Assembly: GCF_014696385.1 (NCBI RefSeq)
Contig: NZ_JACJQB010000001.1
Span: 62,001-126,000 of the forward strand
DNA length: 64,000 nucleotides
Source of the DNA: Pseudanabaena mucicola FACHB-723
GTDB lineage: Bacteria > Cyanobacteriota > Cyanobacteriia > Pseudanabaenales > Pseudanabaenaceae
Direction of reading: 5' to 3'
Shown here: piece after piece, positions 1 through 64,000 of the stretch
Layout of the letters: every line of letters begins with the position of its first letter
Numbering within the stretch: the stretch's first letter is position 1
Program-made: the position numbers and the translations under genes
Notes under the pieces: generated by a model
What the model saw: the letters and a program-made list of their open reading frames with translations, nothing else
What the model was told of the DNA's origin: nothing
The model's database searches: none

Positions 1-150
1 TGGTTTGCCTATGGCGAATATCAAAAATCGATTGATGCTTATCAAAAAGCATTGTTAATCTATCAACAGTTGGATGACCGTGATGCAGCAATACAATTAA
101 CATCCGAAATTAAAAAGGTCACAGATACTCTTGTCAATAAGAAGAGTTAA
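1..150 (+). CDS. C-terminal end of a TPR-repeat protein (5' partial)
   Basis: The first 49 codons of the window are open in frame 1 and end at TAA (148-150). The peptide contains a GEYQKSIDAYQKALLIYQQL pattern, which is the A/B helix pattern of a tetratricopeptide repeat of the kind followed by a short linker in TPR_12-type arrays. Only the last repeat and a lysine-rich tail are visible, so the function of the full protein cannot be stated. TPR arrays generally act as protein-interaction scaffolds. No terminator hairpin follows it directly before the tRNA promoter. Confidence 0.6.
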   Translation, partial: WFAYGEYQKSIDAYQKALLIYQQLDDRDAAIQLTSEIKKVTDTLVNKKS

Positions 151-307
151 CCCCAGACTTTGTAGGGACATACTACAGCAACACGATTTTTACTAATGAG
201 AGCAGAAATCCAAGGTGCAAGTGGTGGTGCGAAGAGATATCAGAAATTCAGTACATGCTTTCTCCTGTTTCACTATTTTTGTCTGACCTATCAGCCAGTA
301 ATAATGC

Positions 308-313
308 TATAAT
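308..313 (+). promoter_or_regulatory. -10 box of the tRNA-Thr gene
   Basis: A perfect TATAAT lies 18 nt before the first base of the tRNA, the right distance for a transcription start near position 320. No good -35 hexamer is seen at 16-18 nt upstream, so the assignment rests on the -10 box and its position. Confidence 0.45.
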
Positions 314-331
314 TGCATTCGCTAAATTATT

Positions 332-403
332 GCCGATGTAGCACAGGGGTAGTGCAGCTGATTCGTAATCAGCAGGCCGTGAGTTCAAATCTCATCATCG
401 GCT
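332..403 (+). tRNA. tRNA-Thr (anticodon CGT)
   Basis: The sequence folds as a 72-nt cloverleaf. The acceptor stem GCCGATG pairs with CATCGGC and is followed by discriminator T. A D-arm GCAC/GTGC encloses the AGGGGTA loop. The anticodon stem GCTGA/TCAGC has loop TTCGTAA, giving anticodon CGT (reads ACG, Thr). The T-arm GTGAG/CTCAT has loop TTCAAAT. The 3' CCA is not encoded. It is transcribed towards ssb, with a shared hairpin between the two convergent genes. Confidence 0.95.
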
Positions 404-409
404 TATAGA

Positions 410-452
410 AAAAAAGAGGGAGGAATCACTTTGCGATTCCTCCCTCTTTTTT
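410..452. terminator. bidirectional terminator between tRNA-Thr and ssb
   Basis: An 18-bp perfect inverted repeat (410-427 and 435-452) with a 7-nt loop. The GC-rich stem is flanked by an A-run on the left and a T-run on the right, so it can work as a rho-independent terminator on both strands for the convergent tRNA and ssb. Confidence 0.85.
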
Positions 453-459
453 GTTGGGC

Positions 460-918
460 TTAGAACGGAATATCGTCGTAGTCAGGAGCATCATTAATCG
501 GTGGTGCTACAGGTGGGGCATAGCTAGCCATCGGCACGACATTACTGGGGGTAGGATTGCTTGCTGCTGGTTTGTTACGGGGAGCAGATGTCGAAGCGCT
601 AACGGCCATGCTGCTGCCACTACCCAAACTATGAATACGTTGGGCGATTAACTCAGTACGTTTTTCTTTGTAAGTACCACGATCGACTGTATCAAGGCGT
701 AAGCGACCTTCCACAACAACTTGATCGCCTTTATGGTATTTCTCAACAATCTCGTCCGCCAAATTATTCCAGCCTACAACCTTAATCCGATAGGGGGCAT
801 CTTCGGCACGTCCGCCTGCAAATTGTACAAGAAATGAAGCGATCGAGCTTTGGTTATCGGGAGTACGGCGCAGCTCAGGATCGCTAAGCAATTCTGCCAT
901 CAGGACTATAGAGTTCAT
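460..918 (-). CDS. ssb: single-stranded DNA-binding protein
   Basis: This 152-residue protein binds single-stranded DNA during replication, repair and recombination. The N-terminal part to about residue 105 reads as a cyanobacterial SSB OB fold (MNSIVLMAELLSDPELR start, then the VVGWNNLADEI and VVVEGRLRLDT strands). A low-complexity linker follows, and the acidic tip DYDDIPF is the canonical SSB-Ct that recruits partner proteins. The tail shows that the gene is complete. Its last residues are closely matched by the C-terminus of the helicase encoded at 19396-22776. Confidence 0.95.
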   Translation of the reverse strand: MNSIVLMAELLSDPELRRTPDNQSSIASFLVQFAGGRAEDAPYRIKVVGWNNLADEIVEKYHKGDQVVVEGRLRLDTVDRGTYKEKRTELIAQRIHSLGSGSSMAVSASTSAPRNKPAASNPTPSNVVPMASYAPPVAPPINDAPDYDDIPF

Positions 919-1096
919 AGGAAAGTTATCAAAAGCTTATGGCTTATTTTAATTAGCCATCATATCGCGATCGCAAAGTAATCATCGCAAAAACTGTAAA
1001 GACTATACAAAATCTTGAGTGCAATAGTTTGCGTCAGCATGTATACTTTTGCTGATTATCAAGCTGCTAGTCTGCAATAGTATTAGTCCAGTACAT

Positions 1097-1681
1097 ATGC
1101 TGACCGTCAATGCAATCATCATTAGTGCCATCATCCTTGATGTTGGGATTCAGTCCGTGATTATCGACAGAATATTTCGAGCTAAACAAAGTAACAGACG
1201 GCGGGAAGAAGTGGAAGAAGAAAACCTCACTCGCTATGAGTCCAACACATCTAGCGATCAACCAAAAGGCTGGGAATTTAAGATCCTGCGTACTAGTAGT
1301 GGTGGCTTTCGTAATCGCAAAGTTTTAAATCGTGTTTGTGCCGAAGAGTCTCAGTCAGGCTGGATTTTATTAGAAAAACTTGATAACCATCGATTACGGT
1401 TCCGTCGCCCTATCAGCGCTCGTGAACGCGATCATCAAGCCAAGATTGATCCCTATCGTTCTCACTATGGCATTTCCGAATCGGTGGAGACTTGGACAAC
1501 AATTTTGGTGATCTTGGCAATCATGAGTGGAGCTGCCGTTTTTGGGTTTACGGCGATTAATCAGTTCTTTGGAGATTGGCAAGTTCGCTCTATTCCAAAT
1601 GCTCCTAGCTCCAAAGATAATGAAATTCGTAAGCCTCCTGCTAGCCCTGCATCTAAACCAACAGCTTCTCCAAACACATAA
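1097..1681 (+). CDS. conserved cyanobacterial membrane protein, function unknown
   Basis: From the ATG at 1097 the product has 194 residues. A TTG at 1049 would add 16 residues but has no support. A hydrophobic N-terminal helix (MLTVNAIIISAIILDVGIQ) is followed by a charged stretch, then a soluble core with GWEFKILRTSSGGFRN and GWILLEKLDNHRLRFRRP. A second membrane helix (WTTILVILAIMSGAAVFGF) and a Pro/Ser-rich tail follow. The 'GWEFKILR...GW.LLEK.D..RLRF.RP' pattern is familiar from unnamed cyanobacterial proteins, and I know of no assigned role. It lies 9 nt upstream of the oxidoreductase gene, so the two may be cotranscribed. Confidence 0.6.
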   Translation: MLTVNAIIISAIILDVGIQSVIIDRIFRAKQSNRRREEVEEENLTRYESNTSSDQPKGWEFKILRTSSGGFRNRKVLNRVCAEESQSGWILLEKLDNHRLRFRRPISARERDHQAKIDPYRSHYGISESVETWTTILVILAIMSGAAVFGFTAINQFFGDWQVRSIPNAPSSKDNEIRKPPASPASKPTASPNT

Positions 1682-1690
1682 AATACAGAC

Positions 1691-2698
1691 ATGAAAGCAA
1701 TTGTAATGACCGCCGCAGGCAATGCCGATGTCCTACAAATGGCAGATCTGCCAGAACCCACGATTCAATCCCCCACAGAAATTTTAGTGCGCCTCAAAGC
1801 CGCAGGTATCAATCCAATTGATACAAAACTGCGTAGCCGTGGCACATTCCAGCCCGACAGCCTGCCATCGATTCTCGGCTGTGATGGTGCTGGCATTGTG
1901 GAGGCAATTGGTGCGGAGGTGACCAAATTTAAGGTTGGCGATCATGTCTATTTTTGTAATGGGGGCTTAGGTTTGCATCAGGGCAACTATGCGGAACTAA
2001 CTACTATTGACGAAAAATTCGCCGCCCATAAGCCCAAATCTCTCAGTTTTGAAGAAGCCGCCGCCGCTCCTTTAGTTTTGTTAACTGCATGGGAAGCTCT
2101 CTATGATCGGGGCAATTTACAACTATCAACACAATCATCAGCAAATGTGTTAATTCATGCAGGTGCTGGTGGTGTTGGGCATGTGGCAATCCAGCTAGCT
2201 AAGCTGAGAGGTGCAAATGTCTGCACGACCGTTGGCTCTGAGGCTAAAGCCAGATTTGTAAGGGGTTTGGGTGCAGATCTGCCGATCGCCTATAAGCAAA
2301 CTGATTTTGTAAAGGCATCTCTCGACTGGACAAATGGCGAAGGAGTTGACCTTGCCTTTGATACCGTCGGTGGCAGCTTAATCGAGCAGACTTTTCCTGC
2401 GGTAAGAGTTTATGGCGATCTGGTGACGATTTTAGAGCCACCTGTGGATATTAGTTGGAAGGTTGCCCGTACTCGCAATTTACGTTTTAGCATGGAGCTA
2501 ATGTTAACGCCGATGCTGCTGCAAAATACGGTCTTACAAATTAAGCAAGCTCATATCTTGAGTGAATGTGCAGCATTATTTGATTCAAGCAAGTTGAAGA
2601 TTCATGTGAGTGATATATTCCCTCTTTCCGAAGTGGCAAAAGCTCATCAATTATTAGAAAGTAGCTCGATGACAGGCAAAATTGCGATCGCAATTTAA
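1691..2698 (+). CDS. zinc-independent quinone oxidoreductase-type MDR dehydrogenase
   Basis: This 335-residue protein belongs to the medium-chain dehydrogenase/reductase superfamily, quinone oxidoreductase (zeta-crystallin) branch, and probably reduces quinones or enones with NADPH. The N-terminal GroES-like domain has GINPIDTKLR and GCDGAGIVEAIG. The Rossmann domain has the nucleotide-binding motif HAGAGGVGHVAIQLA at about residues 154-168. No structural-zinc cysteine cluster is visible, as expected for this branch. The substrate cannot be read from sequence. A hairpin ends the gene. Confidence 0.85.
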   Translation: MKAIVMTAAGNADVLQMADLPEPTIQSPTEILVRLKAAGINPIDTKLRSRGTFQPDSLPSILGCDGAGIVEAIGAEVTKFKVGDHVYFCNGGLGLHQGNYAELTTIDEKFAAHKPKSLSFEEAAAAPLVLLTAWEALYDRGNLQLSTQSSANVLIHAGAGGVGHVAIQLAKLRGANVCTTVGSEAKARFVRGLGADLPIAYKQTDFVKASLDWTNGEGVDLAFDTVGGSLIEQTFPAVRVYGDLVTILEPPVDISWKVARTRNLRFSMELMLTPMLLQNTVLQIKQAHILSECAALFDSSKLKIHVSDIFPLSEVAKAHQLLESSSMTGKIAIAI

Positions 2699-2709
2699 CG
2701 TTCTACATA

Positions 2710-2740
2710 AATAAGGGAGGTGCGAAGCACCTCCCTTATT
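2710..2740. terminator. bidirectional terminator between MDR gene and Crp-family gene
   Basis: A 14-bp perfect inverted repeat (2710-2723 / 2727-2740) with a GAA loop and T-run. It lies between two convergent stop codons. Confidence 0.8.
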
Positions 2741-2742
2741 TT

Positions 2743-3426
2743 TTATCGAAATGTTGCCAACTGCGACATTTGCTTTTCGTTGGTTATAGTCATGACTTGA
2801 TGCTTTGTGTTGATATCGACCCAATTCTTTTCCTTGAGCTTGTCTAACACCTTGGCAGTATCTTCAGGACTCACCTCGGATAGGTCAGCAATATCCGCTA
2901 CAGGAATATTAAAAATATTAATCCCTGCTTCATTTTTGTTGCCATAGGTATTTGCTAAGCCTAGCAAAACCGAAGCAATCCTTACCGCAGGGACTTGTTG
3001 GCGCAACTGAGTGCGCTGGTTCGCTTTGCGTAAACGTCGCACCATCAGTTGCAACATGCGATGGTGTATTTGCGGATCTTTAAAAAGAAACTCCAGAAAC
3101 TTTTGGGCAGGAACACTCAGCACCCGTACTGGCGTAAAGGCAATCACATCAGTCGAGCGTGGTGACTCGTCAAGAATTGCCATCTCACCAAAAAAGTCGC
3201 CGTTACCTAACACAGCAAGGGTGGTTGCCTCTTGATTTCGCAAAAATCTGACCTTTACCCAGCCAGACAGAATAAAGTAAACCGCATTACCCCAAGCATC
3301 TTCCATCAGTACAGCCCGTCCCGCAGGATAGTCTCGCTCTGCGGACTCAGCCAGTAGCCATTCCAAGGTTTCGTGGCTTGCCGCCTCGAAGAGTGGAAAT
3401 ATGCTTTTGAAGGTATCCGTCTGCAT
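2743..3426 (-). CDS. Crp/Fnr-family transcriptional regulator
   Basis: This 227-residue protein has an N-terminal cyclic-nucleotide-binding beta roll (about 1-125), a long dimerisation helix and a C-terminal winged HTH (about 145-220). The phosphate-binding cassette reads GEMAILDESPRST (GE at 80-81, PRST at 89-92). The Arg-Ser pair is the one that contacts cAMP in E. coli CRP, so cyclic-nucleotide binding is plausible. The HTH segment VADIADLSEVSPEDTAKVLDKL is divergent, so target sites cannot be predicted. It is a single gene, convergent with the oxidoreductase and codirectional with fabI upstream. Confidence 0.85.
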   Translation of the reverse strand: MQTDTFKSIFPLFEAASHETLEWLLAESAERDYPAGRAVLMEDAWGNAVYFILSGWVKVRFLRNQEATTLAVLGNGDFFGEMAILDESPRSTDVIAFTPVRVLSVPAQKFLEFLFKDPQIHHRMLQLMVRRLRKANQRTQLRQQVPAVRIASVLLGLANTYGNKNEAGINIFNIPVADIADLSEVSPEDTAKVLDKLKEKNWVDINTKHQVMTITNEKQMSQLATFR

Positions 3427-3499
3427 AGAAATTTGTTAAGGAATAGTTTTTGCGATCGCAGAATTTAAGCGAAATCAAGATACTAGCTTGAGGATGCAA

Positions 3500-4285
3500 T
3501 TAAGCACCCATTACTTCATAGCCAGCGTCAACATAAATAATTTGACCAGTAACCGCACTAGAAAGATCACTACCCAAGAAAGTTGCCACATTACCCACAT
3601 CATCAGGGGTGACTAAACGGCGCAAAGGTGCAGTTTCTTCGTAGTGGTGCAACATTTTATGGAAGTCACCAATCGCCGCAGAGGCAAGGGTACGAATTGG
3701 TCCCGCCGAAATAGCATTAACCCGAATATTGTCAGGCCCCATATCAGAGGCGAGGTAACGCACGTTCATTTCCAAAGCTGCTTTCGCAATACCCATAACA
3801 TTGTAGTTAGGTACAACTTTTGCGCCGCCAATATAGCTGAGGGTGATCACACTACCGCCATCTTTCATCAGAGGTTTGGCAGCGCGACACAGATGGATCA
3901 AAGAATAAGCACTGACATCAAGGGCGAGTTGAAAGCCTGAGCGGGAAATATCAGTGAAGTTTCCCGATAGGTCTTCTTTATTGGCAAAGGCAAGACAATG
4001 CACCAAAATATCAATCTTGTCCCATTTCTCGGCAACCGAGGTAAATAATGAGTCAACCTGCGCGTCATCTTGCACATTGCAAGGCAATAGAAAATCTGGC
4101 GATAAAGGATCAGTCAACTCCGCAACTTTACCTTTGTTGCGATCGCGATCGTCTGGCAAGTAAGTAACACCAAGGTTAGCACCAGCCTGATGCAGCTTTT
4201 GGGCAATACCCCAAGCGATCGAGCGATTGTTGGCAATCCCAGTCACAAGAGCAGTTTTCCCACTCAGATCTAACAAACCCGTCAT
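3500..4285 (-). CDS. fabI: enoyl-[acyl-carrier-protein] reductase (NADH)
   Basis: FabI carries out the last reduction of each fatty-acid elongation cycle, turning trans-2-enoyl-ACP into acyl-ACP. The 261-residue length is typical. The signature is clear: N-terminal GKTALVTGIANNRSIAWGIA with the FabI-specific glycine pattern, and the catalytic Tyr151, Tyr161 and Lys168 in LSYIGGAKVVPNYNVMGIAK (equivalent to Y146/Y156/K163 of E. coli). The motif SAGPIRTLA follows. It is an SDR-fold cytosolic tetramer by family knowledge. Confidence 0.97.
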   Translation of the reverse strand: MTGLLDLSGKTALVTGIANNRSIAWGIAQKLHQAGANLGVTYLPDDRDRNKGKVAELTDPLSPDFLLPCNVQDDAQVDSLFTSVAEKWDKIDILVHCLAFANKEDLSGNFTDISRSGFQLALDVSAYSLIHLCRAAKPLMKDGGSVITLSYIGGAKVVPNYNVMGIAKAALEMNVRYLASDMGPDNIRVNAISAGPIRTLASAAIGDFHKMLHHYEETAPLRRLVTPDDVGNVATFLGSDLSSAVTGQIIYVDAGYEVMGA

Positions 4286-4331
4286 GTATATTTCCTAACG
4301 TGAACCCAAAGTAATTAAGAATAAGCTTACA

Positions 4332-4607
4332 TTAAAAGCCCATACCCGCGCTTGCTGCCAATGGAGCGAGAGCGCGTTGTAAAAAACTCAGGGCTAAGAA
4401 GGCAAGCATTGGCGAAAAGTCCATACCACCGAGAGGCGGAATGATAGAACGAAATAAATTGAGATAGGGATCGGTAACTTGGCTAAGAGCCGCGAAGGGT
4501 TGGTTATACCATTCGATATTTGGGAACCAAGTTAGAAGAACACGAATGAATAGTAAACCAAGATAAATCGAGATAAATGAGCTGAATGTGCCAAGAATAA
4601 CTGCCAT
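4332..4607 (-). CDS. YggT family protein (Ycf19-like)
   Basis: A 91-residue integral membrane protein of the YggT/Ycf19 family, which is linked to chloroplast/cyanobacterial membrane organisation and cell-shape or nucleoid partitioning phenotypes. The hallmark is IRVLLTWFPNIEWYNQPFAALSQVTDPYLN followed by LFRSIIPPLGGMDFSPMLAF, between two hydrophobic helices. The start was placed at MAVILGTFSSF because the family begins there. An upstream in-frame ATG at 4676 would add 23 residues that do not resemble the family. The next gene upstream (4700) runs in the same direction, so the two may be cotranscribed. Confidence 0.85.
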   Translation of the reverse strand: MAVILGTFSSFISIYLGLLFIRVLLTWFPNIEWYNQPFAALSQVTDPYLNLFRSIIPPLGGMDFSPMLAFLALSFLQRALAPLAASAGMGF

Positions 4608-4699
4608 AGTGATGTTTTGGGGCTTATAGAGCAATTGAGAAAAATTAAAAATAGCTACAATCATTCTACTAAACACAGCAGAAATAATGCTTTAAGTAA

Positions 4700-5017
4700 T
4701 TACTGATCCGAATTAATACTCATGTCTCGCAAAGACTCCGCCGATGTTGGTTTACGACCATTTTTACCCTCAGTCATCGCCAGTTCTTGGCTGACCGAAT
4801 CAATCGCCGCGTTAAGTTGTGCGATTTTCTTTTCGAGATTGCGGCGGGCAAATTCACTAGAAGTCGGTGACTTATCAAGGATCTGATCGCCATCCAATTG
4901 GAGGATTGTCTCGTCTTCTGGCTCAGTGAGCTTAATTGCCACCAATGCGCCAACCACGCCGCCAACAGCAGCACCGAAGAGAAACCCTCCCCAAAAATTA
5001 CCTGAATTATCTGCCAT
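4700..5017 (-). CDS. small membrane-anchored protein with glycine-zipper helix
   Basis: This 105-residue protein begins with NFWGGFLFGAAVGGVVGALVAIKL, a glycine-rich single membrane helix of the YtxH-like type. A soluble, charged region follows with a predicted coiled coil (RRNLEKKIAQLNAAIDSVSQEL). Such proteins are common in cyanobacteria, with no settled function. It lies 24 nt upstream of the longest possible YggT start and probably shares its transcript. Confidence 0.65.
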   Translation of the reverse strand: MADNSGNFWGGFLFGAAVGGVVGALVAIKLTEPEDETILQLDGDQILDKSPTSSEFARRNLEKKIAQLNAAIDSVSQELAMTEGKNGRKPTSAESLRDMSINSDQ

Positions 5018-5095
5018 AGCTTTGCCTTAACGCTCTCGACAACCTTGAAATATTACTAAATCACGTTATCGCGTTTTCCAATCTAATAAAGTATG

Positions 5096-5130
5096 GGATG
5101 ATTTCCCCGCCGAATGTGGGGAAATCATCC
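5096..5130. repeat. 13-bp perfect inverted repeat
   Basis: GGATGATTTCCCC and its exact complement surround a 9-nt loop. It lies downstream of the DUF928 gene and upstream of the next minus-strand gene, so it could end the DUF928 transcript. No T-run follows on the minus strand, so terminator function is uncertain. Confidence 0.5.
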
Positions 5131-5237
5131 TTTGCACCTTGATTACTGGAAAAGCAGATTAATCAATGATTTAGCAGTAAGAATTTTGGCACATCATATC
5201 ATTTTGGCTTGCGTTAAAGCCCAAAATCTGGGCAGCA

Positions 5238-6041
5238 CTAGCGGCTAGTTCTTGCCTGTAATGCGATCGCGATCGCAGTTTTGCTTTGGTCTAACTTTGC
5301 GATCAGCTTATCAAGACTATTGGGTTGCCCTGCACTAAAGGCAATATTATTTTTCAAACCTAGCTGCAATAGTTCTGACCGTTCGTTAATCGCCACCTTG
5401 TCTTCAGGGTTAGCGGATAGCCAACTGGTATAGCTGTCAATTGCGTCATACCAATATTTATTCTGGGCGTAAATTCTGGCTTTTTCAAGGCTGCTACTAG
5501 CCTTGGCGATCGCCTTAGAGACTTCAGGATCTGAATCAAGGCGCACCAAGGCAATCACATTAGTATCATCCACTACGCCATTAGCCGCAAAAGACAAGCG
5601 TAGTTGCCAACGCTGTACCTTGCCTTCCACTAGTGCAGGTGCATTTTCAGGCAATGTAAACTTGTAAAGCCCTTCGCCACTTGACTCTCCACGGGCGGTA
5701 AAAACTGCCTTAGATGATGTTTCATTACCATTACGCAAGATGAAGGTTAGTTTTGGCAATTCCTTAGAGTTAGCAGAATTGGGAGCAACGTACCAATAGA
5801 ATGTGGGGCGATCGCTAAGGGTTTTTGCTCCATCTTCAGGAACTAACACTGTCACGGAGGGTAATCCATCAGCATTACCTCTGGTTGCACCACCTGTACC
5901 CGCAGCTTTGGATATTCCTAAACCATATTGCGCCATTGCTACAGGGGTAAATGTAAATAAACCGAATCCAGTAGTTAAGCAAAGCGCACTTAAAGTAACT
6001 ATCTTTTTGATGCTAGGTTTCCTTAAAATCATCATCTTCAT
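5238..6041 (-). CDS. DUF928 domain-containing exported protein
   Basis: A 267-residue protein with an N-terminal signal peptide (basic MKMMILRKPSIKK, hydrophobic core, AMA-Q cleavage site near residue 37). A DUF928-type domain follows, with VLVPEDGAKTLSDRPTFYWYV, then LPKLTFILRN and LYKFTLPENAPALVEG. The C-terminal part (SLEKARIYAQNKYWYDAIDSY) looks helical and TPR-like, as is usual in this cyanobacterial family. It is probably periplasmic, and its function is unknown. There is a long gene-free stretch upstream. Confidence 0.8.
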   Translation of the reverse strand: MKMMILRKPSIKKIVTLSALCLTTGFGLFTFTPVAMAQYGLGISKAAGTGGATRGNADGLPSVTVLVPEDGAKTLSDRPTFYWYVAPNSANSKELPKLTFILRNGNETSSKAVFTARGESSGEGLYKFTLPENAPALVEGKVQRWQLRLSFAANGVVDDTNVIALVRLDSDPEVSKAIAKASSSLEKARIYAQNKYWYDAIDSYTSWLSANPEDKVAINERSELLQLGLKNNIAFSAGQPNSLDKLIAKLDQSKTAIAIALQARTSR

Positions 6042-7186
6042 CCCACTAATTGCTAAAGCCTATATGGACTTGAGTCGAATACTGTTGTTAACAAGTTCCC
6101 ATGTCACAACAATCTTTATACATCTTTATATATTTCCCTGACTCATCACATTAATACTCTTTATTAATATGTTTAAGTTTTCGTCAATAATTTTTTGTTG
6201 CGTCTTCCCCCAACTGGATGATTTTTTATCTAGCATTAAAGATTATCAAAATTTGCGATCGCTGAAATGAAGCATTTGCGACAATTAATCATAAACCTAG
6301 TCGCTAGCATTTCATAGAGATGGGTGATGCCTTCAGAAATTTTCTTAATTAAAATTAAAGGTGAGCAATGCTACCCAAGGTGAATAATTAGTAGAACTCT
6401 TTACTTGATGTCGATATATATCGATATTACCTGAATTAACAAGGTGAAAGTTTAAATTTACTTACCATTACTGATTAGCCAAAGACATTAGTAAAGGGAA
6501 CCTCTGATTTAGTGCTTCCGTCTTTGAGTGGTAACCAGTTAGCAAAACAAGTAGAGCGATATTTAGTAATCCATTTTTGCAGTCAGTCTTCAGCAATATC
6601 GATCCAAAGCTTGTAATCAATTTTTCGTTGCTAATGGTGAATTTATTTGTTCAGGATTAAGGTTTCTATATATCTAAATGTTTCTAGGAAAAGTAATTGA
6701 GAACTAAGGTAATGAAGTCAGCAACCTTAGTCTAATTAGACTAATCAAATCTTAATTTAATTAGTACATACTTAACAGTTTAGTACAGATTCTAAATATA
6801 AAGGCTTTCTAATTATATTGATAACATTAGCCCAATTATCTCAAGTATCCCAAAACAACAAAATTAATGAGTGTAAATACCTATAAAAATCCTGCTCAAA
6901 TCTTTAGACAGATAGTAATACCCGCCCTTTGACTTTTTTGATTAGTTCGTAATAATATGTAACTCAAGACGCAAGAGAAAAAAAGGTTGATCATGTATTA
7001 TACAAATCAACTTTGAGTCAGCTTACATGTTGACACGGTAAATTTATAAAACTTAAAGATTGTGATTTTAATCTGTCAAGTTTATGGGCTTGAATTTTGA
7101 AGTAATCAGGTCTTCTTTACGTCATCAGCCTTCTGATCTTGGAGAAGCCATATAAAAAACGCTTAGTTTAAAAAATTAGGAGCGAT
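6042..7186. other. 1145-bp gene-free stretch between DUF928 gene and sigma factor
   Basis: AT-rich, with no credible coding region on either strand. It must hold divergent promoters for the DUF928 gene (minus) and the sigma factor (plus). A 14-nt palindrome TCGATATATATCGA lies near 6412. One HIP1 octamer occurs near 6257. An open stretch at about 6480-6620 has no start codon and was not called. I see no tRNA-like or riboswitch-like structure, but an unannotated regulatory RNA or long 5' leader is possible. Confidence 0.4.
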
Positions 7187-8197
7187 ATGTCTGAAGAACC
7201 ATTGACCCCAACCACACCAAAGACAGTGGATAGGCAAGCTACTAAGCAGGTCGGTCTGTCTGCTGACATGGTTCGCACGTATTTGCACGAAATCGGAAAA
7301 ATCCCCTTACTCAGTAATGAGGAAGAGATTATCTACGGTAAGCAAGTACAGCAGATGATGATGCTGTTTGAGGCGCAGGAAAAAATTGCCCAAAATAGCG
7401 ATCGCTTACCGACTGAGCAAGAGTGGGCTGAAGCGGTTGGTCTAGAGCCAGAGATTTTGCATAGCAATATCAAAGTTGGGACTAGAGCCAAACGCAAAAT
7501 GATTGAGGCTAATCTCCGTTTGGTTGTCTCAGTAGCAAAGAAGTATCAAAAGCGAAACCTAGAACTTCTTGATTTAGTGCAAGAAGGGACGTTGGGATTA
7601 GAGCGAGCAGTAGATAAGTTTGACCCAACTAAGGGCTTTAAGTTTTCCACCTATGCCTACTGGTGGATTCGTCAAGCAATTACGCGAGCAATTGCTCAGC
7701 AAGCAAGAACAATCCGTTTACCAGTGCATATTACGGAAAAGCTGAATAAGATCAAAAAAGCCCAGCGCCAACTTTCCCAAGAACTTGGTCGGGTTGCGAC
7801 GGTCGCCGAAATTGCCTTTGAGCTAAATATCAAAACGGATCAAGTGCGTGAATGTCTATCTCTATCGCGTCAGCCGATTTCCCTTGATTTACGCATTGGC
7901 GACAATCAAGACACGGAGCTTGCTGAATTGTTAGAAGATACAGGTCGCTCTCCTGATATCTATGTAGAACGTGAATCTTTGCGTACTGATCTGCAAAGCT
8001 TGTTGAAGGAGCTGCCCGAGAAGCAACGTCAGGTGATGATCTTGAGATATGGGCTAGAGGATGGACAAGAGATGTCCTTAGCCAGTATTAGTAAGCGGAT
8101 GGATCTGAGTCGTGAACAGGTCAGACAACTAGAGCGCCAAGCGATGGATTATCTTCGCAAGCGCAAAACCAGAATGCAGGAATACCTAGCTAGCTAA
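7187..8197 (+). CDS. group 2 RNA polymerase sigma factor (RpoD family)
   Basis: This 336-residue sigma-70 protein has region 1.2 (DMVRTYLHEIGKIPLLSNEEE, about 28-48) and region 2 with the -10-recognition helix (FDPTKGFKFSTYAYWWIRQAITRAI). It also has region 3 and region 4.2 (MSLASISKRMDLSREQVRQLERQAM). It lacks the long acidic N-terminal extension of the housekeeping SigA, which marks it as one of the non-essential group 2 factors that tune cyanobacterial responses to stress, light or nutrients. Region 4.2 has EQVRQLERQAM in place of the usual ERVRQIEREAL. I cannot assign SigB, C, D or E. Confidence 0.92.
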   Translation: MSEEPLTPTTPKTVDRQATKQVGLSADMVRTYLHEIGKIPLLSNEEEIIYGKQVQQMMMLFEAQEKIAQNSDRLPTEQEWAEAVGLEPEILHSNIKVGTRAKRKMIEANLRLVVSVAKKYQKRNLELLDLVQEGTLGLERAVDKFDPTKGFKFSTYAYWWIRQAITRAIAQQARTIRLPVHITEKLNKIKKAQRQLSQELGRVATVAEIAFELNIKTDQVRECLSLSRQPISLDLRIGDNQDTELAELLEDTGRSPDIYVERESLRTDLQSLLKELPEKQRQVMILRYGLEDGQEMSLASISKRMDLSREQVRQLERQAMDYLRKRKTRMQEYLAS

Positions 8198-8280
8198 GTA
8201 GTTCAGCATAAATAACCTTAAAACCCAGAAGTGGGCAACTCACGCTCTGATTTTTAAGGTTATTTATGTTTAGCTACTTA
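8197..8280. repeat. REP-like palindromic element, family B
   Basis: It begins AGTAGTTCAGCATAAATAA and ends TTATTTATGTTTAGCTACTTA, with the outer arms pairing over about 17 bp (CATAAATAACCTTAAAA / TTTTAAGGTTATTTATG). The same outline recurs at 31031-31132 and, less completely, at 59280-59362. It starts at the sigma-factor stop codon. Confidence 0.75.
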
Positions 8281-8329
8281 CAAACAAAAAATAAGGGTCG
8301 TGCTTAGCACGACCCTTATTTTTTGTTTG
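8281..8329. terminator. long perfect hairpin, probable terminator of the sigma-factor gene
   Basis: 23-bp perfect arms (8281-8303 / 8307-8329) with a TTA loop. The GC core is followed by TTATTTTTTG. It lies directly upstream of ndhM, so it would separate the two transcripts. Confidence 0.75.
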
Positions 8330-8401
8330 CATTTTGGGAATCCCTAAAAATTTGCAATAATCTAGAGTTAGATCTTCTAATACCTATCTAAATAAACCGC
8401 T

Positions 8402-8752
8402 ATGCCGCTCAAATCTACAACTCGCCATATTCAGATTTATGCCGCCATCGTTGAGGAGCAGAACGATGAGCTGATCGATAGCGAAAATACTTTGACTTTA
8501 GATGTTGATCCTGACAATGAGCTGAACTGGACAGACGGTGCGCTGCAAAAGGTATATCGTAAATTTGATGAACTTGTCGCCGATTACAAGGGTGCAGATT
8601 TGACAGATTATAATTTGCGTCGCATCGGCTCTGATTTGGAGCATTTTGTCCGATCGCTGTTACAGCAAGGTGAAGTCACCTACAACCTCAATCATCGCTC
8701 ACTGAACTACAGCATGGGCTTACCTCAGATTGTGAATACTGAAGCTCAATAG
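8402..8752 (+). CDS. ndhM: NAD(P)H-quinone oxidoreductase subunit M
   Basis: NdhM is a peripheral, oxygenic-photosynthesis-specific subunit of the thylakoid NDH-1 complex, which passes electrons from ferredoxin to plastoquinone in cyclic flow, respiration and CO2 uptake. The 116 residues match the family end to end: LKSTTRHIQIYAA at the start, LTLDVDPDNELNW, LQKVYRKFDELV, then YNLRRIGSDLEHFVRSLL and LNYSMGLPQ at the end. The ATG is preceded by a hairpin-terminated intergenic region, so it has its own promoter. This is one of the strongest markers that the host is a cyanobacterium. Confidence 0.96.
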   Translation: MPLKSTTRHIQIYAAIVEEQNDELIDSENTLTLDVDPDNELNWTDGALQKVYRKFDELVADYKGADLTDYNLRRIGSDLEHFVRSLLQQGEVTYNLNHRSLNYSMGLPQIVNTEAQ

Positions 8753-8809
8753 CTTTTTCATTTATGTTTGTAACCGATTAGCAAGTTTATAAAATTCATC
8801 TCTGAAATT

Positions 8810-9211
8810 ATGTCTGAAACTACTGCCCCAGAGCCAAAAGCAAAACCCGCCGCTAAGCCTAAAGCCGAAAAGCCACCTGCGATCGAAGAACTACCCTTTG
8901 AAGAATTTATTACCACGCATTACTTGCCAGCTTTGACTAGGGCATTTGCTAAGCAAGGCGTTGATGATTTGCAACTAGAGTTTAGTAATTCTCAAGTAAA
9001 AGGAATTTGGGCAGAGGGTTTACGCCAGTTTACGGTGTACTTCTCAAAATCCGATCTCAATGCTCAAAAAGCTTTTTCCTGTGCCGATGCAGGACGATCC
9101 CCCAGCACCATTGAGCCATTTTTGATCGATGAGCGTAAAGCGCCACTAGATTTATTGGTATTTGGTGTGATTCAACGCTTAAATGCCCAGAAGTGGCTGA
9201 CGGCTAACTAA
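8810..9211 (+). CDS. DUF2996 family protein
   Basis: This 133-residue protein has an Ala/Lys/Pro-rich N-terminal tail (about 1-25), then a conserved cyanobacterial DUF2996 domain: LPFEEFITTHYLPALTRAF, the RQFTVYF strand, KAFSCADAGRSPSTIEPFL and the C-terminal DLLVFGVIQRLNAQKW. It is cytosolic by sequence and has no established function. It follows ndhM by 57 nt in the same direction, so cotranscription is plausible. A strong hairpin ends it. Confidence 0.85.
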   Translation: MSETTAPEPKAKPAAKPKAEKPPAIEELPFEEFITTHYLPALTRAFAKQGVDDLQLEFSNSQVKGIWAEGLRQFTVYFSKSDLNAQKAFSCADAGRSPSTIEPFLIDERKAPLDLLVFGVIQRLNAQKWLTAN

Positions 9212-9250
9212 AGAAATTGCGTCGCTTGTTTTGCAGGCGACGCAATTTCT
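9212..9250. terminator. bidirectional terminator after the DUF2996 gene
   Basis: 14-bp perfect arms AGAAATTGCGTCGC (9212-9225) and their complement (9237-9250) start at the DUF2996 stop and overlap the stop codon of the convergent gene at 9249. The arms are GC-rich on the inside and A/T-rich on the outside. Confidence 0.7.
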
Positions 9251-10052
9251 ATTTGGGGACAATTATTTGTATGCCATCTTTAATTTCAATTTTCATGCCC
9301 AGTTTATCTAGTTCTTGAGCAATAGTCTCGACGGTTTTCTTGTCAGTGGCATTTTGTAATACCAACGACCAAGCACCGATTTGAGCTTTACTAACATCAC
9401 GCTCCTGTTCCAGCCATTGCGCTGATTGACGGGATAAACTGGCGATAAATTTTAGATCTTCAGAAATTTCTTTGTCTATCAGACTACCTCTGTCTGCCCA
9501 ATCTGCAGCTTGCAAGTAAGATTGCCGCGCACCCTTGGTATCACCTAAAAAAAGTAGTTGGTCTGTTGCTTTATATCGCCAAACTAAATGGGCTTTAGAC
9601 TGTTGCTCAGGACTTAAATAATTTAACCCTTTGCTATAAATATCAATGGCGGCTCTAGGTGTCCCCGCAAACATCGATACACTAGCCGACATGTAAATGT
9701 AGCTACTTAGGAATCGGGGATCACGCTCGATGATGTTAGCAAAATATAGTGGGCTTAACCCATAACCTGTTTGAAACTGATTGCGGGAAACATCATCACC
9801 AAAGTATTGCAAAAATTGCAAAAACGTAAAGTTGGCGATCATGTTATTAAAACCTAGTCCCCTTGACGGCAATTGACGGATTAGCTTTAGTCTTGCCTCT
9901 TCGTCCCTGACTTCTTTGACCGTTGTGGCTTTGGTTTGACCACTCAATTGCTGATTGAGTCGTGGGAATTGCAAGCTCAGTGCGATCGCTGCGAAAATTG
10001 CGATCGCACTAATATTTATCGCTGTACTAATGACTACGTTGCGGAGCCGCAT
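9249..10052 (-). CDS. membrane-anchored TPR-like protein, function unknown
   Basis: A 267-residue protein with one N-terminal membrane helix (VVISTAINISAIAIFAAIALSL), probably an uncleaved anchor. A helical region follows with TPR-like spacing (PRAAIDIYSKGLNYLSPEQ, TKGARQSYLQAADWAD). The stretch LGFNNMIANFTFLQFLQYFGDDVSR is typical of a conserved cyanobacterial family of unknown role. The start lies 6 nt after the stop of the peptidoglycan-binding gene upstream (10058), which implies an operon with that protein and a possible envelope function. Confidence 0.65.
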   Translation of the reverse strand: MRLRNVVISTAINISAIAIFAAIALSLQFPRLNQQLSGQTKATTVKEVRDEEARLKLIRQLPSRGLGFNNMIANFTFLQFLQYFGDDVSRNQFQTGYGLSPLYFANIIERDPRFLSSYIYMSASVSMFAGTPRAAIDIYSKGLNYLSPEQQSKAHLVWRYKATDQLLFLGDTKGARQSYLQAADWADRGSLIDKEISEDLKFIASLSRQSAQWLEQERDVSKAQIGAWSLVLQNATDKKTVETIAQELDKLGMKIEIKDGIQIIVPK

Positions 10053-10057
10053 GGAAA

Positions 10058-11893
10058 TTAATTGCCTTCAGAAATGAATTTGTCTTTGTTCAACTCATCG
10101 AGCAGCTTATTGCTTGGAGAACCATCAGCAGGGCTGATCGTGTAGAAATTTTGTGCTCTAACGATGGCATTGCGCGTTTCGCCACTCAGCACACCATCCA
10201 CTTTACCAGTGTAGAAACCTTTCTGAGCTAGTAGGCGTTGTAGTTCAGCAATTTGGTTATTTGCTGCTGCCGTGGTAGCTGGCGGCGTGGTTATGGTGGG
10301 AGTTGCGGCGGCTGTGGGCTGTGTAGTTGGCTTGGGTGTGGCTGCAACTGTAGGCGTGGGAGCAGCGGCGGTGGGTTGAGGTTTAGGACTTGGTGCTACA
10401 GGAATTGGAGGAATAGGCGTTGCGGTAGGTGGGGCGGCGGCTACAGTGGGTTGAGGAATCGGTGTTACCTGTGGCTTCGGTTCTACGCGGATTGTTGGTG
10501 TAACAGGTGCAGTTACTACGGGCGTAGGTATTACGGGAATAGGTGTGACAGGTGCGGGGGGAACAGGTACAGGGGTAACTGTGACTGTTTGTTTAGGCGA
10601 ACCTGATTCTAAAGCGGCGATTGTTCTTGGGCCAGCAATACCATCGGCGGTTAAACCATAGGCTTTTTGAGCAGCCACAATTGCCTCCCTAGTTCTTGCA
10701 CCCAGAATTCCTGAAATCGGTCCATTGTAAAATCCGCGATCGGTGAGCAGATTTTGCAAATTGGTAATGTTATTGTCGGTGTTATCTTTCACGGGTTGAG
10801 CGTTTTTGGCAGCTTGATTAGTAGTAGTTGCCGCAGGTGTGGCGACTTTGGCATCTTTTTCTAAGGCTGCAATGGTTTGTGAACCCGCAATACCATCAAC
10901 TGTTAAGCCATAGGCTTTTTGGGCAGCGACGATCGCCGCATCGGTTTGCTTGCCTCTGATGCCGTCAATTGCACCCTGATAAAATCCGCGTTTTGCCAAT
11001 AGCTGCTGTACTGCCGCTACATCCTTATCTGTTGCACTTTCGGATTTAGTCACAGTGCTACTGCCTGACTCTAAAGCGTTGATGGTCTGTGGGCCTGCAA
11101 TGCCATCGGCGGTTAGTCCATAGCTTTTCTGAGCGGCGATGATGGCTGTCCGAGTCTGATCGCCCATGATGCCATCGACTGCACCATTATAAAAGCCTCG
11201 TTTTTGGAGTAGCTCTTGGAGATTAGAAATCTCGGCACTCTTATTTTTGGTGTTGTTAGGTAATTCTTTTTCTTTGGTTGCTACCCCATCTGACTCTAGT
11301 GCTGCGAGAGTTTGTTGCCCTGCAATACCATCAGGGTTGAGATTGTAAGCTTTTTGAGCAGCGATGATGGCTGTCCGAGTTTGATCGCCCATAAGACCAT
11401 CGACAGCACCGTTATAAAATCCGCGATCGGTCAAAAGCTTTTGCAAATTCATGACTGTGGATGAGGTGCGAATTTGGGTGTCATCGACAGTCACAGATTC
11501 GGACTTATCGACTTTGCCACCTTCGAGAGCCGCAATTGTTTGGCTGCCGACAATGCCATCCGCAGGGAGGTTATAGGCTTGTTGAGCGCGAAGAATGGCA
11601 TTTTTAGTTGCTGTGCCAGCGACACCATCAATATCGCCTGTATAAAAACCATTATTTGCGAGCAGTGTTTGCACATACTGCATATCTGACGATGGGGCAT
11701 CGGCGGCGATCGCGTTGAGAGTAGAGCCTAGTCCAACCAGCATTGTTGTCCCTGCTAGCAGTAGGCTCAAACTCAATTTGCTAGATTTGTGGGTTAAATT
11801 GGCTAGCCAAACCTGAAAACTTTCAGGGATATCGCTTGCGATCGCAAAATCAACATCGATAACATCTTCTTGGATATAAGTGAGAAGTTCCAT
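10058..11893 (-). CDS. six-domain peptidoglycan-binding protein
   Basis: This 611-residue protein has six PG_binding_1 (PF01471-type) modules, each with the pattern LQ.LL...GFY.G.(V/I)DG..G..T..AI..AQ..Y.L..DGI.G..T. Five lie in a row from about residue 72 to 430. A Pro/Thr/Val-rich linker follows (about 435-540), and the sixth, more divergent module lies at the C-terminus. The N-terminus has MELLTYIQED, then a hydrophobic segment LSLSLLLAGTTMLVGLGSTLNAIAA that could act as signal or anchor, so the modules are probably outside the cytoplasmic membrane bound to the wall. No catalytic domain is present. It is the first gene of an apparent pair with the gene at 9249. Confidence 0.85.
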   Translation of the reverse strand: MELLTYIQEDVIDVDFAIASDIPESFQVWLANLTHKSSKLSLSLLLAGTTMLVGLGSTLNAIAADAPSSDMQYVQTLLANNGFYTGDIDGVAGTATKNAILRAQQAYNLPADGIVGSQTIAALEGGKVDKSESVTVDDTQIRTSSTVMNLQKLLTDRGFYNGAVDGLMGDQTRTAIIAAQKAYNLNPDGIAGQQTLAALESDGVATKEKELPNNTKNKSAEISNLQELLQKRGFYNGAVDGIMGDQTRTAIIAAQKSYGLTADGIAGPQTINALESGSSTVTKSESATDKDVAAVQQLLAKRGFYQGAIDGIRGKQTDAAIVAAQKAYGLTVDGIAGSQTIAALEKDAKVATPAATTTNQAAKNAQPVKDNTDNNITNLQNLLTDRGFYNGPISGILGARTREAIVAAQKAYGLTADGIAGPRTIAALESGSPKQTVTVTPVPVPPAPVTPIPVIPTPVVTAPVTPTIRVEPKPQVTPIPQPTVAAAPPTATPIPPIPVAPSPKPQPTAAAPTPTVAATPKPTTQPTAAATPTITTPPATTAAANNQIAELQRLLAQKGFYTGKVDGVLSGETRNAIVRAQNFYTISPADGSPSNKLLDELNKDKFISEGN

Positions 11894-11995
11894 ATTTGTA
11901 GACCTTGTGTTTAGAGTTTGTAAGGGGGTTGCTTTTTAATTAAAATTTGTGATTAAGATTGGAAAATTCAAAGGGATACCGATGATTTCAGCAAT

Positions 11996-12706
11996 TTAAG
12001 AAGAGTTATGGTCTGGCTTGGAAGAATTTTGATTGGAATTTGGTATTTGCAAGTCCCTGTCTGTCTCATCTCTATTTCGCAAATTATGAGGATTGACTGA
12101 TCGCACAATTACGACCTGCCGATAACTTTCTGTTCTTGTGACTTCTCTAGTCGTTTCTTTAGTAATTTCTCTAGTAATTTGGGTTCGCGCCGTTTTATTG
12201 CGGGTGGGCGTGACCCTGACTTGCGTTTTGGTTTGTAATCTTGGCTTTGACTGCGCGGGATAATTTTTTAATGCGGCTAGGGTTGCTGCGCCGGGGATAC
12301 CATCAACCGCAAGACTGGCTTGACTATTCTGAAACTCGATCACCGCTTGTTTGGTATTTCGACCATAGACTCCATCAATTTCACCAACCGCAAAACCGCG
12401 CTGAGCTAATAAAGTCTGGACTTCTAAAATATATTCGGTCTGACAAAGATAGAGATGATCGCACCAAGGCGCAGTATTTACCGCAGGTTCTAGGATGTGG
12501 CTCGCTGCCGCACTGCCAGACCAACCACAACTGCCGACATTGGTAATTGCGATCGCAGTTAGTAAACAAGCTTGCCATTTGCCAATGACTGGGGGAGCGG
12601 GCAATGTTGCACAAACTTGATCGCCATTGCGATCGCAGAAATCTTGACTGGCTTGTTCATGCGCCCATGCAGCATATATATATGATGCAAGTTCCATAGT
12701 TGCCAC
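11996..12706 (-). CDS. single-domain peptidoglycan-binding protein
   Basis: This 236-residue protein has one PG_binding_1 module (about residues 91-146: LEVQTLLAQRGFAVGEIDGVYGRNTKQAVIEFQ, then AVDGIPGAATLAAL). A hydrophobic stretch comes before it and a Thr/Arg-rich tail (TREITKETTREVTRTES) after. The N-terminus MELASYIYAAWAHEQ, from the second ATG, resembles MELLTYIQED of the downstream protein, a leader pattern seen in cyanobacterial proteins of this kind. The ATG at 12697 is an alternative start. It is codirectional with the six-domain protein 102 nt away, so the two are probably functionally related. Confidence 0.75.
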   Translation of the reverse strand: MATMELASYIYAAWAHEQASQDFCDRNGDQVCATLPAPPVIGKWQACLLTAIAITNVGSCGWSGSAAASHILEPAVNTAPWCDHLYLCQTEYILEVQTLLAQRGFAVGEIDGVYGRNTKQAVIEFQNSQASLAVDGIPGAATLAALKNYPAQSKPRLQTKTQVRVTPTRNKTARTQITREITKETTREVTRTESYRQVVIVRSVNPHNLRNRDETDRDLQIPNSNQNSSKPDHNSS

Positions 12707-12804
12707 TGAATGATTACGGTCTAACTTATTTTAAATGATTTTTTCTGGCATCTTACGGTAAAACATATATATTTTCATGAGGTTTGCCCATTGAGGTCTT
12801 GGGA

Positions 12805-12865
12805 AAAAACAGAGAAATTTTTGAAAGTGCTGCGAAGCAGCACTTTCAAAAATTTCTCTGTTTTT
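12805..12865. terminator. 29-bp perfect hairpin downstream of the XPB-like helicase gene
   Basis: Arms at 12805-12833 and 12837-12865 are exact complements around a GAA loop, with AAAAA / TTTTT ends. It lies 27 nt beyond the helicase stop codon (minus strand), so it can terminate that transcript. The GCTGCGAAGCAGC core matches other hairpins in the window. Confidence 0.7.
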
Positions 12866-12891
12866 AATTCAGCGCAAAGCTCTGTAGGCTT

Positions 12892-14388
12892 TTACAAGCT
12901 TTTGGGATTGATGTCGTAATCTTCGGAAATTTCCGCCGCGAGAGGCTGTTTTTTGCGAATATCTTGATCGTACTCAATGCCGATTTGAATCACATTCTCT
13001 GGATTTGGCTGCTGTTGTCGCTCAATGCCCCTACGCCGCTCCGAAGTCCGCACTTCGCTCGTATCTTCAGTCACCACCTCGTATAGAATCGCCTGTTTAT
13101 TTGCCTCTGTCCCCCGTCTCAGCACCCTGCCAAGTCGTTGAATATATTCACGGGCTGAGCCTGTACCCGATAGCAAAATGGCAATGCGGGCATCAGGGAC
13201 ATCGACACCTTCATTCAGCACATGGGAGGCAACAAGGGTTTTATATTTGCCTTCACGGAAGCTAGTCAAAATTTCGTGACGCTCTTTGACTGGTGTTTGG
13301 TGCGTGAGTGCAGGGATTAGTAAATCCTGTGAAATGCGATAAACCGTGGCGTTGTCATTGGTAAAAATTAAAATTCTCTCGCTAAAATGCTGTGCTAATA
13401 GATCGGAAAGCACCCGTAATTTGGCTTCTGTACCAAGCGATAGCTCTTTGGATTGGCGATGGGCAAGCATGGCACGACGACCCGCTTGTGATCGCGCACT
13501 CGCTTGGACAAATCTTTGCCAACCTTCCAAACTACCAAGAGAGATTTTAGATTCCTTTAAAAAATGATTGCGACTTTGAATGAGGGAGTCATAAAGTTCC
13601 CGTTCTTTTTCGGAAAGAGAAACCTTAATCTGCACAATTTTGTGATCGGCAAGGGCTTTGCCTGCGAGGTCTTCCGCTGACTTGCGATAAACTTGCTCAC
13701 CAATGAGCAGTTCTAGATCAGCATGTTTGCCATCACTACGCTCAGGGGTAGCAGTTAAGCCTAAACGATAGGGTGCGATCGCAAATTCGGCAATTACCCG
13801 AAAAAAATCCGTTGGTAAATGATGGCATTCATCAAACACGATTAAGCCATAGAGATTACCTAAAGCTTCGGCTTGGATAGCGGCGCTGTCGTAGGTAGCC
13901 ACCAAAATGGGACTGCGATCGCGAGAGCCGCCACCCAATAGCCCAATCTCGACATCAGGAAAGGCGGCTAATAAATGGGCATACCATTGATGCATCAAAT
14001 CTAATGTTGGCACAACGATCAAGGTACTGCGATTCGTAGCTTGCATTGCCAACTGTGCTAGATAGGTTTTACCTGCCGCGGTTGGCAAGACTACCAAGCC
14101 TTGTTTGCCCACCCTTTGCCAAGCCGCCAAAGCCTCACTCTGATGCAGATACGGCTCCATTTTGCTGTGAGCCGTGAGATTGATTTCGCTATAGGCTCGC
14201 GCCTTATCCTCGATCGCAATTCCCTCCGAGCGCATCGTCAAAATCAATTGGCGATAGTGATGGGCAGGAATCCGAAACTTCTCAATCCGATCATCCCATG
14301 TGGCAAATTCAATCCATGCCTTGCCCTTGGGTGGTGGATGCAAAATTAATGTGCCGCGATCGTAGGTTAATTGAGGAGTGCGAGGCAT
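12892..14388 (-). CDS. XPB/Rad25-like SF2 DNA helicase
   Basis: A 498-residue superfamily 2 helicase of the bacterial XPB/SSL2 group, probably involved in DNA repair. An N-terminal damage-recognition-like region (about 1-75) precedes the motor. Motif I is PTAAGKT (102-108), motif II DECHH (186-190) and motif III LTATPERSDGKH. A helical insertion follows, then motif V (VASHVLNEGVDVPDARI) and motif VI (QRLGRVLRRG). All catalytic motifs are intact. It lies 9 nt downstream of larE in the same direction, so they probably share a transcript, though no functional link is known. Confidence 0.88.
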   Translation of the reverse strand: MPRTPQLTYDRGTLILHPPPKGKAWIEFATWDDRIEKFRIPAHHYRQLILTMRSEGIAIEDKARAYSEINLTAHSKMEPYLHQSEALAAWQRVGKQGLVVLPTAAGKTYLAQLAMQATNRSTLIVVPTLDLMHQWYAHLLAAFPDVEIGLLGGGSRDRSPILVATYDSAAIQAEALGNLYGLIVFDECHHLPTDFFRVIAEFAIAPYRLGLTATPERSDGKHADLELLIGEQVYRKSAEDLAGKALADHKIVQIKVSLSEKERELYDSLIQSRNHFLKESKISLGSLEGWQRFVQASARSQAGRRAMLAHRQSKELSLGTEAKLRVLSDLLAQHFSERILIFTNDNATVYRISQDLLIPALTHQTPVKERHEILTSFREGKYKTLVASHVLNEGVDVPDARIAILLSGTGSAREYIQRLGRVLRRGTEANKQAILYEVVTEDTSEVRTSERRRGIERQQQPNPENVIQIGIEYDQDIRKKQPLAAEISEDYDINPKSL

Positions 14389-14397
14389 AGGTCTGGT

Positions 14398-15228
14398 CTA
14401 ATGTACGGCACTGATGATCGCATCGTTGAGCTTACCACTGCGAAATCCCTCTAGATCTAAGGTGATTGCCGTAAATCCATACTCACGAAAGTTGCTGGTT
14501 AGATCTGCGATCGCAATTGTCGTCATAAATTCATGGAGGCGATCGCTCGGCACTTCAATTTTGGCATTATCCCCCATCGAGCGCACGCGGATATCCCCGC
14601 GCCAACCGCAGTCCCGCAAATATTGTTCCGCTTTACCCACTCGGCGCAATTTCTCAATTGTAATTTCTTCGCCATAGGGAAATCGCGAACTTAAACAGGG
14701 TTGCGAAGGTTTATCCCACCAAGGCATTCCTAAATGTTGCGATAGCATTCGCACTTCCATTTTGCTAATTCCCACTTCCGCCAAAGGCGATCGCACACCG
14801 CGTTCCTTTGCCGCCTGAATCCCCGGTCGATAGTCTTGGAGATCGTCAGCATTTAAACCGTCAACGACATAGCTATAGCCCATTTTTTTTGCAAGGGGTT
14901 TGAGGGTATCGTGCAGTTCACTTTTACAGAAATAGCAGCGATTAATGGGGTTAGAGGTGTAATTGGGATTACTCATTTCATCGGTTTGGACGACTTGATG
15001 CGGAATGCCGATAAACTCAGCTTGTACCTGAGCCGCCGCTAGATCGGCGGGCAACAGTGATGGCGAGTTTGCCGTAATGGCAAGGGCGCGATCGCCTAAA
15101 ACATCAAAGGCAATCTTAGCCACCAATGTGCTATCAATCCCCCCCGAATAGGCAACTAGGACTTCTGAAGACTCTTGGAAAATTTGATTTAGGCGATCGA
15201 GCTTTGCAGATAGAGTGGCGTTTAACAT
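14398..15228 (-). CDS. larE: ATP-dependent sacrificial sulfur transferase LarE
   Basis: LarE adenylates and sulfurates pyridinium-3,5-biscarboxylic acid mononucleotide to build the nickel-pincer cofactor. The 276-residue protein has the PP-loop SGGIDST (28-34), NRCYFCKSEL (Cys98, Cys101) and SQPCLSSRFPYGEEIT with Cys178 in the position of the sacrificial or cluster cysteine. Having three cysteines would fit the [4Fe-4S] type of LarE, but sequence alone cannot decide this. No larB or larC is in the window, so the cofactor pathway is not confirmed. The helicase gene follows 9 nt downstream. Confidence 0.88.
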   Translation of the reverse strand: MLNATLSAKLDRLNQIFQESSEVLVAYSGGIDSTLVAKIAFDVLGDRALAITANSPSLLPADLAAAQVQAEFIGIPHQVVQTDEMSNPNYTSNPINRCYFCKSELHDTLKPLAKKMGYSYVVDGLNADDLQDYRPGIQAAKERGVRSPLAEVGISKMEVRMLSQHLGMPWWDKPSQPCLSSRFPYGEEITIEKLRRVGKAEQYLRDCGWRGDIRVRSMGDNAKIEVPSDRLHEFMTTIAIADLTSNFREYGFTAITLDLEGFRSGKLNDAIISAVH

Positions 15229-15236
15229 AGGTAGCT

Positions 15237-15299
15237 GAGCGCAATTAAATATAAAACCCTAAAACCTATGGCTCACACGCCATGGGTTTTTTAATTATA
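15237..15299. repeat. REP-like palindromic element, family A
   Basis: It contains a 27-nt stretch (15241-15267) repeated exactly at 30952-30978, followed by a palindromic core (AAAACCTATGGC ... GCCATGGGTTTT). It lies between the divergent larE and hisD genes, so it cannot be a terminator for either. Confidence 0.7.
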
Positions 15300-15395
15300 C
15301 TGAGCGCTGCCCAACTAAATTTCAGCTTGAGCTTACACAACTTACGAGAATACAGGTTAAGCTAGGATTAATCATCGCTTCTTACGTCACAATCT

Positions 15396-16694
15396 ATGCT
15401 ACGAATTGTCACCCAGAGAACTGAAGCAGAATCCGAAATCAAGCGGATTTGCGATCGCATCTATGACGATCAGATGATCCACAAGGAAGCCACGGTCACG
15501 GAAATCATTCAAACGGTAAGACGCAAAGGCGATACAGCCCTTCTGCACTATACCTCTGAGTTTGATGGACAGGACTTTACGGCATCGGAATTGCGTGTCA
15601 GTGGATCAGAACTTGATGCTGCGTATCAGCAAGTCAAAGGTGGTCTGCTAAAAGCGATCGAAATGGCGCATCAACGTATCGAAGACTTTCATAAAATGCG
15701 TGTGCCAAAAAGCTGGGTACATTTTGGCGATAAAGATGTGGTCTTGGGCAAACGGTATACTGCCGTTGATGCCGCAGGTATTTACATCCCGGGGGGGAAA
15801 GCAGCTTACCCAAGCACAGTATTAATGAATGCTGTCCCTGCCAAGGTGGCAGGCGTGAAAAAGATTGTGATGGTGACACCGCCGGGGCAAGAGCGGACAA
15901 TTAATCCTGCAATTTTGGTGGCGGCACAGGTGGCGGGGATTGAAGAGATTTATCGTGTCGGTGGCGCACAGGCGATCGCTGCCCTAGCCTATGGTACAGA
16001 GAGCATTCCCAAGGTTGATGTGATCACAGGGCCGGGCAATATTTACGTTACTCTCGCCAAAAAACAAGTATTTGGTCGCGTTGGTATTGATTCCATTGCT
16101 GGCCCATCGGAAGTCTTAATTATTGCCGACGCTAGCGCTAACCCCACCTATGTCGCGGCGGATATGCTGGCTCAGGCGGAACATGACCAAATGGCAGCAT
16201 CAATTTTACTAACCAATGACTCGCGTCTTGCCAATCGGGTGGTGGAAGAAGTAACGCGCATGTTGGAAGATCACCCTCGCCGCCTAATGACAGAAAAAGC
16301 GATCGCACATTATGGCTTAATTGTCGTCGTCGATAGTCTCAGCACTGCTGCTGAGCTATCTAATCAATTTGCGCCCGAGCACCTTGAACTAGAAGTCGAA
16401 GATCCTTGGACCTTAGTCGATCAGATCCGCCATGCAGGGGCAATTTTTATCGGACATTCCACCCCTGAAGCTGTGGGCGATTATCTTGCGGGACCAAATC
16501 ACACCTTGCCGACCTGTGGTGGTGCGCGTTATTCCTCGGCACTCGGTGTCGAGACTTTCCTCAAGCATTCCAGTCTCATCCAATATAGTCCCGAAGCTCT
16601 CAAGGAAGTCTCAGGTGCGATCGCACTGCTAACAGAAGCCGAAGGCTTGCCATCTCACGGCGATTCCGTCAGATTACGACTACAAAATATGTGA
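15396..16694 (+). CDS. hisD: histidinol dehydrogenase
   Basis: HisD performs the final two NAD-dependent oxidations of L-histidinol to L-histidine. The 432-residue protein is full length. It shows DAAGIYIPGGKAAYPSTVLMNAVPA, ITGPGNIYVTLAKKQVFG, the zinc and catalytic region IAGPSEVLIIAD, AEHDQMA and the catalytic APEHLEL. The C-terminal GPNHTLPTCGGARYSS completes the signature. The ATG follows a short leader, and no other his genes are adjacent, as is usual in cyanobacteria where the pathway is dispersed. Confidence 0.97.
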   Translation: MLRIVTQRTEAESEIKRICDRIYDDQMIHKEATVTEIIQTVRRKGDTALLHYTSEFDGQDFTASELRVSGSELDAAYQQVKGGLLKAIEMAHQRIEDFHKMRVPKSWVHFGDKDVVLGKRYTAVDAAGIYIPGGKAAYPSTVLMNAVPAKVAGVKKIVMVTPPGQERTINPAILVAAQVAGIEEIYRVGGAQAIAALAYGTESIPKVDVITGPGNIYVTLAKKQVFGRVGIDSIAGPSEVLIIADASANPTYVAADMLAQAEHDQMAASILLTNDSRLANRVVEEVTRMLEDHPRRLMTEKAIAHYGLIVVVDSLSTAAELSNQFAPEHLELEVEDPWTLVDQIRHAGAIFIGHSTPEAVGDYLAGPNHTLPTCGGARYSSALGVETFLKHSSLIQYSPEALKEVSGAIALLTEAEGLPSHGDSVRLRLQNM

Positions 16695-16721
16695 AAGGAC
16701 AATTTCCTGTCAGCAGGTAAA

Positions 16722-16800
16722 CTGGCACTGGTCAGCTAATCGGGGATAGGCGCTGAAATACCCATTTCATGCCGACAAAAAAGGTGCAAATACGTTGATC
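16722..16800 (+). repeat. dispersed repeat, copy 1
   Basis: About 70-80 bp starting GGCACTGGTCAGCTAATCGG. It is roughly 80% identical, by eye, to the reverse complement of 62020-62097. Both copies border accessory DNA. It may be the end of a lost insertion sequence. Confidence 0.55.
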
Positions 16801-16876
16801 TGCCCAGTGCCGTCTTTATCTTTATGTATAGGATGGGTAAGAACCGAAACCAAATAATCAGAAAACCTAATTTGTT

Positions 16877-17140
16877 ATGAGTCAAGAGCTTGTCTACCAA
16901 ACGATCAGCAAATTTCAAGATAAGCTGCTTGATCTTTCGGCTAGGAATAAGCTCTTAAATTTTAAATTTTCAGAAAAAGCGCGTACAGATTCGGGTTGTT
17001 AATGATGCGCCAGATCGGATTTACAAACGTCTAAATGAGGGAAAAAAGATGGGCTTGCAAACTTTGCCTGAGCCAGTTAGATGATGCGCGTACATCTATT
17101 CAGCAAGCGGGACAAAATACGCTTTATCTGACATGTGCGA
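16877..17140 (+). pseudogene. frameshifted remnant of a DUF4011-type helicase gene
   Basis: ATG at 16877 opens MSQELVYQTISKFQDKLLDL, SARNKLLNFKFSEKAR and then stops. The next frame continues with QIRVVNDAPDRIYKRLNEGK and MGLQTLPEPV. A third frame has ARTSIQQAGQNTLYLT. Together these follow the N-terminal order of DUF4011 proteins ('kLLDLs.rNkLLnf', 'iv...p..iy..L..g', 'a.t.ieEqGvNtLyLa'), which normally are large helicase/nuclease proteins often found in defence islands. At least two frameshifts and a deletion are needed, and the rest of the gene is gone. It marks the left edge of the accessory island. Confidence 0.7.
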
Positions 17141-17267
17141 TCACAAAAACAATTATTGCTAAAATTTTAAGGATGATCGCTACTAATACTAAAATTTTAT
17201 GTAAATCTAAGCATTACCTGATATTGTGTTTAGTTATAATGCAGCTACTTATAGATAGGTGCAGCCA

Positions 17268-17504
17268 ATGGTTACAGCAATTAAGCAAGTCGGAACTGTG
17301 GGCAAAGATGTCAAAAGTGCTTGGGATGTTGCCATGAGTGAGATTAGTGGCGGCAGTTTGGAAATGAAAAGTCTTAGACGAGAAAGAATCAATCAACTCT
17401 TTGCAACATGGGCTATGTTGGATAGTGAGGATGAACAAAAAGAAGTTTTGAAGATAATTGAATCTGTGGAAGGCGTGTCGATATTACAAAGTTGCAAGTT
17501 GTAG
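17268..17504 (+). CDS. small protein of unknown function (78 aa)
   Basis: From the ATG at 17268 (AGG Shine-Dalgarno at 17257-17259) the product is a charged, helical protein with RRERINQLFATWAMLDSEDEQKEVLKIIESVEG. A GTG at 17259 is a less likely start. The short, acidic, C-terminal helical layout resembles antitoxin-like cyanobacterial proteins, but I do not recognise the family. Its 3' end overlaps the convergent DUF2283 gene by 21 bp. Confidence 0.45.
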   Translation: MVTAIKQVGTVGKDVKSAWDVAMSEISGGSLEMKSLRRERINQLFATWAMLDSEDEQKEVLKIIESVEGVSILQSCKL

Positions 17505-17723
17505 GTCAGCGATCACTGGAAGTTGAAAAATATTTGTGGTTTGGAGTCTTTTGGAGAAGAAAAGAATCGCTAAGTTCTCAATAGTGCCAGTCTGAGGATT
17601 GAGCCTTGCGACTACTTCATCACCAATTTCTTCTGATTCTTGATCAGCATAGGGCGGACAGCGATCTATGTAGAGAATATCGCCAATTTTGTCATAGCGG
17701 ATGGTCAAGTTTTGAGCGATCAT
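17484..17723 (-). CDS. DUF2283 family protein
   Basis: This 79-residue protein has the DUF2283 pattern LTIRYDKIGDILYIDRCPP, then EEIGDEVVARLNPQTGTIENLAILFFSKRL. Members are usually encoded next to a small toxin-like nuclease and are regarded as candidate antitoxins. Here the start codon overlaps the stop of the upstream 103-residue gene (ATGA), a tight coupling typical of toxin-antitoxin pairs. The order is candidate toxin first, DUF2283 second. Confidence 0.75.
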   Translation of the reverse strand: MIAQNLTIRYDKIGDILYIDRCPPYADQESEEIGDEVVARLNPQTGTIENLAILFFSKRLQTTNIFQLPVIADLQLATL

Positions 17724-18031
17724 GGTGTGTTTCCTGCTAGTTTACGCGCTGTGTAGGCTGTAATTATCCAATGTCGATTGGCTTCAAGGTCAGATACAGT
17801 AATCACGATTAAATAACGCCCTGTACGAATTGTATCAAACCACTTAGAAAATAGTAATGCTTGGGTATCATGCTTGCTAGGACGAACGCGATCAGGATTT
17901 GCTAAAGTATCTGATAGTTGCTCAAGGTAATCGGGTAATGTGTTCGGATGATTTTGAATAATATGTGATTCTCTTTCATCGCTTAGTTCTACTTGACCTG
18001 ATAGGTATGGACAATCAAAAAGATGACTCAT
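17720..18031 (-). CDS. small toxin-like protein paired with DUF2283
   Basis: This 103-residue protein has VELSDERESHIIQNHPNTLPDY, LSDTLANPDRVRPSKHDTQAL, then a GRYLIVITVSDLEANRHWIITAYTARKL core. The layout of a His near the N-terminus, Asp/Arg in the middle and an I(I/V)TAY strand near the end is what I associate with small PBECR/RelE-like nuclease folds in cyanobacteria and phages. The assignment is inference. It is translationally coupled to the DUF2283 gene and probably forms a toxin-antitoxin module with it. Confidence 0.55.
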   Translation of the reverse strand: MSHLFDCPYLSGQVELSDERESHIIQNHPNTLPDYLEQLSDTLANPDRVRPSKHDTQALLFSKWFDTIRTGRYLIVITVSDLEANRHWIITAYTARKLAGNTP

Positions 18032-18163
18032 GTATAATTTGTCTATTCAAATTTTGTAATCTTACAAGCTAATCACTTGATTACTTGCTGACAGTTTTAT
18101 GGGTGGGGCGATCGCCGATCAATAGTTGCTAAAATATTAAATATATCTAAATATCATAAATTT

Positions 18164-18382
18164 ATGTTTAGAGATTCACAGTTTATTAGCAGGTCTCCCG
18201 ATGTGATGGGCGGCACAACTGTATTTGCGAATACAAGAGTTCCTGTGCAGACGCTTTTGGATTATCTCAAGGCTGGAGAATCGATTGATGATTTTTTGGA
18301 TGGTTTTCCAACTGTAACCAGAGAACAGGTTATTTATTTTTTAGAAGAGTTGGGAAGAAGCTTGTTGAGTGTGGCGGCGTAA
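18164..18382 (+). CDS. DUF433 antitoxin-like protein
   Basis: This 72-residue protein matches DUF433, a small HTH family: ISRSPDVMGGTTVFANTRVPVQTLLDYLKAGESIDDFLDGFPTV and then REQVIYFLEE. DUF433 proteins are the usual partners of DUF5615 PIN-like nucleases and probably act as antitoxins that bind their own promoter. It overlaps the next gene by 14 nt, which supports a coupled pair. The start ATG is the first codon of the conserved region. Confidence 0.85.
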   Translation: MFRDSQFISRSPDVMGGTTVFANTRVPVQTLLDYLKAGESIDDFLDGFPTVTREQVIYFLEELGRSLLSVAA

Positions 18383-18704
18383 TATTAGGATTCTTTTGGA
18401 TGAGTGTATTGATCGTCGATTTGCTAGAGAAATTATTGGCTATGAAGTAAAAACAGTTCCGCAGATGGGATGGGCAGGAGTCAAAAACGGTAAGCTTTTA
18501 GCCCTTGCGGTAGAAGAGTTTGATGTCTTTGTGACGGTTGATCGCAATTTATCTTTTCAGCAAAATCTTCCTCAGTTTGATATTGCGGTAGTGGTTTTGC
18601 AAGCACCATCAAATAGTTTGGCAGCGCTCAAACCTCTAGCTGCAAAGCTTTTAGTAGTTCTGGACTCCGTGAGTAAGGGGCAAGTTACGATTATTGCAGA
18701 ATGA
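18369..18704 (+). CDS. DUF5615 PIN-like protein (toxin of a DUF433/DUF5615 pair)
   Basis: This 111-residue PIN-fold protein starts with GTG at 18369, inside the DUF433 gene. It shows ILLDECIDRRFAREIIGYEV with the first acidic residues, GVKNGKLLALAVEEFDVFVTVDRNLSFQQN with the VTxD motif, and IAVVVLQAP. These carry the Asp residues expected at the metal site of PIN nucleases, so RNase activity is plausible by family. The MWRRNI start is unusual but in frame. Confidence 0.83.
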   Translation: MWRRNIRILLDECIDRRFAREIIGYEVKTVPQMGWAGVKNGKLLALAVEEFDVFVTVDRNLSFQQNLPQFDIAVVVLQAPSNSLAALKPLAAKLLVVLDSVSKGQVTIIAE

Positions 18705-18866
18705 GATCGCTTTTTGCTTAATAACAGTAAATCTTCAAAACCTACAAATTGTTGCGCCGTAATTTTATTGCACAACAATCATGCAAATTAAATGCACATC
18801 AGCTTAACCAACTTCCATTAACAAGTTTTTTAAAATTAAGGGCTACAGAGTTACCATATCGCTCTG

Positions 18867-19127
18867 CTATATCCTTTTCGATAAACTTAAAATATCCATC
18901 TCAGACTTACTAGGATAAATCTTTATATAAGCATCTTTAAAATCATATATTCCAGTCAAATCACCTATTTCAATTTCTGGTTCACCTTTAAAAAAAGACA
19001 GATAAAAAACCTCTTCCGATAAATCAGTCTCTAGTCCAACATCTCCTGAAATTGATCTACGAGTTTCAATGCTCATCTTCAAATTACCATCATCAGTCCA
19101 AGCAGTAGCAATGTGGTTATTATCCAT
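18867..19127 (-). CDS. small protein of unknown function (86 aa)
   Basis: An acidic 86-residue protein, MDNNHIATAWTDDGNLKMSI then LSFFKGEPEIEIGDLTGIYDF. I do not recognise the family, and no signal peptide or membrane helix is visible. It lies divergent from the large helicase gene, with 268 bp between them. It could be a companion of the helicase or a leftover of the island. Confidence 0.4.
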   Translation of the reverse strand: MDNNHIATAWTDDGNLKMSIETRRSISGDVGLETDLSEEVFYLSFFKGEPEIEIGDLTGIYDFKDAYIKIYPSKSEMDILSLSKRI

Positions 19128-19395
19128 ACCTAGAACCTCTAAATTTGAATTCCATTATAAAGCAAGCTATCTCGTAGCAATTTTAAAATTTAAAGATTTT
19201 CTTGTCCCTAAGGCGATTTTTACTTAGCGACATAAAGATTGAAATAAAATATAGCGCTTTGCCAATTAATATTTGCTAAGATAACAAGCAATCCTAAATA
19301 TTTACCGATATCACACTGTTTATTCATCTTTAATAGGCTATGTACACTAGCAGATTAATATTATTTGTCATTATGGATTTCTTCTAGGGGGCATT

Positions 19396-22300
19396 ATGTC
19401 AAAAGCTATGATAAACAGCCTGATCGATGAAATAAATTCACTACTTAGCCGCCCAGTCGGATCAGTAACGGAGAAAGTATCTCTGGATATAGCTCATCCT
19501 AGAGATCAGCTAAAGCGTTTGAGATCTCATCTTGAAAAACTTACTGAGGATAAACACTTAAATAATTTAGATCAGCAATATCAGGGTTTGGTAGCACATT
19601 TACAAGAAAAAATTTCCATAAATCGCCAGACATCTCATAATATTAGTACAGAATCAAAAAAATTAGAAATATTGCCACCTACAACAATTAAATCAGAAGC
19701 TAGTCACTTATTTGGCGATACATTTGACTTGAATTTAGTGACTAACAAAATTGCTGTGATTGAAAAAGACTCCACATTTTTGAATGATTGCATGATTACT
19801 CCGTGCCAGCAGTTAATGAATACAAAAATTGAAACAGTACAAGATTTTTACAAAACAATAGTAGGCTATGAAGAATCGTGGGAATTGCTAACTGGCAGAG
19901 AGGTTAAACGTATTAAACCGCGAGTATTGAGAGCAAGTGGTGATATGGTCTTAATTGACGAAGAAGGCTGTAAAACTCAAAAATTTGAATATATTAATTG
20001 GAAAATTAAACGTATAACTGTATTAAGTAAAAGAATTTTCATTGCAGTTGCTTATTCAGGATATGAGCCTATAGCTAAAAACATAATAACTCATCATCAA
20101 AAGAGAATTAGCATAGATGAAGCCGAATATAAAAAAGATGAGTTTGTTAATCTCTTTAAAGAGATATATCCACCTATTACATTGGATGAAATTAATTCAT
20201 ATAAGCAGAAAAAAGATCTTCTAATTGAGCAGATACAAAATACTTTAAGGGAAGATTATATACGTACAGACAAATTTTACGAATTAAACTATAAATTATA
20301 TGTCAAAGTACATGTCCATCAGTTTGAATATAGAGATATAAAGCAAAACTTTATTCAATCTTGGACTGAGGCAAACATAAAAAATAAGCCTGACCTAGAA
20401 CAATCTTTAGCAATTGGCTCAGTTAATAGTCATGTTCAATTAATTGCGAGGGCTGGCAGCGGCAAAACATCCACATTAGTTAATCGCGCAATATTTTTAC
20501 AAAAACACTGCGGTATTAAACCATCTGAAATCTTACTATTAGCATTTAATAGAAAAGCTGCTCACGAAATTAGAGAAAGATTACAAAAACATTTACAGAA
20601 TGATCTGCCCTATGTCATGACATTTCATGCACTGGCTTATCACTTAGTTCATCCTGATGAAACGCTAATTTTTGATGAGCCAGATGGTCAACAAACAAAA
20701 AGCCGTAGCTTGCAAAGTGTAATTGATGAATACATCAGAAATCCAAATTATTCTGAACAGATTAAATCTCTAATGATTGCTAAATTCAGAAAAGTTTGGA
20801 TAAGGATTGCCGAGGGTGGATATGATTTAACGCCAGAAGAAATGATCGAATATAGACGTTCGTTACCACAAGTCGGTATTGACGGCTATAACTATAAATC
20901 TGGAGGGGAAAAGATCATAGCAGATTTTCTATTTGAGCATAACATTCCATTTAAATATGAAAAAAACTTTTGGTGGAGAGGTGTTAATTATCATCCTGAC
21001 TTTACGGTTTTAAAAGAAGTCAATGGTAAAAAAGGCATTGTAATCGAATATTTTGGACTGCAAGGCGATCCCAACTATGATGAACAATCACAACAAAAGC
21101 GATATTATTGGGAAGAAGAACAGTCTGATTATTTGTTTATTGAATTAAACCCAGCAATTCTAAAACCACACGGACGAGAAGGAATGGAAAACCATTTGCG
21201 CGAACTTCTCACAGGTTTAGGTCTTGAATTGAATCGTCTCAGCACTCCAGAAATCTGGGAAAGGGTTAAAGACCGTGTCATAGATGACTTTACTAAATCT
21301 ATGACCAATTTTATCGGGCGTTGTCGTAAACAATGCCTGACTCCTGATCAACTGAGTGAAAAAATTGAGCGTTATTTCAAATCTAATCCTCAAACAAGCG
21401 AACCAGAGTTTCAATTTTTGGATTTAGCCCAGAATTTTTATATCTCCTACTTGGATCGCCTCCAACAAACAGGCGAAGAAGACTTTGATGGGCTGATGCA
21501 AAGAGCCGCAAAAGTTGTAGACGAAGGCAATACCGTATTTTTGAGCAGCAAATTTCGAGGAGACTTGAAAGAGCTTAAATACATCATGATTGATGAATAT
21601 CAAGACTTTTCTTTGCTTTTTCATAACCTCATTACAGCCATCAGAAAACAAAATCCCGAAGCTCTGTTTTTCTGCGTTGGTGACGATTGGCAAGCCATCA
21701 ATGGCTTTGCTGGTGCAGACTTGCACTATTACAACAACTTTACCCAAATATTCACACCATCACACACCTTACCGATCACCACCAATTACCGATCAGGTTC
21801 GCAAATTGTGGAAATCGGTAATCAGTTGATGACCGATAAAGGCATACCCGCCAAGTCATCTACGCAATTACAAGGCAAAATTCAGCTTGTGAACATCGCG
21901 AAATTTCAAATGACAGCGATCGAAGAAGAAGAACATGGCTATGACTTGACTGCCGCGATTATTCGCCTAATAGGTCAACTCATCCAAGAAGGGAAACAAG
22001 TTGCTCTACTCAGCAAGAAAAATACTTTGCAAGGCGTGGATAGACAAATCAAAGAACTGGATAAATTTCGCAAATATATTCTCAAAAAACTTAATTTAGT
22101 TGGAGAGCTAGAACAACTCATCGAAATTTCCACAACCCATAAATACAAAGGCAAAGAACGACAAGCAGTAATTATTCTTGATGCTTATAACTATCCCACT
22201 ATTCATCCTAGTTCAATCTTTTTCCGTATTTTTGGTGACAATGAAAATAAATTAATTGCAGACGATCGCCGCCTGTTTTATGTTGCCCTCACCCGTGCCA

Positions 22301-22776
22301 AAGAAGAGTTATACCTAGTCGTAGATAGTTTCAAAATGTCACCATTCGTTGCAGGCTTAACCAGCAAAATGCAACTGCAAGAGCTAGATTGGAAAGATTA
22401 TCCAGTTGTCACCATAGAAACTCGATTTATTACCGTCAAAGTCACTAACCAACAAGGACGCGGGAAAAATCCTACTATTGCGATTAAAGAGCTTTTGAAA
22501 TCTGAAGGATACAAATACAATGGCACATCAATATCTTGGAATAAGGTGGAACCAGTCCAGAAATTCCTAGCCGATGGCTCAAGATTGCAATATTTAAGCG
22601 ATCGCAATTGGAGTTCTCAAGCTAACGGTATCGAAGTGAATTTTTGTAATGAGCAGGAAGAAGTTATATCTTCGTATCTAGCCAATAATGGCAAATGGAC
22701 TTGTAGTTTCGATAACTTCAAGCAATCAAAAATAGATGAACCAGACATAACTAACTATGATGAAATCCCATTCTGA
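19396..22776 (+). CDS. UvrD/Rep-like SF1 helicase with PD-(D/E)XK-like insert and SSB-like tail
   Basis: A 1126-residue protein. Residues 1-340 are a unique region with a possible coiled coil (about 30-90). The motor has motif I ARAGSGKTST (Lys357), AFNRKAAHEIRERL, a GQQTKS region, motif II MIDEYQDFS (Asp733, Glu734), motif III VGDDWQAINGFAGAD, NYRSG, TTHKYKGKERQAV, and motif VI FYVALTRAKEELYLV. Between motif Ia and II lies a likely restriction-endonuclease fold: GGEKIIADFL (Glu505), NYHPDFTVL (Asp535), IVIEYFG (Glu551) and a later Lys. The C-terminus ends NYDEIPF, close to the SSB tail DYDDIPF. ATG at 19396 has the upstream AGGGGG. It lacks HIP1 sites and sits among toxin-antitoxin genes, so recent transfer is likely. 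A defence or repair role is inferred. Confidence 0.85.
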   Translation: MSKAMINSLIDEINSLLSRPVGSVTEKVSLDIAHPRDQLKRLRSHLEKLTEDKHLNNLDQQYQGLVAHLQEKISINRQTSHNISTESKKLEILPPTTIKSEASHLFGDTFDLNLVTNKIAVIEKDSTFLNDCMITPCQQLMNTKIETVQDFYKTIVGYEESWELLTGREVKRIKPRVLRASGDMVLIDEEGCKTQKFEYINWKIKRITVLSKRIFIAVAYSGYEPIAKNIITHHQKRISIDEAEYKKDEFVNLFKEIYPPITLDEINSYKQKKDLLIEQIQNTLREDYIRTDKFYELNYKLYVKVHVHQFEYRDIKQNFIQSWTEANIKNKPDLEQSLAIGSVNSHVQLIARAGSGKTSTLVNRAIFLQKHCGIKPSEILLLAFNRKAAHEIRERLQKHLQNDLPYVMTFHALAYHLVHPDETLIFDEPDGQQTKSRSLQSVIDEYIRNPNYSEQIKSLMIAKFRKVWIRIAEGGYDLTPEEMIEYRRSLPQVGIDGYNYKSGGEKIIADFLFEHNIPFKYEKNFWWRGVNYHPDFTVLKEVNGKKGIVIEYFGLQGDPNYDEQSQQKRYYWEEEQSDYLFIELNPAILKPHGREGMENHLRELLTGLGLELNRLSTPEIWERVKDRVIDDFTKSMTNFIGRCRKQCLTPDQLSEKIERYFKSNPQTSEPEFQFLDLAQNFYISYLDRLQQTGEEDFDGLMQRAAKVVDEGNTVFLSSKFRGDLKELKYIMIDEYQDFSLLFHNLITAIRKQNPEALFFCVGDDWQAINGFAGADLHYYNNFTQIFTPSHTLPITTNYRSGSQIVEIGNQLMTDKGIPAKSSTQLQGKIQLVNIAKFQMTAIEEEEHGYDLTAAIIRLIGQLIQEGKQVALLSKKNTLQGVDRQIKELDKFRKYILKKLNLVGELEQLIEISTTHKYKGKERQAVIILDAYNYPTIHPSSIFFRIFGDNENKLIADDRRLFYVALTRAKEELYLVVDSFKMSPFVAGLTSKMQLQELDWKDYPVVTIETRFITVKVTNQQGRGKNPTIAIKELLKSEGYKYNGTSISWNKVEPVQKFLADGSRLQYLSDRNWSSQANGIEVNFCNEQEEVISSYLANNGKWTCSFDNFKQSKIDEPDITNYDEIPF

Positions 22777-22792
22777 CAAGTGCTTTTACTAC

Positions 22793-23003
22793 TTAACGTG
22801 AGTTCGGGTTAAGGATTTAGCCCGATATTCCTCTCTAAATCATTCCCTGCAAGGGAAATAAAACATCTGTAAGCCAGTGTTTTTTGCTTAACAATAGTGA
22901 CTTCAAAAAGAGAATTGTAATTTTTGGCTACTTTGGCATTGTTCTGGAGAATATCAATTGATAGATATAGGCTTCAGCCTTTCTTAACCCGAACTCACGT
23001 TAA
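22793..23003. mobile_element. 211-bp MITE with 21-bp perfect terminal inverted repeats
   Basis: Left end TTAACGTGAGTTCGGGTTAA plus G (22793-22813) is the exact complement of the right end (22983-23003). If the true ends are ACGTGAG...CTCACGT, both sides carry TA, as expected for a TA-targeting (IS630/Tc1-like) transposase. The interior has no coding capacity. It sits 16 bp downstream of the helicase stop codon. Confidence 0.8.
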
Positions 23004-23067
23004 AATAAAAAAGAATTTGTAAAAGGTAAGGATAGGCTACCGATCCTTACCTTCTAATCTATGTTAT

Positions 23068-23520
23068 TTAAACCTCGCATATATCACCCTCTGGCGGATG
23101 CAGTCCTGTTTGAGTCCAAAAAAGTCTTGTGGCGCGGATCGAGTCCTCCTGTGGATATCTCAGATCATTGAGATCTAAGCGATCGCAAGTTGCTCGACCA
23201 ACTGCCGTAATTCCCTTAATTTCAGTACTATTATTTGCCCACACAAAATGCTCTGACCAGTATTGCTTGCGAGGATTAAAAATTGGCACAACTTCCTGCG
23301 TTTGGGGATCAATCGCCTCAACAAAGTTATAACGTCTCTCATTACATCGGCGGCAAGCAAGCGCAAGATTATCAATATCATCCAAGCCTCCCAGCGATAC
23401 AGGAATGAGATGATCGAGCGTAAATCGAGAAGCACTTAGTCGCTCTGATGAATGGCAATATTCACAAACAAATTTTGCCAGTTCGCGGACAATTTGCCTT
23501 ATCGCATCAGGAATTGGCAT
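23068..23520 (-). CDS. HNH endonuclease
   Basis: A protein of about 150 residues from ATG at 23520 (MPIPDAIRQIVRELAKFVC). A TTG at 23532 would add four residues. The HNH motif is complete: two zinc-ligand pairs CEYC and CRRC, with FTLDHLIPVSLGG and NLALACRRCNERRYN between them. The C-terminal region (IFNPRKQYWSEHFVW, TAVGRATCDRLDLND) is typical of a widespread cyanobacterial HNH family of unknown target. Its start overlaps the upstream small gene by 14 nt, a conserved arrangement. Confidence 0.87.
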   Translation of the reverse strand: MPIPDAIRQIVRELAKFVCEYCHSSERLSASRFTLDHLIPVSLGGLDDIDNLALACRRCNERRYNFVEAIDPQTQEVVPIFNPRKQYWSEHFVWANNSTEIKGITAVGRATCDRLDLNDLRYPQEDSIRATRLFWTQTGLHPPEGDICEV

Positions 23521-23749
23521 TTTGAGCAGCAAGCATGGCGTTAATGTGAGTAAAAATCCGATCTAGCTCCCCAATAGTTTCTAACTCAGGAATCTCTTCA
23601 ACAGAAAGCGGCTCCACTTTTCTTTTCTCTAGAAGCAACTCCATCCGATCCTGTAGGCGATCGCTAAACTTAAACAGATTCAGATTGCCAACCTTCTCAA
23701 CGCAAATCTCATGAATTAATAATGACGGTTTGACAAGTGTTGCAGTCAT
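23507..23749 (-). CDS. small partner protein of the HNH nuclease
   Basis: This 80-residue protein contains a charged helical region KFSDRLQDRMELLLEKRKVE then PLSVEEIPELETIGELDRIFTHINAML. I associate this C-terminal pattern with small proteins encoded directly before cyanobacterial HNH endonucleases. It could be an antitoxin-like or regulatory partner, but its function is not established. It overlaps the HNH start by 14 nt. Confidence 0.65.
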   Translation of the reverse strand: MTATLVKPSLLIHEICVEKVGNLNLFKFSDRLQDRMELLLEKRKVEPLSVEEIPELETIGELDRIFTHINAMLAAQNANS

Positions 23750-23850
23750 AAATTTTTAACTCTTACCGATAATTTATTATAGCGATTGGTGATTATCCTG
23801 CAATTTTTCGTGCTAGACCCAAAGAATAGACTAAGAGGCGAGCGCCACAC

Positions 23851-25176
23851 TCATAAATCCCGATGGGTAAATGCTTTAGCATTTGCCCCTGCATAGGTCG
23901 CCACCACATGACCATTACCAACTAGACGATATTTGTAAGTAACAAGACCTTCCAAACCAACGGGGCCGCGAGGAGGCATCTTATTGGTGCTAATCCCCAC
24001 CTCTGCGCCAAAGCCATAGCGGAAACCATCGGCAAAGCGGGTCGAGCAGTTGTGATATACACCTGCCGCATCAACATCGCTCATAAAGTTCTCCGCAATC
24101 GCTAAATCTTCGGTGACAATCGTCTCGGTGTGCTTAGAGCTGTAATCGGTAATGTGGGCGATTGCATCCTCAGGTGAGTCCACAATCTTGACCGCCAGAA
24201 TTAAATCGCTATATTCCGTTGACCAGTCCGCATCGGTGGCAGGAGTAATGTCAATAATCTGACGAGTGCGATCGCAACCGCGTAGCTCCACACCATGAGA
24301 TTGAAAAGCCTTAAAAGCTAAGGGTAAAAACTGATTTGCGATCGCACTATGTACCAGCATCGTCTCGATGGCATTACAAGCCGCAGGATATTGAATTTTG
24401 CTATCAACTGCGATCGCAATTGCTTTGTCTAAATCCGCAGCCGCATCGACATAAACATGACAAATGCCATCGGCATGACCCAGTACAGGTATATTCGTAT
24501 TGTTTTGAATGTACTGCACAAACTGATTCGAGCCACGGGGAATAATTAAGTCGATCAGTTTATCCATATGCAGGATTGCCGAAGTCTCAGCACGAGTTGT
24601 TAATAACTGTACTACATTTGGCGAAACCCCACCTTGCTGAGCAAATAGCGTCTCTAATGCCCCATAGATTACCCCTGCGATCGCTTCACAGGAATTTACG
24701 GCTTCACTGCCACCCTTGAGGATTACCCCATTCCCTGACTTGATCCCCAATGCTGCAATTTGGGTGACTGCATCGGGACGGGCTTCAAAAATGACCCCAA
24801 TCACCCCCAACGGGCAGGACAATCTCTCTAAAACTAAACCTGCATCTAGTTCACGATGAATTTGGCGATTGCCAATTGGATCACCAAGGCGGATCACGTC
24901 GCGCACCCCTGCAATCATTCCCTTCAGCTTATTCGCATCTAGCTTGAGACGAGCGATTAAGGCGCTAGGCAATTGATTAGCATGGGCAGCCTCCAAATCC
25001 TTTTGGTTAGCCGTTAAAATCTTATCGGACTGTTGCTCTAGGGCAATGGCGATCGCTTCTAAGGCAGCATTTTTTATCGCACTCGGTAACTTTGCCAAGG
25101 CGATCGCAGCCGTGCGAGTCCTTTGGATTGACGCAGATAAATCTATCGAGATATTCCCAGATACACTTGCAGACAC
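23851..25176 (-). CDS. proA: gamma-glutamyl phosphate reductase
   Basis: ProA reduces gamma-glutamyl phosphate to glutamate-5-semialdehyde with NADPH, the second step of proline synthesis. The 441-residue protein has the aldehyde-dehydrogenase fold: [52 protein letters not shown]. The catalytic cysteine lies in [16 protein letters not shown], and the C-terminal [16 protein letters not shown] completes it. proB is not in the window. The start at [12 protein letters not shown] is the only plausible ATG. Confidence 0.97.
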
Positions 25177-25333
25177 TTTACTGTTTACTTCTTTTTGCTA
25201 AATTGCGATCGCAGCACATCTCCGCTAAAGGCGGGTAAATGCTTTTTGAGCTTGTTATGTATAAGCTTACAAGACCCTCAACCCTAGCCCCCCTTCCGTT
25301 AAGAGAGAGAGGGAAACAAGAAATGAGTCTTAC

Positions 25334-25361
25334 TCCCCCTCTCCCTTAATGGGAGAGGGGG
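25334..25361. repeat. C/G-rich palindromic repeat between proA and guaB3
   Basis: CCCCCTCTCCC and GGGAGAGGGGG pair around a TTAAT loop. A related C-rich strand lies at 25265-25295. The same CCCYTCTCCC...GGGAGARGGG layout recurs at 51877-51903. It is a common intergenic repeat type in cyanobacteria. No T-run follows on the minus strand. Confidence 0.6.
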
Positions 25362-25376
25362 CTGGGGGGCAGTTAT

Positions 25377-26540
25377 TTATTTACCCATGCCGAGTTGCTG
25401 AGCTTTTTGGTAAACCTTGCCCTCAGTCAACAATGAAGGTGCAATGACCACCTCAACCTGTTGCATTTCGCGGATGGTTGCCGCACCAAGCGTACCCATA
25501 CTGGTCTTGAGTGCACCCAAGAGGTTGTGAGTACCGTCATCTAGTCCCGCAGGACCACGCAAGATCTGCTTGAGTGAACCTGTTGTACCCACCTTAATTC
25601 TGGTGCCGCGAGGCAATACAGGGCTAGGTGTTGCCATGCCCCAGTGGAAACCACGGCCGGGAGCTTCGACAGCTCTGGCAAAGGGTGAACCAATCATCAC
25701 CGCATCAGCACCACAGGCAATCGATTTACAGATGTCGCCACCTGTAACCAAACCACCATCAGCGATAATTGGCACATACTTGCCAGTTTCCTTGAAAAAG
25801 TCTTCACGGGCAGCCGCACAATCGGCAACTGCGGTTGCTTGGGGAATACCCACACCAAGGACACCGCGAGAAGTACAAGCTGCTCCAGGACCAATCCCGA
25901 CCAATACACCCGCCGCACCTGCTCGCAGGAGTTCAAGGGTGACATCATAGGTTACACAATTACCCATCAATACAGGAATTGGCATCTCCTCACAGAATTT
26001 GGCGAGATCAAGGGAAACTAGTCCTTCGGCGGCAACGTGGGTTGTGGAAACGACAGTGGACTGCAAAAAGAAGAGGTCACAACCTGCTTCGGCTGCAATT
26101 TTGCCATATTTGAACGCATTGACGGGGATGCTGCTAGCGCAGGCAATGCCACCCTTTTCTTTGATTTCGCGAATGCGTTTTTGAATCAGTTCAGGCTTAA
26201 CGGGTTCTGCATAAAGTTCCTGCATGAGTCCGACGAATTCGGTAACACCTACAGAAGCAATTTTTTCTAAGATGGGAGTGGGATCGTCATAACGGGTCTG
26301 GATACCATCAAGGTTAATCACACCCAATGCCCCTAGCTCTGAAAGCTTAACCGCCATATCCACATCGACTACCCCATCCATAGCGCTAGCAATGATCGGG
26401 ATTTCACGCCGAATGCCCCCAACTTCCCAAAAGGTATCGGCAACGTTGGGGTCGAGGGTTCTCCCTCCTGGTACTAATGCAATTTCGTCGATGCCATAGG
26501 CTCTGCGTGCAGTTTTACCGCGCCCAATTTGAATGTCCAC
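25377..26540 (-). CDS. guaB3: GuaB3-type IMP dehydrogenase family protein
   Basis: A 387-residue TIM-barrel protein of the IMPDH/GMP reductase family, GuaB3 branch (MDIQIGRGKTARRAYGIDEIALVPG start). The catalytic-loop cysteine is in GIGPGAACTSRGVLGVGIPQ, and the phosphate-binding region is PIIADGGLVTGGDICKSIACGADAVMIGSPFARA. It lacks the CBS domains of true IMPDH. Cyanobacterial GuaB3 has been reported to act as a GMP reductase, returning GMP to IMP, and the sequence fits that branch. The upstream region is shared with the divergent livM gene. Confidence 0.88.
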   Translation of the reverse strand: MDIQIGRGKTARRAYGIDEIALVPGGRTLDPNVADTFWEVGGIRREIPIIASAMDGVVDVDMAVKLSELGALGVINLDGIQTRYDDPTPILEKIASVGVTEFVGLMQELYAEPVKPELIQKRIREIKEKGGIACASSIPVNAFKYGKIAAEAGCDLFFLQSTVVSTTHVAAEGLVSLDLAKFCEEMPIPVLMGNCVTYDVTLELLRAGAAGVLVGIGPGAACTSRGVLGVGIPQATAVADCAAAREDFFKETGKYVPIIADGGLVTGGDICKSIACGADAVMIGSPFARAVEAPGRGFHWGMATPSPVLPRGTRIKVGTTGSLKQILRGPAGLDDGTHNLLGALKTSMGTLGAATIREMQQVEVVIAPSLLTEGKVYQKAQQLGMGK

Positions 26541-26935
26541 TGTTTGTACTCTCTAGAATTGATAGTTATGAAGATCTGCGTAAAAATCTGATTTTCAAGA
26601 TTTACGCTAAGGTTTTCTATTGTTTGATGCGTCGGGTCTAGTTTGCCTAAGACAAATCTAACCCGCAAAAACTTAATGAAATGGGTCTAGTAGTTTTTAC
26701 ATTAACCTATGCTGATGTGAAAATTACTTGATTCTGATCTGCGATCGCAGAATGATTGTTAATCAGAGTTGTGATTAGGTTTACAGAAAATCTTAATTCT
26801 TTATTAAGATACTGTGGCTGATTGCCTAATCATAACTAATTAATGTGATCCAAGGTTATTTTTTTAAAGTTGAATCATGCTTTAGTCTACAAAAGTCTCT
26901 AAAAATCCTCAACAAAAATCATTAAAGTCTGAGTA
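26541..26935. other. 395-bp divergent promoter region guaB3 / livM
   Basis: No coding region is seen. It contains an AT-rich hairpin TCTTAATTCTTTATTAAGA near 26791 and one HIP1 octamer near 26741. No clear operator was recognised. Confidence 0.35.
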
Positions 26936-27922
26936 ATGGCTGAATTTTTTAATACCTATGGTTTTCTAATTGTATCGGCAATTTTTGGGGCAATCCTTGG
27001 AATTTCCGTCTATTTGCCACTGATGGCAGGTCAATTATCCTTGGCAACACCAGGGTTTTATGCCCTTGGTGGCTATGTTGCCGCGATCGCATCGACCAAA
27101 TTTTTACCAGCTAGTTCCAGCAATTTCCCGATCTGGTTGGTATTACTGGAAATGTTGGTGGCGGGATTAATTTCAGGAATTTTGGCAGTCATTTTAGGGA
27201 TTCCCGTACTCAGGCTGCGGGGAATTTATTTAGCGATCGCAACTATTGCCTTTGTCGAAATTTTGCGTGTGGTCGCCCTAAATCTGGAGATTACTGGTGG
27301 AGCTGTCGGTATTTTTGGCGTTCCGCAACCGTTTCAGTCGCCTTTGGCATATCTCTGGATCGCTTTGCCACTGTTGGGACTGAGCATGACATTTATGTAT
27401 CGTCTCGAAAAGATCCGCGTCGGGCGGGCGCTGATTGCCATCCGTGAAGATGAACTAGCTGCCGATTCCATGGGGATCAATCCCACCTATTACAAGGTTT
27501 TAGCCTTTACCCTTGCGGCGATTTTGGCAGGCATGGTGGGAGCGGTGAGCGCTCATTTTCTGAATACATGGAATGCGCGGCAAGGAACTTTCGATGCCAG
27601 TATTATCTTTTTAGCATTTGTGTTGATCGGCGGCTCACGCACTTTTTGGGGGCCAGTTGTTGGCGGCATTATTTTGACGGCTTTGCCTGAAGTTTTGCGT
27701 GGGGCGGCGAGTGTGAATGGGATGCCGCTATGGTTAGGGCAGTTTCTCAAGGATGGGCGACTAATTATTTTTGGGGTGCTGATTGTGGTGGGAACAATTT
27801 TTTATCCCAAGGGGATCATTACGCCAGAGTTTCTAGTTTGGTGCAAGCGAACCGCCCAAAGGCTCTGGGCAAAGATGTTTCACAAAAACAAGCCCGAGAA
27901 TAAATCCAAACAAAGCGCTTAA
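26936..27922 (+). CDS. livM: branched-chain amino acid ABC transporter permease (LivM type)
   Basis: A 328-residue integral membrane permease with about eight hydrophobic helices. The family-specific LSLATPGFYALGGYVAAI, LRLRGIYLAIATIAFVEILR, and the cytoplasmic EAA-like loop RVGRALIAIREDELAADSMGI are present. The C-terminus is a basic tail. It forms the channel of a neutral/branched-chain amino acid importer together with a LivH permease and LivG/LivF ATPases. Only LivG is nearby (28656), with an L,D-transpeptidase gene between. livH, livF and the binding protein are not in the window. Confidence 0.88.
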   Translation: MAEFFNTYGFLIVSAIFGAILGISVYLPLMAGQLSLATPGFYALGGYVAAIASTKFLPASSSNFPIWLVLLEMLVAGLISGILAVILGIPVLRLRGIYLAIATIAFVEILRVVALNLEITGGAVGIFGVPQPFQSPLAYLWIALPLLGLSMTFMYRLEKIRVGRALIAIREDELAADSMGINPTYYKVLAFTLAAILAGMVGAVSAHFLNTWNARQGTFDASIIFLAFVLIGGSRTFWGPVVGGIILTALPEVLRGAASVNGMPLWLGQFLKDGRLIIFGVLIVVGTIFYPKGIITPEFLVWCKRTAQRLWAKMFHKNKPENKSKQSA

Positions 27923-27951
27923 TCTCCCTCACGCTCGACGTTGTAGCCCAT

Positions 27952-28611
27952 ATGTCACATTCCCAAATGCAGCAATCACGCAAATTTTTTAGCTATTTGG
28001 CTTTGCTGACAGGTTTACTAGGGCTATCTGCGATCGCAAATCCTAATTTAGTTAGCAATTTTCTCTGTTTGGGCAATTGTGAAGCGCGGGCAGGGAGTAA
28101 TTTACGTGATGATTTACTGAATAAAGATCAGGCGATCGCCAATTTAGTTGATCTAAAAAAACTGGATAAAACTGCGATCGCCATCGTGGTTGAAAAATCC
28201 AAATACAAACTGACGATTTATTATCAAAAGCAACCGATTAAGTCCTATGCAATCGTGTTGGGCGCAAATCCCAAGGATGACAAATTGCGCCAAGGCGACA
28301 AACGCACCCCCGAAGGTATATTTCGCGTCCAAGAGCTATATCACCATTCGGAATGGTCAAAGTTTATTTTGTTGGACTATCCCACCAAGGATTCTTGGCG
28401 CAAGTTTTTAGCGGCAAAGGCGCGGGGTGAGGTAAATGCTAGGGATGATATTGGTGGCGAGATCGGCATTCATGGCGTAGAGACGGGAACTGACTGGCTA
28501 ATTGATCGCAAAATTAACTGGACTTTAGGCTGTGTATCGATGAAAAACAAAGATGTCGATGAAATTTATCCGTTGTTGCAACGGGGGACAACTATTGAAA
28601 TTTTGCCTTAA
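27952..28611 (+). CDS. L,D-transpeptidase (YkuD family)
   Basis: This 219-residue protein has an N-terminal hydrophobic segment (FFSYLALLTGLLGLSAIA), probably a signal or anchor. The YkuD catalytic domain shows KRTPEGIFRVQEL, IGIHGVETGTDW (His174, Gly175) and TLGCVSM with nucleophile Cys194. These enzymes cross-link or attach proteins to meso-DAP in peptidoglycan. It lies between livM (29 nt) and livG (44 nt) in the same direction, so it is probably cotranscribed with an amino acid importer, an unusual pairing. Confidence 0.85.
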   Translation: MSHSQMQQSRKFFSYLALLTGLLGLSAIANPNLVSNFLCLGNCEARAGSNLRDDLLNKDQAIANLVDLKKLDKTAIAIVVEKSKYKLTIYYQKQPIKSYAIVLGANPKDDKLRQGDKRTPEGIFRVQELYHHSEWSKFILLDYPTKDSWRKFLAAKARGEVNARDDIGGEIGIHGVETGTDWLIDRKINWTLGCVSMKNKDVDEIYPLLQRGTTIEILP

Positions 28612-28655
28612 AACCCAGAAGATAGAAGCGCCGCACCTATTTTCTGAGCTTCATC

Positions 28656-29435
28656 ATGGATACAATGCAACCATCAACCCTAGCTATTCAGCAAGTAACT
28701 CGCCGCTTTGGTGGTTTAGTGGCAGTGAATGAGGTTTCCTTTGATGTGCAGGAGAATGAAATATTTGGCGTGATTGGGCCTAACGGAGCGGGTAAAACTA
28801 CGCTGTTTAACACAATTACGGGTTTGATCGAGCCAACCAGTGGCAAGGTTCTCTACGACGGACAAGAGCTAACTAATCGTCGTCCCCATCAAATTGCAAA
28901 GTTGGGCATTGCGCGGACTTTTCAGAATATTCGCCTATTTGCCGATCTGTCAGCATTGGAGAATGTGGCGATCGCCAGACATCTTGGCACAACTACAGGA
29001 ATCTGGAATGGCATTTTAGGTTTGCCACCCACCGCTAAACAGGAAAAGGAAACCTATGAACGCGCCCAAGAACTATTAGAGCTAGTGGGGCTAGATGATC
29101 GCGCCGAAGTCAAGGCAAAAAATTTCGCCTATGGCGATCAGCGTCGCCTAGAGATTGCCCGTGCGCTTGCCCTCCAGCCCAAACTGCTATTGCTTGATGA
29201 ACCCGCCGCAGGGATGAATCCTATCGAAAAAGGACAACTTAGTGACTTCATCCGCAGTTTACGCGATCGCTTTAATTTAACGATTTTGCTAATTGAGCAT
29301 CATGTGCCGTTGGTCATGGGACTTTGCGATCGCATTGCTGTTTTAGATTTTGGTCAACTAATTGCGATCGGCAAGCCCGAAATTGTTAAAAGTGATCAAG
29401 CCGTGATTGAAGCGTATCTGGGTGATGAAGGGTAA
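28656..29435 (+). CDS. livG: branched-chain amino acid ABC transporter ATP-binding protein (LivG type)
   Basis: A 259-residue ABC ATPase with Walker A GPNGAGKTT, a Q-loop with ARTFQNIRLF, the signature FAYGDQRRLEIARAL (variant of LSGGQ, usual in LivG), Walker B LLLLDEPAAGMNP and the switch His in IEHHVPLVMGLCDRI. The LivG-specific long insertion is present (GTTTGIWNGILGLPPTAKQE). The first ATG (28656) is used, and an ATG three codons later is possible. It ends in a strong hairpin at 29434. Confidence 0.9.
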   Translation: MDTMQPSTLAIQQVTRRFGGLVAVNEVSFDVQENEIFGVIGPNGAGKTTLFNTITGLIEPTSGKVLYDGQELTNRRPHQIAKLGIARTFQNIRLFADLSALENVAIARHLGTTTGIWNGILGLPPTAKQEKETYERAQELLELVGLDDRAEVKAKNFAYGDQRRLEIARALALQPKLLLLDEPAAGMNPIEKGQLSDFIRSLRDRFNLTILLIEHHVPLVMGLCDRIAVLDFGQLIAIGKPEIVKSDQAVIEAYLGDEG

Positions 29436-29478
29436 AACAGCAAAAGTGCCGCGCTTTGCGCGGCACTTTTGCTGTTTT
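29434..29478. terminator. bidirectional terminator livG / DUF29
   Basis: 21-bp perfect arms (29434-29454 / 29458-29478) with a TTT loop. The centre is GCGCTTTGCGC, with AAAA and TTTT ends. It lies between two convergent genes. Confidence 0.8.
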
Positions 29479-29496
29479 TATTGCTGGTCTGCTTAC

Positions 29497-29955
29497 CTAT
29501 TCCCAAAAGTCAACGTTGAGCATTGAGTCAATATCACGCTTGAATTGCCATGTGTCAGGGAATTCAACCGATTTATATCCTTTCTCCTTACGAATTTCTT
29601 CAAGAGCATCGACGAAAGCTTCATCAAATATCTCAGCGAAATAATTTTTGAGACTTGGTGACAATTTAAACGCCCGTTTCAGCCGTTTCCTTTGTTCACG
29701 AATTGTGTTTTCCCAGCCATTGAACTCTTGCGGCATATCCACAAACATTCGCTTGAGTAGATGCTCTAATAAGGTAGCTAAACGGTTATATATCTCGCTC
29801 CTTTCAGACGTTCCCAAGCTCTCAATCTCCTCTATTAGATGTTCTAAATCTACGTGGTCAAAATCTTTTGCCTTTAACTTTTCTGTGGTTTCTTGTACCC
29901 ATTTGTAAAAATCACGATCATACAAAGTCGTTCTTGGTGCGATTGCTGTTTTCAT
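29497..29955 (-). CDS. DUF29 family protein
   Basis: This 152-residue protein matches DUF29: YDRDFYKWVQETTEKLKAKDFDHVDLEHLIEEIESLGTSER, then LLEHLLKRMF and NTIREQRKRLKRAFKLSPSLK. The family is all-helical, very common in cyanobacteria with many paralogues, and without a known function. It is a single gene between a terminator and the ThyX-like gene. Confidence 0.88.
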   Translation of the reverse strand: MKTAIAPRTTLYDRDFYKWVQETTEKLKAKDFDHVDLEHLIEEIESLGTSERSEIYNRLATLLEHLLKRMFVDMPQEFNGWENTIREQRKRLKRAFKLSPSLKNYFAEIFDEAFVDALEEIRKEKGYKSVEFPDTWQFKRDIDSMLNVDFWE

Positions 29956-30034
29956 CTTGTTTTTGCTCCTTTAGGGGTGCGATTTGTAATACGATCGCGG
30001 ATACAAATTCGTGTTGGCATAGATCAAGCCTAGA

Positions 30035-30856
30035 TCAATTTTGAACGTGATTGCGTTCGACATCAAAGCGATAGGATTGGAAACCTGTAAAATTAGCACG
30101 TTTTTCCGAATTGCCAAGGGCAAAAGCGACATGTTCAAAGGGTGATAGGTGAGCAGGTTTGGAGGTCAAGAGGCGATCATGCAGCTTCACGTCATCGGCA
30201 AGATTGCGAACTCCATCATGATTGAGGTAGCTAACTCGCGCACAACGCCCTACAGCAACTTTAATTAATTCATTGATATCTGGAATTTCCGCGATGTCCT
30301 CTGGCTTAATCAACGGTAAATGCCATTCCCCTTCAGCTAATTGTTTTGGTTGACTGGCATCATAGGCTGCCTTCATCTTGTGGGCTAAATTTTGGATTTC
30401 AGGCTGAGCATCAGGATGGCAGCGCTGCTCAAAAAAGTTACTAAATTCTGTTCCCGAACAAATTACGGTAATTGTGGAAAAAGGTTCTAACAGACGATTG
30501 ACAACTTGTTTATGAATACCAATTTCCACTAAGCGGCGAGCATGACGGATGGCATCTTCCCTAGCTGCTTGCCACACTGCCGAGGCAGCTTGCATTTCTG
30601 CCTCTGTCACTTCCATTTGAGCCGACATTCCCTTTTGATTTTTGCCCCAATGTAATGGATAAACTTCTTGACTCTCGACAAGTTTAATCATTTTCTCGAC
30701 AGGAATAGCGCGACTGCTACTGCTATTTTTGCTGAGCATGCGGTGAGTCATGAATTCTGAATGAATCATGCGATGGTAAGTCAGCACAAAAGTAGTCAGG
30801 CGATTGCCTGTTAAATTGACGCTATCAGCGATGATGGCAGCTTGAGGTTGAAACAT
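30035..30856 (-). CDS. ThyX-like (FAD-dependent thymidylate synthase family) protein
   Basis: A 273-residue protein resembling FAD-dependent thymidylate synthase, which methylates dUMP using methylene-THF and FADH2. The ThyX signature RHRxxSxNxxSxR appears as THRMLSKNSSSSRAIP, so the first Arg is Thr. The NRLLEPFSTITVICSGTEFSNFFEQRCH segment corresponds to the NR..EP...-T.v...TeW.NF...R region. The missing Arg and the unusual C-terminus suggest a divergent branch, found in phages and some cyanobacteria, so activity should not be assumed. Confidence 0.7.
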   Translation of the reverse strand: MFQPQAAIIADSVNLTGNRLTTFVLTYHRMIHSEFMTHRMLSKNSSSSRAIPVEKMIKLVESQEVYPLHWGKNQKGMSAQMEVTEAEMQAASAVWQAAREDAIRHARRLVEIGIHKQVVNRLLEPFSTITVICSGTEFSNFFEQRCHPDAQPEIQNLAHKMKAAYDASQPKQLAEGEWHLPLIKPEDIAEIPDINELIKVAVGRCARVSYLNHDGVRNLADDVKLHDRLLTSKPAHLSPFEHVAFALGNSEKRANFTGFQSYRFDVERNHVQN

Positions 30857-30928
30857 GATTCTTAATTCTTAGTTCGTAAAATCAATCCCAACGGTGGTTG
30901 TGAGTTTCCATCAATTAGGATTTCTAAT

Positions 30929-31030
30929 TAGTTCAGCATGAGTAACTGGGTGCAATTAAATATAAAACCCTAAAACCTGTGGCGCACGCTGCGCGTGCGC
31001 CACAGGTTTTAGCTCTGGGTTTTAATTATA
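30929..31030. repeat. REP-like palindromic element, family A
   Basis: It shares 27 nt exactly with the element at 15241-15267. It then has a long palindrome GTGGCGCACGCTGCGCGTGCG extended by CCAC, flanked by AAAACCT/AGGTTTT. The GTGGCGCAC/GTGCGCCAC core also occurs at 46628-46652. It lies between the znuB-like stop and the ThyX-like start. Confidence 0.7.
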
Positions 31031-31132
31031 AGTAGTTCAGCATAAATAATCTTAAAACCCAGAAATGTGAGTTGCTCACTTCGCGAGCAACTCACGCCCT
31101 GATTTTTGGTTTTAATTATGTTTAGCTACTTA
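31031..31132. repeat. REP-like palindromic element, family B
   Basis: It starts AGTAGTTCAGCATAAATAA and ends TTTAGCTACTTA, like 8197-8280. The centre is a hairpin GTGAGTTGCTCACTTCGCGA with GCAACTCAC. It directly follows the family A element, forming a tandem of two different palindromes. Confidence 0.72.
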
Positions 31133-31183
31133 CCTAGCTACTTTTAAGATTGTAGTCTATGTATGCAGGCTGACTATCAGAAA

Positions 31184-32056
31184 TTAGCGCTTAAGTAGAT
31201 GCAGCAAAGTTCTTGCTCTCTGCGTAACTGCTCTTTTGGTCAAAATTCCCTGCGATGGACTAAACAATAGTGCTAGCAAAAAACATCCTGAGATGATTAG
31301 GACGATCGCACTTCCTGATGGAACATTTTGATAATAGCTGACATACATTCCACTCACACTCGCAAATACCCCAATTACTGCTCCTAAACCCATCATTAGG
31401 TGTAATTCCTTCACTAATAAAAATGCAGTGGCGGCGGGGCCAGTGAGGAGCGATACGACTAGTACCACGCCCACAGATTGCATACTTGCAATGATTGTGA
31501 GGGTGATTCCTGCCATTAAGCCAAAATGGATGAAATGTACAGGTAATCCCATGGCTTTGGCGGCGAGGGGATCAAAGCAATAGAAGATTAGTTCACGATA
31601 AAAGATGGCAACGCTGACAAGAACTGCGATCGCAATAATTAAAGTCCGCCACAGATCTGTACTGGTAACGCCTAGAATATCGCCAAATAGAAAACTGTGC
31701 AGATCTAATTTGCTTTTGAGAACAGTAATTAGGATGACTCCTAAAGCAAGGAATCCTGAAAATACTAATGCCATAGCTGTATCAACTTTGATCTTGGAAT
31801 GGGCTTGAATCCAAGCCACAACAAAGGTACTAATTGTTCCTGCAATAAATGCACCAAGAAAAATGTCAAGCCCTATATAAAATGCGATTGCAAGTCCAGG
31901 TAAGACTGCATGGGCAACCACATCGCCCAAGAGTCCCATATGTTGCACGATTAGGTAACTACCGACCACTGCCGATAAAATACCAATGAGAACGCCAATT
32001 GCGATCGCATTTCGCATAAACTCAAAACCCAAGGGTTCCATTAACCAATTCAACAT
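31184..32056 (-). CDS. metal (zinc/manganese) ABC transporter permease
   Basis: A 290-residue ABC-3 family permease with eight to nine membrane helices. MLNWLMEPLGFEFMRNAIAIG is a typical N-terminus. The diagnostic VGSYLIVQHMGLLGDVVAHAVLPGLAIAF and LTGPAATAFLLV are present. It forms the channel for Zn2+ or Mn2+ uptake with the ATPase encoded upstream at 32239. The two are separated by 182 bp that hold a MITE-like repeat. No substrate-binding protein gene is next to them. Zinc is favoured because of the Zur-type operator ahead of the ATPase gene. Confidence 0.88.
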   Translation of the reverse strand: MLNWLMEPLGFEFMRNAIAIGVLIGILSAVVGSYLIVQHMGLLGDVVAHAVLPGLAIAFYIGLDIFLGAFIAGTISTFVVAWIQAHSKIKVDTAMALVFSGFLALGVILITVLKSKLDLHSFLFGDILGVTSTDLWRTLIIAIAVLVSVAIFYRELIFYCFDPLAAKAMGLPVHFIHFGLMAGITLTIIASMQSVGVVLVVSLLTGPAATAFLLVKELHLMMGLGAVIGVFASVSGMYVSYYQNVPSGSAIVLIISGCFLLALLFSPSQGILTKRAVTQRARTLLHLLKR

Positions 32057-32089
32057 AGCGATTATTTTTTTGAGATGTTTTTGAGATAT

Positions 32090-32184
32090 TTAGGACTTAC
32101 TCAAAAGAACCCAAAGTAGGGGCAATTCATGAATTGCCCCTACTTTGTCATGCGAGTTTCAAGTCATTTTTGTCTAAGTCCTAA
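32090..32184. mobile_element. 95-bp MITE-like repeat with internal hairpin
   Basis: Ends TTAGGACTTA (32090-32099) and TAAGTCCTAA (32175-32184) are exact complements. Inside is a hairpin AAAGTAGGGGCAATTC / AATTGCCCCTACTTT. The first 16 nt TAGGACTTACTCAAAA (32091-32106) recur inverted at 51970-51985. It is inserted between the permease and ATPase genes of the metal importer. Confidence 0.65.
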
Positions 32185-32238
32185 TATTTTTGGAATCAGG
32201 ATTTAAATTTCATCCTTAACTCTGGCTTTGCTAAGTAG

Positions 32239-32979
32239 CTAGGCAAGTTCTTTTTGGATCAAAATCACACTGTCACCATAGGCGCGTTGGATATTTTGAG
32301 AAGTAATCACTTCATCACGATTGCCTTCAGCAATAAGTTCTTTATTCAGCAATAACAGCCGATCATAATTGTCCAAATTAGAACCAAGGTCATGGGTAAT
32401 TACTAAGAGAATCTTGCTCTGCGCCTTTAATTCTGCAAACACATCAAAAATTACTGCTTCAGTTTTTTTATCTACACCGACAAACGGCTCATCGAAAAAT
32501 AGTAATTCCGCCTCTTGGGCAATTGCCCTTGCCAGAAATACCCTCTGTTGTTGACCACCAGAAAGTTCGCCAATTTGCCGATCGCGAAATTCCCACATAC
32601 CCACACGCTTGAGCGCATCTTTCACAATCATGTCGCAATGACAGGCAGACTTTTTAAGCCAACTGGTCAACCAATTGCGGTGACGGGTGCGGGACATCAT
32701 CACAGCGCCCCATACGGTTATAGGAAAATCCCAGTCCACTTGTGAGCGCTGCGGGACATAGGCAACTGTCCTTAGTTGTCTTTGCAAGGATCGCGATTGA
32801 TATCGCACCCTACCACTAGAGGCAGGTACTAATCCGAGAATTGCCTTAAAAACTGTACTTTTACCCGCACCATTTGGTCCAATCACTGCCACCATCTGCC
32901 CTTTTGCGATCGCAAAACTAACATCTTCAACTACGCGGACATCTTGGTAACTAACTTCCAAATGCTCGACTTCTAGCAT
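32239..32979 (-). CDS. metal (zinc/manganese) ABC transporter ATP-binding protein
   Basis: The ATPase of the metal importer, 246 residues from ATG at 32979 (MLEVEHLEVSYQDVRVVEDV). Further upstream starts would run through the operator and give an Ile-rich artefact. It has Walker A GPNGAGKST, Q-loop VPQRSQVDWDFPITV, signature LSGGQQQRVFLARA, Walker B ELLFFDEPFVGVD and switch His in VITHDLGS. The DWDFP segment is typical of the Zn/Mn/Fe (MntA/ZnuC/SitB) group. It lies divergent from the small gene at 33062, with a Zur-type operator between. Confidence 0.9.
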   Translation of the reverse strand: MLEVEHLEVSYQDVRVVEDVSFAIAKGQMVAVIGPNGAGKSTVFKAILGLVPASSGRVRYQSRSLQRQLRTVAYVPQRSQVDWDFPITVWGAVMMSRTRHRNWLTSWLKKSACHCDMIVKDALKRVGMWEFRDRQIGELSGGQQQRVFLARAIAQEAELLFFDEPFVGVDKKTEAVIFDVFAELKAQSKILLVITHDLGSNLDNYDRLLLLNKELIAEGNRDEVITSQNIQRAYGDSVILIQKELA

Positions 32980-32999
32980 ATTTTTATGTAAAGGTATTA

Positions 33000-33014
33000 T
33001 GATAATGATTATCA
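33000..33014. promoter_or_regulatory. Fur/Zur-type operator between divergent metal genes
   Basis: TGATAATGATTATCA is a perfect 7-1-7 palindrome (17 bp counting the outer A/T), matching Fur-superfamily boxes and the cyanobacterial Zur type. It lies 21 nt before the ATPase start and 48 nt before the divergent small gene, so one repressor dimer could control both. The COG0523 gene in the divergent unit makes zinc (Zur) more likely than iron. Confidence 0.8.
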
Positions 33015-33061
33015 TTCTTTGTTAAAAAGCACAAATATCGTGAGCAAAATTCTTGAAACAG

Positions 33062-33343
33062 ATGATTAATCTCTTCGCTCCGCAAAAGCCACCTGTTACT
33101 GCTGAGCAGTCACAGCAAGTCAAGGATTGGCTATATGAAATCTTGCAAATTGATCGCACCACAATTATTTCTCTGAGCCAGTTGCAGTGTTCTGAGCCTA
33201 ATTGTCCGCCAATTCAAACTGCGATCGCAATCATGCTCACCCCACCCCTCATCATCCGCATCCACAAAGCAACCGCAGACATCAATTACACCGATGTCTG
33301 CACTGCCATCGCCCTCAAAAATCCAACTACCAAAAAATCATGA
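33062..33343 (+). CDS. small CxxxxCPP protein in a putative Zur regulon
   Basis: From ATG at 33062 the product has 93 residues: [20 protein letters not shown], then [20 protein letters not shown], then [21 protein letters not shown] at 33053 is a less likely start. The 'l.C.EP.CPP.eT.i' motif with two cysteines occurs in small proteins encoded beside CobW/COG0523 GTPases. Its function is unknown, possibly metal-related. It overlaps the COG0523 start by ATGA, so the two are translationally coupled. Confidence 0.7.
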
Positions 33344-34314
33344 GTAACATAGCAAGCTTTAATCCCATTCCCGTTACTGTCTTAACAGGCTACCTTGGGG
33401 CAGGGAAAACAACTCTGCTCAATCGGATCCTTACCCACGAACATGGCAAAAAAGTAGCCGTGATCGTCAATGAATTTGGGGAAGTGGGCATCGATCATAA
33501 GCTAGTGGTCAATGCCGATGAAGAGATTTTTGAAATGAACAATGGCTGTATCTGCTGCACCGTGCGCGGCGATCTGATCAGGATCATTACCAATTTGATG
33601 CGCCGTCGTGACAAATTTGACCATTTAGTAATTGAAACCACAGGGCTTGCCGATCCTGCTCCCGTCATTCAAACCTTCTTTGTGGACGAAGATATGAACG
33701 CCAAAACCAAACTGGATGCAGTAGTTACGGTTGTTGACGCAAAGCACATTGCTCAACATTGGGATGCCGATGAAGCTATCGAACAAATTGCCTTCGCCGA
33801 TATTATTTTGCTCAATAAAACAGATTTAGTCACTGAAGTAGAGTTAACAGAACTAGAGCAACGCATCAAAACCATGAACTTGATGTGTAAAATCTATCGC
33901 ACTCAAAACTCAGACATTTGTATGGATGCAGTGCTAGGCATCGGTGCATTTGAGCTAGAACGCGCCTTAAAGATCGATCCAGAGTTCCTTGGCGAAGATG
34001 CCCATGAGCATGACGATACTGTGAAGTCAATTGCCATCGTTGCGGAGGGAGAACTGGATCTTCCGAAAATCAATACTTGGATCAACAATCTATTGCGTAA
34101 CCAAGGTGTAGATATCTTTCGGATGAAAGGAATTCTTAATATCAAAGGAATTGACGAGCGCTTTGTATTTCAGGGCGTGCATATGCTCTTTGATGCAATT
34201 CGAGATCGTCCTTGGTTACCCCAAGAACATCGTCAAAATGAACTTGTATTTATTGGTCGCAACCTTGATGCAGAGCAATTGAGATCTGATTTTTTAAACT
34301 GCATGGCAACTTAA
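33340..34314 (+). CDS. COG0523 / CobW-family GTP-binding metallochaperone
   Basis: The product has 324 residues from ATG at 33340, inside the stop of the upstream gene. A longer in-frame extension overlaps that gene and lacks domain content. G3E GTPase motifs: Walker [10 protein letters not shown] (17-25), the metal-binding CxCC motif GCICCTV (Cys70, 72, 73), [14 protein letters not shown] and NKTD. The C-terminal CobW_C domain holds [11 protein letters not shown] and [11 protein letters not shown]. Such proteins deliver Zn2+ to client enzymes under zinc limitation when they are Zur-regulated. The upstream operator and the divergent Zn-type importer support that reading. Confidence 0.9.
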
Positions 34315-34326
34315 AAGAACAAAGTC

Positions 34327-34361
34327 CCAAATTGCCGCCCGCGTCGCGGGCGACAATTTGG
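34327..34361. terminator. hairpin after the COG0523 gene (1)
   Basis: 17-bp arms with one mismatch (34327-34343 / 34345-34361) around a one-nt loop. The centre is CCCGCGTCGCGGG. It is the first of two consecutive hairpins ahead of the BT1 transporter gene. Confidence 0.55.
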
Positions 34362-34383
34362 AGTTATATAGCGTTAGTTATCA

Positions 34384-34428
34384 CCAGAAGACGGTTGGCG
34401 GCACTTCGCGCCGCCAACCGTCTTCTGG
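34384..34428. repeat. hairpin after the COG0523 gene (2)
   Basis: 19-bp perfect arms CCAGAAGACGGTTGGCGGC and their complement, with an ACTTCGC centre. No T-run follows, so it is listed as a repeat. It shares the CTTCGC centre with other hairpins in the window. Confidence 0.6.
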
Positions 34429-34529
34429 GGTTATGTCCCCTAGAGGGTACATGGAGACAGATGCATTTTTTTTGAGAGGGGCTAAAATATACTTAGATTA
34501 AAACTTCTTAACATTTGGGCAACCGTATC

Positions 34530-35888
34530 GTGCTAATTCAATCAGACTGGCTCAAAAGTTTGCGAGAGCGTTCCTTTGACCCAGAACTAGGGGCGATCGC
34601 TGTTATTTATTTTGTGCAGGGGGCGATGGCAATTTCACAACTTGCTGTCAGCTTCTTCTTAAAAGATGACTTAGGACTTAGTCCTGCGGAAGTTGCCTCC
34701 ATGGTTGGCATTGCGATGCTGCCTTGGACAGTCAAACCCTTATACGGTTTGATTTCTGATGGATTTCCTGTATTTGGCTATCGTCGCCGACCTTACCTAT
34801 TACTATCTAGCGTTTTAGGGGTTTTTGCATGGTTGAGCATGGGGGCATGGGTTACCACTCCCTTTTGGGCGATTGCCATGATTGCCACAGGTTCACTATC
34901 CCTCGCCTTTTCTGATGCAATTACTGATGCCTTGATTGTCCAACGCGCACGTCTAGAGCCAGAGGGAGATGCAGGCTCATTACAGTCTTTTAGCTGGATT
35001 GCCTCATCGATTGGGGCGATCATTTCTGCCTATTTGAGTGGATATCTATTAGAACATTTCGGCGCAAAGTTTGTCTTTGAGGTCACCGCAACTTTGCCAC
35101 TACTGGTCGGGATAGCCGCTTTTGCGATCGCAGATCCACCGATGTCTACAATTTTTATTGCTGCCCCCGATCCTAATGTTGACCCCAATTTGGCCACGAC
35201 TAAGCCTGCTTTGTCGCGAAATTCGCAAGTCTGGCTATCTCTCAAACTAAATTTGACCCAACTCCGCGAAGCCTTTACCAACAAAGCAATTTGGCTCCCT
35301 GCGGCGTTTTTGTTCTTTTGGCAAGCCACACCGAGCGCTGATACTGCCTTTTTCTACTTCACCACCAATGAACTAAATTTTAATCCTGAATTTTTAGGAA
35401 CAGTTAAATTTTTTGCCAGTTGGGCAGGGCTGTTGGGCGTATGGCTATTTCAACGTTTTTTTCGAGGTGTCCCTACTCGCACAATTTTCTTTTGGACAAC
35501 AATTGTCTCCACTTTGTTAGGACTAACTAGCCTGTTGCTAGTTACCCATACCAACCGATTGCTAGGTTTAGACGATCGCTGGTTTAGCCTTGGCGATAGT
35601 TTGATCTTGACCGTTGCGGGACGGATTGCCTTTATGCCCGTACTTGTCTTAGCCGCAAGGCTCTGCCCTGAAGGCATTGAGGCAACCCTATTTGCGCTGT
35701 TGATGTCAGTATTAAATATCTCGGCGCTATGTTCTGCTCAATTAGGTGCAGGTTTGACCTATTTATTGGGAGTTAATGAATCTAATTTCGATAATCTCTG
35801 GCTACTGGTTTTAATCGCCAATGTGACCAGCCTCTTGCCACTGCCATTACTAAAATGGCTACCTGACGAGAAAAATGTATGCAAATAG
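34530..35888 (+). CDS. folate/biopterin (BT1) family MFS transporter
   Basis: An approximately 452-residue membrane protein with about 12 helices of the BT1 family, which carries folates or pterins. Diagnostic segments are ELGAIAVIYFVQGAMAISQLA, FFLKDDLGLSPAEVASM, PWTVKPLYGLISDGFPVFGYRRRPYLLL and DAITDALIVQRAR. The start is uncertain: GTG at 34530 gives MLIQSDWLKSLRERSFDPE, and TTG at 34515 adds five residues. No clear Shine-Dalgarno site is seen for either. It overlaps the following VOC gene by 10 nt. Confidence 0.85.
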   Translation: MLIQSDWLKSLRERSFDPELGAIAVIYFVQGAMAISQLAVSFFLKDDLGLSPAEVASMVGIAMLPWTVKPLYGLISDGFPVFGYRRRPYLLLSSVLGVFAWLSMGAWVTTPFWAIAMIATGSLSLAFSDAITDALIVQRARLEPEGDAGSLQSFSWIASSIGAIISAYLSGYLLEHFGAKFVFEVTATLPLLVGIAAFAIADPPMSTIFIAAPDPNVDPNLATTKPALSRNSQVWLSLKLNLTQLREAFTNKAIWLPAAFLFFWQATPSADTAFFYFTTNELNFNPEFLGTVKFFASWAGLLGVWLFQRFFRGVPTRTIFFWTTIVSTLLGLTSLLLVTHTNRLLGLDDRWFSLGDSLILTVAGRIAFMPVLVLAARLCPEGIEATLFALLMSVLNISALCSAQLGAGLTYLLGVNESNFDNLWLLVLIANVTSLLPLPLLKWLPDEKNVCK

Positions 35889-36289
35889 ATTACATCGCGC
35901 TTTTTGTCAAAGATGTAATGCGATCGCAATCTTTTTATAGTGATGTTTTAGGCTTTAAATTTGATAAACCAGCCAAACCTGATGGCGCAGAAGGCTATAG
36001 TGGCAACATCAAAGTGGGAATTTACGATCGCAGTTGGTTACCAAAGCTATTTGGCGATCGTGGCGAACAAGTTATCAGTGGTAATCCCTTTTTGCTATCG
36101 ATGACCGTTGAGGATCTTGATCTGGTTTACCAACAAATTTGCGATCGCATCGTCGAGCATCAAGGAAATCATCCAGTAGATACACTAGTAGATATCATCG
36201 CACCACCAAAAGTTATGCCTTGGGGACAGAAAATTTTATTTCTGAGTGATCCCGATGGCAACATCCTCGAAATTGTGCAGTCAAGCTGA
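35879..36289 (+). CDS. VOC (glyoxalase/dioxygenase superfamily) protein
   Basis: This 136-residue protein has the VOC fold: IDYIALFVKDVMRSQSFYSDVLGF at the N-terminus, and the LFLSDPDGNILEIVQ strand with the C-terminal metal-ligand Glu. Between these is a duplicated beta-alpha-beta layout. The substrate cannot be predicted. The start codon lies inside the end of the BT1 transporter gene, so translation is coupled. Confidence 0.82.
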   Translation: MQIDYIALFVKDVMRSQSFYSDVLGFKFDKPAKPDGAEGYSGNIKVGIYDRSWLPKLFGDRGEQVISGNPFLLSMTVEDLDLVYQQICDRIVEHQGNHPVDTLVDIIAPPKVMPWGQKILFLSDPDGNILEIVQSS

Positions 36290-36399
36290 TCATGACCATC
36301 AATGTTGCTAATTGATGCCTTAGGTAGATATATCTTTGGCATTTAGGAACAGACACTATATATTTAACCTTGGTTAAAACCTTAATCGTTTACACACCT

Positions 36400-37332
36400 A
36401 TGCCTACCCAAAACGATATCCCTGTTGCTCAGCGAGTTAGCACCCCAAATCGACCATTGGCAAAACAAGCTGTAGCTAAACCCAATCCAGTGCTGCGATC
36501 GCTACAGTCAGTTCCTTGGTGGGCTTATGGGTTGGCAGTCTTAGCCTTCTTATCACCAATTGTGAGCGCTCGCATTTGGTTTGCCTTAAATGTAAATGCC
36601 ACTAGTCAAGTATCGACAAGTTCGGCGCTAACGGAAAATACTCAACCAGAAACAACCGCCAACAATGCGGAAGCAAATTCTCCAACGGCAGTTCCCATCG
36701 GTTCCCCATTTATTAGTAGTGCTACACCCAAGGCAAACAGCAAACTAGACCCGAATAATCCAAACATTCCCCAAGCTTCCGATGCTCCTGCCGACTTGTT
36801 TGGGCATTATGCATATGCAGAGGCTCCTGCCAGTAAATTGCGTACCATCAGTAGAGCAGGTGATGGCTATGAAATTAAATTGCATGAAACAGCCGCAAAA
36901 AGCTATCTGCAAATGGAAGCTGATGCCAAGGCGGATGGTGTAAATTTTGCCGTAATTTCAGGATTCCGCTCGATTTCTGAACAACAAGAACTCTTCTTTG
37001 AAATCAGCAAACAGCGCAACCAAACCCCTGCCGAACGCGCCAAGGTCAGCGCCCCTCCCGGACATAGTGAACATCATACTGGTTATGCCATCGACATCGG
37101 TGATGCCAATGTTCCTAGCACCAATCTCTCTCCCAGTTTTGAGAAAACTGCCGCTTTCCAATGGCTACGCAATAATGCTGCTAGGTATGGATTTGAGATG
37201 TCATTCCCACCCAACAATTCACAAGGTGTGATGTACGAACCTTGGCATTGGCGATTTGTTGGTGATGACACCAGCTTGGCAACTTTCTATAAATCATCCA
37301 ATCGCAGCAACTCTTTTATCCAAAAGCCATAG
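36400..37332 (+). CDS. D-alanyl-D-alanine carboxypeptidase (VanY / M15B)
   Basis: A 310-residue protein from ATG at 36400. A TTG at 36370 is rejected. It has one membrane helix (WWAYGLAVLAFLSPIVSARIW), a Ser/Thr/Asn-rich periplasmic linker, and a C-terminal M15B metallopeptidase domain. Zinc-site motifs are SGFRSISEQQELF, PGHSEHHTGYAIDIGD (His and Asp ligands) and MYEPWHWRFVG (Glu and His). It trims the terminal D-Ala from peptidoglycan stem peptides in the periplasm. Confidence 0.9.
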   Translation: MPTQNDIPVAQRVSTPNRPLAKQAVAKPNPVLRSLQSVPWWAYGLAVLAFLSPIVSARIWFALNVNATSQVSTSSALTENTQPETTANNAEANSPTAVPIGSPFISSATPKANSKLDPNNPNIPQASDAPADLFGHYAYAEAPASKLRTISRAGDGYEIKLHETAAKSYLQMEADAKADGVNFAVISGFRSISEQQELFFEISKQRNQTPAERAKVSAPPGHSEHHTGYAIDIGDANVPSTNLSPSFEKTAAFQWLRNNAARYGFEMSFPPNNSQGVMYEPWHWRFVGDDTSLATFYKSSNRSNSFIQKP

Positions 37333-37372
37333 TTTTTCGATCTAAAGATTCGCCTTATCTCTGAACTTTGCC

Positions 37373-38068
37373 ATGAATGTTACTACTACAGATTTACTGG
37401 CAATCGCCATTTTTACGATTACGATGATGTCTCTAGTGGGAACGATGGTGGGCTTACCGCCAATTGTTCCCAGCGCGATCGCCATTACTTTACTAGGTGC
37501 ATGGGGAATTGATATTGGCTTTTGGCAAGGCAAATTTGGGGCATATTTTCAGGTGTGGTTAAGGGCACGATCGCCTAAGTACCGCGAGAGGGTCTCCTAC
37601 CATGAAGCAGGGCATTTTCTCGCTGCTCATGTTTTAGGATTCAAGGTTGTCAAATATGCGATCGCAGGAATTGTTGGTAAATCTTTGGGGGAAATACTTG
37701 CCGATGAGTCATTCACAGGTATTGAAGGGGGCGTAGAAATAGAGGTTGCCAATGCTCCTGAGTCAATCAGCCTGTCCGCCAATTTACTAGATCGCTATAG
37801 CACCGTTTATATGGCAGGGCTTGCCGCTGAACAGTTGATGTGTGAAGGACAGACTGAAGGTGGGACAGATGATATGCAACAGTTACGCAAAGCGATTTCG
37901 CATTTACCCAATCCCATGACCCAAGAGCGTTGGGCTTTACTCAATGCTAGAAATTTATTAGACGATCGCCGCCCTGTGTTAATTGCCCTTGCCGAGCAAA
38001 TGCAAAAGGGTGCAAGTGTTGAGGATTGTTGTCAAACCATTGAGCAATCCCTCAAACAATTGGTTTAG
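37373..38068 (+). CDS. M41-like membrane zinc protease without AAA domain
   Basis: This 231-residue protein has two N-terminal hydrophobic helices (ten to 50). The zinc motif RVSYHEAGHFLAAHVLG follows (HEAGH at 77-81), then a later acidic segment EGGTDDMQQLRKAI that could supply the third zinc ligand as in FtsH. It lacks the AAA+ ATPase module, so it is an ATP-independent relative of FtsH, a type known from cyanobacteria and plastids. Its function is not established. Its stop overlaps the convergent methyltransferase by 4 bp. Confidence 0.75.
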   Translation: MNVTTTDLLAIAIFTITMMSLVGTMVGLPPIVPSAIAITLLGAWGIDIGFWQGKFGAYFQVWLRARSPKYRERVSYHEAGHFLAAHVLGFKVVKYAIAGIVGKSLGEILADESFTGIEGGVEIEVANAPESISLSANLLDRYSTVYMAGLAAEQLMCEGQTEGGTDDMQQLRKAISHLPNPMTQERWALLNARNLLDDRRPVLIALAEQMQKGASVEDCCQTIEQSLKQLV

Positions 38069-39258
38069 ACAATCTGATTAACCTTACCGACCACAAATTT
38101 TAAATAACGACCTTCCGCAAAAGCCGCAGGCACAGGGTGATCAAGGGGTTGTCCTGCTTCATGGATAATTTGGATACGCCGATCGCTAGATTCCGCAGCA
38201 GTGGCAAGCATTTCCTTAAAGGCTTCAGGGCTAACTTGACTAGTACAGCTCGCCGAAACTAGTAGACCATTGGGCGCGACACATTTAAGAGTGATCGCAT
38301 TTAGCTTCGTGTAAGCACGAATTGCCGCAAAACGATTTTGCTTACTCTTGGCAAAAGTGGGCGGATCGAGGATCACAATATCAAAGGTTTGTTGCTCTTG
38401 TGCGTAGCGATGCAACACATCAAAGCAATCCGCAGTTACAAAATTGTGGCGATCGCGATCGAAATTGTTTAAACGTACATTTGTATCGGCAACAGCCGCT
38501 AAATGTTTGCCAATATCCACATTAGTAACGTGACTCGCACCACCACGCAAGGCATAGAGCGAAAATGCACCCGTGTAGGAAAAACAATTCAGTACCGTTT
38601 TACCTTGGCTAATTTCCCCAACAAAGCGACGATTTTCACGATGGTCGAGAAATAAACCAGTTTTTTGTCCAGTTTGCAAATTGACCTGAAACAATAGCCC
38701 ATGTTCTTTTACGGTAATATCTCCCTTCGGTTCTTTACCCCATAGCAATTGAGTTTTGCTCTCTTGCGGATTTTCACTTTCAGAATTCTCTAAATGCTTT
38801 GTCCGCCATAAAATACCCTGTAAAGGAGCCACTGCTAACAAGGCATTCACTAACCAATCAAGGACTACGCTTGCCCCCTCCATATAGGTTTGCACCACCG
38901 CATATTCCCCATACAGATCAACGGTAATTCCTGCTAAGCCATCCCCCTCACCAAAGAGCCAACGATAAGCGGTGCAGTTCTGTTCGCGTAAAGGCGATCG
39001 CAGTTCCCATGCAGCCTGTACTCGCGCTTTCAACCAACGCGGATCGGGTAACTGTCGCTGCGAAAATATCCGAATCGCGATCGGTCCTTTGTTATCCCAT
39101 AGCCCAAATCCCGTCCAGCCGCCACACTTAACCCGCACCCATTCCCCCGTCTCAAAACGTGCTTCTCTAGGCAATCTATCCCGATAGATCCAAGGATGCC
39201 CTTGAGCCAAACGTTCTTTGAGTTGAGTAGAAACAATAATTTCGCGCAGCTTTGCCAT
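38065..39258 (-). CDS. class I SAM-dependent 23S rRNA methyltransferase (RlmI-like)
   Basis: This 397-residue protein has an N-terminal PUA-type RNA-binding domain (LAQGHPWIYRDRLP, about 15-80). The methyltransferase domain follows: TGLFLDHRENRRFVGE, VLNCFSYTGAFSLYALRGGASHV (SAM site) and ILDPPTFAKSK (catalytic IV motif). The family methylates C5 of a cytosine in 23S rRNA, RlmI acting at C1962 of E. coli numbering. The exact target here is inferred. It is convergent with the M41-like gene with a 4-bp overlap. Confidence 0.87.
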   Translation of the reverse strand: MAKLREIIVSTQLKERLAQGHPWIYRDRLPREARFETGEWVRVKCGGWTGFGLWDNKGPIAIRIFSQRQLPDPRWLKARVQAAWELRSPLREQNCTAYRWLFGEGDGLAGITVDLYGEYAVVQTYMEGASVVLDWLVNALLAVAPLQGILWRTKHLENSESENPQESKTQLLWGKEPKGDITVKEHGLLFQVNLQTGQKTGLFLDHRENRRFVGEISQGKTVLNCFSYTGAFSLYALRGGASHVTNVDIGKHLAAVADTNVRLNNFDRDRHNFVTADCFDVLHRYAQEQQTFDIVILDPPTFAKSKQNRFAAIRAYTKLNAITLKCVAPNGLLVSASCTSQVSPEAFKEMLATAAESSDRRIQIIHEAGQPLDHPVPAAFAEGRYLKFVVGKVNQIV

Positions 39259-39380
39259 TAATTTGTTCTTATACAGTTACTAGTTGATTTTGATTTGTTG
39301 AAGTTTATCGATTAAATCACCATGCCTAAAATCAGAGGGAAAAATCATCATATCCTTATTCATCGCGACGATATCTATAG

Positions 39381-40253
39381 TTATGACCATGGCAATGATC
39401 TATAAAAGTCGGCGACTTTTTGAAATAACTCATCAAAGTCTGGAAGCTCACCTTCTATCTCATCTTCAAGTGTGTAATATTCTTTTTTAGCTCTGGACTT
39501 TAACTCTGGGTCATCAAATGAATTTATATCTGGTGAAATCCCTCTTGCTTTTGATTTAAAAATTAAGGAATTTAAGATTTTTCCTCTTTCAAAACTGTCA
39601 ATGTCTCCTAATCTTTCGATTAGTAAGTCTAAATCATAAATATCTTGTCTACGACTTCTATTTCTAGAAACTTGCTGTAACAATGAGCGATATTTTTCAG
39701 CTATTAAGTCTGTTAGAGAATAAGCCAAAATGCCATCTTCAAGATTTAGCTTTAAATACTCAATATTTGGAGTTGCTTCATTCAAACTATAGTCAATCGA
39801 TATAATATCTGGTGAGCGCAAAGATAATAATCGCTTATGCTGAGGTGTCCCTTTATACGCATATCCTACTTTCCTCTTAATTGACGGATATGTATATTTA
39901 GGATCATTTGACGGCTCTAACTTACTACTTTGTACAAGACAATCTAAACCATAATCTAATTCGTCAACCATCTGGACTAGGCTACTATCCAAAGATTTAC
40001 GAATTTCATCTTCAGTGATTTCATCTCCACGTTTTCTCTCAGTAGAAAAATCAATATCTTTTGTAAAGCGATGACTTTTATATCTTATCGCTAACAAAAT
40101 ACCTCCTTTCAAAATCATGTTGGCTTTTAAATTACGATCTGAGGCAATTGCTGACAAGATCGTATGTACAGCCTGACGAAACGCCTGATTAGTTGCAGTT
40201 GATGCATCTTCAACCCAGTCCTTGATATCATATTCCTCGATTTCACTCATCAA
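39381..40253 (-). CDS. abiEii: AbiEii/AbiGii-family nucleotidyltransferase toxin
   Basis: A 290-residue protein of the type IV toxin-antitoxin family AbiEii. The nucleotidyltransferase motifs are ANMILKGGILLAIRY (KGG at 49-51) and FTKDIDFS (DIDF, 66-69). Further acidic residues occur in ISIDYS and AYSLTDLIAEKYRSLLQQ, the latter being the conserved helix. It is predicted to add nucleotides to tRNA or another target and stop growth, giving phage abortive infection. It overlaps the antitoxin gene by 4 nt (ATGA). AT-rich, without HIP1 sites, so probably horizontally acquired. Confidence 0.88.
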   Translation of the reverse strand: MMSEIEEYDIKDWVEDASTATNQAFRQAVHTILSAIASDRNLKANMILKGGILLAIRYKSHRFTKDIDFSTERKRGDEITEDEIRKSLDSSLVQMVDELDYGLDCLVQSSKLEPSNDPKYTYPSIKRKVGYAYKGTPQHKRLLSLRSPDIISIDYSLNEATPNIEYLKLNLEDGILAYSLTDLIAEKYRSLLQQVSRNRSRRQDIYDLDLLIERLGDIDSFERGKILNSLIFKSKARGISPDINSFDDPELKSRAKKEYYTLEDEIEGELPDFDELFQKVADFYRSLPWS

Positions 40254-41149
40254 GCACTATTCCTAAAAACATTCAAAGAAATTTTCCATTTGTCTGACCA
40301 TTCGGGAGAGTATTCTGAGCTTGGATCAAGCTTTCTCGATCCCCCCCTTTGAGTAAATGAAGACCAGCCATTAATAATCTCACTATTAATACCTAAACGC
40401 TCATTCAAAATGTAGCCTGCCCTAACCTTATCGATAGGTTCTCCATGTTTATCAATATCGTCAGTTATCAATCTGACATATTTCTCTCCATATTCATCAA
40501 ATACATCCAATACATGATTTATCCCTCCACACAGTTCAGGGTTTCTTAACATATCAAGGAATGTCCTTCCTATAGTCGCAACTCTAAGAGATCTTCCTCT
40601 AACATTTTTATATGATCCTAAATGCTTGGAACTCAGGCAATGAATCTCTGTCTTATCAATCTTATTCATGTTTGGTCTGACTAATCTTGGCAAACCATGC
40701 TCATAATAGCTTTCAAAATCATCACCCAAATCTTTCTGCATTTTCTCTTTTGCTAAAGATCGCCAAGTATTATTCGGAGGGGAAGATATAAATAATTTTT
40801 TTGGTATTCGATCTGTTAAACCATGATACGACATGGCACTTAAATGAGAGATATAGCAAAAAGGGTCAACAGTACAGGCTATATCATCAGGATCGCCATT
40901 AGATCGACCAAGAAGAGTAAAAATCTTGGGGAGAGTTTTATGAGGAAATAAGACCCCTTCATCTATTAATAGATTTAAGTATTTAGAAATATCTGCTTTT
41001 TCCGCAAAGTCTTTCTGGAGATTTACAGGTTTATTATCATAAACCTTGCTTCGGTATATTTTATTTACAGTTAATCCAAACTGATATTTAGAGATGATGG
41101 GATGATCTAAATTACCAAGTGATAATGTGATTGCTTTAATAACATCCAT
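40250..41149 (-). CDS. abiEi: AbiEi-like antitoxin
   Basis: A 299-residue protein from ATG at 41149 (MDVIKAITLSLGNLDHP). A GTG at 41182 lies in the palindrome and is rejected. The middle shows the AbiEi pattern YISHLSAMSYHGLTDRIPKKL, followed by ATIGRTFLDMLRNPELCGG. An N-terminal region (ADISKYLNLLIDEGVLFPH) could be the winged-helix DNA-binding part. AbiEi neutralises AbiEii and represses its own promoter by binding inverted repeats. A perfect 65-nt palindrome sits directly upstream and is the obvious candidate site. Longer than usual for this family. Confidence 0.8.
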   Translation of the reverse strand: MDVIKAITLSLGNLDHPIISKYQFGLTVNKIYRSKVYDNKPVNLQKDFAEKADISKYLNLLIDEGVLFPHKTLPKIFTLLGRSNGDPDDIACTVDPFCYISHLSAMSYHGLTDRIPKKLFISSPPNNTWRSLAKEKMQKDLGDDFESYYEHGLPRLVRPNMNKIDKTEIHCLSSKHLGSYKNVRGRSLRVATIGRTFLDMLRNPELCGGINHVLDVFDEYGEKYVRLITDDIDKHGEPIDKVRAGYILNERLGINSEIINGWSSFTQRGGSRKLDPSSEYSPEWSDKWKISLNVFRNSA

Positions 41150-41172
41150 AATTAGCTGGTATTTGAAAGCCG

Positions 41173-41237
41173 AAAGCCACACTATAATATTAAAATTACA
41201 TCCTCAGGATGTAATTTTAATATTATAGTGTGGCTTT
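41173..41237. promoter_or_regulatory. 65-nt perfect palindrome upstream of abiEi, candidate operator
   Basis: Left arm 41173-41204 and right arm 41206-41237 are exact 32-nt complements around one central C. The arms include CTATAATATTAAAATTAC, so each contains a TATAAT-like box. It lies 24 nt upstream of the abiEi start and touches the IS5 remnant. It could be an AbiEi operator, a transposon end or both. Confidence 0.7.
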
Positions 41238-41239
41238 GT

Positions 41240-41465
41240 CAAGAAAACTTCGTGAGTTTTATGACCAAGCTCAGGTTTAAGATTATTCCGAAAATATCTA
41301 AGCAGGAAAAAGAAGCTCAAGAAATATCTGGATTTGTGGTGATTTCGAGCGTTAGATTGTCGAAAGGAATAATGCTTGGGTTGAAAGATACAAAAGTCTG
41401 GTTAAGAGCTTTTTTTAATGCTAGCGCTAGACTCAAGCTTTGCTTAAGCGTGTTGCTAAGCTTTC
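41240..41465 (+). pseudogene. decayed IS5-type transposase remnant
   Basis: Translated fragments in two frames join to a transposase C-terminus: AQEISGFVVIS in one frame, then (R)-stop-IVERNNAWVERYKSLVKSFF in another, then NASARLKLCLSVLLS back in the first. This follows the DDE IS5 pattern 'GFvv..RWvVERtnaWmERcksLvK.FE.tl.na.akl.lcf.rl'. The conserved Trp codon is a TAG stop, and at least two frameshifts are present. The N-terminal half is missing. Confidence 0.75.
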
Positions 41466-41535
41466 CTCAGATATCAAATGGGGGCTATAGACTTGTGCAT
41501 TAGCCTAGAATAAAATAGCACTCCATATTTTTCCT

Positions 41536-44058
41536 ATGTCTGTCAATCCTACAATATCCCTAGAGACTGAGCTTACAAGTCCCATAATTAAAGCTCCTGA
41601 ACTCCTTGCGCCTGCGGGGACTTGGGAATGTGCAAAGGCGGCAGTAGAAAATGGGGCGGATGCTATTTATTTTGGCTTGGAAAAGTTTAATGCGCGGATG
41701 CGGGCGCATAACTTTACAGAAGCAGATTTACCTGAGTTGATGGCATTTCTACACCGTCGCGGCGTGAAAGGTTATGTGACCCTCAATACCTTGATTTTTA
41801 CGTCAGAACTAGGCTCGGTGGAATCCTATTTGAGATCGATTATTGCGGCGGGAGTGGATGCAGCGATCGTGCAGGATGTGGGCTTGTGCCGCTTAATTCG
41901 CCATTTGTCGCCCGATTTCCCGATTCATGGCTCAACCCAAATGACTGTGACTAGTGGCGCAGGGGTAGAGTTTGCCAAGTCTTTGGGATGCGATTTGGTG
42001 GTGTTGGCGCGAGAATGCTCGATCGCCGAAATTCGTAAAATTCAAAAGCAGATCGGCGATCGCCAAATTTCGCTACCCCTAGAAGTATTTGTGCATGGGG
42101 CTTTGTGTGTCGCTTATTCGGGACAATGTTTGACCAGTGAATCGCTGGGCGGGCGATCGGCAAATCGGGGCGAATGCGCCCAAGCCTGTCGGATGCCCTA
42201 CGAGATGATTGTCGATGGTCAACCGATGGATTTAGGCGATCGCCGTTATTTGCTTAGTCCCCAAGATTTGGCGGGGTTAGCAGTTTTACCAGAATTGATC
42301 GAGGCGGGAGTGGTATCTCTAAAGATTGAGGGACGTTTGAAGCATCCTGAATATGTGGCAAGTGTGACGCAGGTATATCGCCAAGCCATCGATCGCGTGG
42401 TTCAGGGTTTAGAAAATCAAGTGAGTGCAAGCGATCGCTACCAATTAGAAATGGCATTTTCGCGAGGTCTATACACAGGTTGGCTAGACGGTATCGACAA
42501 TCAAGCTCTTGTCCATGCAAGGTTTGGCAAAAAACGTGGTGTATATTTGGGCGAAATCACCGAGATTCGTGATGGGCGCGATAAACAGGTGGTGCTGCGG
42601 TTGCAATCACCACTGAAAGCAGGAGATGGTGTAGTTTTTGATGCGGGTAAACCTGCCGATCGCGAAGAAGGCGGACGGGTTTATGCAGTGGAATCAATGG
42701 GTAAAAATTCTGAAAAAGATACGCTTGTCACTTTTGGGCGGCGCGATGTGGATTTGCGGCGTGTGCGCGTAGGCAATCGTCTCTGGAAAACCAACGATCC
42801 TGACCTCGATAAACAATTGCGTCAAACCTATACCAGCGAAAAGATTCTCTTTCAGCGTCCCATTGACATCGAAATTCACGGCGAAATTGGACAAGCTCTA
42901 ACGGCGATCGCCCGTGATGCTCAAGGGAATATCGCTCAAGTGGATTCTGCAATGTTGTTAGAGTCAGCGAATAATAAACCTTTAACAACGGAACGGTTAA
43001 CAGAACAGTTGGGAAGATTGGGAAATACGCCTTTCTGTTTGGGAACTCTGCACAATCATTTGCAGGGTGCGGCGATGCTTCCTGTGAGTGAATTAAATCG
43101 CATCCGTCGCGAACTGGTCGAAAAATTAGACACCCTTCGCAGCAGTCCCAAACGTTGGCAATTAAATTCTCATTCCTATACTGATTTATTACCCAAGCCT
43201 GAATCTAGTCCTGAGATTTCTCCCCAAGCTATTGTTTTAGTGCGAAATTTAGAACAATTAAAAGCAGTTCTCACTACCGATATTGCCACCATCTATTGCG
43301 AATTTGAAGATCCCACATCCTATAAATCTGCGGTGGAAATTACCCGAAAAGCTGCCCATGCACCGAGTATTTGGGTAGCACCACCACGCATTACCAAGCC
43401 CAATGAAAACTATATTCTCCAGCAAGTTCTATCTAGTAATGCTGATGGCTATCTAATTCGCAATTACGACCATTTGCAATTTTTTGCTGAATCAAGAATC
43501 ATTGCCGACTTCTCTTTTAATATCGCCAATCCTTTAACCGCCAACTACTTCAAACAATCTTTCCCTCTCGAACGCCTCACCGCTTCCTACGATCTCAGCA
43601 TTCACCAATTGGAATCCTTACTCAAAAAATGTCCTCCCCAATGGTTTGAAATCACGATCCACCAACATATGCCCATGTTCCACATGGAGCATTGCGTATT
43701 TTGCGCCTTTCTCTCGGAGGGAACTGATTACACTAATTGCGGTCGTCCCTGCGATAAGCATGATGTAAAATTGCGCGATCGCACGGGAGCCGAACATGTC
43801 TTATTAGCTGACGCTGGTTGTCGCAATACGGTATTTAATGGCACTGCTCAAACAGGTGCAGAATTTGTGCAGCGATTTCTGGAACTTGGCGTGCGGCATT
43901 TCCGTTTAGAGTTTGTTAATGAGTCACCTTCGCAGGTATTAGAGACAATTAACCGCTATCAACAACTTTTAGCTGGCAAAATTTCTGGTTCTAAACTTTG
44001 GAAAGATTTAAAGTTACAAAATCAGCTTGGTGTAACCAGAGGTTCTTTGGAAGAATAG
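41536..44058 (+). CDS. rlhA: U32 family peptidase-like protein, RlhA type
   Basis: An 840-residue protein with the U32 domain (APELLAPAGTWECAKAAVENGADAIYFG, FTEADLPELMAFLHRRGVKGYVTLNT, FVHGALCVAYSGQCLTSESLGGRSANRGECAQACR with clustered cysteines) and a long C-terminal DUF3656-like part. The second region contains further cysteines (HMEHCVFCAFLS, NCGRPCDKHD). E. coli RlhA (YdcP) has the same layout and is needed for hydroxylation of C2501 of 23S rRNA, so that role is likely. It ends in a strong hairpin. Confidence 0.85.
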   Translation: MSVNPTISLETELTSPIIKAPELLAPAGTWECAKAAVENGADAIYFGLEKFNARMRAHNFTEADLPELMAFLHRRGVKGYVTLNTLIFTSELGSVESYLRSIIAAGVDAAIVQDVGLCRLIRHLSPDFPIHGSTQMTVTSGAGVEFAKSLGCDLVVLARECSIAEIRKIQKQIGDRQISLPLEVFVHGALCVAYSGQCLTSESLGGRSANRGECAQACRMPYEMIVDGQPMDLGDRRYLLSPQDLAGLAVLPELIEAGVVSLKIEGRLKHPEYVASVTQVYRQAIDRVVQGLENQVSASDRYQLEMAFSRGLYTGWLDGIDNQALVHARFGKKRGVYLGEITEIRDGRDKQVVLRLQSPLKAGDGVVFDAGKPADREEGGRVYAVESMGKNSEKDTLVTFGRRDVDLRRVRVGNRLWKTNDPDLDKQLRQTYTSEKILFQRPIDIEIHGEIGQALTAIARDAQGNIAQVDSAMLLESANNKPLTTERLTEQLGRLGNTPFCLGTLHNHLQGAAMLPVSELNRIRRELVEKLDTLRSSPKRWQLNSHSYTDLLPKPESSPEISPQAIVLVRNLEQLKAVLTTDIATIYCEFEDPTSYKSAVEITRKAAHAPSIWVAPPRITKPNENYILQQVLSSNADGYLIRNYDHLQFFAESRIIADFSFNIANPLTANYFKQSFPLERLTASYDLSIHQLESLLKKCPPQWFEITIHQHMPMFHMEHCVFCAFLSEGTDYTNCGRPCDKHDVKLRDRTGAEHVLLADAGCRNTVFNGTAQTGAEFVQRFLELGVRHFRLEFVNESPSQVLETINRYQQLLAGKISGSKLWKDLKLQNQLGVTRGSLEE

Positions 44059-44079
44059 ACGCAAGGCAAATGAATACAG

Positions 44080-44128
44080 AAATCAGAGAGTGAGTCGCCC
44101 GCTTTGCGGGCGACTCACTCTCTGATTT
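44080..44128. terminator. bidirectional terminator rlhA / APH-kinase gene
   Basis: 23-bp perfect arms (44080-44102 / 44106-44128) with a TTT loop, between convergent genes. Its central 25 nt, GAGTCGCCCGC-TTT-GCGGGCGACTC, is repeated exactly in the hairpin at 59300. Confidence 0.75.
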
Positions 44129-45632
44129 AGATAGATTTTTTCACTAGCAATAATTCTGCTTCTGTGAAGTCTTCAAAGGTCGCTTGCTGACTAGCTAGTA
44201 GTTCAACTGTGGCATCAGCAATATCATTATTTGCCTTAGCCCGATCATGCAAACGTTGCTGTAAAACTTCTGTAGGTGCAGTACAGTAAATAATTTCTAC
44301 GGGAATATTTTGAGAACTTGCTGAATCAATCACTTCACTGCGTAAACTAATGCGATCGTATTTTGCATCAAGAATGACTGTAAAGCCTTTGCTAGCCAGT
44401 AAAGCGCCTAAATCTGCCAATTTGCTGTAGGTTTTTGCTGTCATCTCTGGCGTGTAAATGTCATCGCTGCCACGCTCCATCAAGTCAATACCTGCAATCT
44501 GTTTGCGAATCGCATCCGATCGTAAATAAATTCCATCCTGCTCGGCGGCGATTTTTCTTGCTGTGGTACTTTTGCCAGAGCCAGATACGCCCGACATGAT
44601 GATCAATTTGCCTTGCTTGGGTTGAGTATATTCCCATGCGAGTTTGTAATATGCCGCCGCTTCCCTTTGGGCATTGGTCTTTACGTCAGATGGAATATTC
44701 GGATCATCCAATAGGAAAGATGTCACCTTGGCGCGGATATAGGCTCGCATACTGCAATGGAGCGGCAACAACACTGCACCTTCATAATCACCAGTTCTTT
44801 CCAAATAGGTATTTAGGAAAATATTGGCGAGATCTCTTCTACCACGGAATTGTAAATCCATTAATAGAAAAGCCGCATCGTAAAGTACATCACTGTTACG
44901 AAATGGCTCATTAAATTCGATGCAGTCAAAAATTTGGATTTGATTTTGATAGAGACAAATATTTTTGAGATGTACGTCGCCGTGACATTCACGGACTTTA
45001 CCCTTGGCGATGCGATCGCAAAATAAGTCGACATTGTCCGCAAAAAACTGCTCGGTGTAGTTACGGGTTTGATCGAGCTGAGTTTGGGTTTGAGCCAACC
45101 CTACATACTTTTCAGTGGAGGCGTAGTTATCGTTAGCCACAGCGCGAACTGCTTCCGCCGTACCAAAACTATTGATATGGTCATTGGTCAGGGCATTTTG
45201 ATGGAATACCGCCAACTGCTCGCCAATTTGTTTGACATGGTCAGCCGTTAGCCGCCCCGCTTCAAACATCTCGATTAACAGATCTGACTGCGAAAATTCT
45301 GGCATTGAGATCGCAAATTCTACTGCCTCGCCATTACCTGTTGTATCAAAGCCATATTTGCCATCGGTTTCGACAATGGGCAACACGGAGAGATAGAGGT
45401 CAGGGGCAAGCCGACGGTTGAGACGTAATTCTTCTTCGCAGAAATATTTGCGTTTTTCGAGGGTAGAAAAGTCGAGAAAGCCAAAATTCATCGGCTTCTT
45501 AACTTTGTAAGCATACTGCCCTGTGAGTAGCACAAAGGAAATATGGGTTTGCAGTAGTTGAATTGGCTCAGTCACAGGATGAGCATAAAACTCTGGGGTG
45601 AGCATCTGCTCAATGATCGGCGGTAATGACAT
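44127..45632 (-). CDS. aminoglycoside-phosphotransferase-like / P-loop kinase fusion protein
   Basis: This 501-residue protein joins two kinase-type domains. The N-terminal half is an APH-like domain with catalytic ECHGDVHLKNICLY and IFDCIEFNEPFRNSDVLYD. The C-terminal third is a P-loop kinase domain (MSGVSGSGKSTTARKIA), like AAA/zeta-toxin or gluconate kinases. Proteins of this arrangement are common in bacteria, including cyanobacteria, and the substrate is unknown. It is not evidence of antibiotic resistance. It ends at the hairpin shared with rlhA. Confidence 0.8.
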   Translation of the reverse strand: MSLPPIIEQMLTPEFYAHPVTEPIQLLQTHISFVLLTGQYAYKVKKPMNFGFLDFSTLEKRKYFCEEELRLNRRLAPDLYLSVLPIVETDGKYGFDTTGNGEAVEFAISMPEFSQSDLLIEMFEAGRLTADHVKQIGEQLAVFHQNALTNDHINSFGTAEAVRAVANDNYASTEKYVGLAQTQTQLDQTRNYTEQFFADNVDLFCDRIAKGKVRECHGDVHLKNICLYQNQIQIFDCIEFNEPFRNSDVLYDAAFLLMDLQFRGRRDLANIFLNTYLERTGDYEGAVLLPLHCSMRAYIRAKVTSFLLDDPNIPSDVKTNAQREAAAYYKLAWEYTQPKQGKLIIMSGVSGSGKSTTARKIAAEQDGIYLRSDAIRKQIAGIDLMERGSDDIYTPEMTAKTYSKLADLGALLASKGFTVILDAKYDRISLRSEVIDSASSQNIPVEIIYCTAPTEVLQQRLHDRAKANNDIADATVELLASQQATFEDFTEAELLLVKKSI

Positions 45633-45682
45633 AAGTTAAGTAGCAGTTGGATCGCAGTGGGATTACATAAATTTCTATTCGC

Positions 45683-45729
45683 AAATAATTATAAAAAGCC
45701 TTGCTTAGCAAGGCTTTTTATAATTATTT
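45683..45729. terminator. terminator downstream of the DUF3598 gene
   Basis: 22-bp perfect arms (45683-45704 / 45708-45729) with a TTA loop and a T-rich stem. It lies between the DUF3598 stop and the start of the APH-kinase gene. Confidence 0.7.
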
Positions 45730-45737
45730 GGCTCTGA

Positions 45738-46574
45738 TTATAACGCTTTGCGCTCAGTCACTAAGGTGAGGCTAGTCCATGCTCCCTTGGCATCGTAGCC
45801 CCGAATTAGACGTTGATGTAAGTTTGGTTCGATTAACCATGACAACGAGATCCGAAAGGGTTGACGAGCGCTAAGGTCGGTCGGACAGGTGACGGATGCG
45901 CCATCGGGTAGAAATAAAGTTTGGATTGGCAACTGATCTTGCTCGAAGTTGAGGATATTGGCATTGTGGAGATCAGTTTTTGCGATCGCAGTAATTATGG
46001 GCGCTCCCATGGATGTTTGCATTTGCAGAGACATAGTTATCTGCTCACCATCATGTCGCCATTCGGTTACGGTGGGCATGACCTCTGGTTCGAGCCAATC
46101 AGGAGAGATCGTGATGGCTTCGCCTTCCCATTTACCCAATAAATTTTCTAAGGTTAGGGGTGGACGTTCAGGACTGTTGCTGTGTGGTAATTTTTCACGA
46201 ATAAAAGTAAACCGATCGAGCTGGCTAGACTTGTCATAGAGTGCCACCAGTCGTAACCGTCGCCCATTGGCAATTAAGCCTAGTTCTGCACCAAATTCGG
46301 CAACAGGTGAAAATTGAATCGAACCTTGCGAAAAAGCCCCATTCTCAAATAACAAAATACTTTTATTGAGGGATCGATACTCTAGCACTAAGTCCTTGGG
46401 CTGACCGTCATAAAAGCGGCGCACGACTTGGCGCATGGTCAGACCATCTTCCTTTAGTTCTAAGCTGGTTTCGCTAGGAATATCTTCTAAAAATTTTCCC
46501 TGTGGCGATAGCTGCGTAAAAGAGCCTTGCCAACAACCGAGATTTTGCAGTAAACATTGCCATTGCGATCGCAT
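45738..46574 (-). CDS. DUF3598 family protein
   Basis: A 278-residue cyanobacterial DUF3598 protein: MRSQWQCLLQNLGCWQGSFT start, SPQGKFLEDIPSETSLE, then a repeated lipocalin-like beta layout (LLGKWEGEAITISPDW; FRISLSWLIEPNLHQRLIRGYDAKGAW). Some relatives are compared with CpcS-type bilin lyases, but no function is fixed. No membrane segment is visible. Confidence 0.85.
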   Translation of the reverse strand: MRSQWQCLLQNLGCWQGSFTQLSPQGKFLEDIPSETSLELKEDGLTMRQVVRRFYDGQPKDLVLEYRSLNKSILLFENGAFSQGSIQFSPVAEFGAELGLIANGRRLRLVALYDKSSQLDRFTFIREKLPHSNSPERPPLTLENLLGKWEGEAITISPDWLEPEVMPTVTEWRHDGEQITMSLQMQTSMGAPIITAIAKTDLHNANILNFEQDQLPIQTLFLPDGASVTCPTDLSARQPFRISLSWLIEPNLHQRLIRGYDAKGAWTSLTLVTERKAL

Positions 46575-46602
46575 AAATTTTTTTCCTTAAGTTAACTAGG
46601 CA

Positions 46603-46672
46603 TAATTAAAACCCAAATCTAAAACCTGTGGCGCACGCGCAGCGTGCGCCACAGATTTTAGGCTAGCTACTT
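46603..46672. repeat. REP-like palindromic element (GTGGCGCAC core)
   Basis: It contains CTAAAACCTGTGGCGCACGC-GCA-GCGTGCGCCACAG. The core GTGGCGCAC/GTGCGCCAC is shared with the element at 30929. It lies between divergent genes, so it is not a terminator. Confidence 0.7.
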
Positions 46673-46745
46673 ATCATCCCGAAACGACGATTTTCTGGCA
46701 AATTGGGGACATGTTAAGATCTCTGATAAAACAACGGAATAAATT

Positions 46746-47243
46746 ATGGGGATAGTCACATCAACGCAGCAATATCCGATCTTTGGTTCTGAAATTAAAT
46801 GTCCCCATTGTCGGCAAATTATCCCTGCCTTGATTTTGACTGACACCTATCTTTGCCCAAGACATGGTGCGTTTGAGGTACAGCCCAATGGTAAGGATTT
46901 GGTTCATCTCCAATCCGAGCGACAATGGCGACTCTGGAATGATGAGTGGTATCGCCAACATACCCATCCTGATGGTCTTAGATTTGAAATTCACGAAAGC
47001 ATTGATCGGCTATATACCCAAGGTTATCGGGCTACCAAAGTGATTATTGCCCAGCGCTATAGTGAGCTAGTGCGTCCCTATCTCGAAATCAATCCTACTA
47101 ATCCTGATTCTCAACGTTTGTATGGTTTAGTTGTTGAATTTAGCGTTCCTGAAGAACAGGAGACAAAATGGGGAATTGTTAATTTTGAATTGGATAAGGA
47201 ATTGGGAGTGCCTAAAGGTTATCCATACTTCCGCTCTTTTTAG
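46746..47243 (+). CDS. TIGR02652 family protein
   Basis: This 165-residue protein matches the TIGR02652 family, a cyanobacterial family of unknown function. Its N-terminal zinc-ribbon-like motif IKCPHCRQIIPALILTDTYLCPRHGAFE has two CxxC-like pairs. The body has WRLWNDEWYRQHTHPDGLRFEIHESIDRLYTQGYRATKVIIA. It is cytosolic, and its zinc binding is likely from sequence. Confidence 0.87.
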   Translation: MGIVTSTQQYPIFGSEIKCPHCRQIIPALILTDTYLCPRHGAFEVQPNGKDLVHLQSERQWRLWNDEWYRQHTHPDGLRFEIHESIDRLYTQGYRATKVIIAQRYSELVRPYLEINPTNPDSQRLYGLVVEFSVPEEQETKWGIVNFELDKELGVPKGYPYFRSF

Positions 47244-47246
47244 TTA

Positions 47247-47277
47247 TTTGAAAGTGGCGTAAAGCGCCACTTTCAAA
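47247..47277. terminator. bidirectional terminator after TIGR02652 gene
   Basis: Arms TTTGAAAGTGGCG and complement around TAAAG, overlapping the stop codon of the convergent inositol monophosphatase gene (47273). Confidence 0.55.
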
Positions 47278-48109
47278 CTTTTGTACGGACTGTAAAAGGC
47301 ATGGTGATCTCTTGACCAACATTGAGAATTTCAGGATGGCTAACGACTAAAGTCGGAAAATTTCTTTGGCTGTAATCTTGTCCCATTGCTAAAGGAAAGA
47401 TATTGGGATTCTCCCCTTGAGTTGTGTCTAAGGAAATCCAAATTGCGCTGACTGCCTTGAGGATTACCCAAACCGCCGCAATATCCCAAATCTTGGGAGT
47501 CGCCTCCACTGCGCCAATAGTAGAACCGAGCGCCACGGTCAAAATGTTGTAGCTTGCCACACCCAGCATTCGCAATTTAAACGGAAATTTGGATCTGCCC
47601 ATTTTTTCGAGACTGCGGGAACAGGCGCTAAAAAAGTAATTGCCCAAGGCTTGCGGATCTGGGGATTCTGCGGACAAATGTAGCGGTGTCCCGTTTAAAA
47701 ACGCGGCTGAGCCATCTGCATCTGACCAACCATAAATATCTTGGCGCAGTGGTGGAATCGAAACATAACCAAATACAGGTGTGCCGTGATGCAACAGCCC
47801 CAAGGATATACCCCAAATCGGGATTCCCCTCGCAAAGTTGGTCGTGCCATCAAGGGGGTCAACCACCCATGACCATTCCTGCGTACCTAAGGTTTGATTG
47901 GACTCCTCAGTTAATACCCCATATTCAGGAAATTCTTTTTCTAGAGACGCTTTGATATAGGCATCTGCCCAGCGATCGCTTTTGGTGACTAAGCTACCAT
48001 CATCCTTGGCGATCGCCACCCTTGCCTGTTCAAAATCGTTAAGGAGACGATCGCCAACCTGTTGAGTTAGCTCTTGAATGAAGAGGAGAATTGTTTGCCA
48101 TTTAGTCAT
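47273..48109 (-). CDS. inositol monophosphatase family protein
   Basis: This 278-residue Mg2+-dependent phosphatase has the IMPase motifs: GVLTEES, the metal-binding WVVDPLDGTTNFARGIP, and WDIAAVWVILKAVSA with the second-site Asp. It removes phosphate from inositol phosphate or related sugar phosphates. Several paralogues occur in cyanobacteria, and the substrate is not resolved here. Confidence 0.88.
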   Translation of the reverse strand: MTKWQTILLFIQELTQQVGDRLLNDFEQARVAIAKDDGSLVTKSDRWADAYIKASLEKEFPEYGVLTEESNQTLGTQEWSWVVDPLDGTTNFARGIPIWGISLGLLHHGTPVFGYVSIPPLRQDIYGWSDADGSAAFLNGTPLHLSAESPDPQALGNYFFSACSRSLEKMGRSKFPFKLRMLGVASYNILTVALGSTIGAVEATPKIWDIAAVWVILKAVSAIWISLDTTQGENPNIFPLAMGQDYSQRNFPTLVVSHPEILNVGQEITMPFTVRTKV

Positions 48110-48172
48110 TGTTTTTTAGGAAAGCGCTGTAAAATGCAAGCATATTAGGATGTATGAGGATTTTGTAGACCT

Positions 48173-48970
48173 ATGAACTTTAGCCTGAATATTAGTCTAA
48201 GTTTAGGTCGCGTTTGGGCGATCGCCACTAATGTATTTCGAGAAACCGTTAGGGAGCAGGTGCTATATCTGTCGTTGCTATATACCCTGATCTTGGTTTC
48301 GGCAATGATGTTACTGCCGCAGTTTTCCTATGACTCATCGGCAAAGATGATTGTTGATGTGGGCGTGGCAGCGATCGAGGTGGTGAGTTTGCTGGTGGCG
48401 GTGCTAGTTGGCACAAATTTAATTAATAAGGAAATTGATAAACGCACAATTTTTATTCTCATTGCCAAGCCGATGCACCGCGCTGAGTTTGTGATTGGTA
48501 AGCATTTGGGCTTAACGGCTGTGGTTGGTGCATTAGTGTCGATTATGACGGCAATTTTTATTGCCCTGATGGCAATTAGACAAATTCCGATCCCAGTGCC
48601 TGCAATTCTCACTGCCAACTTTTTTATCTTTTGGCAAATTATGCTGTTGGGCGCGATCGCAATTTTCTTTGGTTCCTTCACAGGTTCACTGATTGCCTCA
48701 TTGCTGACCCTAGCCGCCTATTTCATCGGTAACTTTAGTCGCGATTTGTTACTACTGGGTGAAATTTCCAAAAATCCGAGCTTGCAAGCCGTAACCCGTA
48801 CCTTTTATATGGTTCTACCCGATTTATCGCGAGCAAATCTTAAAAATGAAGCGGTTTACAATATTTTGCCAAGTTTATTCGATATGTTTAACAATGGCGT
48901 TTATATTCTCAGCTATGCCCTGTTGACCCTTGCGATCGCAATTCTCATCTTTGCCCGTCGTCAGTTTTAA
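48173..48970 (+). CDS. ABC-2 type transporter permease
   Basis: A 265-residue membrane protein with six hydrophobic helices and the ABC-2 permease layout: FRETVREQVLYLSLLYTLILV at the N-terminus, VGTNLINKEIDKRTIFILIAKPMHRAEFVIGKHLGL. No ATP-binding partner lies beside it, so its substrate is unknown. It diverges from the inositol monophosphatase gene with only 63 bp between starts. Confidence 0.78.
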   Translation: MNFSLNISLSLGRVWAIATNVFRETVREQVLYLSLLYTLILVSAMMLLPQFSYDSSAKMIVDVGVAAIEVVSLLVAVLVGTNLINKEIDKRTIFILIAKPMHRAEFVIGKHLGLTAVVGALVSIMTAIFIALMAIRQIPIPVPAILTANFFIFWQIMLLGAIAIFFGSFTGSLIASLLTLAAYFIGNFSRDLLLLGEISKNPSLQAVTRTFYMVLPDLSRANLKNEAVYNILPSLFDMFNNGVYILSYALLTLAIAILIFARRQF

Positions 48971-49002
48971 TTTTTTCGAGTATTGCGATCAAAATCTAGA
49001 GA

Positions 49003-49041
49003 AAGTTTAGTGGTCGCGGCTTCGCCGCGACCACTAAACTT
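49003..49041. terminator. bidirectional terminator ABC-2 permease / arsS
   Basis: 18-bp perfect arms (49003-49020 / 49024-49041) with a TTC loop, between convergent genes. The centre CGCGGCTTCGCCGCG matches the core type of other hairpins. Confidence 0.7.
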
Positions 49042-49043
49042 AT

Positions 49044-50036
49044 TTAAAGTAAAGCCCCACCGCAGCTAGAGCCACTGCCAGCCGTACAGCCATAGCAAAA
49101 ATCAGCTGTTTGAATGGTTTGGATTAAATCTAAATCCCCAACATCAAGAATCTTGGCTAGGGTCAAAACCTCACCATTACTTAATCTTGCAGGCAGATTT
49201 TCCATCTGATTAAAATCGCAATCGTAGATTTTGCCTCGATAATCGACTGAGAGTTGATTGCGACACATCAGATTCGCTAACGTGGCAGGATTAAAATTAT
49301 CTTCTAGAAACTGGGTGTATTCCCCATCTAACTTGCGGTGTTCGAGATGAAACTTGCTTCTACCAATAGGGAGATTGGTGATCGTGAATAGATGATTAAA
49401 CACAATCCCAAAATTATCATGTAAATGCTGTTTGTAAGCGAGTTCCAATCCCTGCTGATTCGGCGCTAGGGAAAACCTATTGGTGGTTGGTAATGGTGGA
49501 TTGTAGACCAAATCTAAGCTTAAATCAGGATCAGTGCCATAACCCAAACGATTTAACCATTGCAAAGCCTGAACGGATTTGTCAAACACACCTCTGCCGC
49601 GCATTTTATCGACATTATCTTCTAAATAGCAGGGCAGAGAAGCCACTACCCGTACTTGATTCCGTACAAAAAAATCAGGTAGATCGGCATAGCCATCTTC
49701 AAAATAAATCGTCAAATTAGAGCGGATAATTATCTCTTTATTTTGGGTTCTCGCCGCTTCGACCAGTTCCCGAAATCCATACAGCATCTCTGGCGCACCC
49801 CCCGTCAAATCAACGGTCTCAATCTGGGGGAAGCGGTTAATAATTTCAATTAGTTGCTGACAAACCTCAGGTAAAAGCTGCTCGGTACGAGTGGGACTAG
49901 CATCAACATGGCAATGACTGCAAGCAAGATTACAAATTTTCCCCAAATTAATCTGCAAGACCGAAATATGCTGTTTTACAAGTGGCGTTGGTAGTTTTTG
50001 AGAAAATGGCGTAATTGCGATCGCAGAAGTTTGCAT
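49044..50036 (-). CDS. arsS: arsenosugar biosynthesis radical SAM protein ArsS
   Basis: This 330-residue radical SAM protein has the cluster motif CNLACSHC (Cys35, Cys39, Cys42) near the N-terminus and the C-terminal DUF3641-type region ending CYGCTAGSGSSCGG. ArsS adds the 5'-deoxyadenosyl group to dimethylarsinous acid in arsenosugar synthesis. The partner ArsM methyltransferase is not in the window, so a different role cannot be excluded. Confidence 0.87.
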   Translation of the reverse strand: MQTSAIAITPFSQKLPTPLVKQHISVLQINLGKICNLACSHCHVDASPTRTEQLLPEVCQQLIEIINRFPQIETVDLTGGAPEMLYGFRELVEAARTQNKEIIIRSNLTIYFEDGYADLPDFFVRNQVRVVASLPCYLEDNVDKMRGRGVFDKSVQALQWLNRLGYGTDPDLSLDLVYNPPLPTTNRFSLAPNQQGLELAYKQHLHDNFGIVFNHLFTITNLPIGRSKFHLEHRKLDGEYTQFLEDNFNPATLANLMCRNQLSVDYRGKIYDCDFNQMENLPARLSNGEVLTLAKILDVGDLDLIQTIQTADFCYGCTAGSGSSCGGALL

Positions 50037-50064
50037 AGTCCAAAAATCTTAAGTTAACTGCCCC

Positions 50065-50505
50065 TTATTCTGACATAAGCCCAATTACAAGAGCTTGCAG
50101 CGCAGCAGTCATTTTTGGATATTCACTAACAATTAGATCAACTATTTTGGGTAAATTTTGAGTATCTTCAGCCTTACCTAGCATTTCTAAATATCTAGAT
50201 ATACTTGCTAACCTCAATGCGCCAATACTGGCACTAGTTGATTTAAGGGAATGGGCTGATAAAAATAGTTTTTGATAGTCTTGGTTGCTGAGGGCATCCT
50301 TAATTGATTCCAGCAGACCCTCTGCCGAACTCAGATAAACCGTAACTAAATCAGAAAATATCAGATCATCGCCAATCGTTTCCCGCAATTCTTGAAATGT
50401 CAAATCATCTAGAACTGGTAAACCTGCAAATTCTGGATACGCATTGAGCAATTCATCTGAGTTAGCAATTTCATTATTTTTTGAACTTTCCGACGGCTGA
50501 AGCAT
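50065..50505 (-). CDS. Hpt (histidine phosphotransfer) domain protein
   Basis: A 146-residue protein from ATG at 50505. It contains one Hpt domain with the phospho-accepting His85 in FLSAHSLKSTSASIGALRLA, followed by the usual helices. It lacks receiver and kinase domains, so it would relay phosphate between a hybrid kinase and a response regulator. Two receiver-kinase genes lie at 53266 and 54405 on the same strand. Confidence 0.88.
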   Translation of the reverse strand: MLQPSESSKNNEIANSDELLNAYPEFAGLPVLDDLTFQELRETIGDDLIFSDLVTVYLSSAEGLLESIKDALSNQDYQKLFLSAHSLKSTSASIGALRLASISRYLEMLGKAEDTQNLPKIVDLIVSEYPKMTAALQALVIGLMSE

Positions 50506-50613
50506 ATTCTTAATTGTCAACAAGAAAGGTAGATAGATGCTCTAAACCCAGAAGCTCCTTCTACCCCCGACGCGGGCGGAAAGAGCTTTGGTTACTTTAA
50601 TTGATAAATTGTC

Positions 50614-51792
50614 TTATAGTTTGAGTTTACTCAAGTTTACGACCGCCGCTTCAATAGTGCTATCTTTCTTAGCAAAACAGAACCTTAACCCATTCACTTT
50701 TTCTCTTTCAGGATGACTAAAACATGAACCGGGGACAGCCGCCACTAACGCTTCTTTAGCAAGACGGAAGGCAGCACTGTCGGCATCGGCAGCGATCGCC
50801 GAGCTATCAGTCCAGATGTAATATGCACCTCTCGGTAATACAGGGGATAGACCTAGTTTTACCAAGGCAGGATAAAGCAAATCTCGCTTGCGTTTGTAAT
50901 CTAAAGCTAACTTTGTGAAATATTCTCGACCAAATTCCATTGCTGTCAAAGCTGCATGTTGCAGGGGGGCAGGAGCGCAAATAGTAATAAAGTCATGAAT
51001 CCGTCGCATGGCGGCAGTTAGTTCTGCATTTGCCACGGTATAGCCTAAGCGCCAACCTGTAATGCAAAATGTTTTGGAAAAGCCATTGACCACAATTGTG
51101 CGATCGCGCATTCCCTCAATACTCATCAAGCTGATATGTTCGCCTTCATAGATGATGTATTCATAAATTTCATCGGTAATTGCATAGACATCGTACTGCT
51201 GGCAGAGTTTAGCGATTAGTTCGAGTTCAGTTCTTGTCCAAACCTTACCTGTGGGATTAGCGGGCGTATTGATAATCACTGCCTTAATCCCTTTTTTAAA
51301 GGCTGGCTCAAGGAGCTCTTGAGTGACTTCCCATTGCGGCGGATGCAGCGTAATAAATTCAGGAATACCGCCGACGGTTGCCAAGTTGGGAATGTAATTT
51401 TCGTAAAAAGGCTCAAAAATCAACACGCGATCGCCTTGGTTGATCAAGGTCATCAGCGCAATATTTAGTCCTTCAGTTGCACCGCAACAGACCGTCACCT
51501 CAGTATCAGGATCGATCATAATTTGATTGTCACGGTGCATTTTTTCGGCAATCGCCACGCGCAACTTTTCCCAGCCCCAACTATCTGCGTATTGATTAAA
51601 ATCTGCGGCGATCGCTGCTCTTGCCGATTCTTTGATCGCTTCTGGTGCAGGGAAGTCGGGCAGACCTTGAGCAAGATTAATTGCTCCAAACTTTTCACAA
51701 TAACGGGAGGCTTCGCGAATTTGAGATTCTTTTATTTGAATAGCGCGTTGTGATAGCGAAACAGTAGTCAAGGTAATATCTCTACACTTCAA
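50614..51792 (-). CDS. PLP-dependent class I/II aminotransferase
   Basis: This 392-residue protein has the aminotransferase I fold: AQGLPDFPAPEAIKE, CGATEGLNIALMTL, INTPANPTGKVWTR and the PLP-lysine motif NGFSKTFCITGWRLGY. It resembles the methionine/kynurenine-type aminotransferases (YbdL branch), but the substrate is not fixed. The start is unsure: ATG at 51792 lies 2 nt from a hairpin, and a TTG at 51771 is possible. Confidence 0.85.
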   Translation of the reverse strand: MKCRDITLTTVSLSQRAIQIKESQIREASRYCEKFGAINLAQGLPDFPAPEAIKESARAAIAADFNQYADSWGWEKLRVAIAEKMHRDNQIMIDPDTEVTVCCGATEGLNIALMTLINQGDRVLIFEPFYENYIPNLATVGGIPEFITLHPPQWEVTQELLEPAFKKGIKAVIINTPANPTGKVWTRTELELIAKLCQQYDVYAITDEIYEYIIYEGEHISLMSIEGMRDRTIVVNGFSKTFCITGWRLGYTVANAELTAAMRRIHDFITICAPAPLQHAALTAMEFGREYFTKLALDYKRKRDLLYPALVKLGLSPVLPRGAYYIWTDSSAIAADADSAAFRLAKEALVAAVPGSCFSHPEREKVNGLRFCFAKKDSTIEAAVVNLSKLKL

Positions 51793-51794
51793 AA

Positions 51795-51825
51795 AGTAAA
51801 GACGGCGCGATGCGCCGCCTTTACT
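51795..51825. repeat. hairpin at the aminotransferase start
   Basis: 14-bp arms with one mismatch (51795-51808 / 51812-51825), loop GAT. It lies directly before the start codon of the aminotransferase gene on the same strand and could hide its ribosome site. Confidence 0.5.
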
Positions 51826-51865
51826 AAATCCTAAGCGAAATGACTATGGCTGGTCAAGTAACCAA

Positions 51866-51985
51866 GTTGCCCTCATCCCCTTCTCCCAGAACGGGAGAAG
51901 GGGAGTAAGCTCCTTTTCTGATTCTCCTCTCTTTCAGGGAGAGGGGCTAGGGGAGAGGGTCTTACCAATTTTTGAGTAAGTCCTA
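51866..51985. repeat. composite intergenic repeat between aminotransferase and bciB genes
   Basis: Contains hairpin CCCCTTCTCCC-AGAAC-GGGAGAAGGGG (51877-51903), a second C/G-rich imperfect hairpin, and TTTTGAGTAAGTCCTA (51970-51985), the exact inverse of the MITE-like end at 32091. The last part touches the bciB stop codon. Confidence 0.6.
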
Positions 51986-53182
51986 TTAATGCTTGGGTAA
52001 TTGATACTGAGCAATAATTCGCTTGGCAAACTCAGGCACATGCGCCTCTAATTTTTTAGGATAGTTGCGGCGTACATATAGGAAGTTGCGGACAAAGTGC
52101 GAATCAATGGAAAATCTGCCATATTCCAGACCCTTTGGCCCTACCTTATTCACCACAAAGCTAATGATCCAAGCTAGCCAAATGGGAATAGTCATAGCAT
52201 TGTCATAGGCTGAGATGCCCTGCTGCACAGCCGCCCGCCGATCGCCACTGGAAATTACTGGCTGCGTTTGCAATTGATCCTTAATCAATTCCAACATCTC
52301 TTTTCCTGTCTCATTTCTGACCACAATCCATTGCCAGCCATAGGTTGCGCCCATATAGCCCACCACAATATCGGCGAGGGCATTGGTATAGTCAAAACAA
52401 GTCATGCAGGATGGGGCAAATACATCCTTGAGTTCCTTGGTATTCAAGCCAAAGAAAGGTACTTGCTCTGTAGAACCATCGGAATGTTTAAAATGAACAT
52501 TGAAGTCCTGCATAAATTCATAGTGGACAACAGTTTCAGGCGAACGACTGGTGGTATCGAGAAATTTTTGCAAGCCCGATCGCGTCACATTATCAGTACA
52601 GGGTGTTCCCAATACATACAGCTTCTCTAAGCCGAGTTCCTTCTCGACTGTGCGTAAAGCTTGAATTTGGCAACCCACACCAATGGCGAGTAGACGCTTA
52701 ATTCCTGACTGCTCAATCTGTTCTAAAATGGAGAGGTTGGGGGAAAGAGTGGGTTTATTGACTCGTGCTGCCAAAATTTCATCGCGGGTACGGGCAATGA
52801 TGGGCTGGGGTTTAAATCGATCATCCTTACTAGACTGCACACAAACCACGCCTTCGACTAGTCCCTTTTCGAGCATCTCGATTGCAAGGGTGGAAACAAT
52901 GCCTGTCCATTGTGCGCCTTCGATGGGTTCAGTTTTGCGGGCGGCGATCATTTCCTGATGCACGCCAAAATAGAGTTCCTGTTCATTATCTAGATCCCGC
53001 GATCGCCCGTGGGATTGCGTTTCTAGCTCATCAATATGCTGCGTGATAAACGCACAAGCTTCTTTGACGTAATGGATGTAGTAAGTATCACAGAGACCAC
53101 ATTCACTACATAATTCTTTGGCAGGACGACGCTGGGCATCGGCAAGCCCTTTGGCTTTGCGATGGGATGGGACAACCGACAT
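51986..53182 (-). CDS. bciB: ferredoxin-dependent 3,8-divinyl (proto)chlorophyllide 8-vinyl reductase
   Basis: A 398-residue protein of the F420-hydrogenase beta-subunit-like family that in cyanobacteria is BciB. It reduces the 8-vinyl group of divinyl chlorophyllide using reduced ferredoxin, a step in chlorophyll a synthesis. Iron-sulfur ligands are seen in ELCSECGLCDTYYI and in APSCMTCFDYTNALADIVVGYMG, and FAD-related regions are conserved. The chlorophyll role is supported by the cyanobacterial context and full-length match. It runs before the aminotransferase gene with 193 bp between, mostly repeats. Confidence 0.9.
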   Translation of the reverse strand: MSVVPSHRKAKGLADAQRRPAKELCSECGLCDTYYIHYVKEACAFITQHIDELETQSHGRSRDLDNEQELYFGVHQEMIAARKTEPIEGAQWTGIVSTLAIEMLEKGLVEGVVCVQSSKDDRFKPQPIIARTRDEILAARVNKPTLSPNLSILEQIEQSGIKRLLAIGVGCQIQALRTVEKELGLEKLYVLGTPCTDNVTRSGLQKFLDTTSRSPETVVHYEFMQDFNVHFKHSDGSTEQVPFFGLNTKELKDVFAPSCMTCFDYTNALADIVVGYMGATYGWQWIVVRNETGKEMLELIKDQLQTQPVISSGDRRAAVQQGISAYDNAMTIPIWLAWIISFVVNKVGPKGLEYGRFSIDSHFVRNFLYVRRNYPKKLEAHVPEFAKRIIAQYQLPKH

Positions 53183-53265
53183 TTTGCTATTTTCTGACTA
53201 TAGAGAGCTAGGTAGATCATAGCTTTTTTGGGTGATTGGCGATCCCAACGATCATGCTTCGGTGA

Positions 53266-54375
53266 TCAGGCTTCGGTAGGTGGCAAATTGCGATCGCAAG
53301 GAATCGAAATCTGGAGATTTGTGCCGATATTCTCTTGACTATCAATCTTTAGCTCACCTCCGTAAAACTCAATCAGGGTTTGGGCGATGGACAAGCCTAA
53401 CCCCATCCCCTGCTGCTCATAAAACTGGCGATTAAATTGAATAAATGCACCAATACTAGAGATTTGTTGCTTACTAATGCCGCGCCCATAATCTTGAATA
53501 TTGAAAAGCCAGACATGATCACTAATATGGCTACTCAGTCTTACCTTGCTACCTTTGACCGAATATTTGAAGGCATTATCGATCAGTTCATCAACAATCT
53601 TGATTAGGTCATCCGCAGCAATCAAAATTTCAAAATCCACCAGATCTAGCTCTAAATCCTCGAGGCGATCGTACATTTTGGCACGCCGTTCACCGAGGGT
53701 TTGAATGAGAATCTGACTATTGCAGGGATCTTCGGCAGTAAATCGCGTTTCCCCTCGCGATCGCGTCACAATTAAGCGACTGTAGAGCAGATAGTTTTGA
53801 ATTACCCGTTGTAACCGTTTTGAGGAATGATGAATATCTTCGGCATATTCATAGACTTCCGCAGGTTGTAAATCTTCACTCTGCATCATCATTAGCTCAG
53901 CCAAACTCATGATGCCAGAGAGGGGAGTGTGAAACTCGTGGGGTAGTGACAGAGCAATGCTAGTCCGTAGGGCTTCCATTTGCGATTTTATACTGACTTT
54001 AATCGCCTCCTGTTTCCCTAAGCGAACTGCGATCGCAGCTAATAATTCATCCTTAGTGCAAGGCTTTTCTAAATAGTCATCAGCCCCCAATGACATACCC
54101 TTACGACTACTTTGGCGATCGATTAGCGAGGTCAAAAACAAAAAAGGCACATGATCCAGTTCCTTGTTTTGTCTTAGTTGAGATAGCACTTCATAGCCAT
54201 TAAGAATTGGCATCATCACATCACAGAGAATGAGATGTGGTTGTTGTTGATTGGCTAAATTTATCCCCTGCTGCCCATTATCGGCAGTAATCACCTCAAA
54301 GCCTTCCGCTAGTAGTAAATCTTCTAAGGATTCGCGAATTAGTTCTTCGTCTTCAATAATTAGGATGCGAGTCAT
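53266..54375 (-). CDS. receiver domain-histidine kinase hybrid (1)
   Basis: This 369-residue protein starts with a receiver domain (IIEDEELIRESLEDLL, phospho-Asp52 in LILCDVMMP, Lys in LEKPCTK). A histidine kinase follows: H-box LPHEFHTPLSGIM (His146), N-box DELIDNAFKYS, G boxes DYGRGIS and GMGLGLSIAQTL. It has no input or membrane domain, so it is a cytosolic relay kinase controlled through its receiver. It sits 29 nt downstream of the second hybrid on the same strand, so they form an operon. Confidence 0.9.
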   Translation of the reverse strand: MTRILIIEDEELIRESLEDLLLAEGFEVITADNGQQGINLANQQQPHLILCDVMMPILNGYEVLSQLRQNKELDHVPFLFLTSLIDRQSSRKGMSLGADDYLEKPCTKDELLAAIAVRLGKQEAIKVSIKSQMEALRTSIALSLPHEFHTPLSGIMSLAELMMMQSEDLQPAEVYEYAEDIHHSSKRLQRVIQNYLLYSRLIVTRSRGETRFTAEDPCNSQILIQTLGERRAKMYDRLEDLELDLVDFEILIAADDLIKIVDELIDNAFKYSVKGSKVRLSSHISDHVWLFNIQDYGRGISKQQISSIGAFIQFNRQFYEQQGMGLGLSIAQTLIEFYGGELKIDSQENIGTNLQISIPCDRNLPPTEA

Positions 54376-54404
54376 GGCATTAAAGCACTGAGCATTATTC
54401 GGGA

Positions 54405-55514
54405 TTATTTGGGGTCGTCAGAACCTAGCAGGACTGTAAAAATTGCCCCATTGGGTTGATTATTAGTTACGCTGATTTCTCCTTGATGCGCTTCAATTGC
54501 CATTTTACAGAAAGATAGACCTAAACCAATTTGGGAAATACCAAGAATAATATTACCAACTTCATATTTTTCAAAAATCACTTGCTTCTGTTCAGGACTA
54601 ATGCCGACACCCTGATCAATTATTTGAATTTTGATCAGATTCTGACGGGCAGGATTTTCAGGCAATTTTTCGATTGTGAGCGTAATTGAACTGTGCTGTG
54701 GCGAAAATTTAATTGCATTATCGACAAGGTTATCTAATACCCGACGCATAAGATTGAGATCACCATAGATAAATGTCGGCTCGGTCGGCAATTTGCTTAA
54801 AAGTTGAATTTGTTTACTAGTCGCGATGATCTCGAAATCATTGATTACAGATTGAGTGAGATCAACAATGTCAATTTTAGTGAGATTGAGAACAAGGCGA
54901 TTGGCTTCGATGCGCCCAATCGTTAAAATATCATTGATCAGCAGACGCATCTGATCGATAGTGTTGTTGATCTGATTAATTCTTTTTCTTGCTCGATCAG
55001 GCATTTCTAAGCCCTTGAGAGATTCACATCCCAACAGGATGCCAATGAGGGGATTACGGAGATCATGGACGATAGTTTGCATCATCTCTTCCCGCAGTAG
55101 CATCGTGTTTTGGATCCGTTCATATTGCGACTTAATCCGCAACATCGATCGCACTCTTGCCCTTAGTTCAAGACTATTGATTGGTTTGCTAATAAAATCA
55201 TCGGCTCCCGCATCTAGACAACGGGCAAGGTCTTCTTTATCCGATAGTGCGGTGATGATAATGATCGGAATATGTTGCCATCGTTGGTCATTTTTGAGGT
55301 GCTGACATACCTCAATGCCATCCATGTCCGGCATCATCACATCAAGTAAGACCAAATCGGGATTGATGGTTTCTAAGGCTGCGATCGCAGTTTCTCCACT
55401 ATTGCGGTGGTGCAATTCATAGCCTTCTTTAAACAGCAAAATTTCGACCACATCAAAATTTGCTGGCTCATCATCAATAACTAAAATTACTTGTTTATTT
55501 CCCATAACACTCAT
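54405..55514 (-). CDS. receiver domain-histidine kinase hybrid (2)
   Basis: A second 369-residue receiver-kinase with the same layout: receiver VIDDEPANFDVVEIL (phospho-Asp58 in LVLLDVMMPDMDG, Lys in FISKPIN). The H-box is IVHDLRNPLIG (His150, degenerate compared with HELRTPL). The N-box is DNLVDNAIKFS and the G boxes are DQGVGISPEQ and GLGLSFCKMA. ATG at 55514, or MGNKQVILVIDDE three codons later. It is the first gene of the pair. The two are diverged in sequence, so they are old paralogues. Confidence 0.9.
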   Translation of the reverse strand: MSVMGNKQVILVIDDEPANFDVVEILLFKEGYELHHRNSGETAIAALETINPDLVLLDVMMPDMDGIEVCQHLKNDQRWQHIPIIIITALSDKEDLARCLDAGADDFISKPINSLELRARVRSMLRIKSQYERIQNTMLLREEMMQTIVHDLRNPLIGILLGCESLKGLEMPDRARKRINQINNTIDQMRLLINDILTIGRIEANRLVLNLTKIDIVDLTQSVINDFEIIATSKQIQLLSKLPTEPTFIYGDLNLMRRVLDNLVDNAIKFSPQHSSITLTIEKLPENPARQNLIKIQIIDQGVGISPEQKQVIFEKYEVGNIILGISQIGLGLSFCKMAIEAHQGEISVTNNQPNGAIFTVLLGSDDPK

Positions 55515-55641
55515 TTATAGAGCCATAAGCTCACTGACTGCCTCAATACCATGCAGATTACAGGGTTACCTAACTGTATGTTCTATTATTCTGACAGCTT
55601 TTCATTTACGATGACTTAAGATATTTTCGTGGAAACAGCCC

Positions 55642-57225
55642 ATGACTTCAGATGTCAAAACTTTAGCAGCGATCGATGTGGGGACTAATTCTATCCACAT
55701 GGTGATTGTGGAAATTCAAACTTCGATTCCTAGTTTCAGTGTTATTGAAGCAGAAAAAGCCACTGTTCGGCTAGGTGAGCGCTGCGCTCAGACAGGAAAT
55801 TTGACTGAAGATGCCATGAAGCGCTCACTAGATGCTTTGCGGCGATGTCAAGAAATTTGTCGCACCTTTAAAGTGGATGAAATCATTGCCGTGGCGACTA
55901 GTGCTACCCGTGAAGCCCCAAATGGGCAAGAATTTATTCGCCGCATTTATGAAGAAATAGGCTTGCATGTTGAGGTGATTTCAGGACAAGAAGAGGCGCG
56001 ACGTATTTATTTGGGTGTGATTTCGGCGATGGAGCTTAAGGATGAGCCACATTTGCTGATTGACATTGGTGGCGGCTCAACGGAGATGATCTTGGGGGAT
56101 GGTCGCGATCCGATGCATTTGAGTAGTAGCAAAATTGGTGCGGTCAGACTAACCGATTTGTTTGTCAAAAGCGATCCCATCTCGCAAACCGATTACGAAA
56201 GGCTCTTAGGATTTGTGTTGGGTTCCATTGAGCGCCCTACCGATGATTTGCGATCGCTATTACATAAACACAACATCAAGTCATTAAAGGCAATCGGAAC
56301 ATCAGGCACAATTGAAACGCTGATTACCTTACATGCTAAAGAAAAAACAGGCGTTGTTCCTAGTCCTCTGCAAGGCTATGACATTTCCTTTGCTGATCTC
56401 GAAAATATTGTCTGGCGGTTACGCAGGGCAAATCTAGAGGAACGCACTGCCATGGTGCGCCAAAAGCGAGCCGAGATTATTTTGGCTGGGGCGGTAGTGC
56501 TTCTGGAAACGATGCGCTTGTTGGGTGTACCAAAAATTACGCTCTGTCAACGCGCCTTGCGCGAGGGGCTAGTCGTTGATTGGATGATTCGCCATGGTTA
56601 TATCGAAGATGGTTGGCGCTATCAAAGTACAATTCGCGATCGCAGTATTCTGAAACTTGCTGAAAAATATCGCATTAATACCCAATATGCCAAAACCGTT
56701 GCTGACCACGCCCTCAGCCTATTTGATCAAACTAAGGGGATTTTCCATGAATGGGGTGAAGATGAACGGCATTTACTTTGGGCGGCAGCCATGCTGCACA
56801 ACGCAGGTCACCACATCAGCCATGATGCCCACCATAAGCACTCCTATTACCTAATTCGTAACGGTGATTTATTGGGCTATACCGAGTCCGAAATCGAAGC
56901 GATCGCTAATCTTGCCCGCTACCACCGCAAAAGTGAGCCGAAGAAAAAACATGACAACTTTCAGAGATTGGATAGTGAGCGCCTCAAATTATTTGTACGC
57001 CAAGCCAGTACCTTTTTGCGGATCGCCACTGCTCTAGATCGTCGCCAAATCGGGGCAATTGCCGCTATTCGCGTAGTCTGTAATCCTCGCACCCGTAGCT
57101 GCTCACTTCAACTCACCCCCACCCAAACCAATGATCCCTGTACCCTAGAAATGTGGAGCCTTGATTATAAAAAGCAACCCTTTGAGGTGCAGTTTAACGT
57201 TACGCTGTCAGTATCATTGGAATGA
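55642..57225 (+). CDS. ppx: Ppx/GppA family exopolyphosphatase
   Basis: This 527-residue protein has the Ppx/GppA ASKHA fold: LAAIDVGTNSIHMVIVE, LIDIGGGSTEMILGD, an HD-like C-terminal domain (LLWAAAMLHNAGHHISHDAHHKHSYYLIRN). It releases phosphate from polyphosphate and/or converts pppGpp to ppGpp. Which reaction dominates cannot be told. It diverges from the hybrid kinase pair. The antiporter gene follows after 47 nt. Confidence 0.92.
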   Translation: MTSDVKTLAAIDVGTNSIHMVIVEIQTSIPSFSVIEAEKATVRLGERCAQTGNLTEDAMKRSLDALRRCQEICRTFKVDEIIAVATSATREAPNGQEFIRRIYEEIGLHVEVISGQEEARRIYLGVISAMELKDEPHLLIDIGGGSTEMILGDGRDPMHLSSSKIGAVRLTDLFVKSDPISQTDYERLLGFVLGSIERPTDDLRSLLHKHNIKSLKAIGTSGTIETLITLHAKEKTGVVPSPLQGYDISFADLENIVWRLRRANLEERTAMVRQKRAEIILAGAVVLLETMRLLGVPKITLCQRALREGLVVDWMIRHGYIEDGWRYQSTIRDRSILKLAEKYRINTQYAKTVADHALSLFDQTKGIFHEWGEDERHLLWAAAMLHNAGHHISHDAHHKHSYYLIRNGDLLGYTESEIEAIANLARYHRKSEPKKKHDNFQRLDSERLKLFVRQASTFLRIATALDRRQIGAIAAIRVVCNPRTRSCSLQLTPTQTNDPCTLEMWSLDYKKQPFEVQFNVTLSVSLE

Positions 57226-57272
57226 ACGGTTTTGCCAGTCGTACTTTGCAAAGCTGGCAAAACTAGATAATT

Positions 57273-59261
57273 ATGGAAGGCTCTCTTTCTCTAATCATTA
57301 TTATTGCGATCGTGGCAGGTATCTCGGCGCGGGTAATTGCCAATTTTTTTCGTGTGCCGAGTATCGTCTTTCTCCTAATTTTTGGGGTAGCACTGGGGGG
57401 GAATGGCTTAAATATCGTCCAACCGCGTTTACTAGGTGATGGATTAGAAGCTATTGTTTCCATTTCTGTCGCGTTGATTTTATTTGACGGTGGGCTAAAT
57501 TTACAACTCAAGGAGCTGGGTAAGGTTTCAGCAAGTCTCCGCAATTTAATTACGATTGGAACTCTAATTACCCTAGTGGGCGGTGGAATTGCCGCCTACT
57601 GGCTGAGCGAATTCCCATGGACGATCGCCTTTTTGTATGCAGCGCTGGTGGTGGTGACGGGGCCAACCGTAGTTAATCCAATTCTCGAAGAAGTGGGAGT
57701 GGATCGTCGGCTTGCCACAATCCTCGAGGGAGAAGGCGTATTAATCGATGCGATTGGTTCGGTTTTGGCGGTGGTTGTGCTGGACGTTGCCCTGAAACCC
57801 ACTTCCAGCGCCTTTGTTGTCGTTAGTGATTTGGGACTACGGCTGGGGGTTGGTGGCGTTTTGGGGGCGATCGCAGGTTGGTTGTTGGGTAAGTTTTTGC
57901 AACGAGCAACTTTCCTTGCTGAAGATACCAAAAGTGCAGTAGTCGTGGCGGCAGTCCTCGGACTCTTTGGCATTGCTCAAGAAATTCAGAGCGAATCGGG
58001 CTTAACCGCAGTGGTATTGATGGGTTTGGTTCTAAGGGCTTCCGATATTCCCAATAGTCGTGACCTCCTCAAATTTAAGAGCCAAATTGTGGCTTTGATG
58101 GTGTCTGTCCTATTCATTTTGCTATCGGCAAATCTGTCCATTCCAAGTATTTTTGCTCTTGGGTGGGGTGGAGTCCAGACAGTTCTCTTTTTGATGTTTA
58201 TCGTCCGTCCGCTCAATGTGATTGTCAGTACATGGAATAGCAGCTTCACATGGCGGCAAAAGGTGTTTATCTCATGGTGTGCGCCAAGGGGAATTGTTGC
58301 GGCTTCGGTGGCTTCTCTATTTGCGATTTTGTTAACGGAACGGGGCGTGAATGGTGGCGAATCGATTAAGGCGCTAGTGTTTCTCACCATTGCTATGACA
58401 GTCTTTTTACAGGGGCTATCGGCAAAATTTGTTGCCAAACTGTTAGGGCTTAATCAACCTGATATTTCTGGTATCGTCATTGTGGGCAGTAACGCGATTG
58501 GTATTGTCGTGGCAAGGTTATTTCAGGCCAATGGTCAGCGCGTGGCTTTGGTGGATACAAGTGCGGAGCTATGCAAACAGGCGGAAGTATATGGCATTCC
58601 GACTTTTGTCAGTAATGGTCTAGATGCCAAGGCTCTGGCGGAGGCAGGGCTAGACTCGGTGGGAACATTTTTGGCAATGACAGTAAATACAGATGTGAAT
58701 GTGGTGATTGCCCAACTGGTTGCTAAGGAATTTAAACCCACACAAGTATTAGCAGTTTATCCCAGAGATGCTGATGCAGAGAGTGCTACCGAAAATATCG
58801 TGCAGCAGGCTTTTTGTGATCGCGTTCCCATTAAAACTTGGAATCAATATGTCACTCAGAAGGAAGTCCGTGTGGGTGAATTTCGCTTAACTGAAGTAGA
58901 AATGGCTGAGCAATTACAGAGTTTTAATACGATGTTTAATGCGGGAATATTGCTGCCCTTACTATTTGAGCGTAAAGGACAATTACAAATCGTTCCTGCG
59001 GATATGTCATGGGAAAAAGGCGATCGCATTTTATATCTGCTCTACAGTCCCAAAACCTTACCCCCCATCCAAACTGAAACTTTACCCCCCAATTCAAACA
59101 CGCTCGATATTACACCTGTAGTTCTTTCCGATCGCGAAATTGCTCAAAAAACAATTGATTCCAATGGTTCGGCACGTAGCAATGGTAAAAAAGACGATCC
59201 ATCTACAAATCCCGACTATTTCTTAAAAATGGCCAAGGATATTCTTGATACCCGCTCTTGA
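57273..59261 (+). CDS. CPA1-type cation:proton antiporter with TrkA domain
   Basis: This 662-residue protein has a membrane part (about 1-390) with about 12 helices of the monovalent cation:proton antiporter family: LILFDGGLNLQLKELG, ATILEGEGVLIDAIGSVLAVVVLD and CAPRGIVAASVASLFA. A Rossmann-type TrkA_N domain (SGIVIVGSNAIGIVVARLFQANG) and a TrkA_C-like end follow, suggesting regulation by nucleotide. The exchanged ion (Na+ or K+) is not fixed. The C-terminal tail is Thr/Pro/Asn-rich. Confidence 0.87.
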   Translation: MEGSLSLIIIIAIVAGISARVIANFFRVPSIVFLLIFGVALGGNGLNIVQPRLLGDGLEAIVSISVALILFDGGLNLQLKELGKVSASLRNLITIGTLITLVGGGIAAYWLSEFPWTIAFLYAALVVVTGPTVVNPILEEVGVDRRLATILEGEGVLIDAIGSVLAVVVLDVALKPTSSAFVVVSDLGLRLGVGGVLGAIAGWLLGKFLQRATFLAEDTKSAVVVAAVLGLFGIAQEIQSESGLTAVVLMGLVLRASDIPNSRDLLKFKSQIVALMVSVLFILLSANLSIPSIFALGWGGVQTVLFLMFIVRPLNVIVSTWNSSFTWRQKVFISWCAPRGIVAASVASLFAILLTERGVNGGESIKALVFLTIAMTVFLQGLSAKFVAKLLGLNQPDISGIVIVGSNAIGIVVARLFQANGQRVALVDTSAELCKQAEVYGIPTFVSNGLDAKALAEAGLDSVGTFLAMTVNTDVNVVIAQLVAKEFKPTQVLAVYPRDADAESATENIVQQAFCDRVPIKTWNQYVTQKEVRVGEFRLTEVEMAEQLQSFNTMFNAGILLPLLFERKGQLQIVPADMSWEKGDRILYLLYSPKTLPPIQTETLPPNSNTLDITPVVLSDREIAQKTIDSNGSARSNGKKDDPSTNPDYFLKMAKDILDTRS

Positions 59262-59279
59262 TACAGCCCTTTGCGCTTA

Positions 59280-59362
59280 CTTAAAACCCAGAATCGTGAG
59301 TCGCCCGCTTTGCGGGCGACTCACGATTCTGGGTTTTAAGGTTATTTATTCTGAACTACTTA
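59280..59362. repeat. REP-like palindromic element, family B, with long hairpin
   Basis: Arms CTTAAAACCCAGAATCGTGA + GTCGCCCGC-TTT and the complement form about 30 bp of stem, ending AAGGTTATTTATTCTGAACTACTTA. The central 25 nt equals that at 44091. It lies downstream of the antiporter stop and could also terminate it. Confidence 0.7.
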
Positions 59363-59423
59363 ATGTCTGATTAACTTTTGTAAGGACATTACTGGCATTA
59401 TCTTGGGAACTTGTGGATAAATC

Positions 59424-59429
59424 TATAAT
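59424..59429 (+). promoter_or_regulatory. -10 box of the pyruvate formate-lyase gene
   Basis: TATAAT lies 58 nt upstream of the ATG, with TTGGGA 15 nt before it as a weak -35. Only the -10 box is strong. Confidence 0.35.
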
Positions 59430-59486
59430 AGAACTTGAAGACAAAATAATTTTGTTCTTTCGGCAAAAATTTTGGAGATTAAAGCA

Positions 59487-61715
59487 ATGTATCTAGAATG
59501 GCAGGGCTTTACAGAAGGTAGTTGGACAACAGAAGTTAATGTTAGAGACTTTATCCAAAAAAATTACACTCCTTACGAAGGTTCGGCTGACTTTTTAAGC
59601 GCCCCAACCTCAAGGACAAAGGAGCTTTGGCATGAAGTTTTAGAATTGATGAAACTAGAAAGGGAAAAGGGGGTATTGGATGTTGATACAAAATTGCCAA
59701 CGGCGATCGCTGCCCATGATGCGGGGTATATCAATCGGGAATTAGAACAAATTGTCGGACTGCAAACTGAGAAACCTCTCAAACGCGCGATCATGCCCTA
59801 TGGCGGTATTCGTGTGGTCAAGGCAGGGCTAGAGGCTTACGGTTATGAGCTTGATCCCCAAACCGAAGAAATCTTTACTAAATATCGCAAGACCCATAAT
59901 GACGGGGTATTTGATGCCTATACTAGCGAAATGCGGAAGGCGAGGAAATCGGGGATCATCACAGGTTTACCAGATGCTTACGGACGCGGCAGAATCATTG
60001 GCGATTATCGTCGGGTGGCACTTTATGGAATCGATCGCCTGATCGATGATAAAAAGAACCAGAAGGATTCCCTCGAACTCGATATGATCGACGAGGATAC
60101 AATTCGCCTAAGAGAAGAACTATCAGAACAAATTCGCGCTTTGTTTGAACTAAAGGAAATGGCAGCGAAGTACGGTTTTGATATTGGGCGACCTGCCATG
60201 ACCTCACAGGAAGCAATTCAGTGGGTCTATTTTGGCTATTTAGGTGCAGTCAAAGAACAAAATGGGGCTGCGATGTCCCTTGGTCGTGTATCAACGTTTT
60301 TAGACATATATTTCGAGCGTGATCTTCGCAAAGGTGCGATCGCAGAAGTTGAGCTGCAAGAGTTAATCGATCATTTCGTGATGAAACTACGAATGGTGCG
60401 CTTTTTGCGGACTCCCGACTACAACAACCTCTTCTCAGGCGATCCCACATGGGTTACTGAGGCAATCGGTGGCATGAGCGCCGATGGTCGCACTTTGGTC
60501 ACCAAATCTAGTTATCGATTCTTGCACACCTTGTCTAACCTCGGCGCAGCCCCTGAACCTAACTTGACCGTACTGTGGTCAGAAAGTCTACCCGAAAACT
60601 TCAAACAATTTTGCGCCAAAATTTCCAGTGATACCAGTTCCATTCAGTATGAAAATGACGACTTGATGCGTCCCACCTATGGTGATGACTATGCGATCGC
60701 CTGTTGCGTATCGGTCATGCGAATTGGTAAACAGATGCAGTTCTTTGGAGCGCGGGTCAATCTTGCCAAGACCCTGCTCTATGCGATCAATGGCGGTAAA
60801 GACGAAAAAACTGGTATGCAAGTCGCTCCCCACTTTGCGCCGATCACCGCAGACTATCTCGATTATCAAGAAGTCAATGAGCGATTGCAGCAAATGATGG
60901 CATGGCTCGCTAAGCTTTACATCAACACGCTCAATGTCATTCACTACATGCATGACAAGTATTGCTACGAGCGCATCGAAATGGCATTACACGATCGCGA
61001 TGTCTATCGCACCATGGCTTGTGGAATTGCTGGTCTGTCTGTCGTTGCCGACTCTCTCTCGGCAATTAAATATGCCAAGGTCAAGGTGATTCGTGATGAA
61101 AATGGCTTGGCAGTAGATTACCTCATCGAAGGTGAATACCCACAGTATGGCAACAACGATGACCGCGTTGATAGTATTGCCGTTAGTCTGGTGTCGAGGT
61201 TTATGGATGAAATTCGCAAACATAAAACCTATCGCAACGCCACTCCCACCCAGTCCGTGTTGACAATTACTTCCAATGTTGTCTATGGCAAAAAAACAGG
61301 TAATACTCCCGATGGACGTAGGGCTGGTGAACCCTTTGCTCCTGGAGCAAATCCTATGCATGGACGCGATAGTTGTGGCGCGATCGCCTCTCTATCATCG
61401 GTTGCCAAACTGCCCTATGGCGATTGCCAAGATGGTATTTCTAATACTTTCTCAATCATTCCCACGGCTTTGGGTAGACAGGAATGCGATCGCACTAACA
61501 ATCTTGTTGGTTTACTCGATGGCTATTTCCACGATGGTGGACATCACATTAACGTCAATGCCCTCGATCGCAATACTTTACTAGATGCAATGGAGCATCC
61601 TGAAAACTATCCCCAGCTAACGATTCGAGTATCAGGCTATGCTGTGAACTTCATCAAGCTCACCCGTGAGCAACAACTCGATGTGATTAAACGCACGTTC
61701 CATGAACGGGTATAG
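59487..61715 (+). CDS. pflB: formate C-acetyltransferase (pyruvate formate-lyase)
   Basis: A 742-residue glycyl-radical enzyme that splits pyruvate and CoA to acetyl-CoA and formate under anoxia. ATG at 59487 has GGAG 9 nt before it, while the in-frame TTG at 59472 is not supported. Active-site cysteines are Cys406-Cys407 in [19 protein letters not shown], and the radical glycine Gly717 is in [12 protein letters not shown]. The sequence follows E. coli PflB closely ([55 protein letters not shown]). No activating enzyme gene (pflA) is visible downstream, so it must lie elsewhere. Confidence 0.96.
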
Positions 61716-62162
61716 TGTTTAAAAAGTGTCGCTAAGCAGCACTTTTTAAACATTGCAGCGATTTACGCTTTCTTAAACACCAAGAGATTTTTTGAAAGGC
61801 TGACAAAGCAATCCTTTCAAAAAATCTCTTGTAATACACAAAGCCTCGACATTGGTCAGTTATCGCAATTCATAAAAGTGTAGTCACACTTTTATGAATT
61901 GAAACAAAAAAACAGCAAGGATTTTCAAACAAAGAAATGGCATAGCCATTTCTTTGTGATGATGCGATTACTTGGAAAGTTTTTCAGAGTCATGGTCACT
62001 GGTGAGCTAAAGCGTAATCGACGAGGGATTTGCCTGCTTTTTATCGTCATGAAATGAGCGTTTTAGCACCTATCCCTGATTAACTGACCAATGCCACGTG
62101 TCATAGAATTTACCTCCAAATATAATAGAAACAAACTGTATTGCTAAATCTTGGGATTATGG
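61716..62162. other. 447-bp intergenic stretch with four consecutive hairpins
   Basis: Hairpins at 61716-61753 (imperfect), 61782-61830 (18-bp perfect arms, 13-nt loop), 61866-61901 (16-bp perfect arms) and 61929-61957 (13-bp perfect arms, ATA loop). A dispersed repeat follows at 62020-62097. It lies between the convergent pflB and the large unknown gene. The first hairpin is a plausible pflB terminator. No coding region was found. Confidence 0.6.
62020..62097 (-). repeat. dispersed repeat, copy 2 (inverted)
   Basis: Read on the minus strand it begins GGCATTGGTCAGTTAATCAG and matches 16722-16800 at about four of five positions over roughly 70 bp. Both copies flank accessory genes. Confidence 0.55.
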
Positions 62163-64000
62163 TTATTTAGATTTTTTTAGAGAAAGTTTTTGAATGGTTG
62201 GTGTGTTTGTGAGAGAACACATATTAAGTTCATTTTGTTCAGTAGATTCAGAATTAGCAAGTTTAAGCTCAATTCCAGACGTATCTTGAATCTTATAGAT
62301 TCCCTTTGGGAAAAACTGTAAGAGTTCTACTACAGATTTAGATTGCTCAAGTTTGAAGTCTTTAATGTTTATGCCTACCCTTACATTTTTCTCTCTTACA
62401 TCTTTCTTTTCACAGTCTTTTATTTGTTGAAACTCAAATTTAAGCTCTTCAAGTTTAGTTGTGGGTTCTTTAATAGATTCATCTATTGCAAGAGAAAATC
62501 GAACGGAAGGTAGTCTCTCAATTACTAAAGCACGAAGTTGAAGAGCAGTTAATTTTGGAACAGAACAAAATTTGATTTCATTCCTACTTATATCTTCATC
62601 AGTTGAGGGATCAATAAATTCGAGCCCTTGAGCATTTGAATTAGGCTCAAATCTATAAATACCTTGAGGAAAAAACTGTAGAGGATTGACAGAAAAATCA
62701 GATTTTCCTTGTTCGCGAAATTGTCCGATTCTTACGTCAACAATTGTTTTATTAGTTGTATCAGCACCTGAGCATTCTTTGACTTTCTGAAGTTGAAATC
62801 CGAATTCATTAGGAATATCTTGCGATTTGATTGATTCTCCCATTTTAAGTGAAAATCGACTAACAGCTAAGTTTTTGGTTAGTTCATCGCTTACATTTCC
62901 CCAGCCGCCACCCGCATTATCCTGTGCAAGTTGAATTGGTTTAGTCTGTGGTGTAAGTCCTATTAATCGAGACAAATCTATAGAAATTACCCCCGCAGTA
63001 TCTACCCTTGTGGAACCTACATTATTGTCAGAAATACGAGCACCACCAGAAAGCGTAAAAATGGAAGCCTGTAAACTAGGTCCGATGTACAGAGATGTTT
63101 GCGCTTGAGGCACAACACCAAACAAAACACCCAATGTCAAAGGCTCCCATTTAGCAAGTTCGAGGTTAGCCCCGACAAGTAATTCAACCTTATCTCGACC
63201 AAATAATCCGCCACTGATGATTGAATAGTTTGTATCACCTTCAAAAAGTGTTCGAGAAAGTAAATCCCCAATTTGCTGTCCTCCAATACCAATGAAATTC
63301 AAAGTTTGATCTAGCTGGTTTCCTGCTTTTTCTTCTTGTATTTTGCTTAGTTCTTTTTCGTATGCTTTTGTTGGTGTCAGTGTGATTTTGTCAATATCTT
63401 TGTAGAGAAATTCAGCTCCTCCACTTTGAGACAAGCCTAATGCTCCTCCATTTTTGAATCTGATAGCAACTTCGGCATTGATTTCTCTGCCTTTAGGCTT
63501 AGCAATTGTAATATCGATAGGTTCAATCTTCGCTTTGATCGTATAGCGATAATAAAACTTTGTTGGTACAGGAGAACCGCCTGAATCAGAAGGCGTTGAC
63601 CCGACTGGAAATTGATAAATACTAATTTCCCAAATAATATTTTGATCAGATACTTTTGGAAATCCTTCTTGAATAACTTCTTCTTCTTGTTTAAGAGTCA
63701 GAAAATACTCAATTCCTTGACTCTTGAGTACGTTTGTTAATATCTTGTGATCTCTAAATAAACTGAAAAAGTTTGATGCATCTACATCTTTACCATTGAT
63801 AAGGTTTTCGGCTAAGTCCTCTGCAAGCCAGTATTTCTCGAAATTTTTGCTTGAGGTGTCGTTACGAAACTGACTTAGGTCGGATATTCTAGAGCTATCA
63901 TCTGGATACAACGCTTTTAATAAAATATTTTTTTCTTCAGAACTCAAATTGTTAGTCCAAATCTTTGGATCTCCCAAGTCACGATTGGGAATTCTGATGA
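62163..64000 (-). CDS. large protein with a duplicated C-terminal domain (5' end beyond window)
   Basis: The reading frame stays open from 64000 to the stop at 62163. The in-frame TTG at 63977 is not a clear start, so the gene is probably cut by the window. At least 612 residues are visible, with no recognised enzyme motif. The middle (LGLSQSGGAEFLYKD, FEGDTNYSIISGGLFGRDKVELLVGANLEL) has beta-rich Gly-rich stretches that look like a membrane or surface protein. The C-terminus holds two copies of a ~105-residue domain with shared KxC, VRIGQF/VRVGIN, LQFFP.GIY and a closing CS. AT-rich and free of HIP1 sites, which suggests transfer. Confidence 0.55.
   Translation of the reverse strand, partial: IRIPNRDLGDPKIWTNNLSSEEKNILLKALYPDDSSRISDLSQFRNDTSSKNFEKYWLAEDLAENLINGKDVDASNFFSLFRDHKILTNVLKSQGIEYFLTLKQEEEVIQEGFPKVSDQNIIWEISIYQFPVGSTPSDSGGSPVPTKFYYRYTIKAKIEPIDITIAKPKGREINAEVAIRFKNGGALGLSQSGGAEFLYKDIDKITLTPTKAYEKELSKIQEEKAGNQLDQTLNFIGIGGQQIGDLLSRTLFEGDTNYSIISGGLFGRDKVELLVGANLELAKWEPLTLGVLFGVVPQAQTSLYIGPSLQASIFTLSGGARISDNNVGSTRVDTAGVISIDLSRLIGLTPQTKPIQLAQDNAGGGWGNVSDELTKNLAVSRFSLKMGESIKSQDIPNEFGFQLQKVKECSGADTTNKTIVDVRIGQFREQGKSDFSVNPLQFFPQGIYRFEPNSNAQGLEFIDPSTDEDISRNEIKFCSVPKLTALQLRALVIERLPSVRFSLAIDESIKEPTTKLEELKFEFQQIKDCEKKDVREKNVRVGINIKDFKLEQSKSVVELLQFFPKGIYKIQDTSGIELKLANSESTEQNELNMCSLTNTPTIQKLSLKKSK

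Follow-up and report, generated by a model that had tools for sequence, protein, structure and literature searches.

An SF1 helicase of Pseudanabaena mucicola FACHB-723 with a putative nuclease insert and a C-terminal end resembling that of SSB

Background

A 64,000-nucleotide stretch of the Pseudanabaena mucicola FACHB-723 genome, here called the window (contig NZ_JACJQB010000001.1, positions 62,001 to 126,000), encodes a large helicase whose last residues nearly repeat those of an SSB encoded in the same window. The question is whether the helicase carries a working duplicate of the SSB C-terminal tail (SSB-Ct), and what such a copy would do. SSB is a hub: through this one short peptide, some 20 proteins of repair and replication are recruited in bacteria. 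A helicase with its own SSB-Ct copy, if the reading is true, would gain entry to the SSB hub without SSB, which bears on the control of partner choice, on the hijacking of repair by defence or selfish elements, and on the targeting of the SSB-Ct pocket by drugs; moreover, members of the class can be searched for by a simple rule, a [DE][DE]IPF-stop ending outside the SSBs. An SSB-Ct-like end on a helicase was not found described in a survey of the open-access literature, which extended to few subscription papers and preprints.

Results and discussion

The C-terminal ends of the helicase and of the SSB

The helicase is encoded on the plus strand (19396-22776) by an ORF of 1126 amino acids, the final residues of which are KIDEPDITNYDEIPF, followed by the stop; the ORF, Pfam and NCBIfam matches, the homologue alignment and a structural model identify it as an SF1 helicase of UvrD/helicase-IV-like type with a putative nuclease insert and an SSB-Ct-like tip. 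The tip, YDEIPF (residues 1121-1126; 22756-22773, plus strand), is followed directly by a TGA stop codon. The window SSB is encoded at 460-918 on the minus strand, a strand that the preliminary description did not give; it is a 152-residue protein of the MNSIVLMAE type that matches PF00436 at 62 bits and has the C-terminus DAPDYDDIPF, the codons of its YDDIPF tip lying at 463-480. Translation of both ORFs bears out the earlier observation of five identities among the seven C-terminal residues (NYDEIPF in the helicase, DYDDIPF in the SSB). Pfam gives no SSB match (PF00436 or OB fold) in the helicase.

The host genome encodes two PF00436 proteins, the second of which, on contig 2, ends in YDDDF without Ile-Pro-Phe. 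A pattern search recovered an MNSIVLMAE-type SSB with a DIPF end in 24 of 26 Pseudanabaena genomes; the window SSB thus represents the DIPF-type SSB normally found in Pseudanabaena.

Domain architecture of the helicase

The SF1 motor occupies residues 335-992 (20398-22371, plus strand), with a Walker A motif GSGKT at residues 354-358 and a motif II DEYQD at residues 733-737, both of which are invariant across the 43 homologues aligned. Pfam recognizes UvrD motor domains (PF00580, 138 bits), and comparison of the helicase model with known structures matches it to UvrD of D. radiodurans with a Z score of 34.8 over 437 residues (rmsd 3.0), UvrD/PcrA structures in general being matched at Z of about 34. 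The motor is the same SF1A motor as that of DNA helicase IV (NF008276/PRK11054) and of UvrD, PcrA and Rep, to which the window helicase adds the PD-(D/E)XK insert, further domains at both termini, and the tail. Helicase IV is the best NCBIfam profile, at 202 bits, far under its equivalog cut-off of 543 bits, and identity with DNA helicase IV was accordingly rejected. Among the defence UvrD helicases covered by PADLOC, the profiles of Gabija GajB resemble the motor (144 bits) and the DRT helicase profiles also match it. The window helicase differs from GajB in having a nuclease fused within the helicase and in possessing the SSB-like tail, and no GajA-like gene is present among the flanking genes scanned by Pfam, so that identity with GajB was likewise rejected.

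The insert in the motor spans approximately residues 495-600 (20878-21195, plus strand). The PADLOC profile PDC-S68 matches residues 495-575; E505, P534-D535, E551 and K568/R569 are kept in at least 90% of the 43 homologues, in the pattern typical of PD-(D/E)XK nucleases; and the modelled strands and helices fit the alpha/beta core of that fold. Conserved residues and model together make it probable that the insert is a PD-(D/E)XK-type nuclease and that the enzyme, as predicted, cuts DNA.

The N-terminal region (residues 1-148; 19396-19839, plus strand) is mostly modelled with low confidence and is swappable, the N-termini of family members being of the 148-residue type found in the window, of a TPR type, or of other types. 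About the same 148 residues also begin a protein of approximately 1700-1900 residues (L002) encoded in nearly all Pseudanabaena genomes, in the first 668 residues of which Pfam detects no domain.

A folded C-terminal domain (approximately residues 1006-1107; 22411-22716, plus strand) is found family-wide and is the end point of most homologues; modelled by itself it is predicted with high confidence, and Foldseek finds no match to it in the PDB at E <= 0.001. Beyond it lies a disordered, lineage-specific linker (residues 1108-1120; 22717-22755, plus strand). In the AlphaFold2 model, built with 43 sequences (mean pLDDT 80.7), the fold stops near residue 1107 and pLDDT lies below 50 over residues 1112-1126, indicating that the tail is exposed and flexible; its tether of 11-14 residues has a pLDDT below 50 to 60. 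The model shows no docked position for the tail, a result still compatible with weak docking.

Distribution and genomic context

Of the 26 Pseudanabaena genomes, 7 carry the helicase family, in several unrelated places on the chromosome; a relative is located on an Anabaena plasmid. This patchy distribution over scattered loci, together with the swappable N-termini and the nuclease insert, marks an accessory gene; on its distribution and domains, the helicase is probably horizontally mobile, with a role in defence or in a mobile element. An anti-invader role is possibly what it performs, being compatible with the patchy distribution and the nuclease domain. The genes flanking it in the window, as identified by Pfam, are hisD, small toxin-antitoxin-like genes (DUF433/DUF5615 and DUF2283), an HNH gene and a proA-like gene, with no known defence partner gene adjoining the helicase. 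Searches of phage and viral contigs for the helicase itself returned distant or partial matches only.

A small divergent gene upstream (18867-19127, minus strand) encodes 86 amino acids with no Pfam match. Its homologues lie upstream of the helicase at three other loci (L158, L162 and L165), making four with the window, and the gene is a possible functional partner of the helicase. Elsewhere in the window, a short ORF on the plus strand (16877-17002, MSQELVYQTISKFQDKLLDLSARNKLLNF...) resembles, by eye, a remnant of a large DUF4011-type helicase.

Gain and conservation of the tail

The suggestion that the DEIPF end would be conserved and terminal in homologues was examined in the alignment of 43 sequences; L006 and L101, having incomplete C-termini, were left out of the tail counts both for and against. 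It holds for all seven intact members of one Pseudanabaena clade and fails for the family. Most homologues, including those of Nostocales, Microcystis, Poribacteria and Chloroflexota, end at or shortly after the folded C-terminal domain and have no tail, which rules out family-wide conservation; a sister homologue in Pseudanabaena UWO311 (L083/L102, with a contig gap between the two halves) also lacks it, its C-terminus being LDVQNLSS. The tail-less homologues, a family majority to which the intact sister L102 is added, were weighed against a docking function.

In the Pseudanabaena clade, the tail is a disordered extension of 15-18 residues, in which a linker of 11-14 residues and variable sequence precedes the tip. 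The seven tips are YDEIPF, YDEFPF, DDDIPF (twice), YGDIPF, YTDVPF and YYDIPF: all seven end in Pro-Phe-stop, with Pro and Phe codons that vary synonymously only; an Ile-type residue stands third from the end and an acid fourth (EIPF, EFPF, DIPF, DVPF); and YD, DDDD or EYDY occurs further upstream. The pN/pS ratio, calculated from few sites, falls from 0.41-0.48 in the adjacent codons to 0.21 over the final four codons and to 0 over the final two. Codon comparison thus indicates that the tail is kept by selection, under a constraint stronger than that on the adjacent codons, albeit over few sites.

Conservation of the tail within Pseudanabaena counts as a single origin. On the helicase-core tree, two changes account for the scored rows: a gain in the Pseudanabaena clade and a gain in a Myxococcota homologue (L025) with the C-terminus VIDGDIPF. 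An Akkermansiaceae homologue outside this tree (L036), in which the helicase is combined with a HIRAN domain, ends in ELDDDLPF, and the SSBs of the L025 and L036 hosts both end in DDDIPF. From these sequences, the similar ends of the Myxococcota and Akkermansiaceae proteins are judged to be of separate origin. A Trichocoleus homologue (L009) ends in FDDILF, the proline being missing.

Rarity of the ending

The DNA pattern GANGANNTNCCNTTYTRR, which encodes [DE][DE]-hydrophobic-Pro-Phe-stop, has three matches in the whole 3.96-Mb genome: the window SSB, the helicase, and a 263-residue ORF ending in NEYDDIPF. A search of 377 cyanobacterial genomes for YDEIPF-stop gave this helicase, two SSBs and nothing else. 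Among 2066 ORFs of at least 100 amino acids at the loci of the homologues, 18 (8 of them distinct) end in [DE][ILVFM]PF, and all are helicases of this family. The background rate of the ending, roughly estimated from about 7 other long ORFs in some 115,000 Pseudanabaena genes, is approximately 6e-5 per gene, and with this rough rate three independent origins of the tail among 43 family members have a probability of about 3e-9. The C-terminal match of the helicase to the SSB is more than chance.

Possible functions of the tail

Like the SSB-Ct of E. coli (MDFDDDIPF), the helicase tail has a terminal Ile-Pro-Phe, preceding acids, and a disordered tether of sufficient length; it differs in being placed on a putative helicase-nuclease without an OB domain and in being present once per polypeptide, whereas an SSB tetramer has four. 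SSB-tail mimicry is thus well supported at the level of sequence. The earlier proposal that the helicase imitates the SSB tail therefore stands in so far as the sequence features match those of the SSB-Ct and the gains are independent, and does not stand as a feature of the helicase family. On balance, we lean towards the reading that this helicase-nuclease has acquired a functional SSB C-terminal docking peptide, which would recruit or divert host proteins that bind the SSB tail.

Partners of E. coli SSB bury the terminal Phe, grip its carboxylate with basic residues and touch the Asp residues; deletion of the Phe, or replacement of the Pro by Ser, abolishes or weakens binding; and a minimum SSB linker of 11-20 residues is needed in vivo (PMC10164576), a range within which the helicase tether of 11-14 residues falls. 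By this route, the terminal Phe of the helicase, with its free carboxylate, and the acids would insert into the SSB-Ct pocket of at least one SSB-interacting protein of the host, candidates being of the RecO, RecQ, RecG, PriA or RecJ type. The helicase would then bring its partner to the DNA being unwound or cut, with no need of SSB, or, alternatively, would keep the partner away from SSB at that DNA.

Searches by family found PriA, RecO and RecG encoded in the host genome. Host PriA can be aligned to solved structures, and sequence comparison links host RecO to no solved RecO. In host RecG, Leu and Glu align to R474 and R614 of E. coli RecG, arginines known to bind SSB, which are thus not position-matched in the host protein.

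A tail that fills SSB-Ct pockets could instead act, as also suggested earlier, as a competitive decoy, blocking SSB-dependent repair or restart on target DNA. Competition with SSB would be inevitable for an identical peptide, SSB partners are inhibited in vitro by small molecules and by peptides that mimic the SSB-Ct (PMC10143822), and the phage proteins that share the tail are plausible hijackers; however, a single tail on a large and presumably scarce enzyme would be unlikely to beat abundant tetrameric SSB in solution, yet would be able to act locally on DNA. For this reason we regard recruitment in cis as likelier than blocking, and consider the decoy unlikely.

Self-regulation, in which the acidic tail folds onto the DNA-binding surface of its own helicase or bridges protomers and is freed on activation, would be in keeping with the frequency of auto-inhibition among acidic disordered tails, with the ability of the SSB-Ct to bind its own OB fold (PMC8509808), and with the undocked tail of the model if docking is weak. 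It would explain neither the exact retention of [DE][IVF]PF despite the varying acidity of the linker nor the same ending on unrelated folds, and is improbable. A neutral extension, fixed once through loss of a stop codon in the Pseudanabaena clade, could account for the absence of the tail from most homologues and for seven members that represent one origin, but is most improbable given how rare the ending is, how much more constrained the last codons are, and that the tail arose independently twice more.

The same ending on other proteins

A search for YDEIPF-TGA matched 29 viral contigs (L181-L209). The viral ORFs with this ending include members of primase (AEP-TOTE), 3'-5' exonuclease, T4-type RNA ligase and small cysteine-rich (phrog_23504) families, as well as a protein distantly resembling SSB. 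That other accessory or phage proteins acting on DNA end in the same way raises the likelihood that the ending has a general role. It is conceivable, and we propose it only tentatively, that SSB-tail mimicry constitutes a module that recurs in, and can be transferred among, the DNA enzymes of conflict and mobile elements, whereby unrelated bacterial and phage helicases, methyltransferases, primases and nucleases independently gain a C-terminal [DE][DE]IPF that would join them to the host SSB interactome; the docking peptide would then let the present helicase-nuclease take over or disable repair factors at the DNA of invaders.

Several other bacterial proteins have similar ends. A 624-residue NERD-UvrD helicase of another Pseudanabaena (L149:1512-3386, minus strand; G304) has the C-terminus PEYDEIPF; it too combines an SF1 helicase with a nuclease-related domain, in an architecture unrelated to that of the window helicase. 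Its relative on a plasmid of Annamia dubia (L166:5571-7532) ends without the tail. A search of 292 sampled cyanobacterial genomes with a threshold of E <= 1e-60 gave no relatives, a negative of no informative value. Prophage-like proteins of Pseudanabaena (L154:1422-3440, minus strand; L143; L115), one of which bears a Dam methyltransferase domain, have in common a small C-terminal domain that ends in Y(T)D[DE]IPF or FDDIPF, and another protein of the genus, with DuOB and WD40 domains (L145:1376-3067; G298), has the C-terminus NNNYDDIPF. In the host itself, a protein of 258-263 residues from no known family (contig 50, L153:3690-4463) ends in NEYDDIPF; its ORF, the third and last with such an ending in the host genome, is immediately followed by a DUF2726 (nuclease-like) gene.
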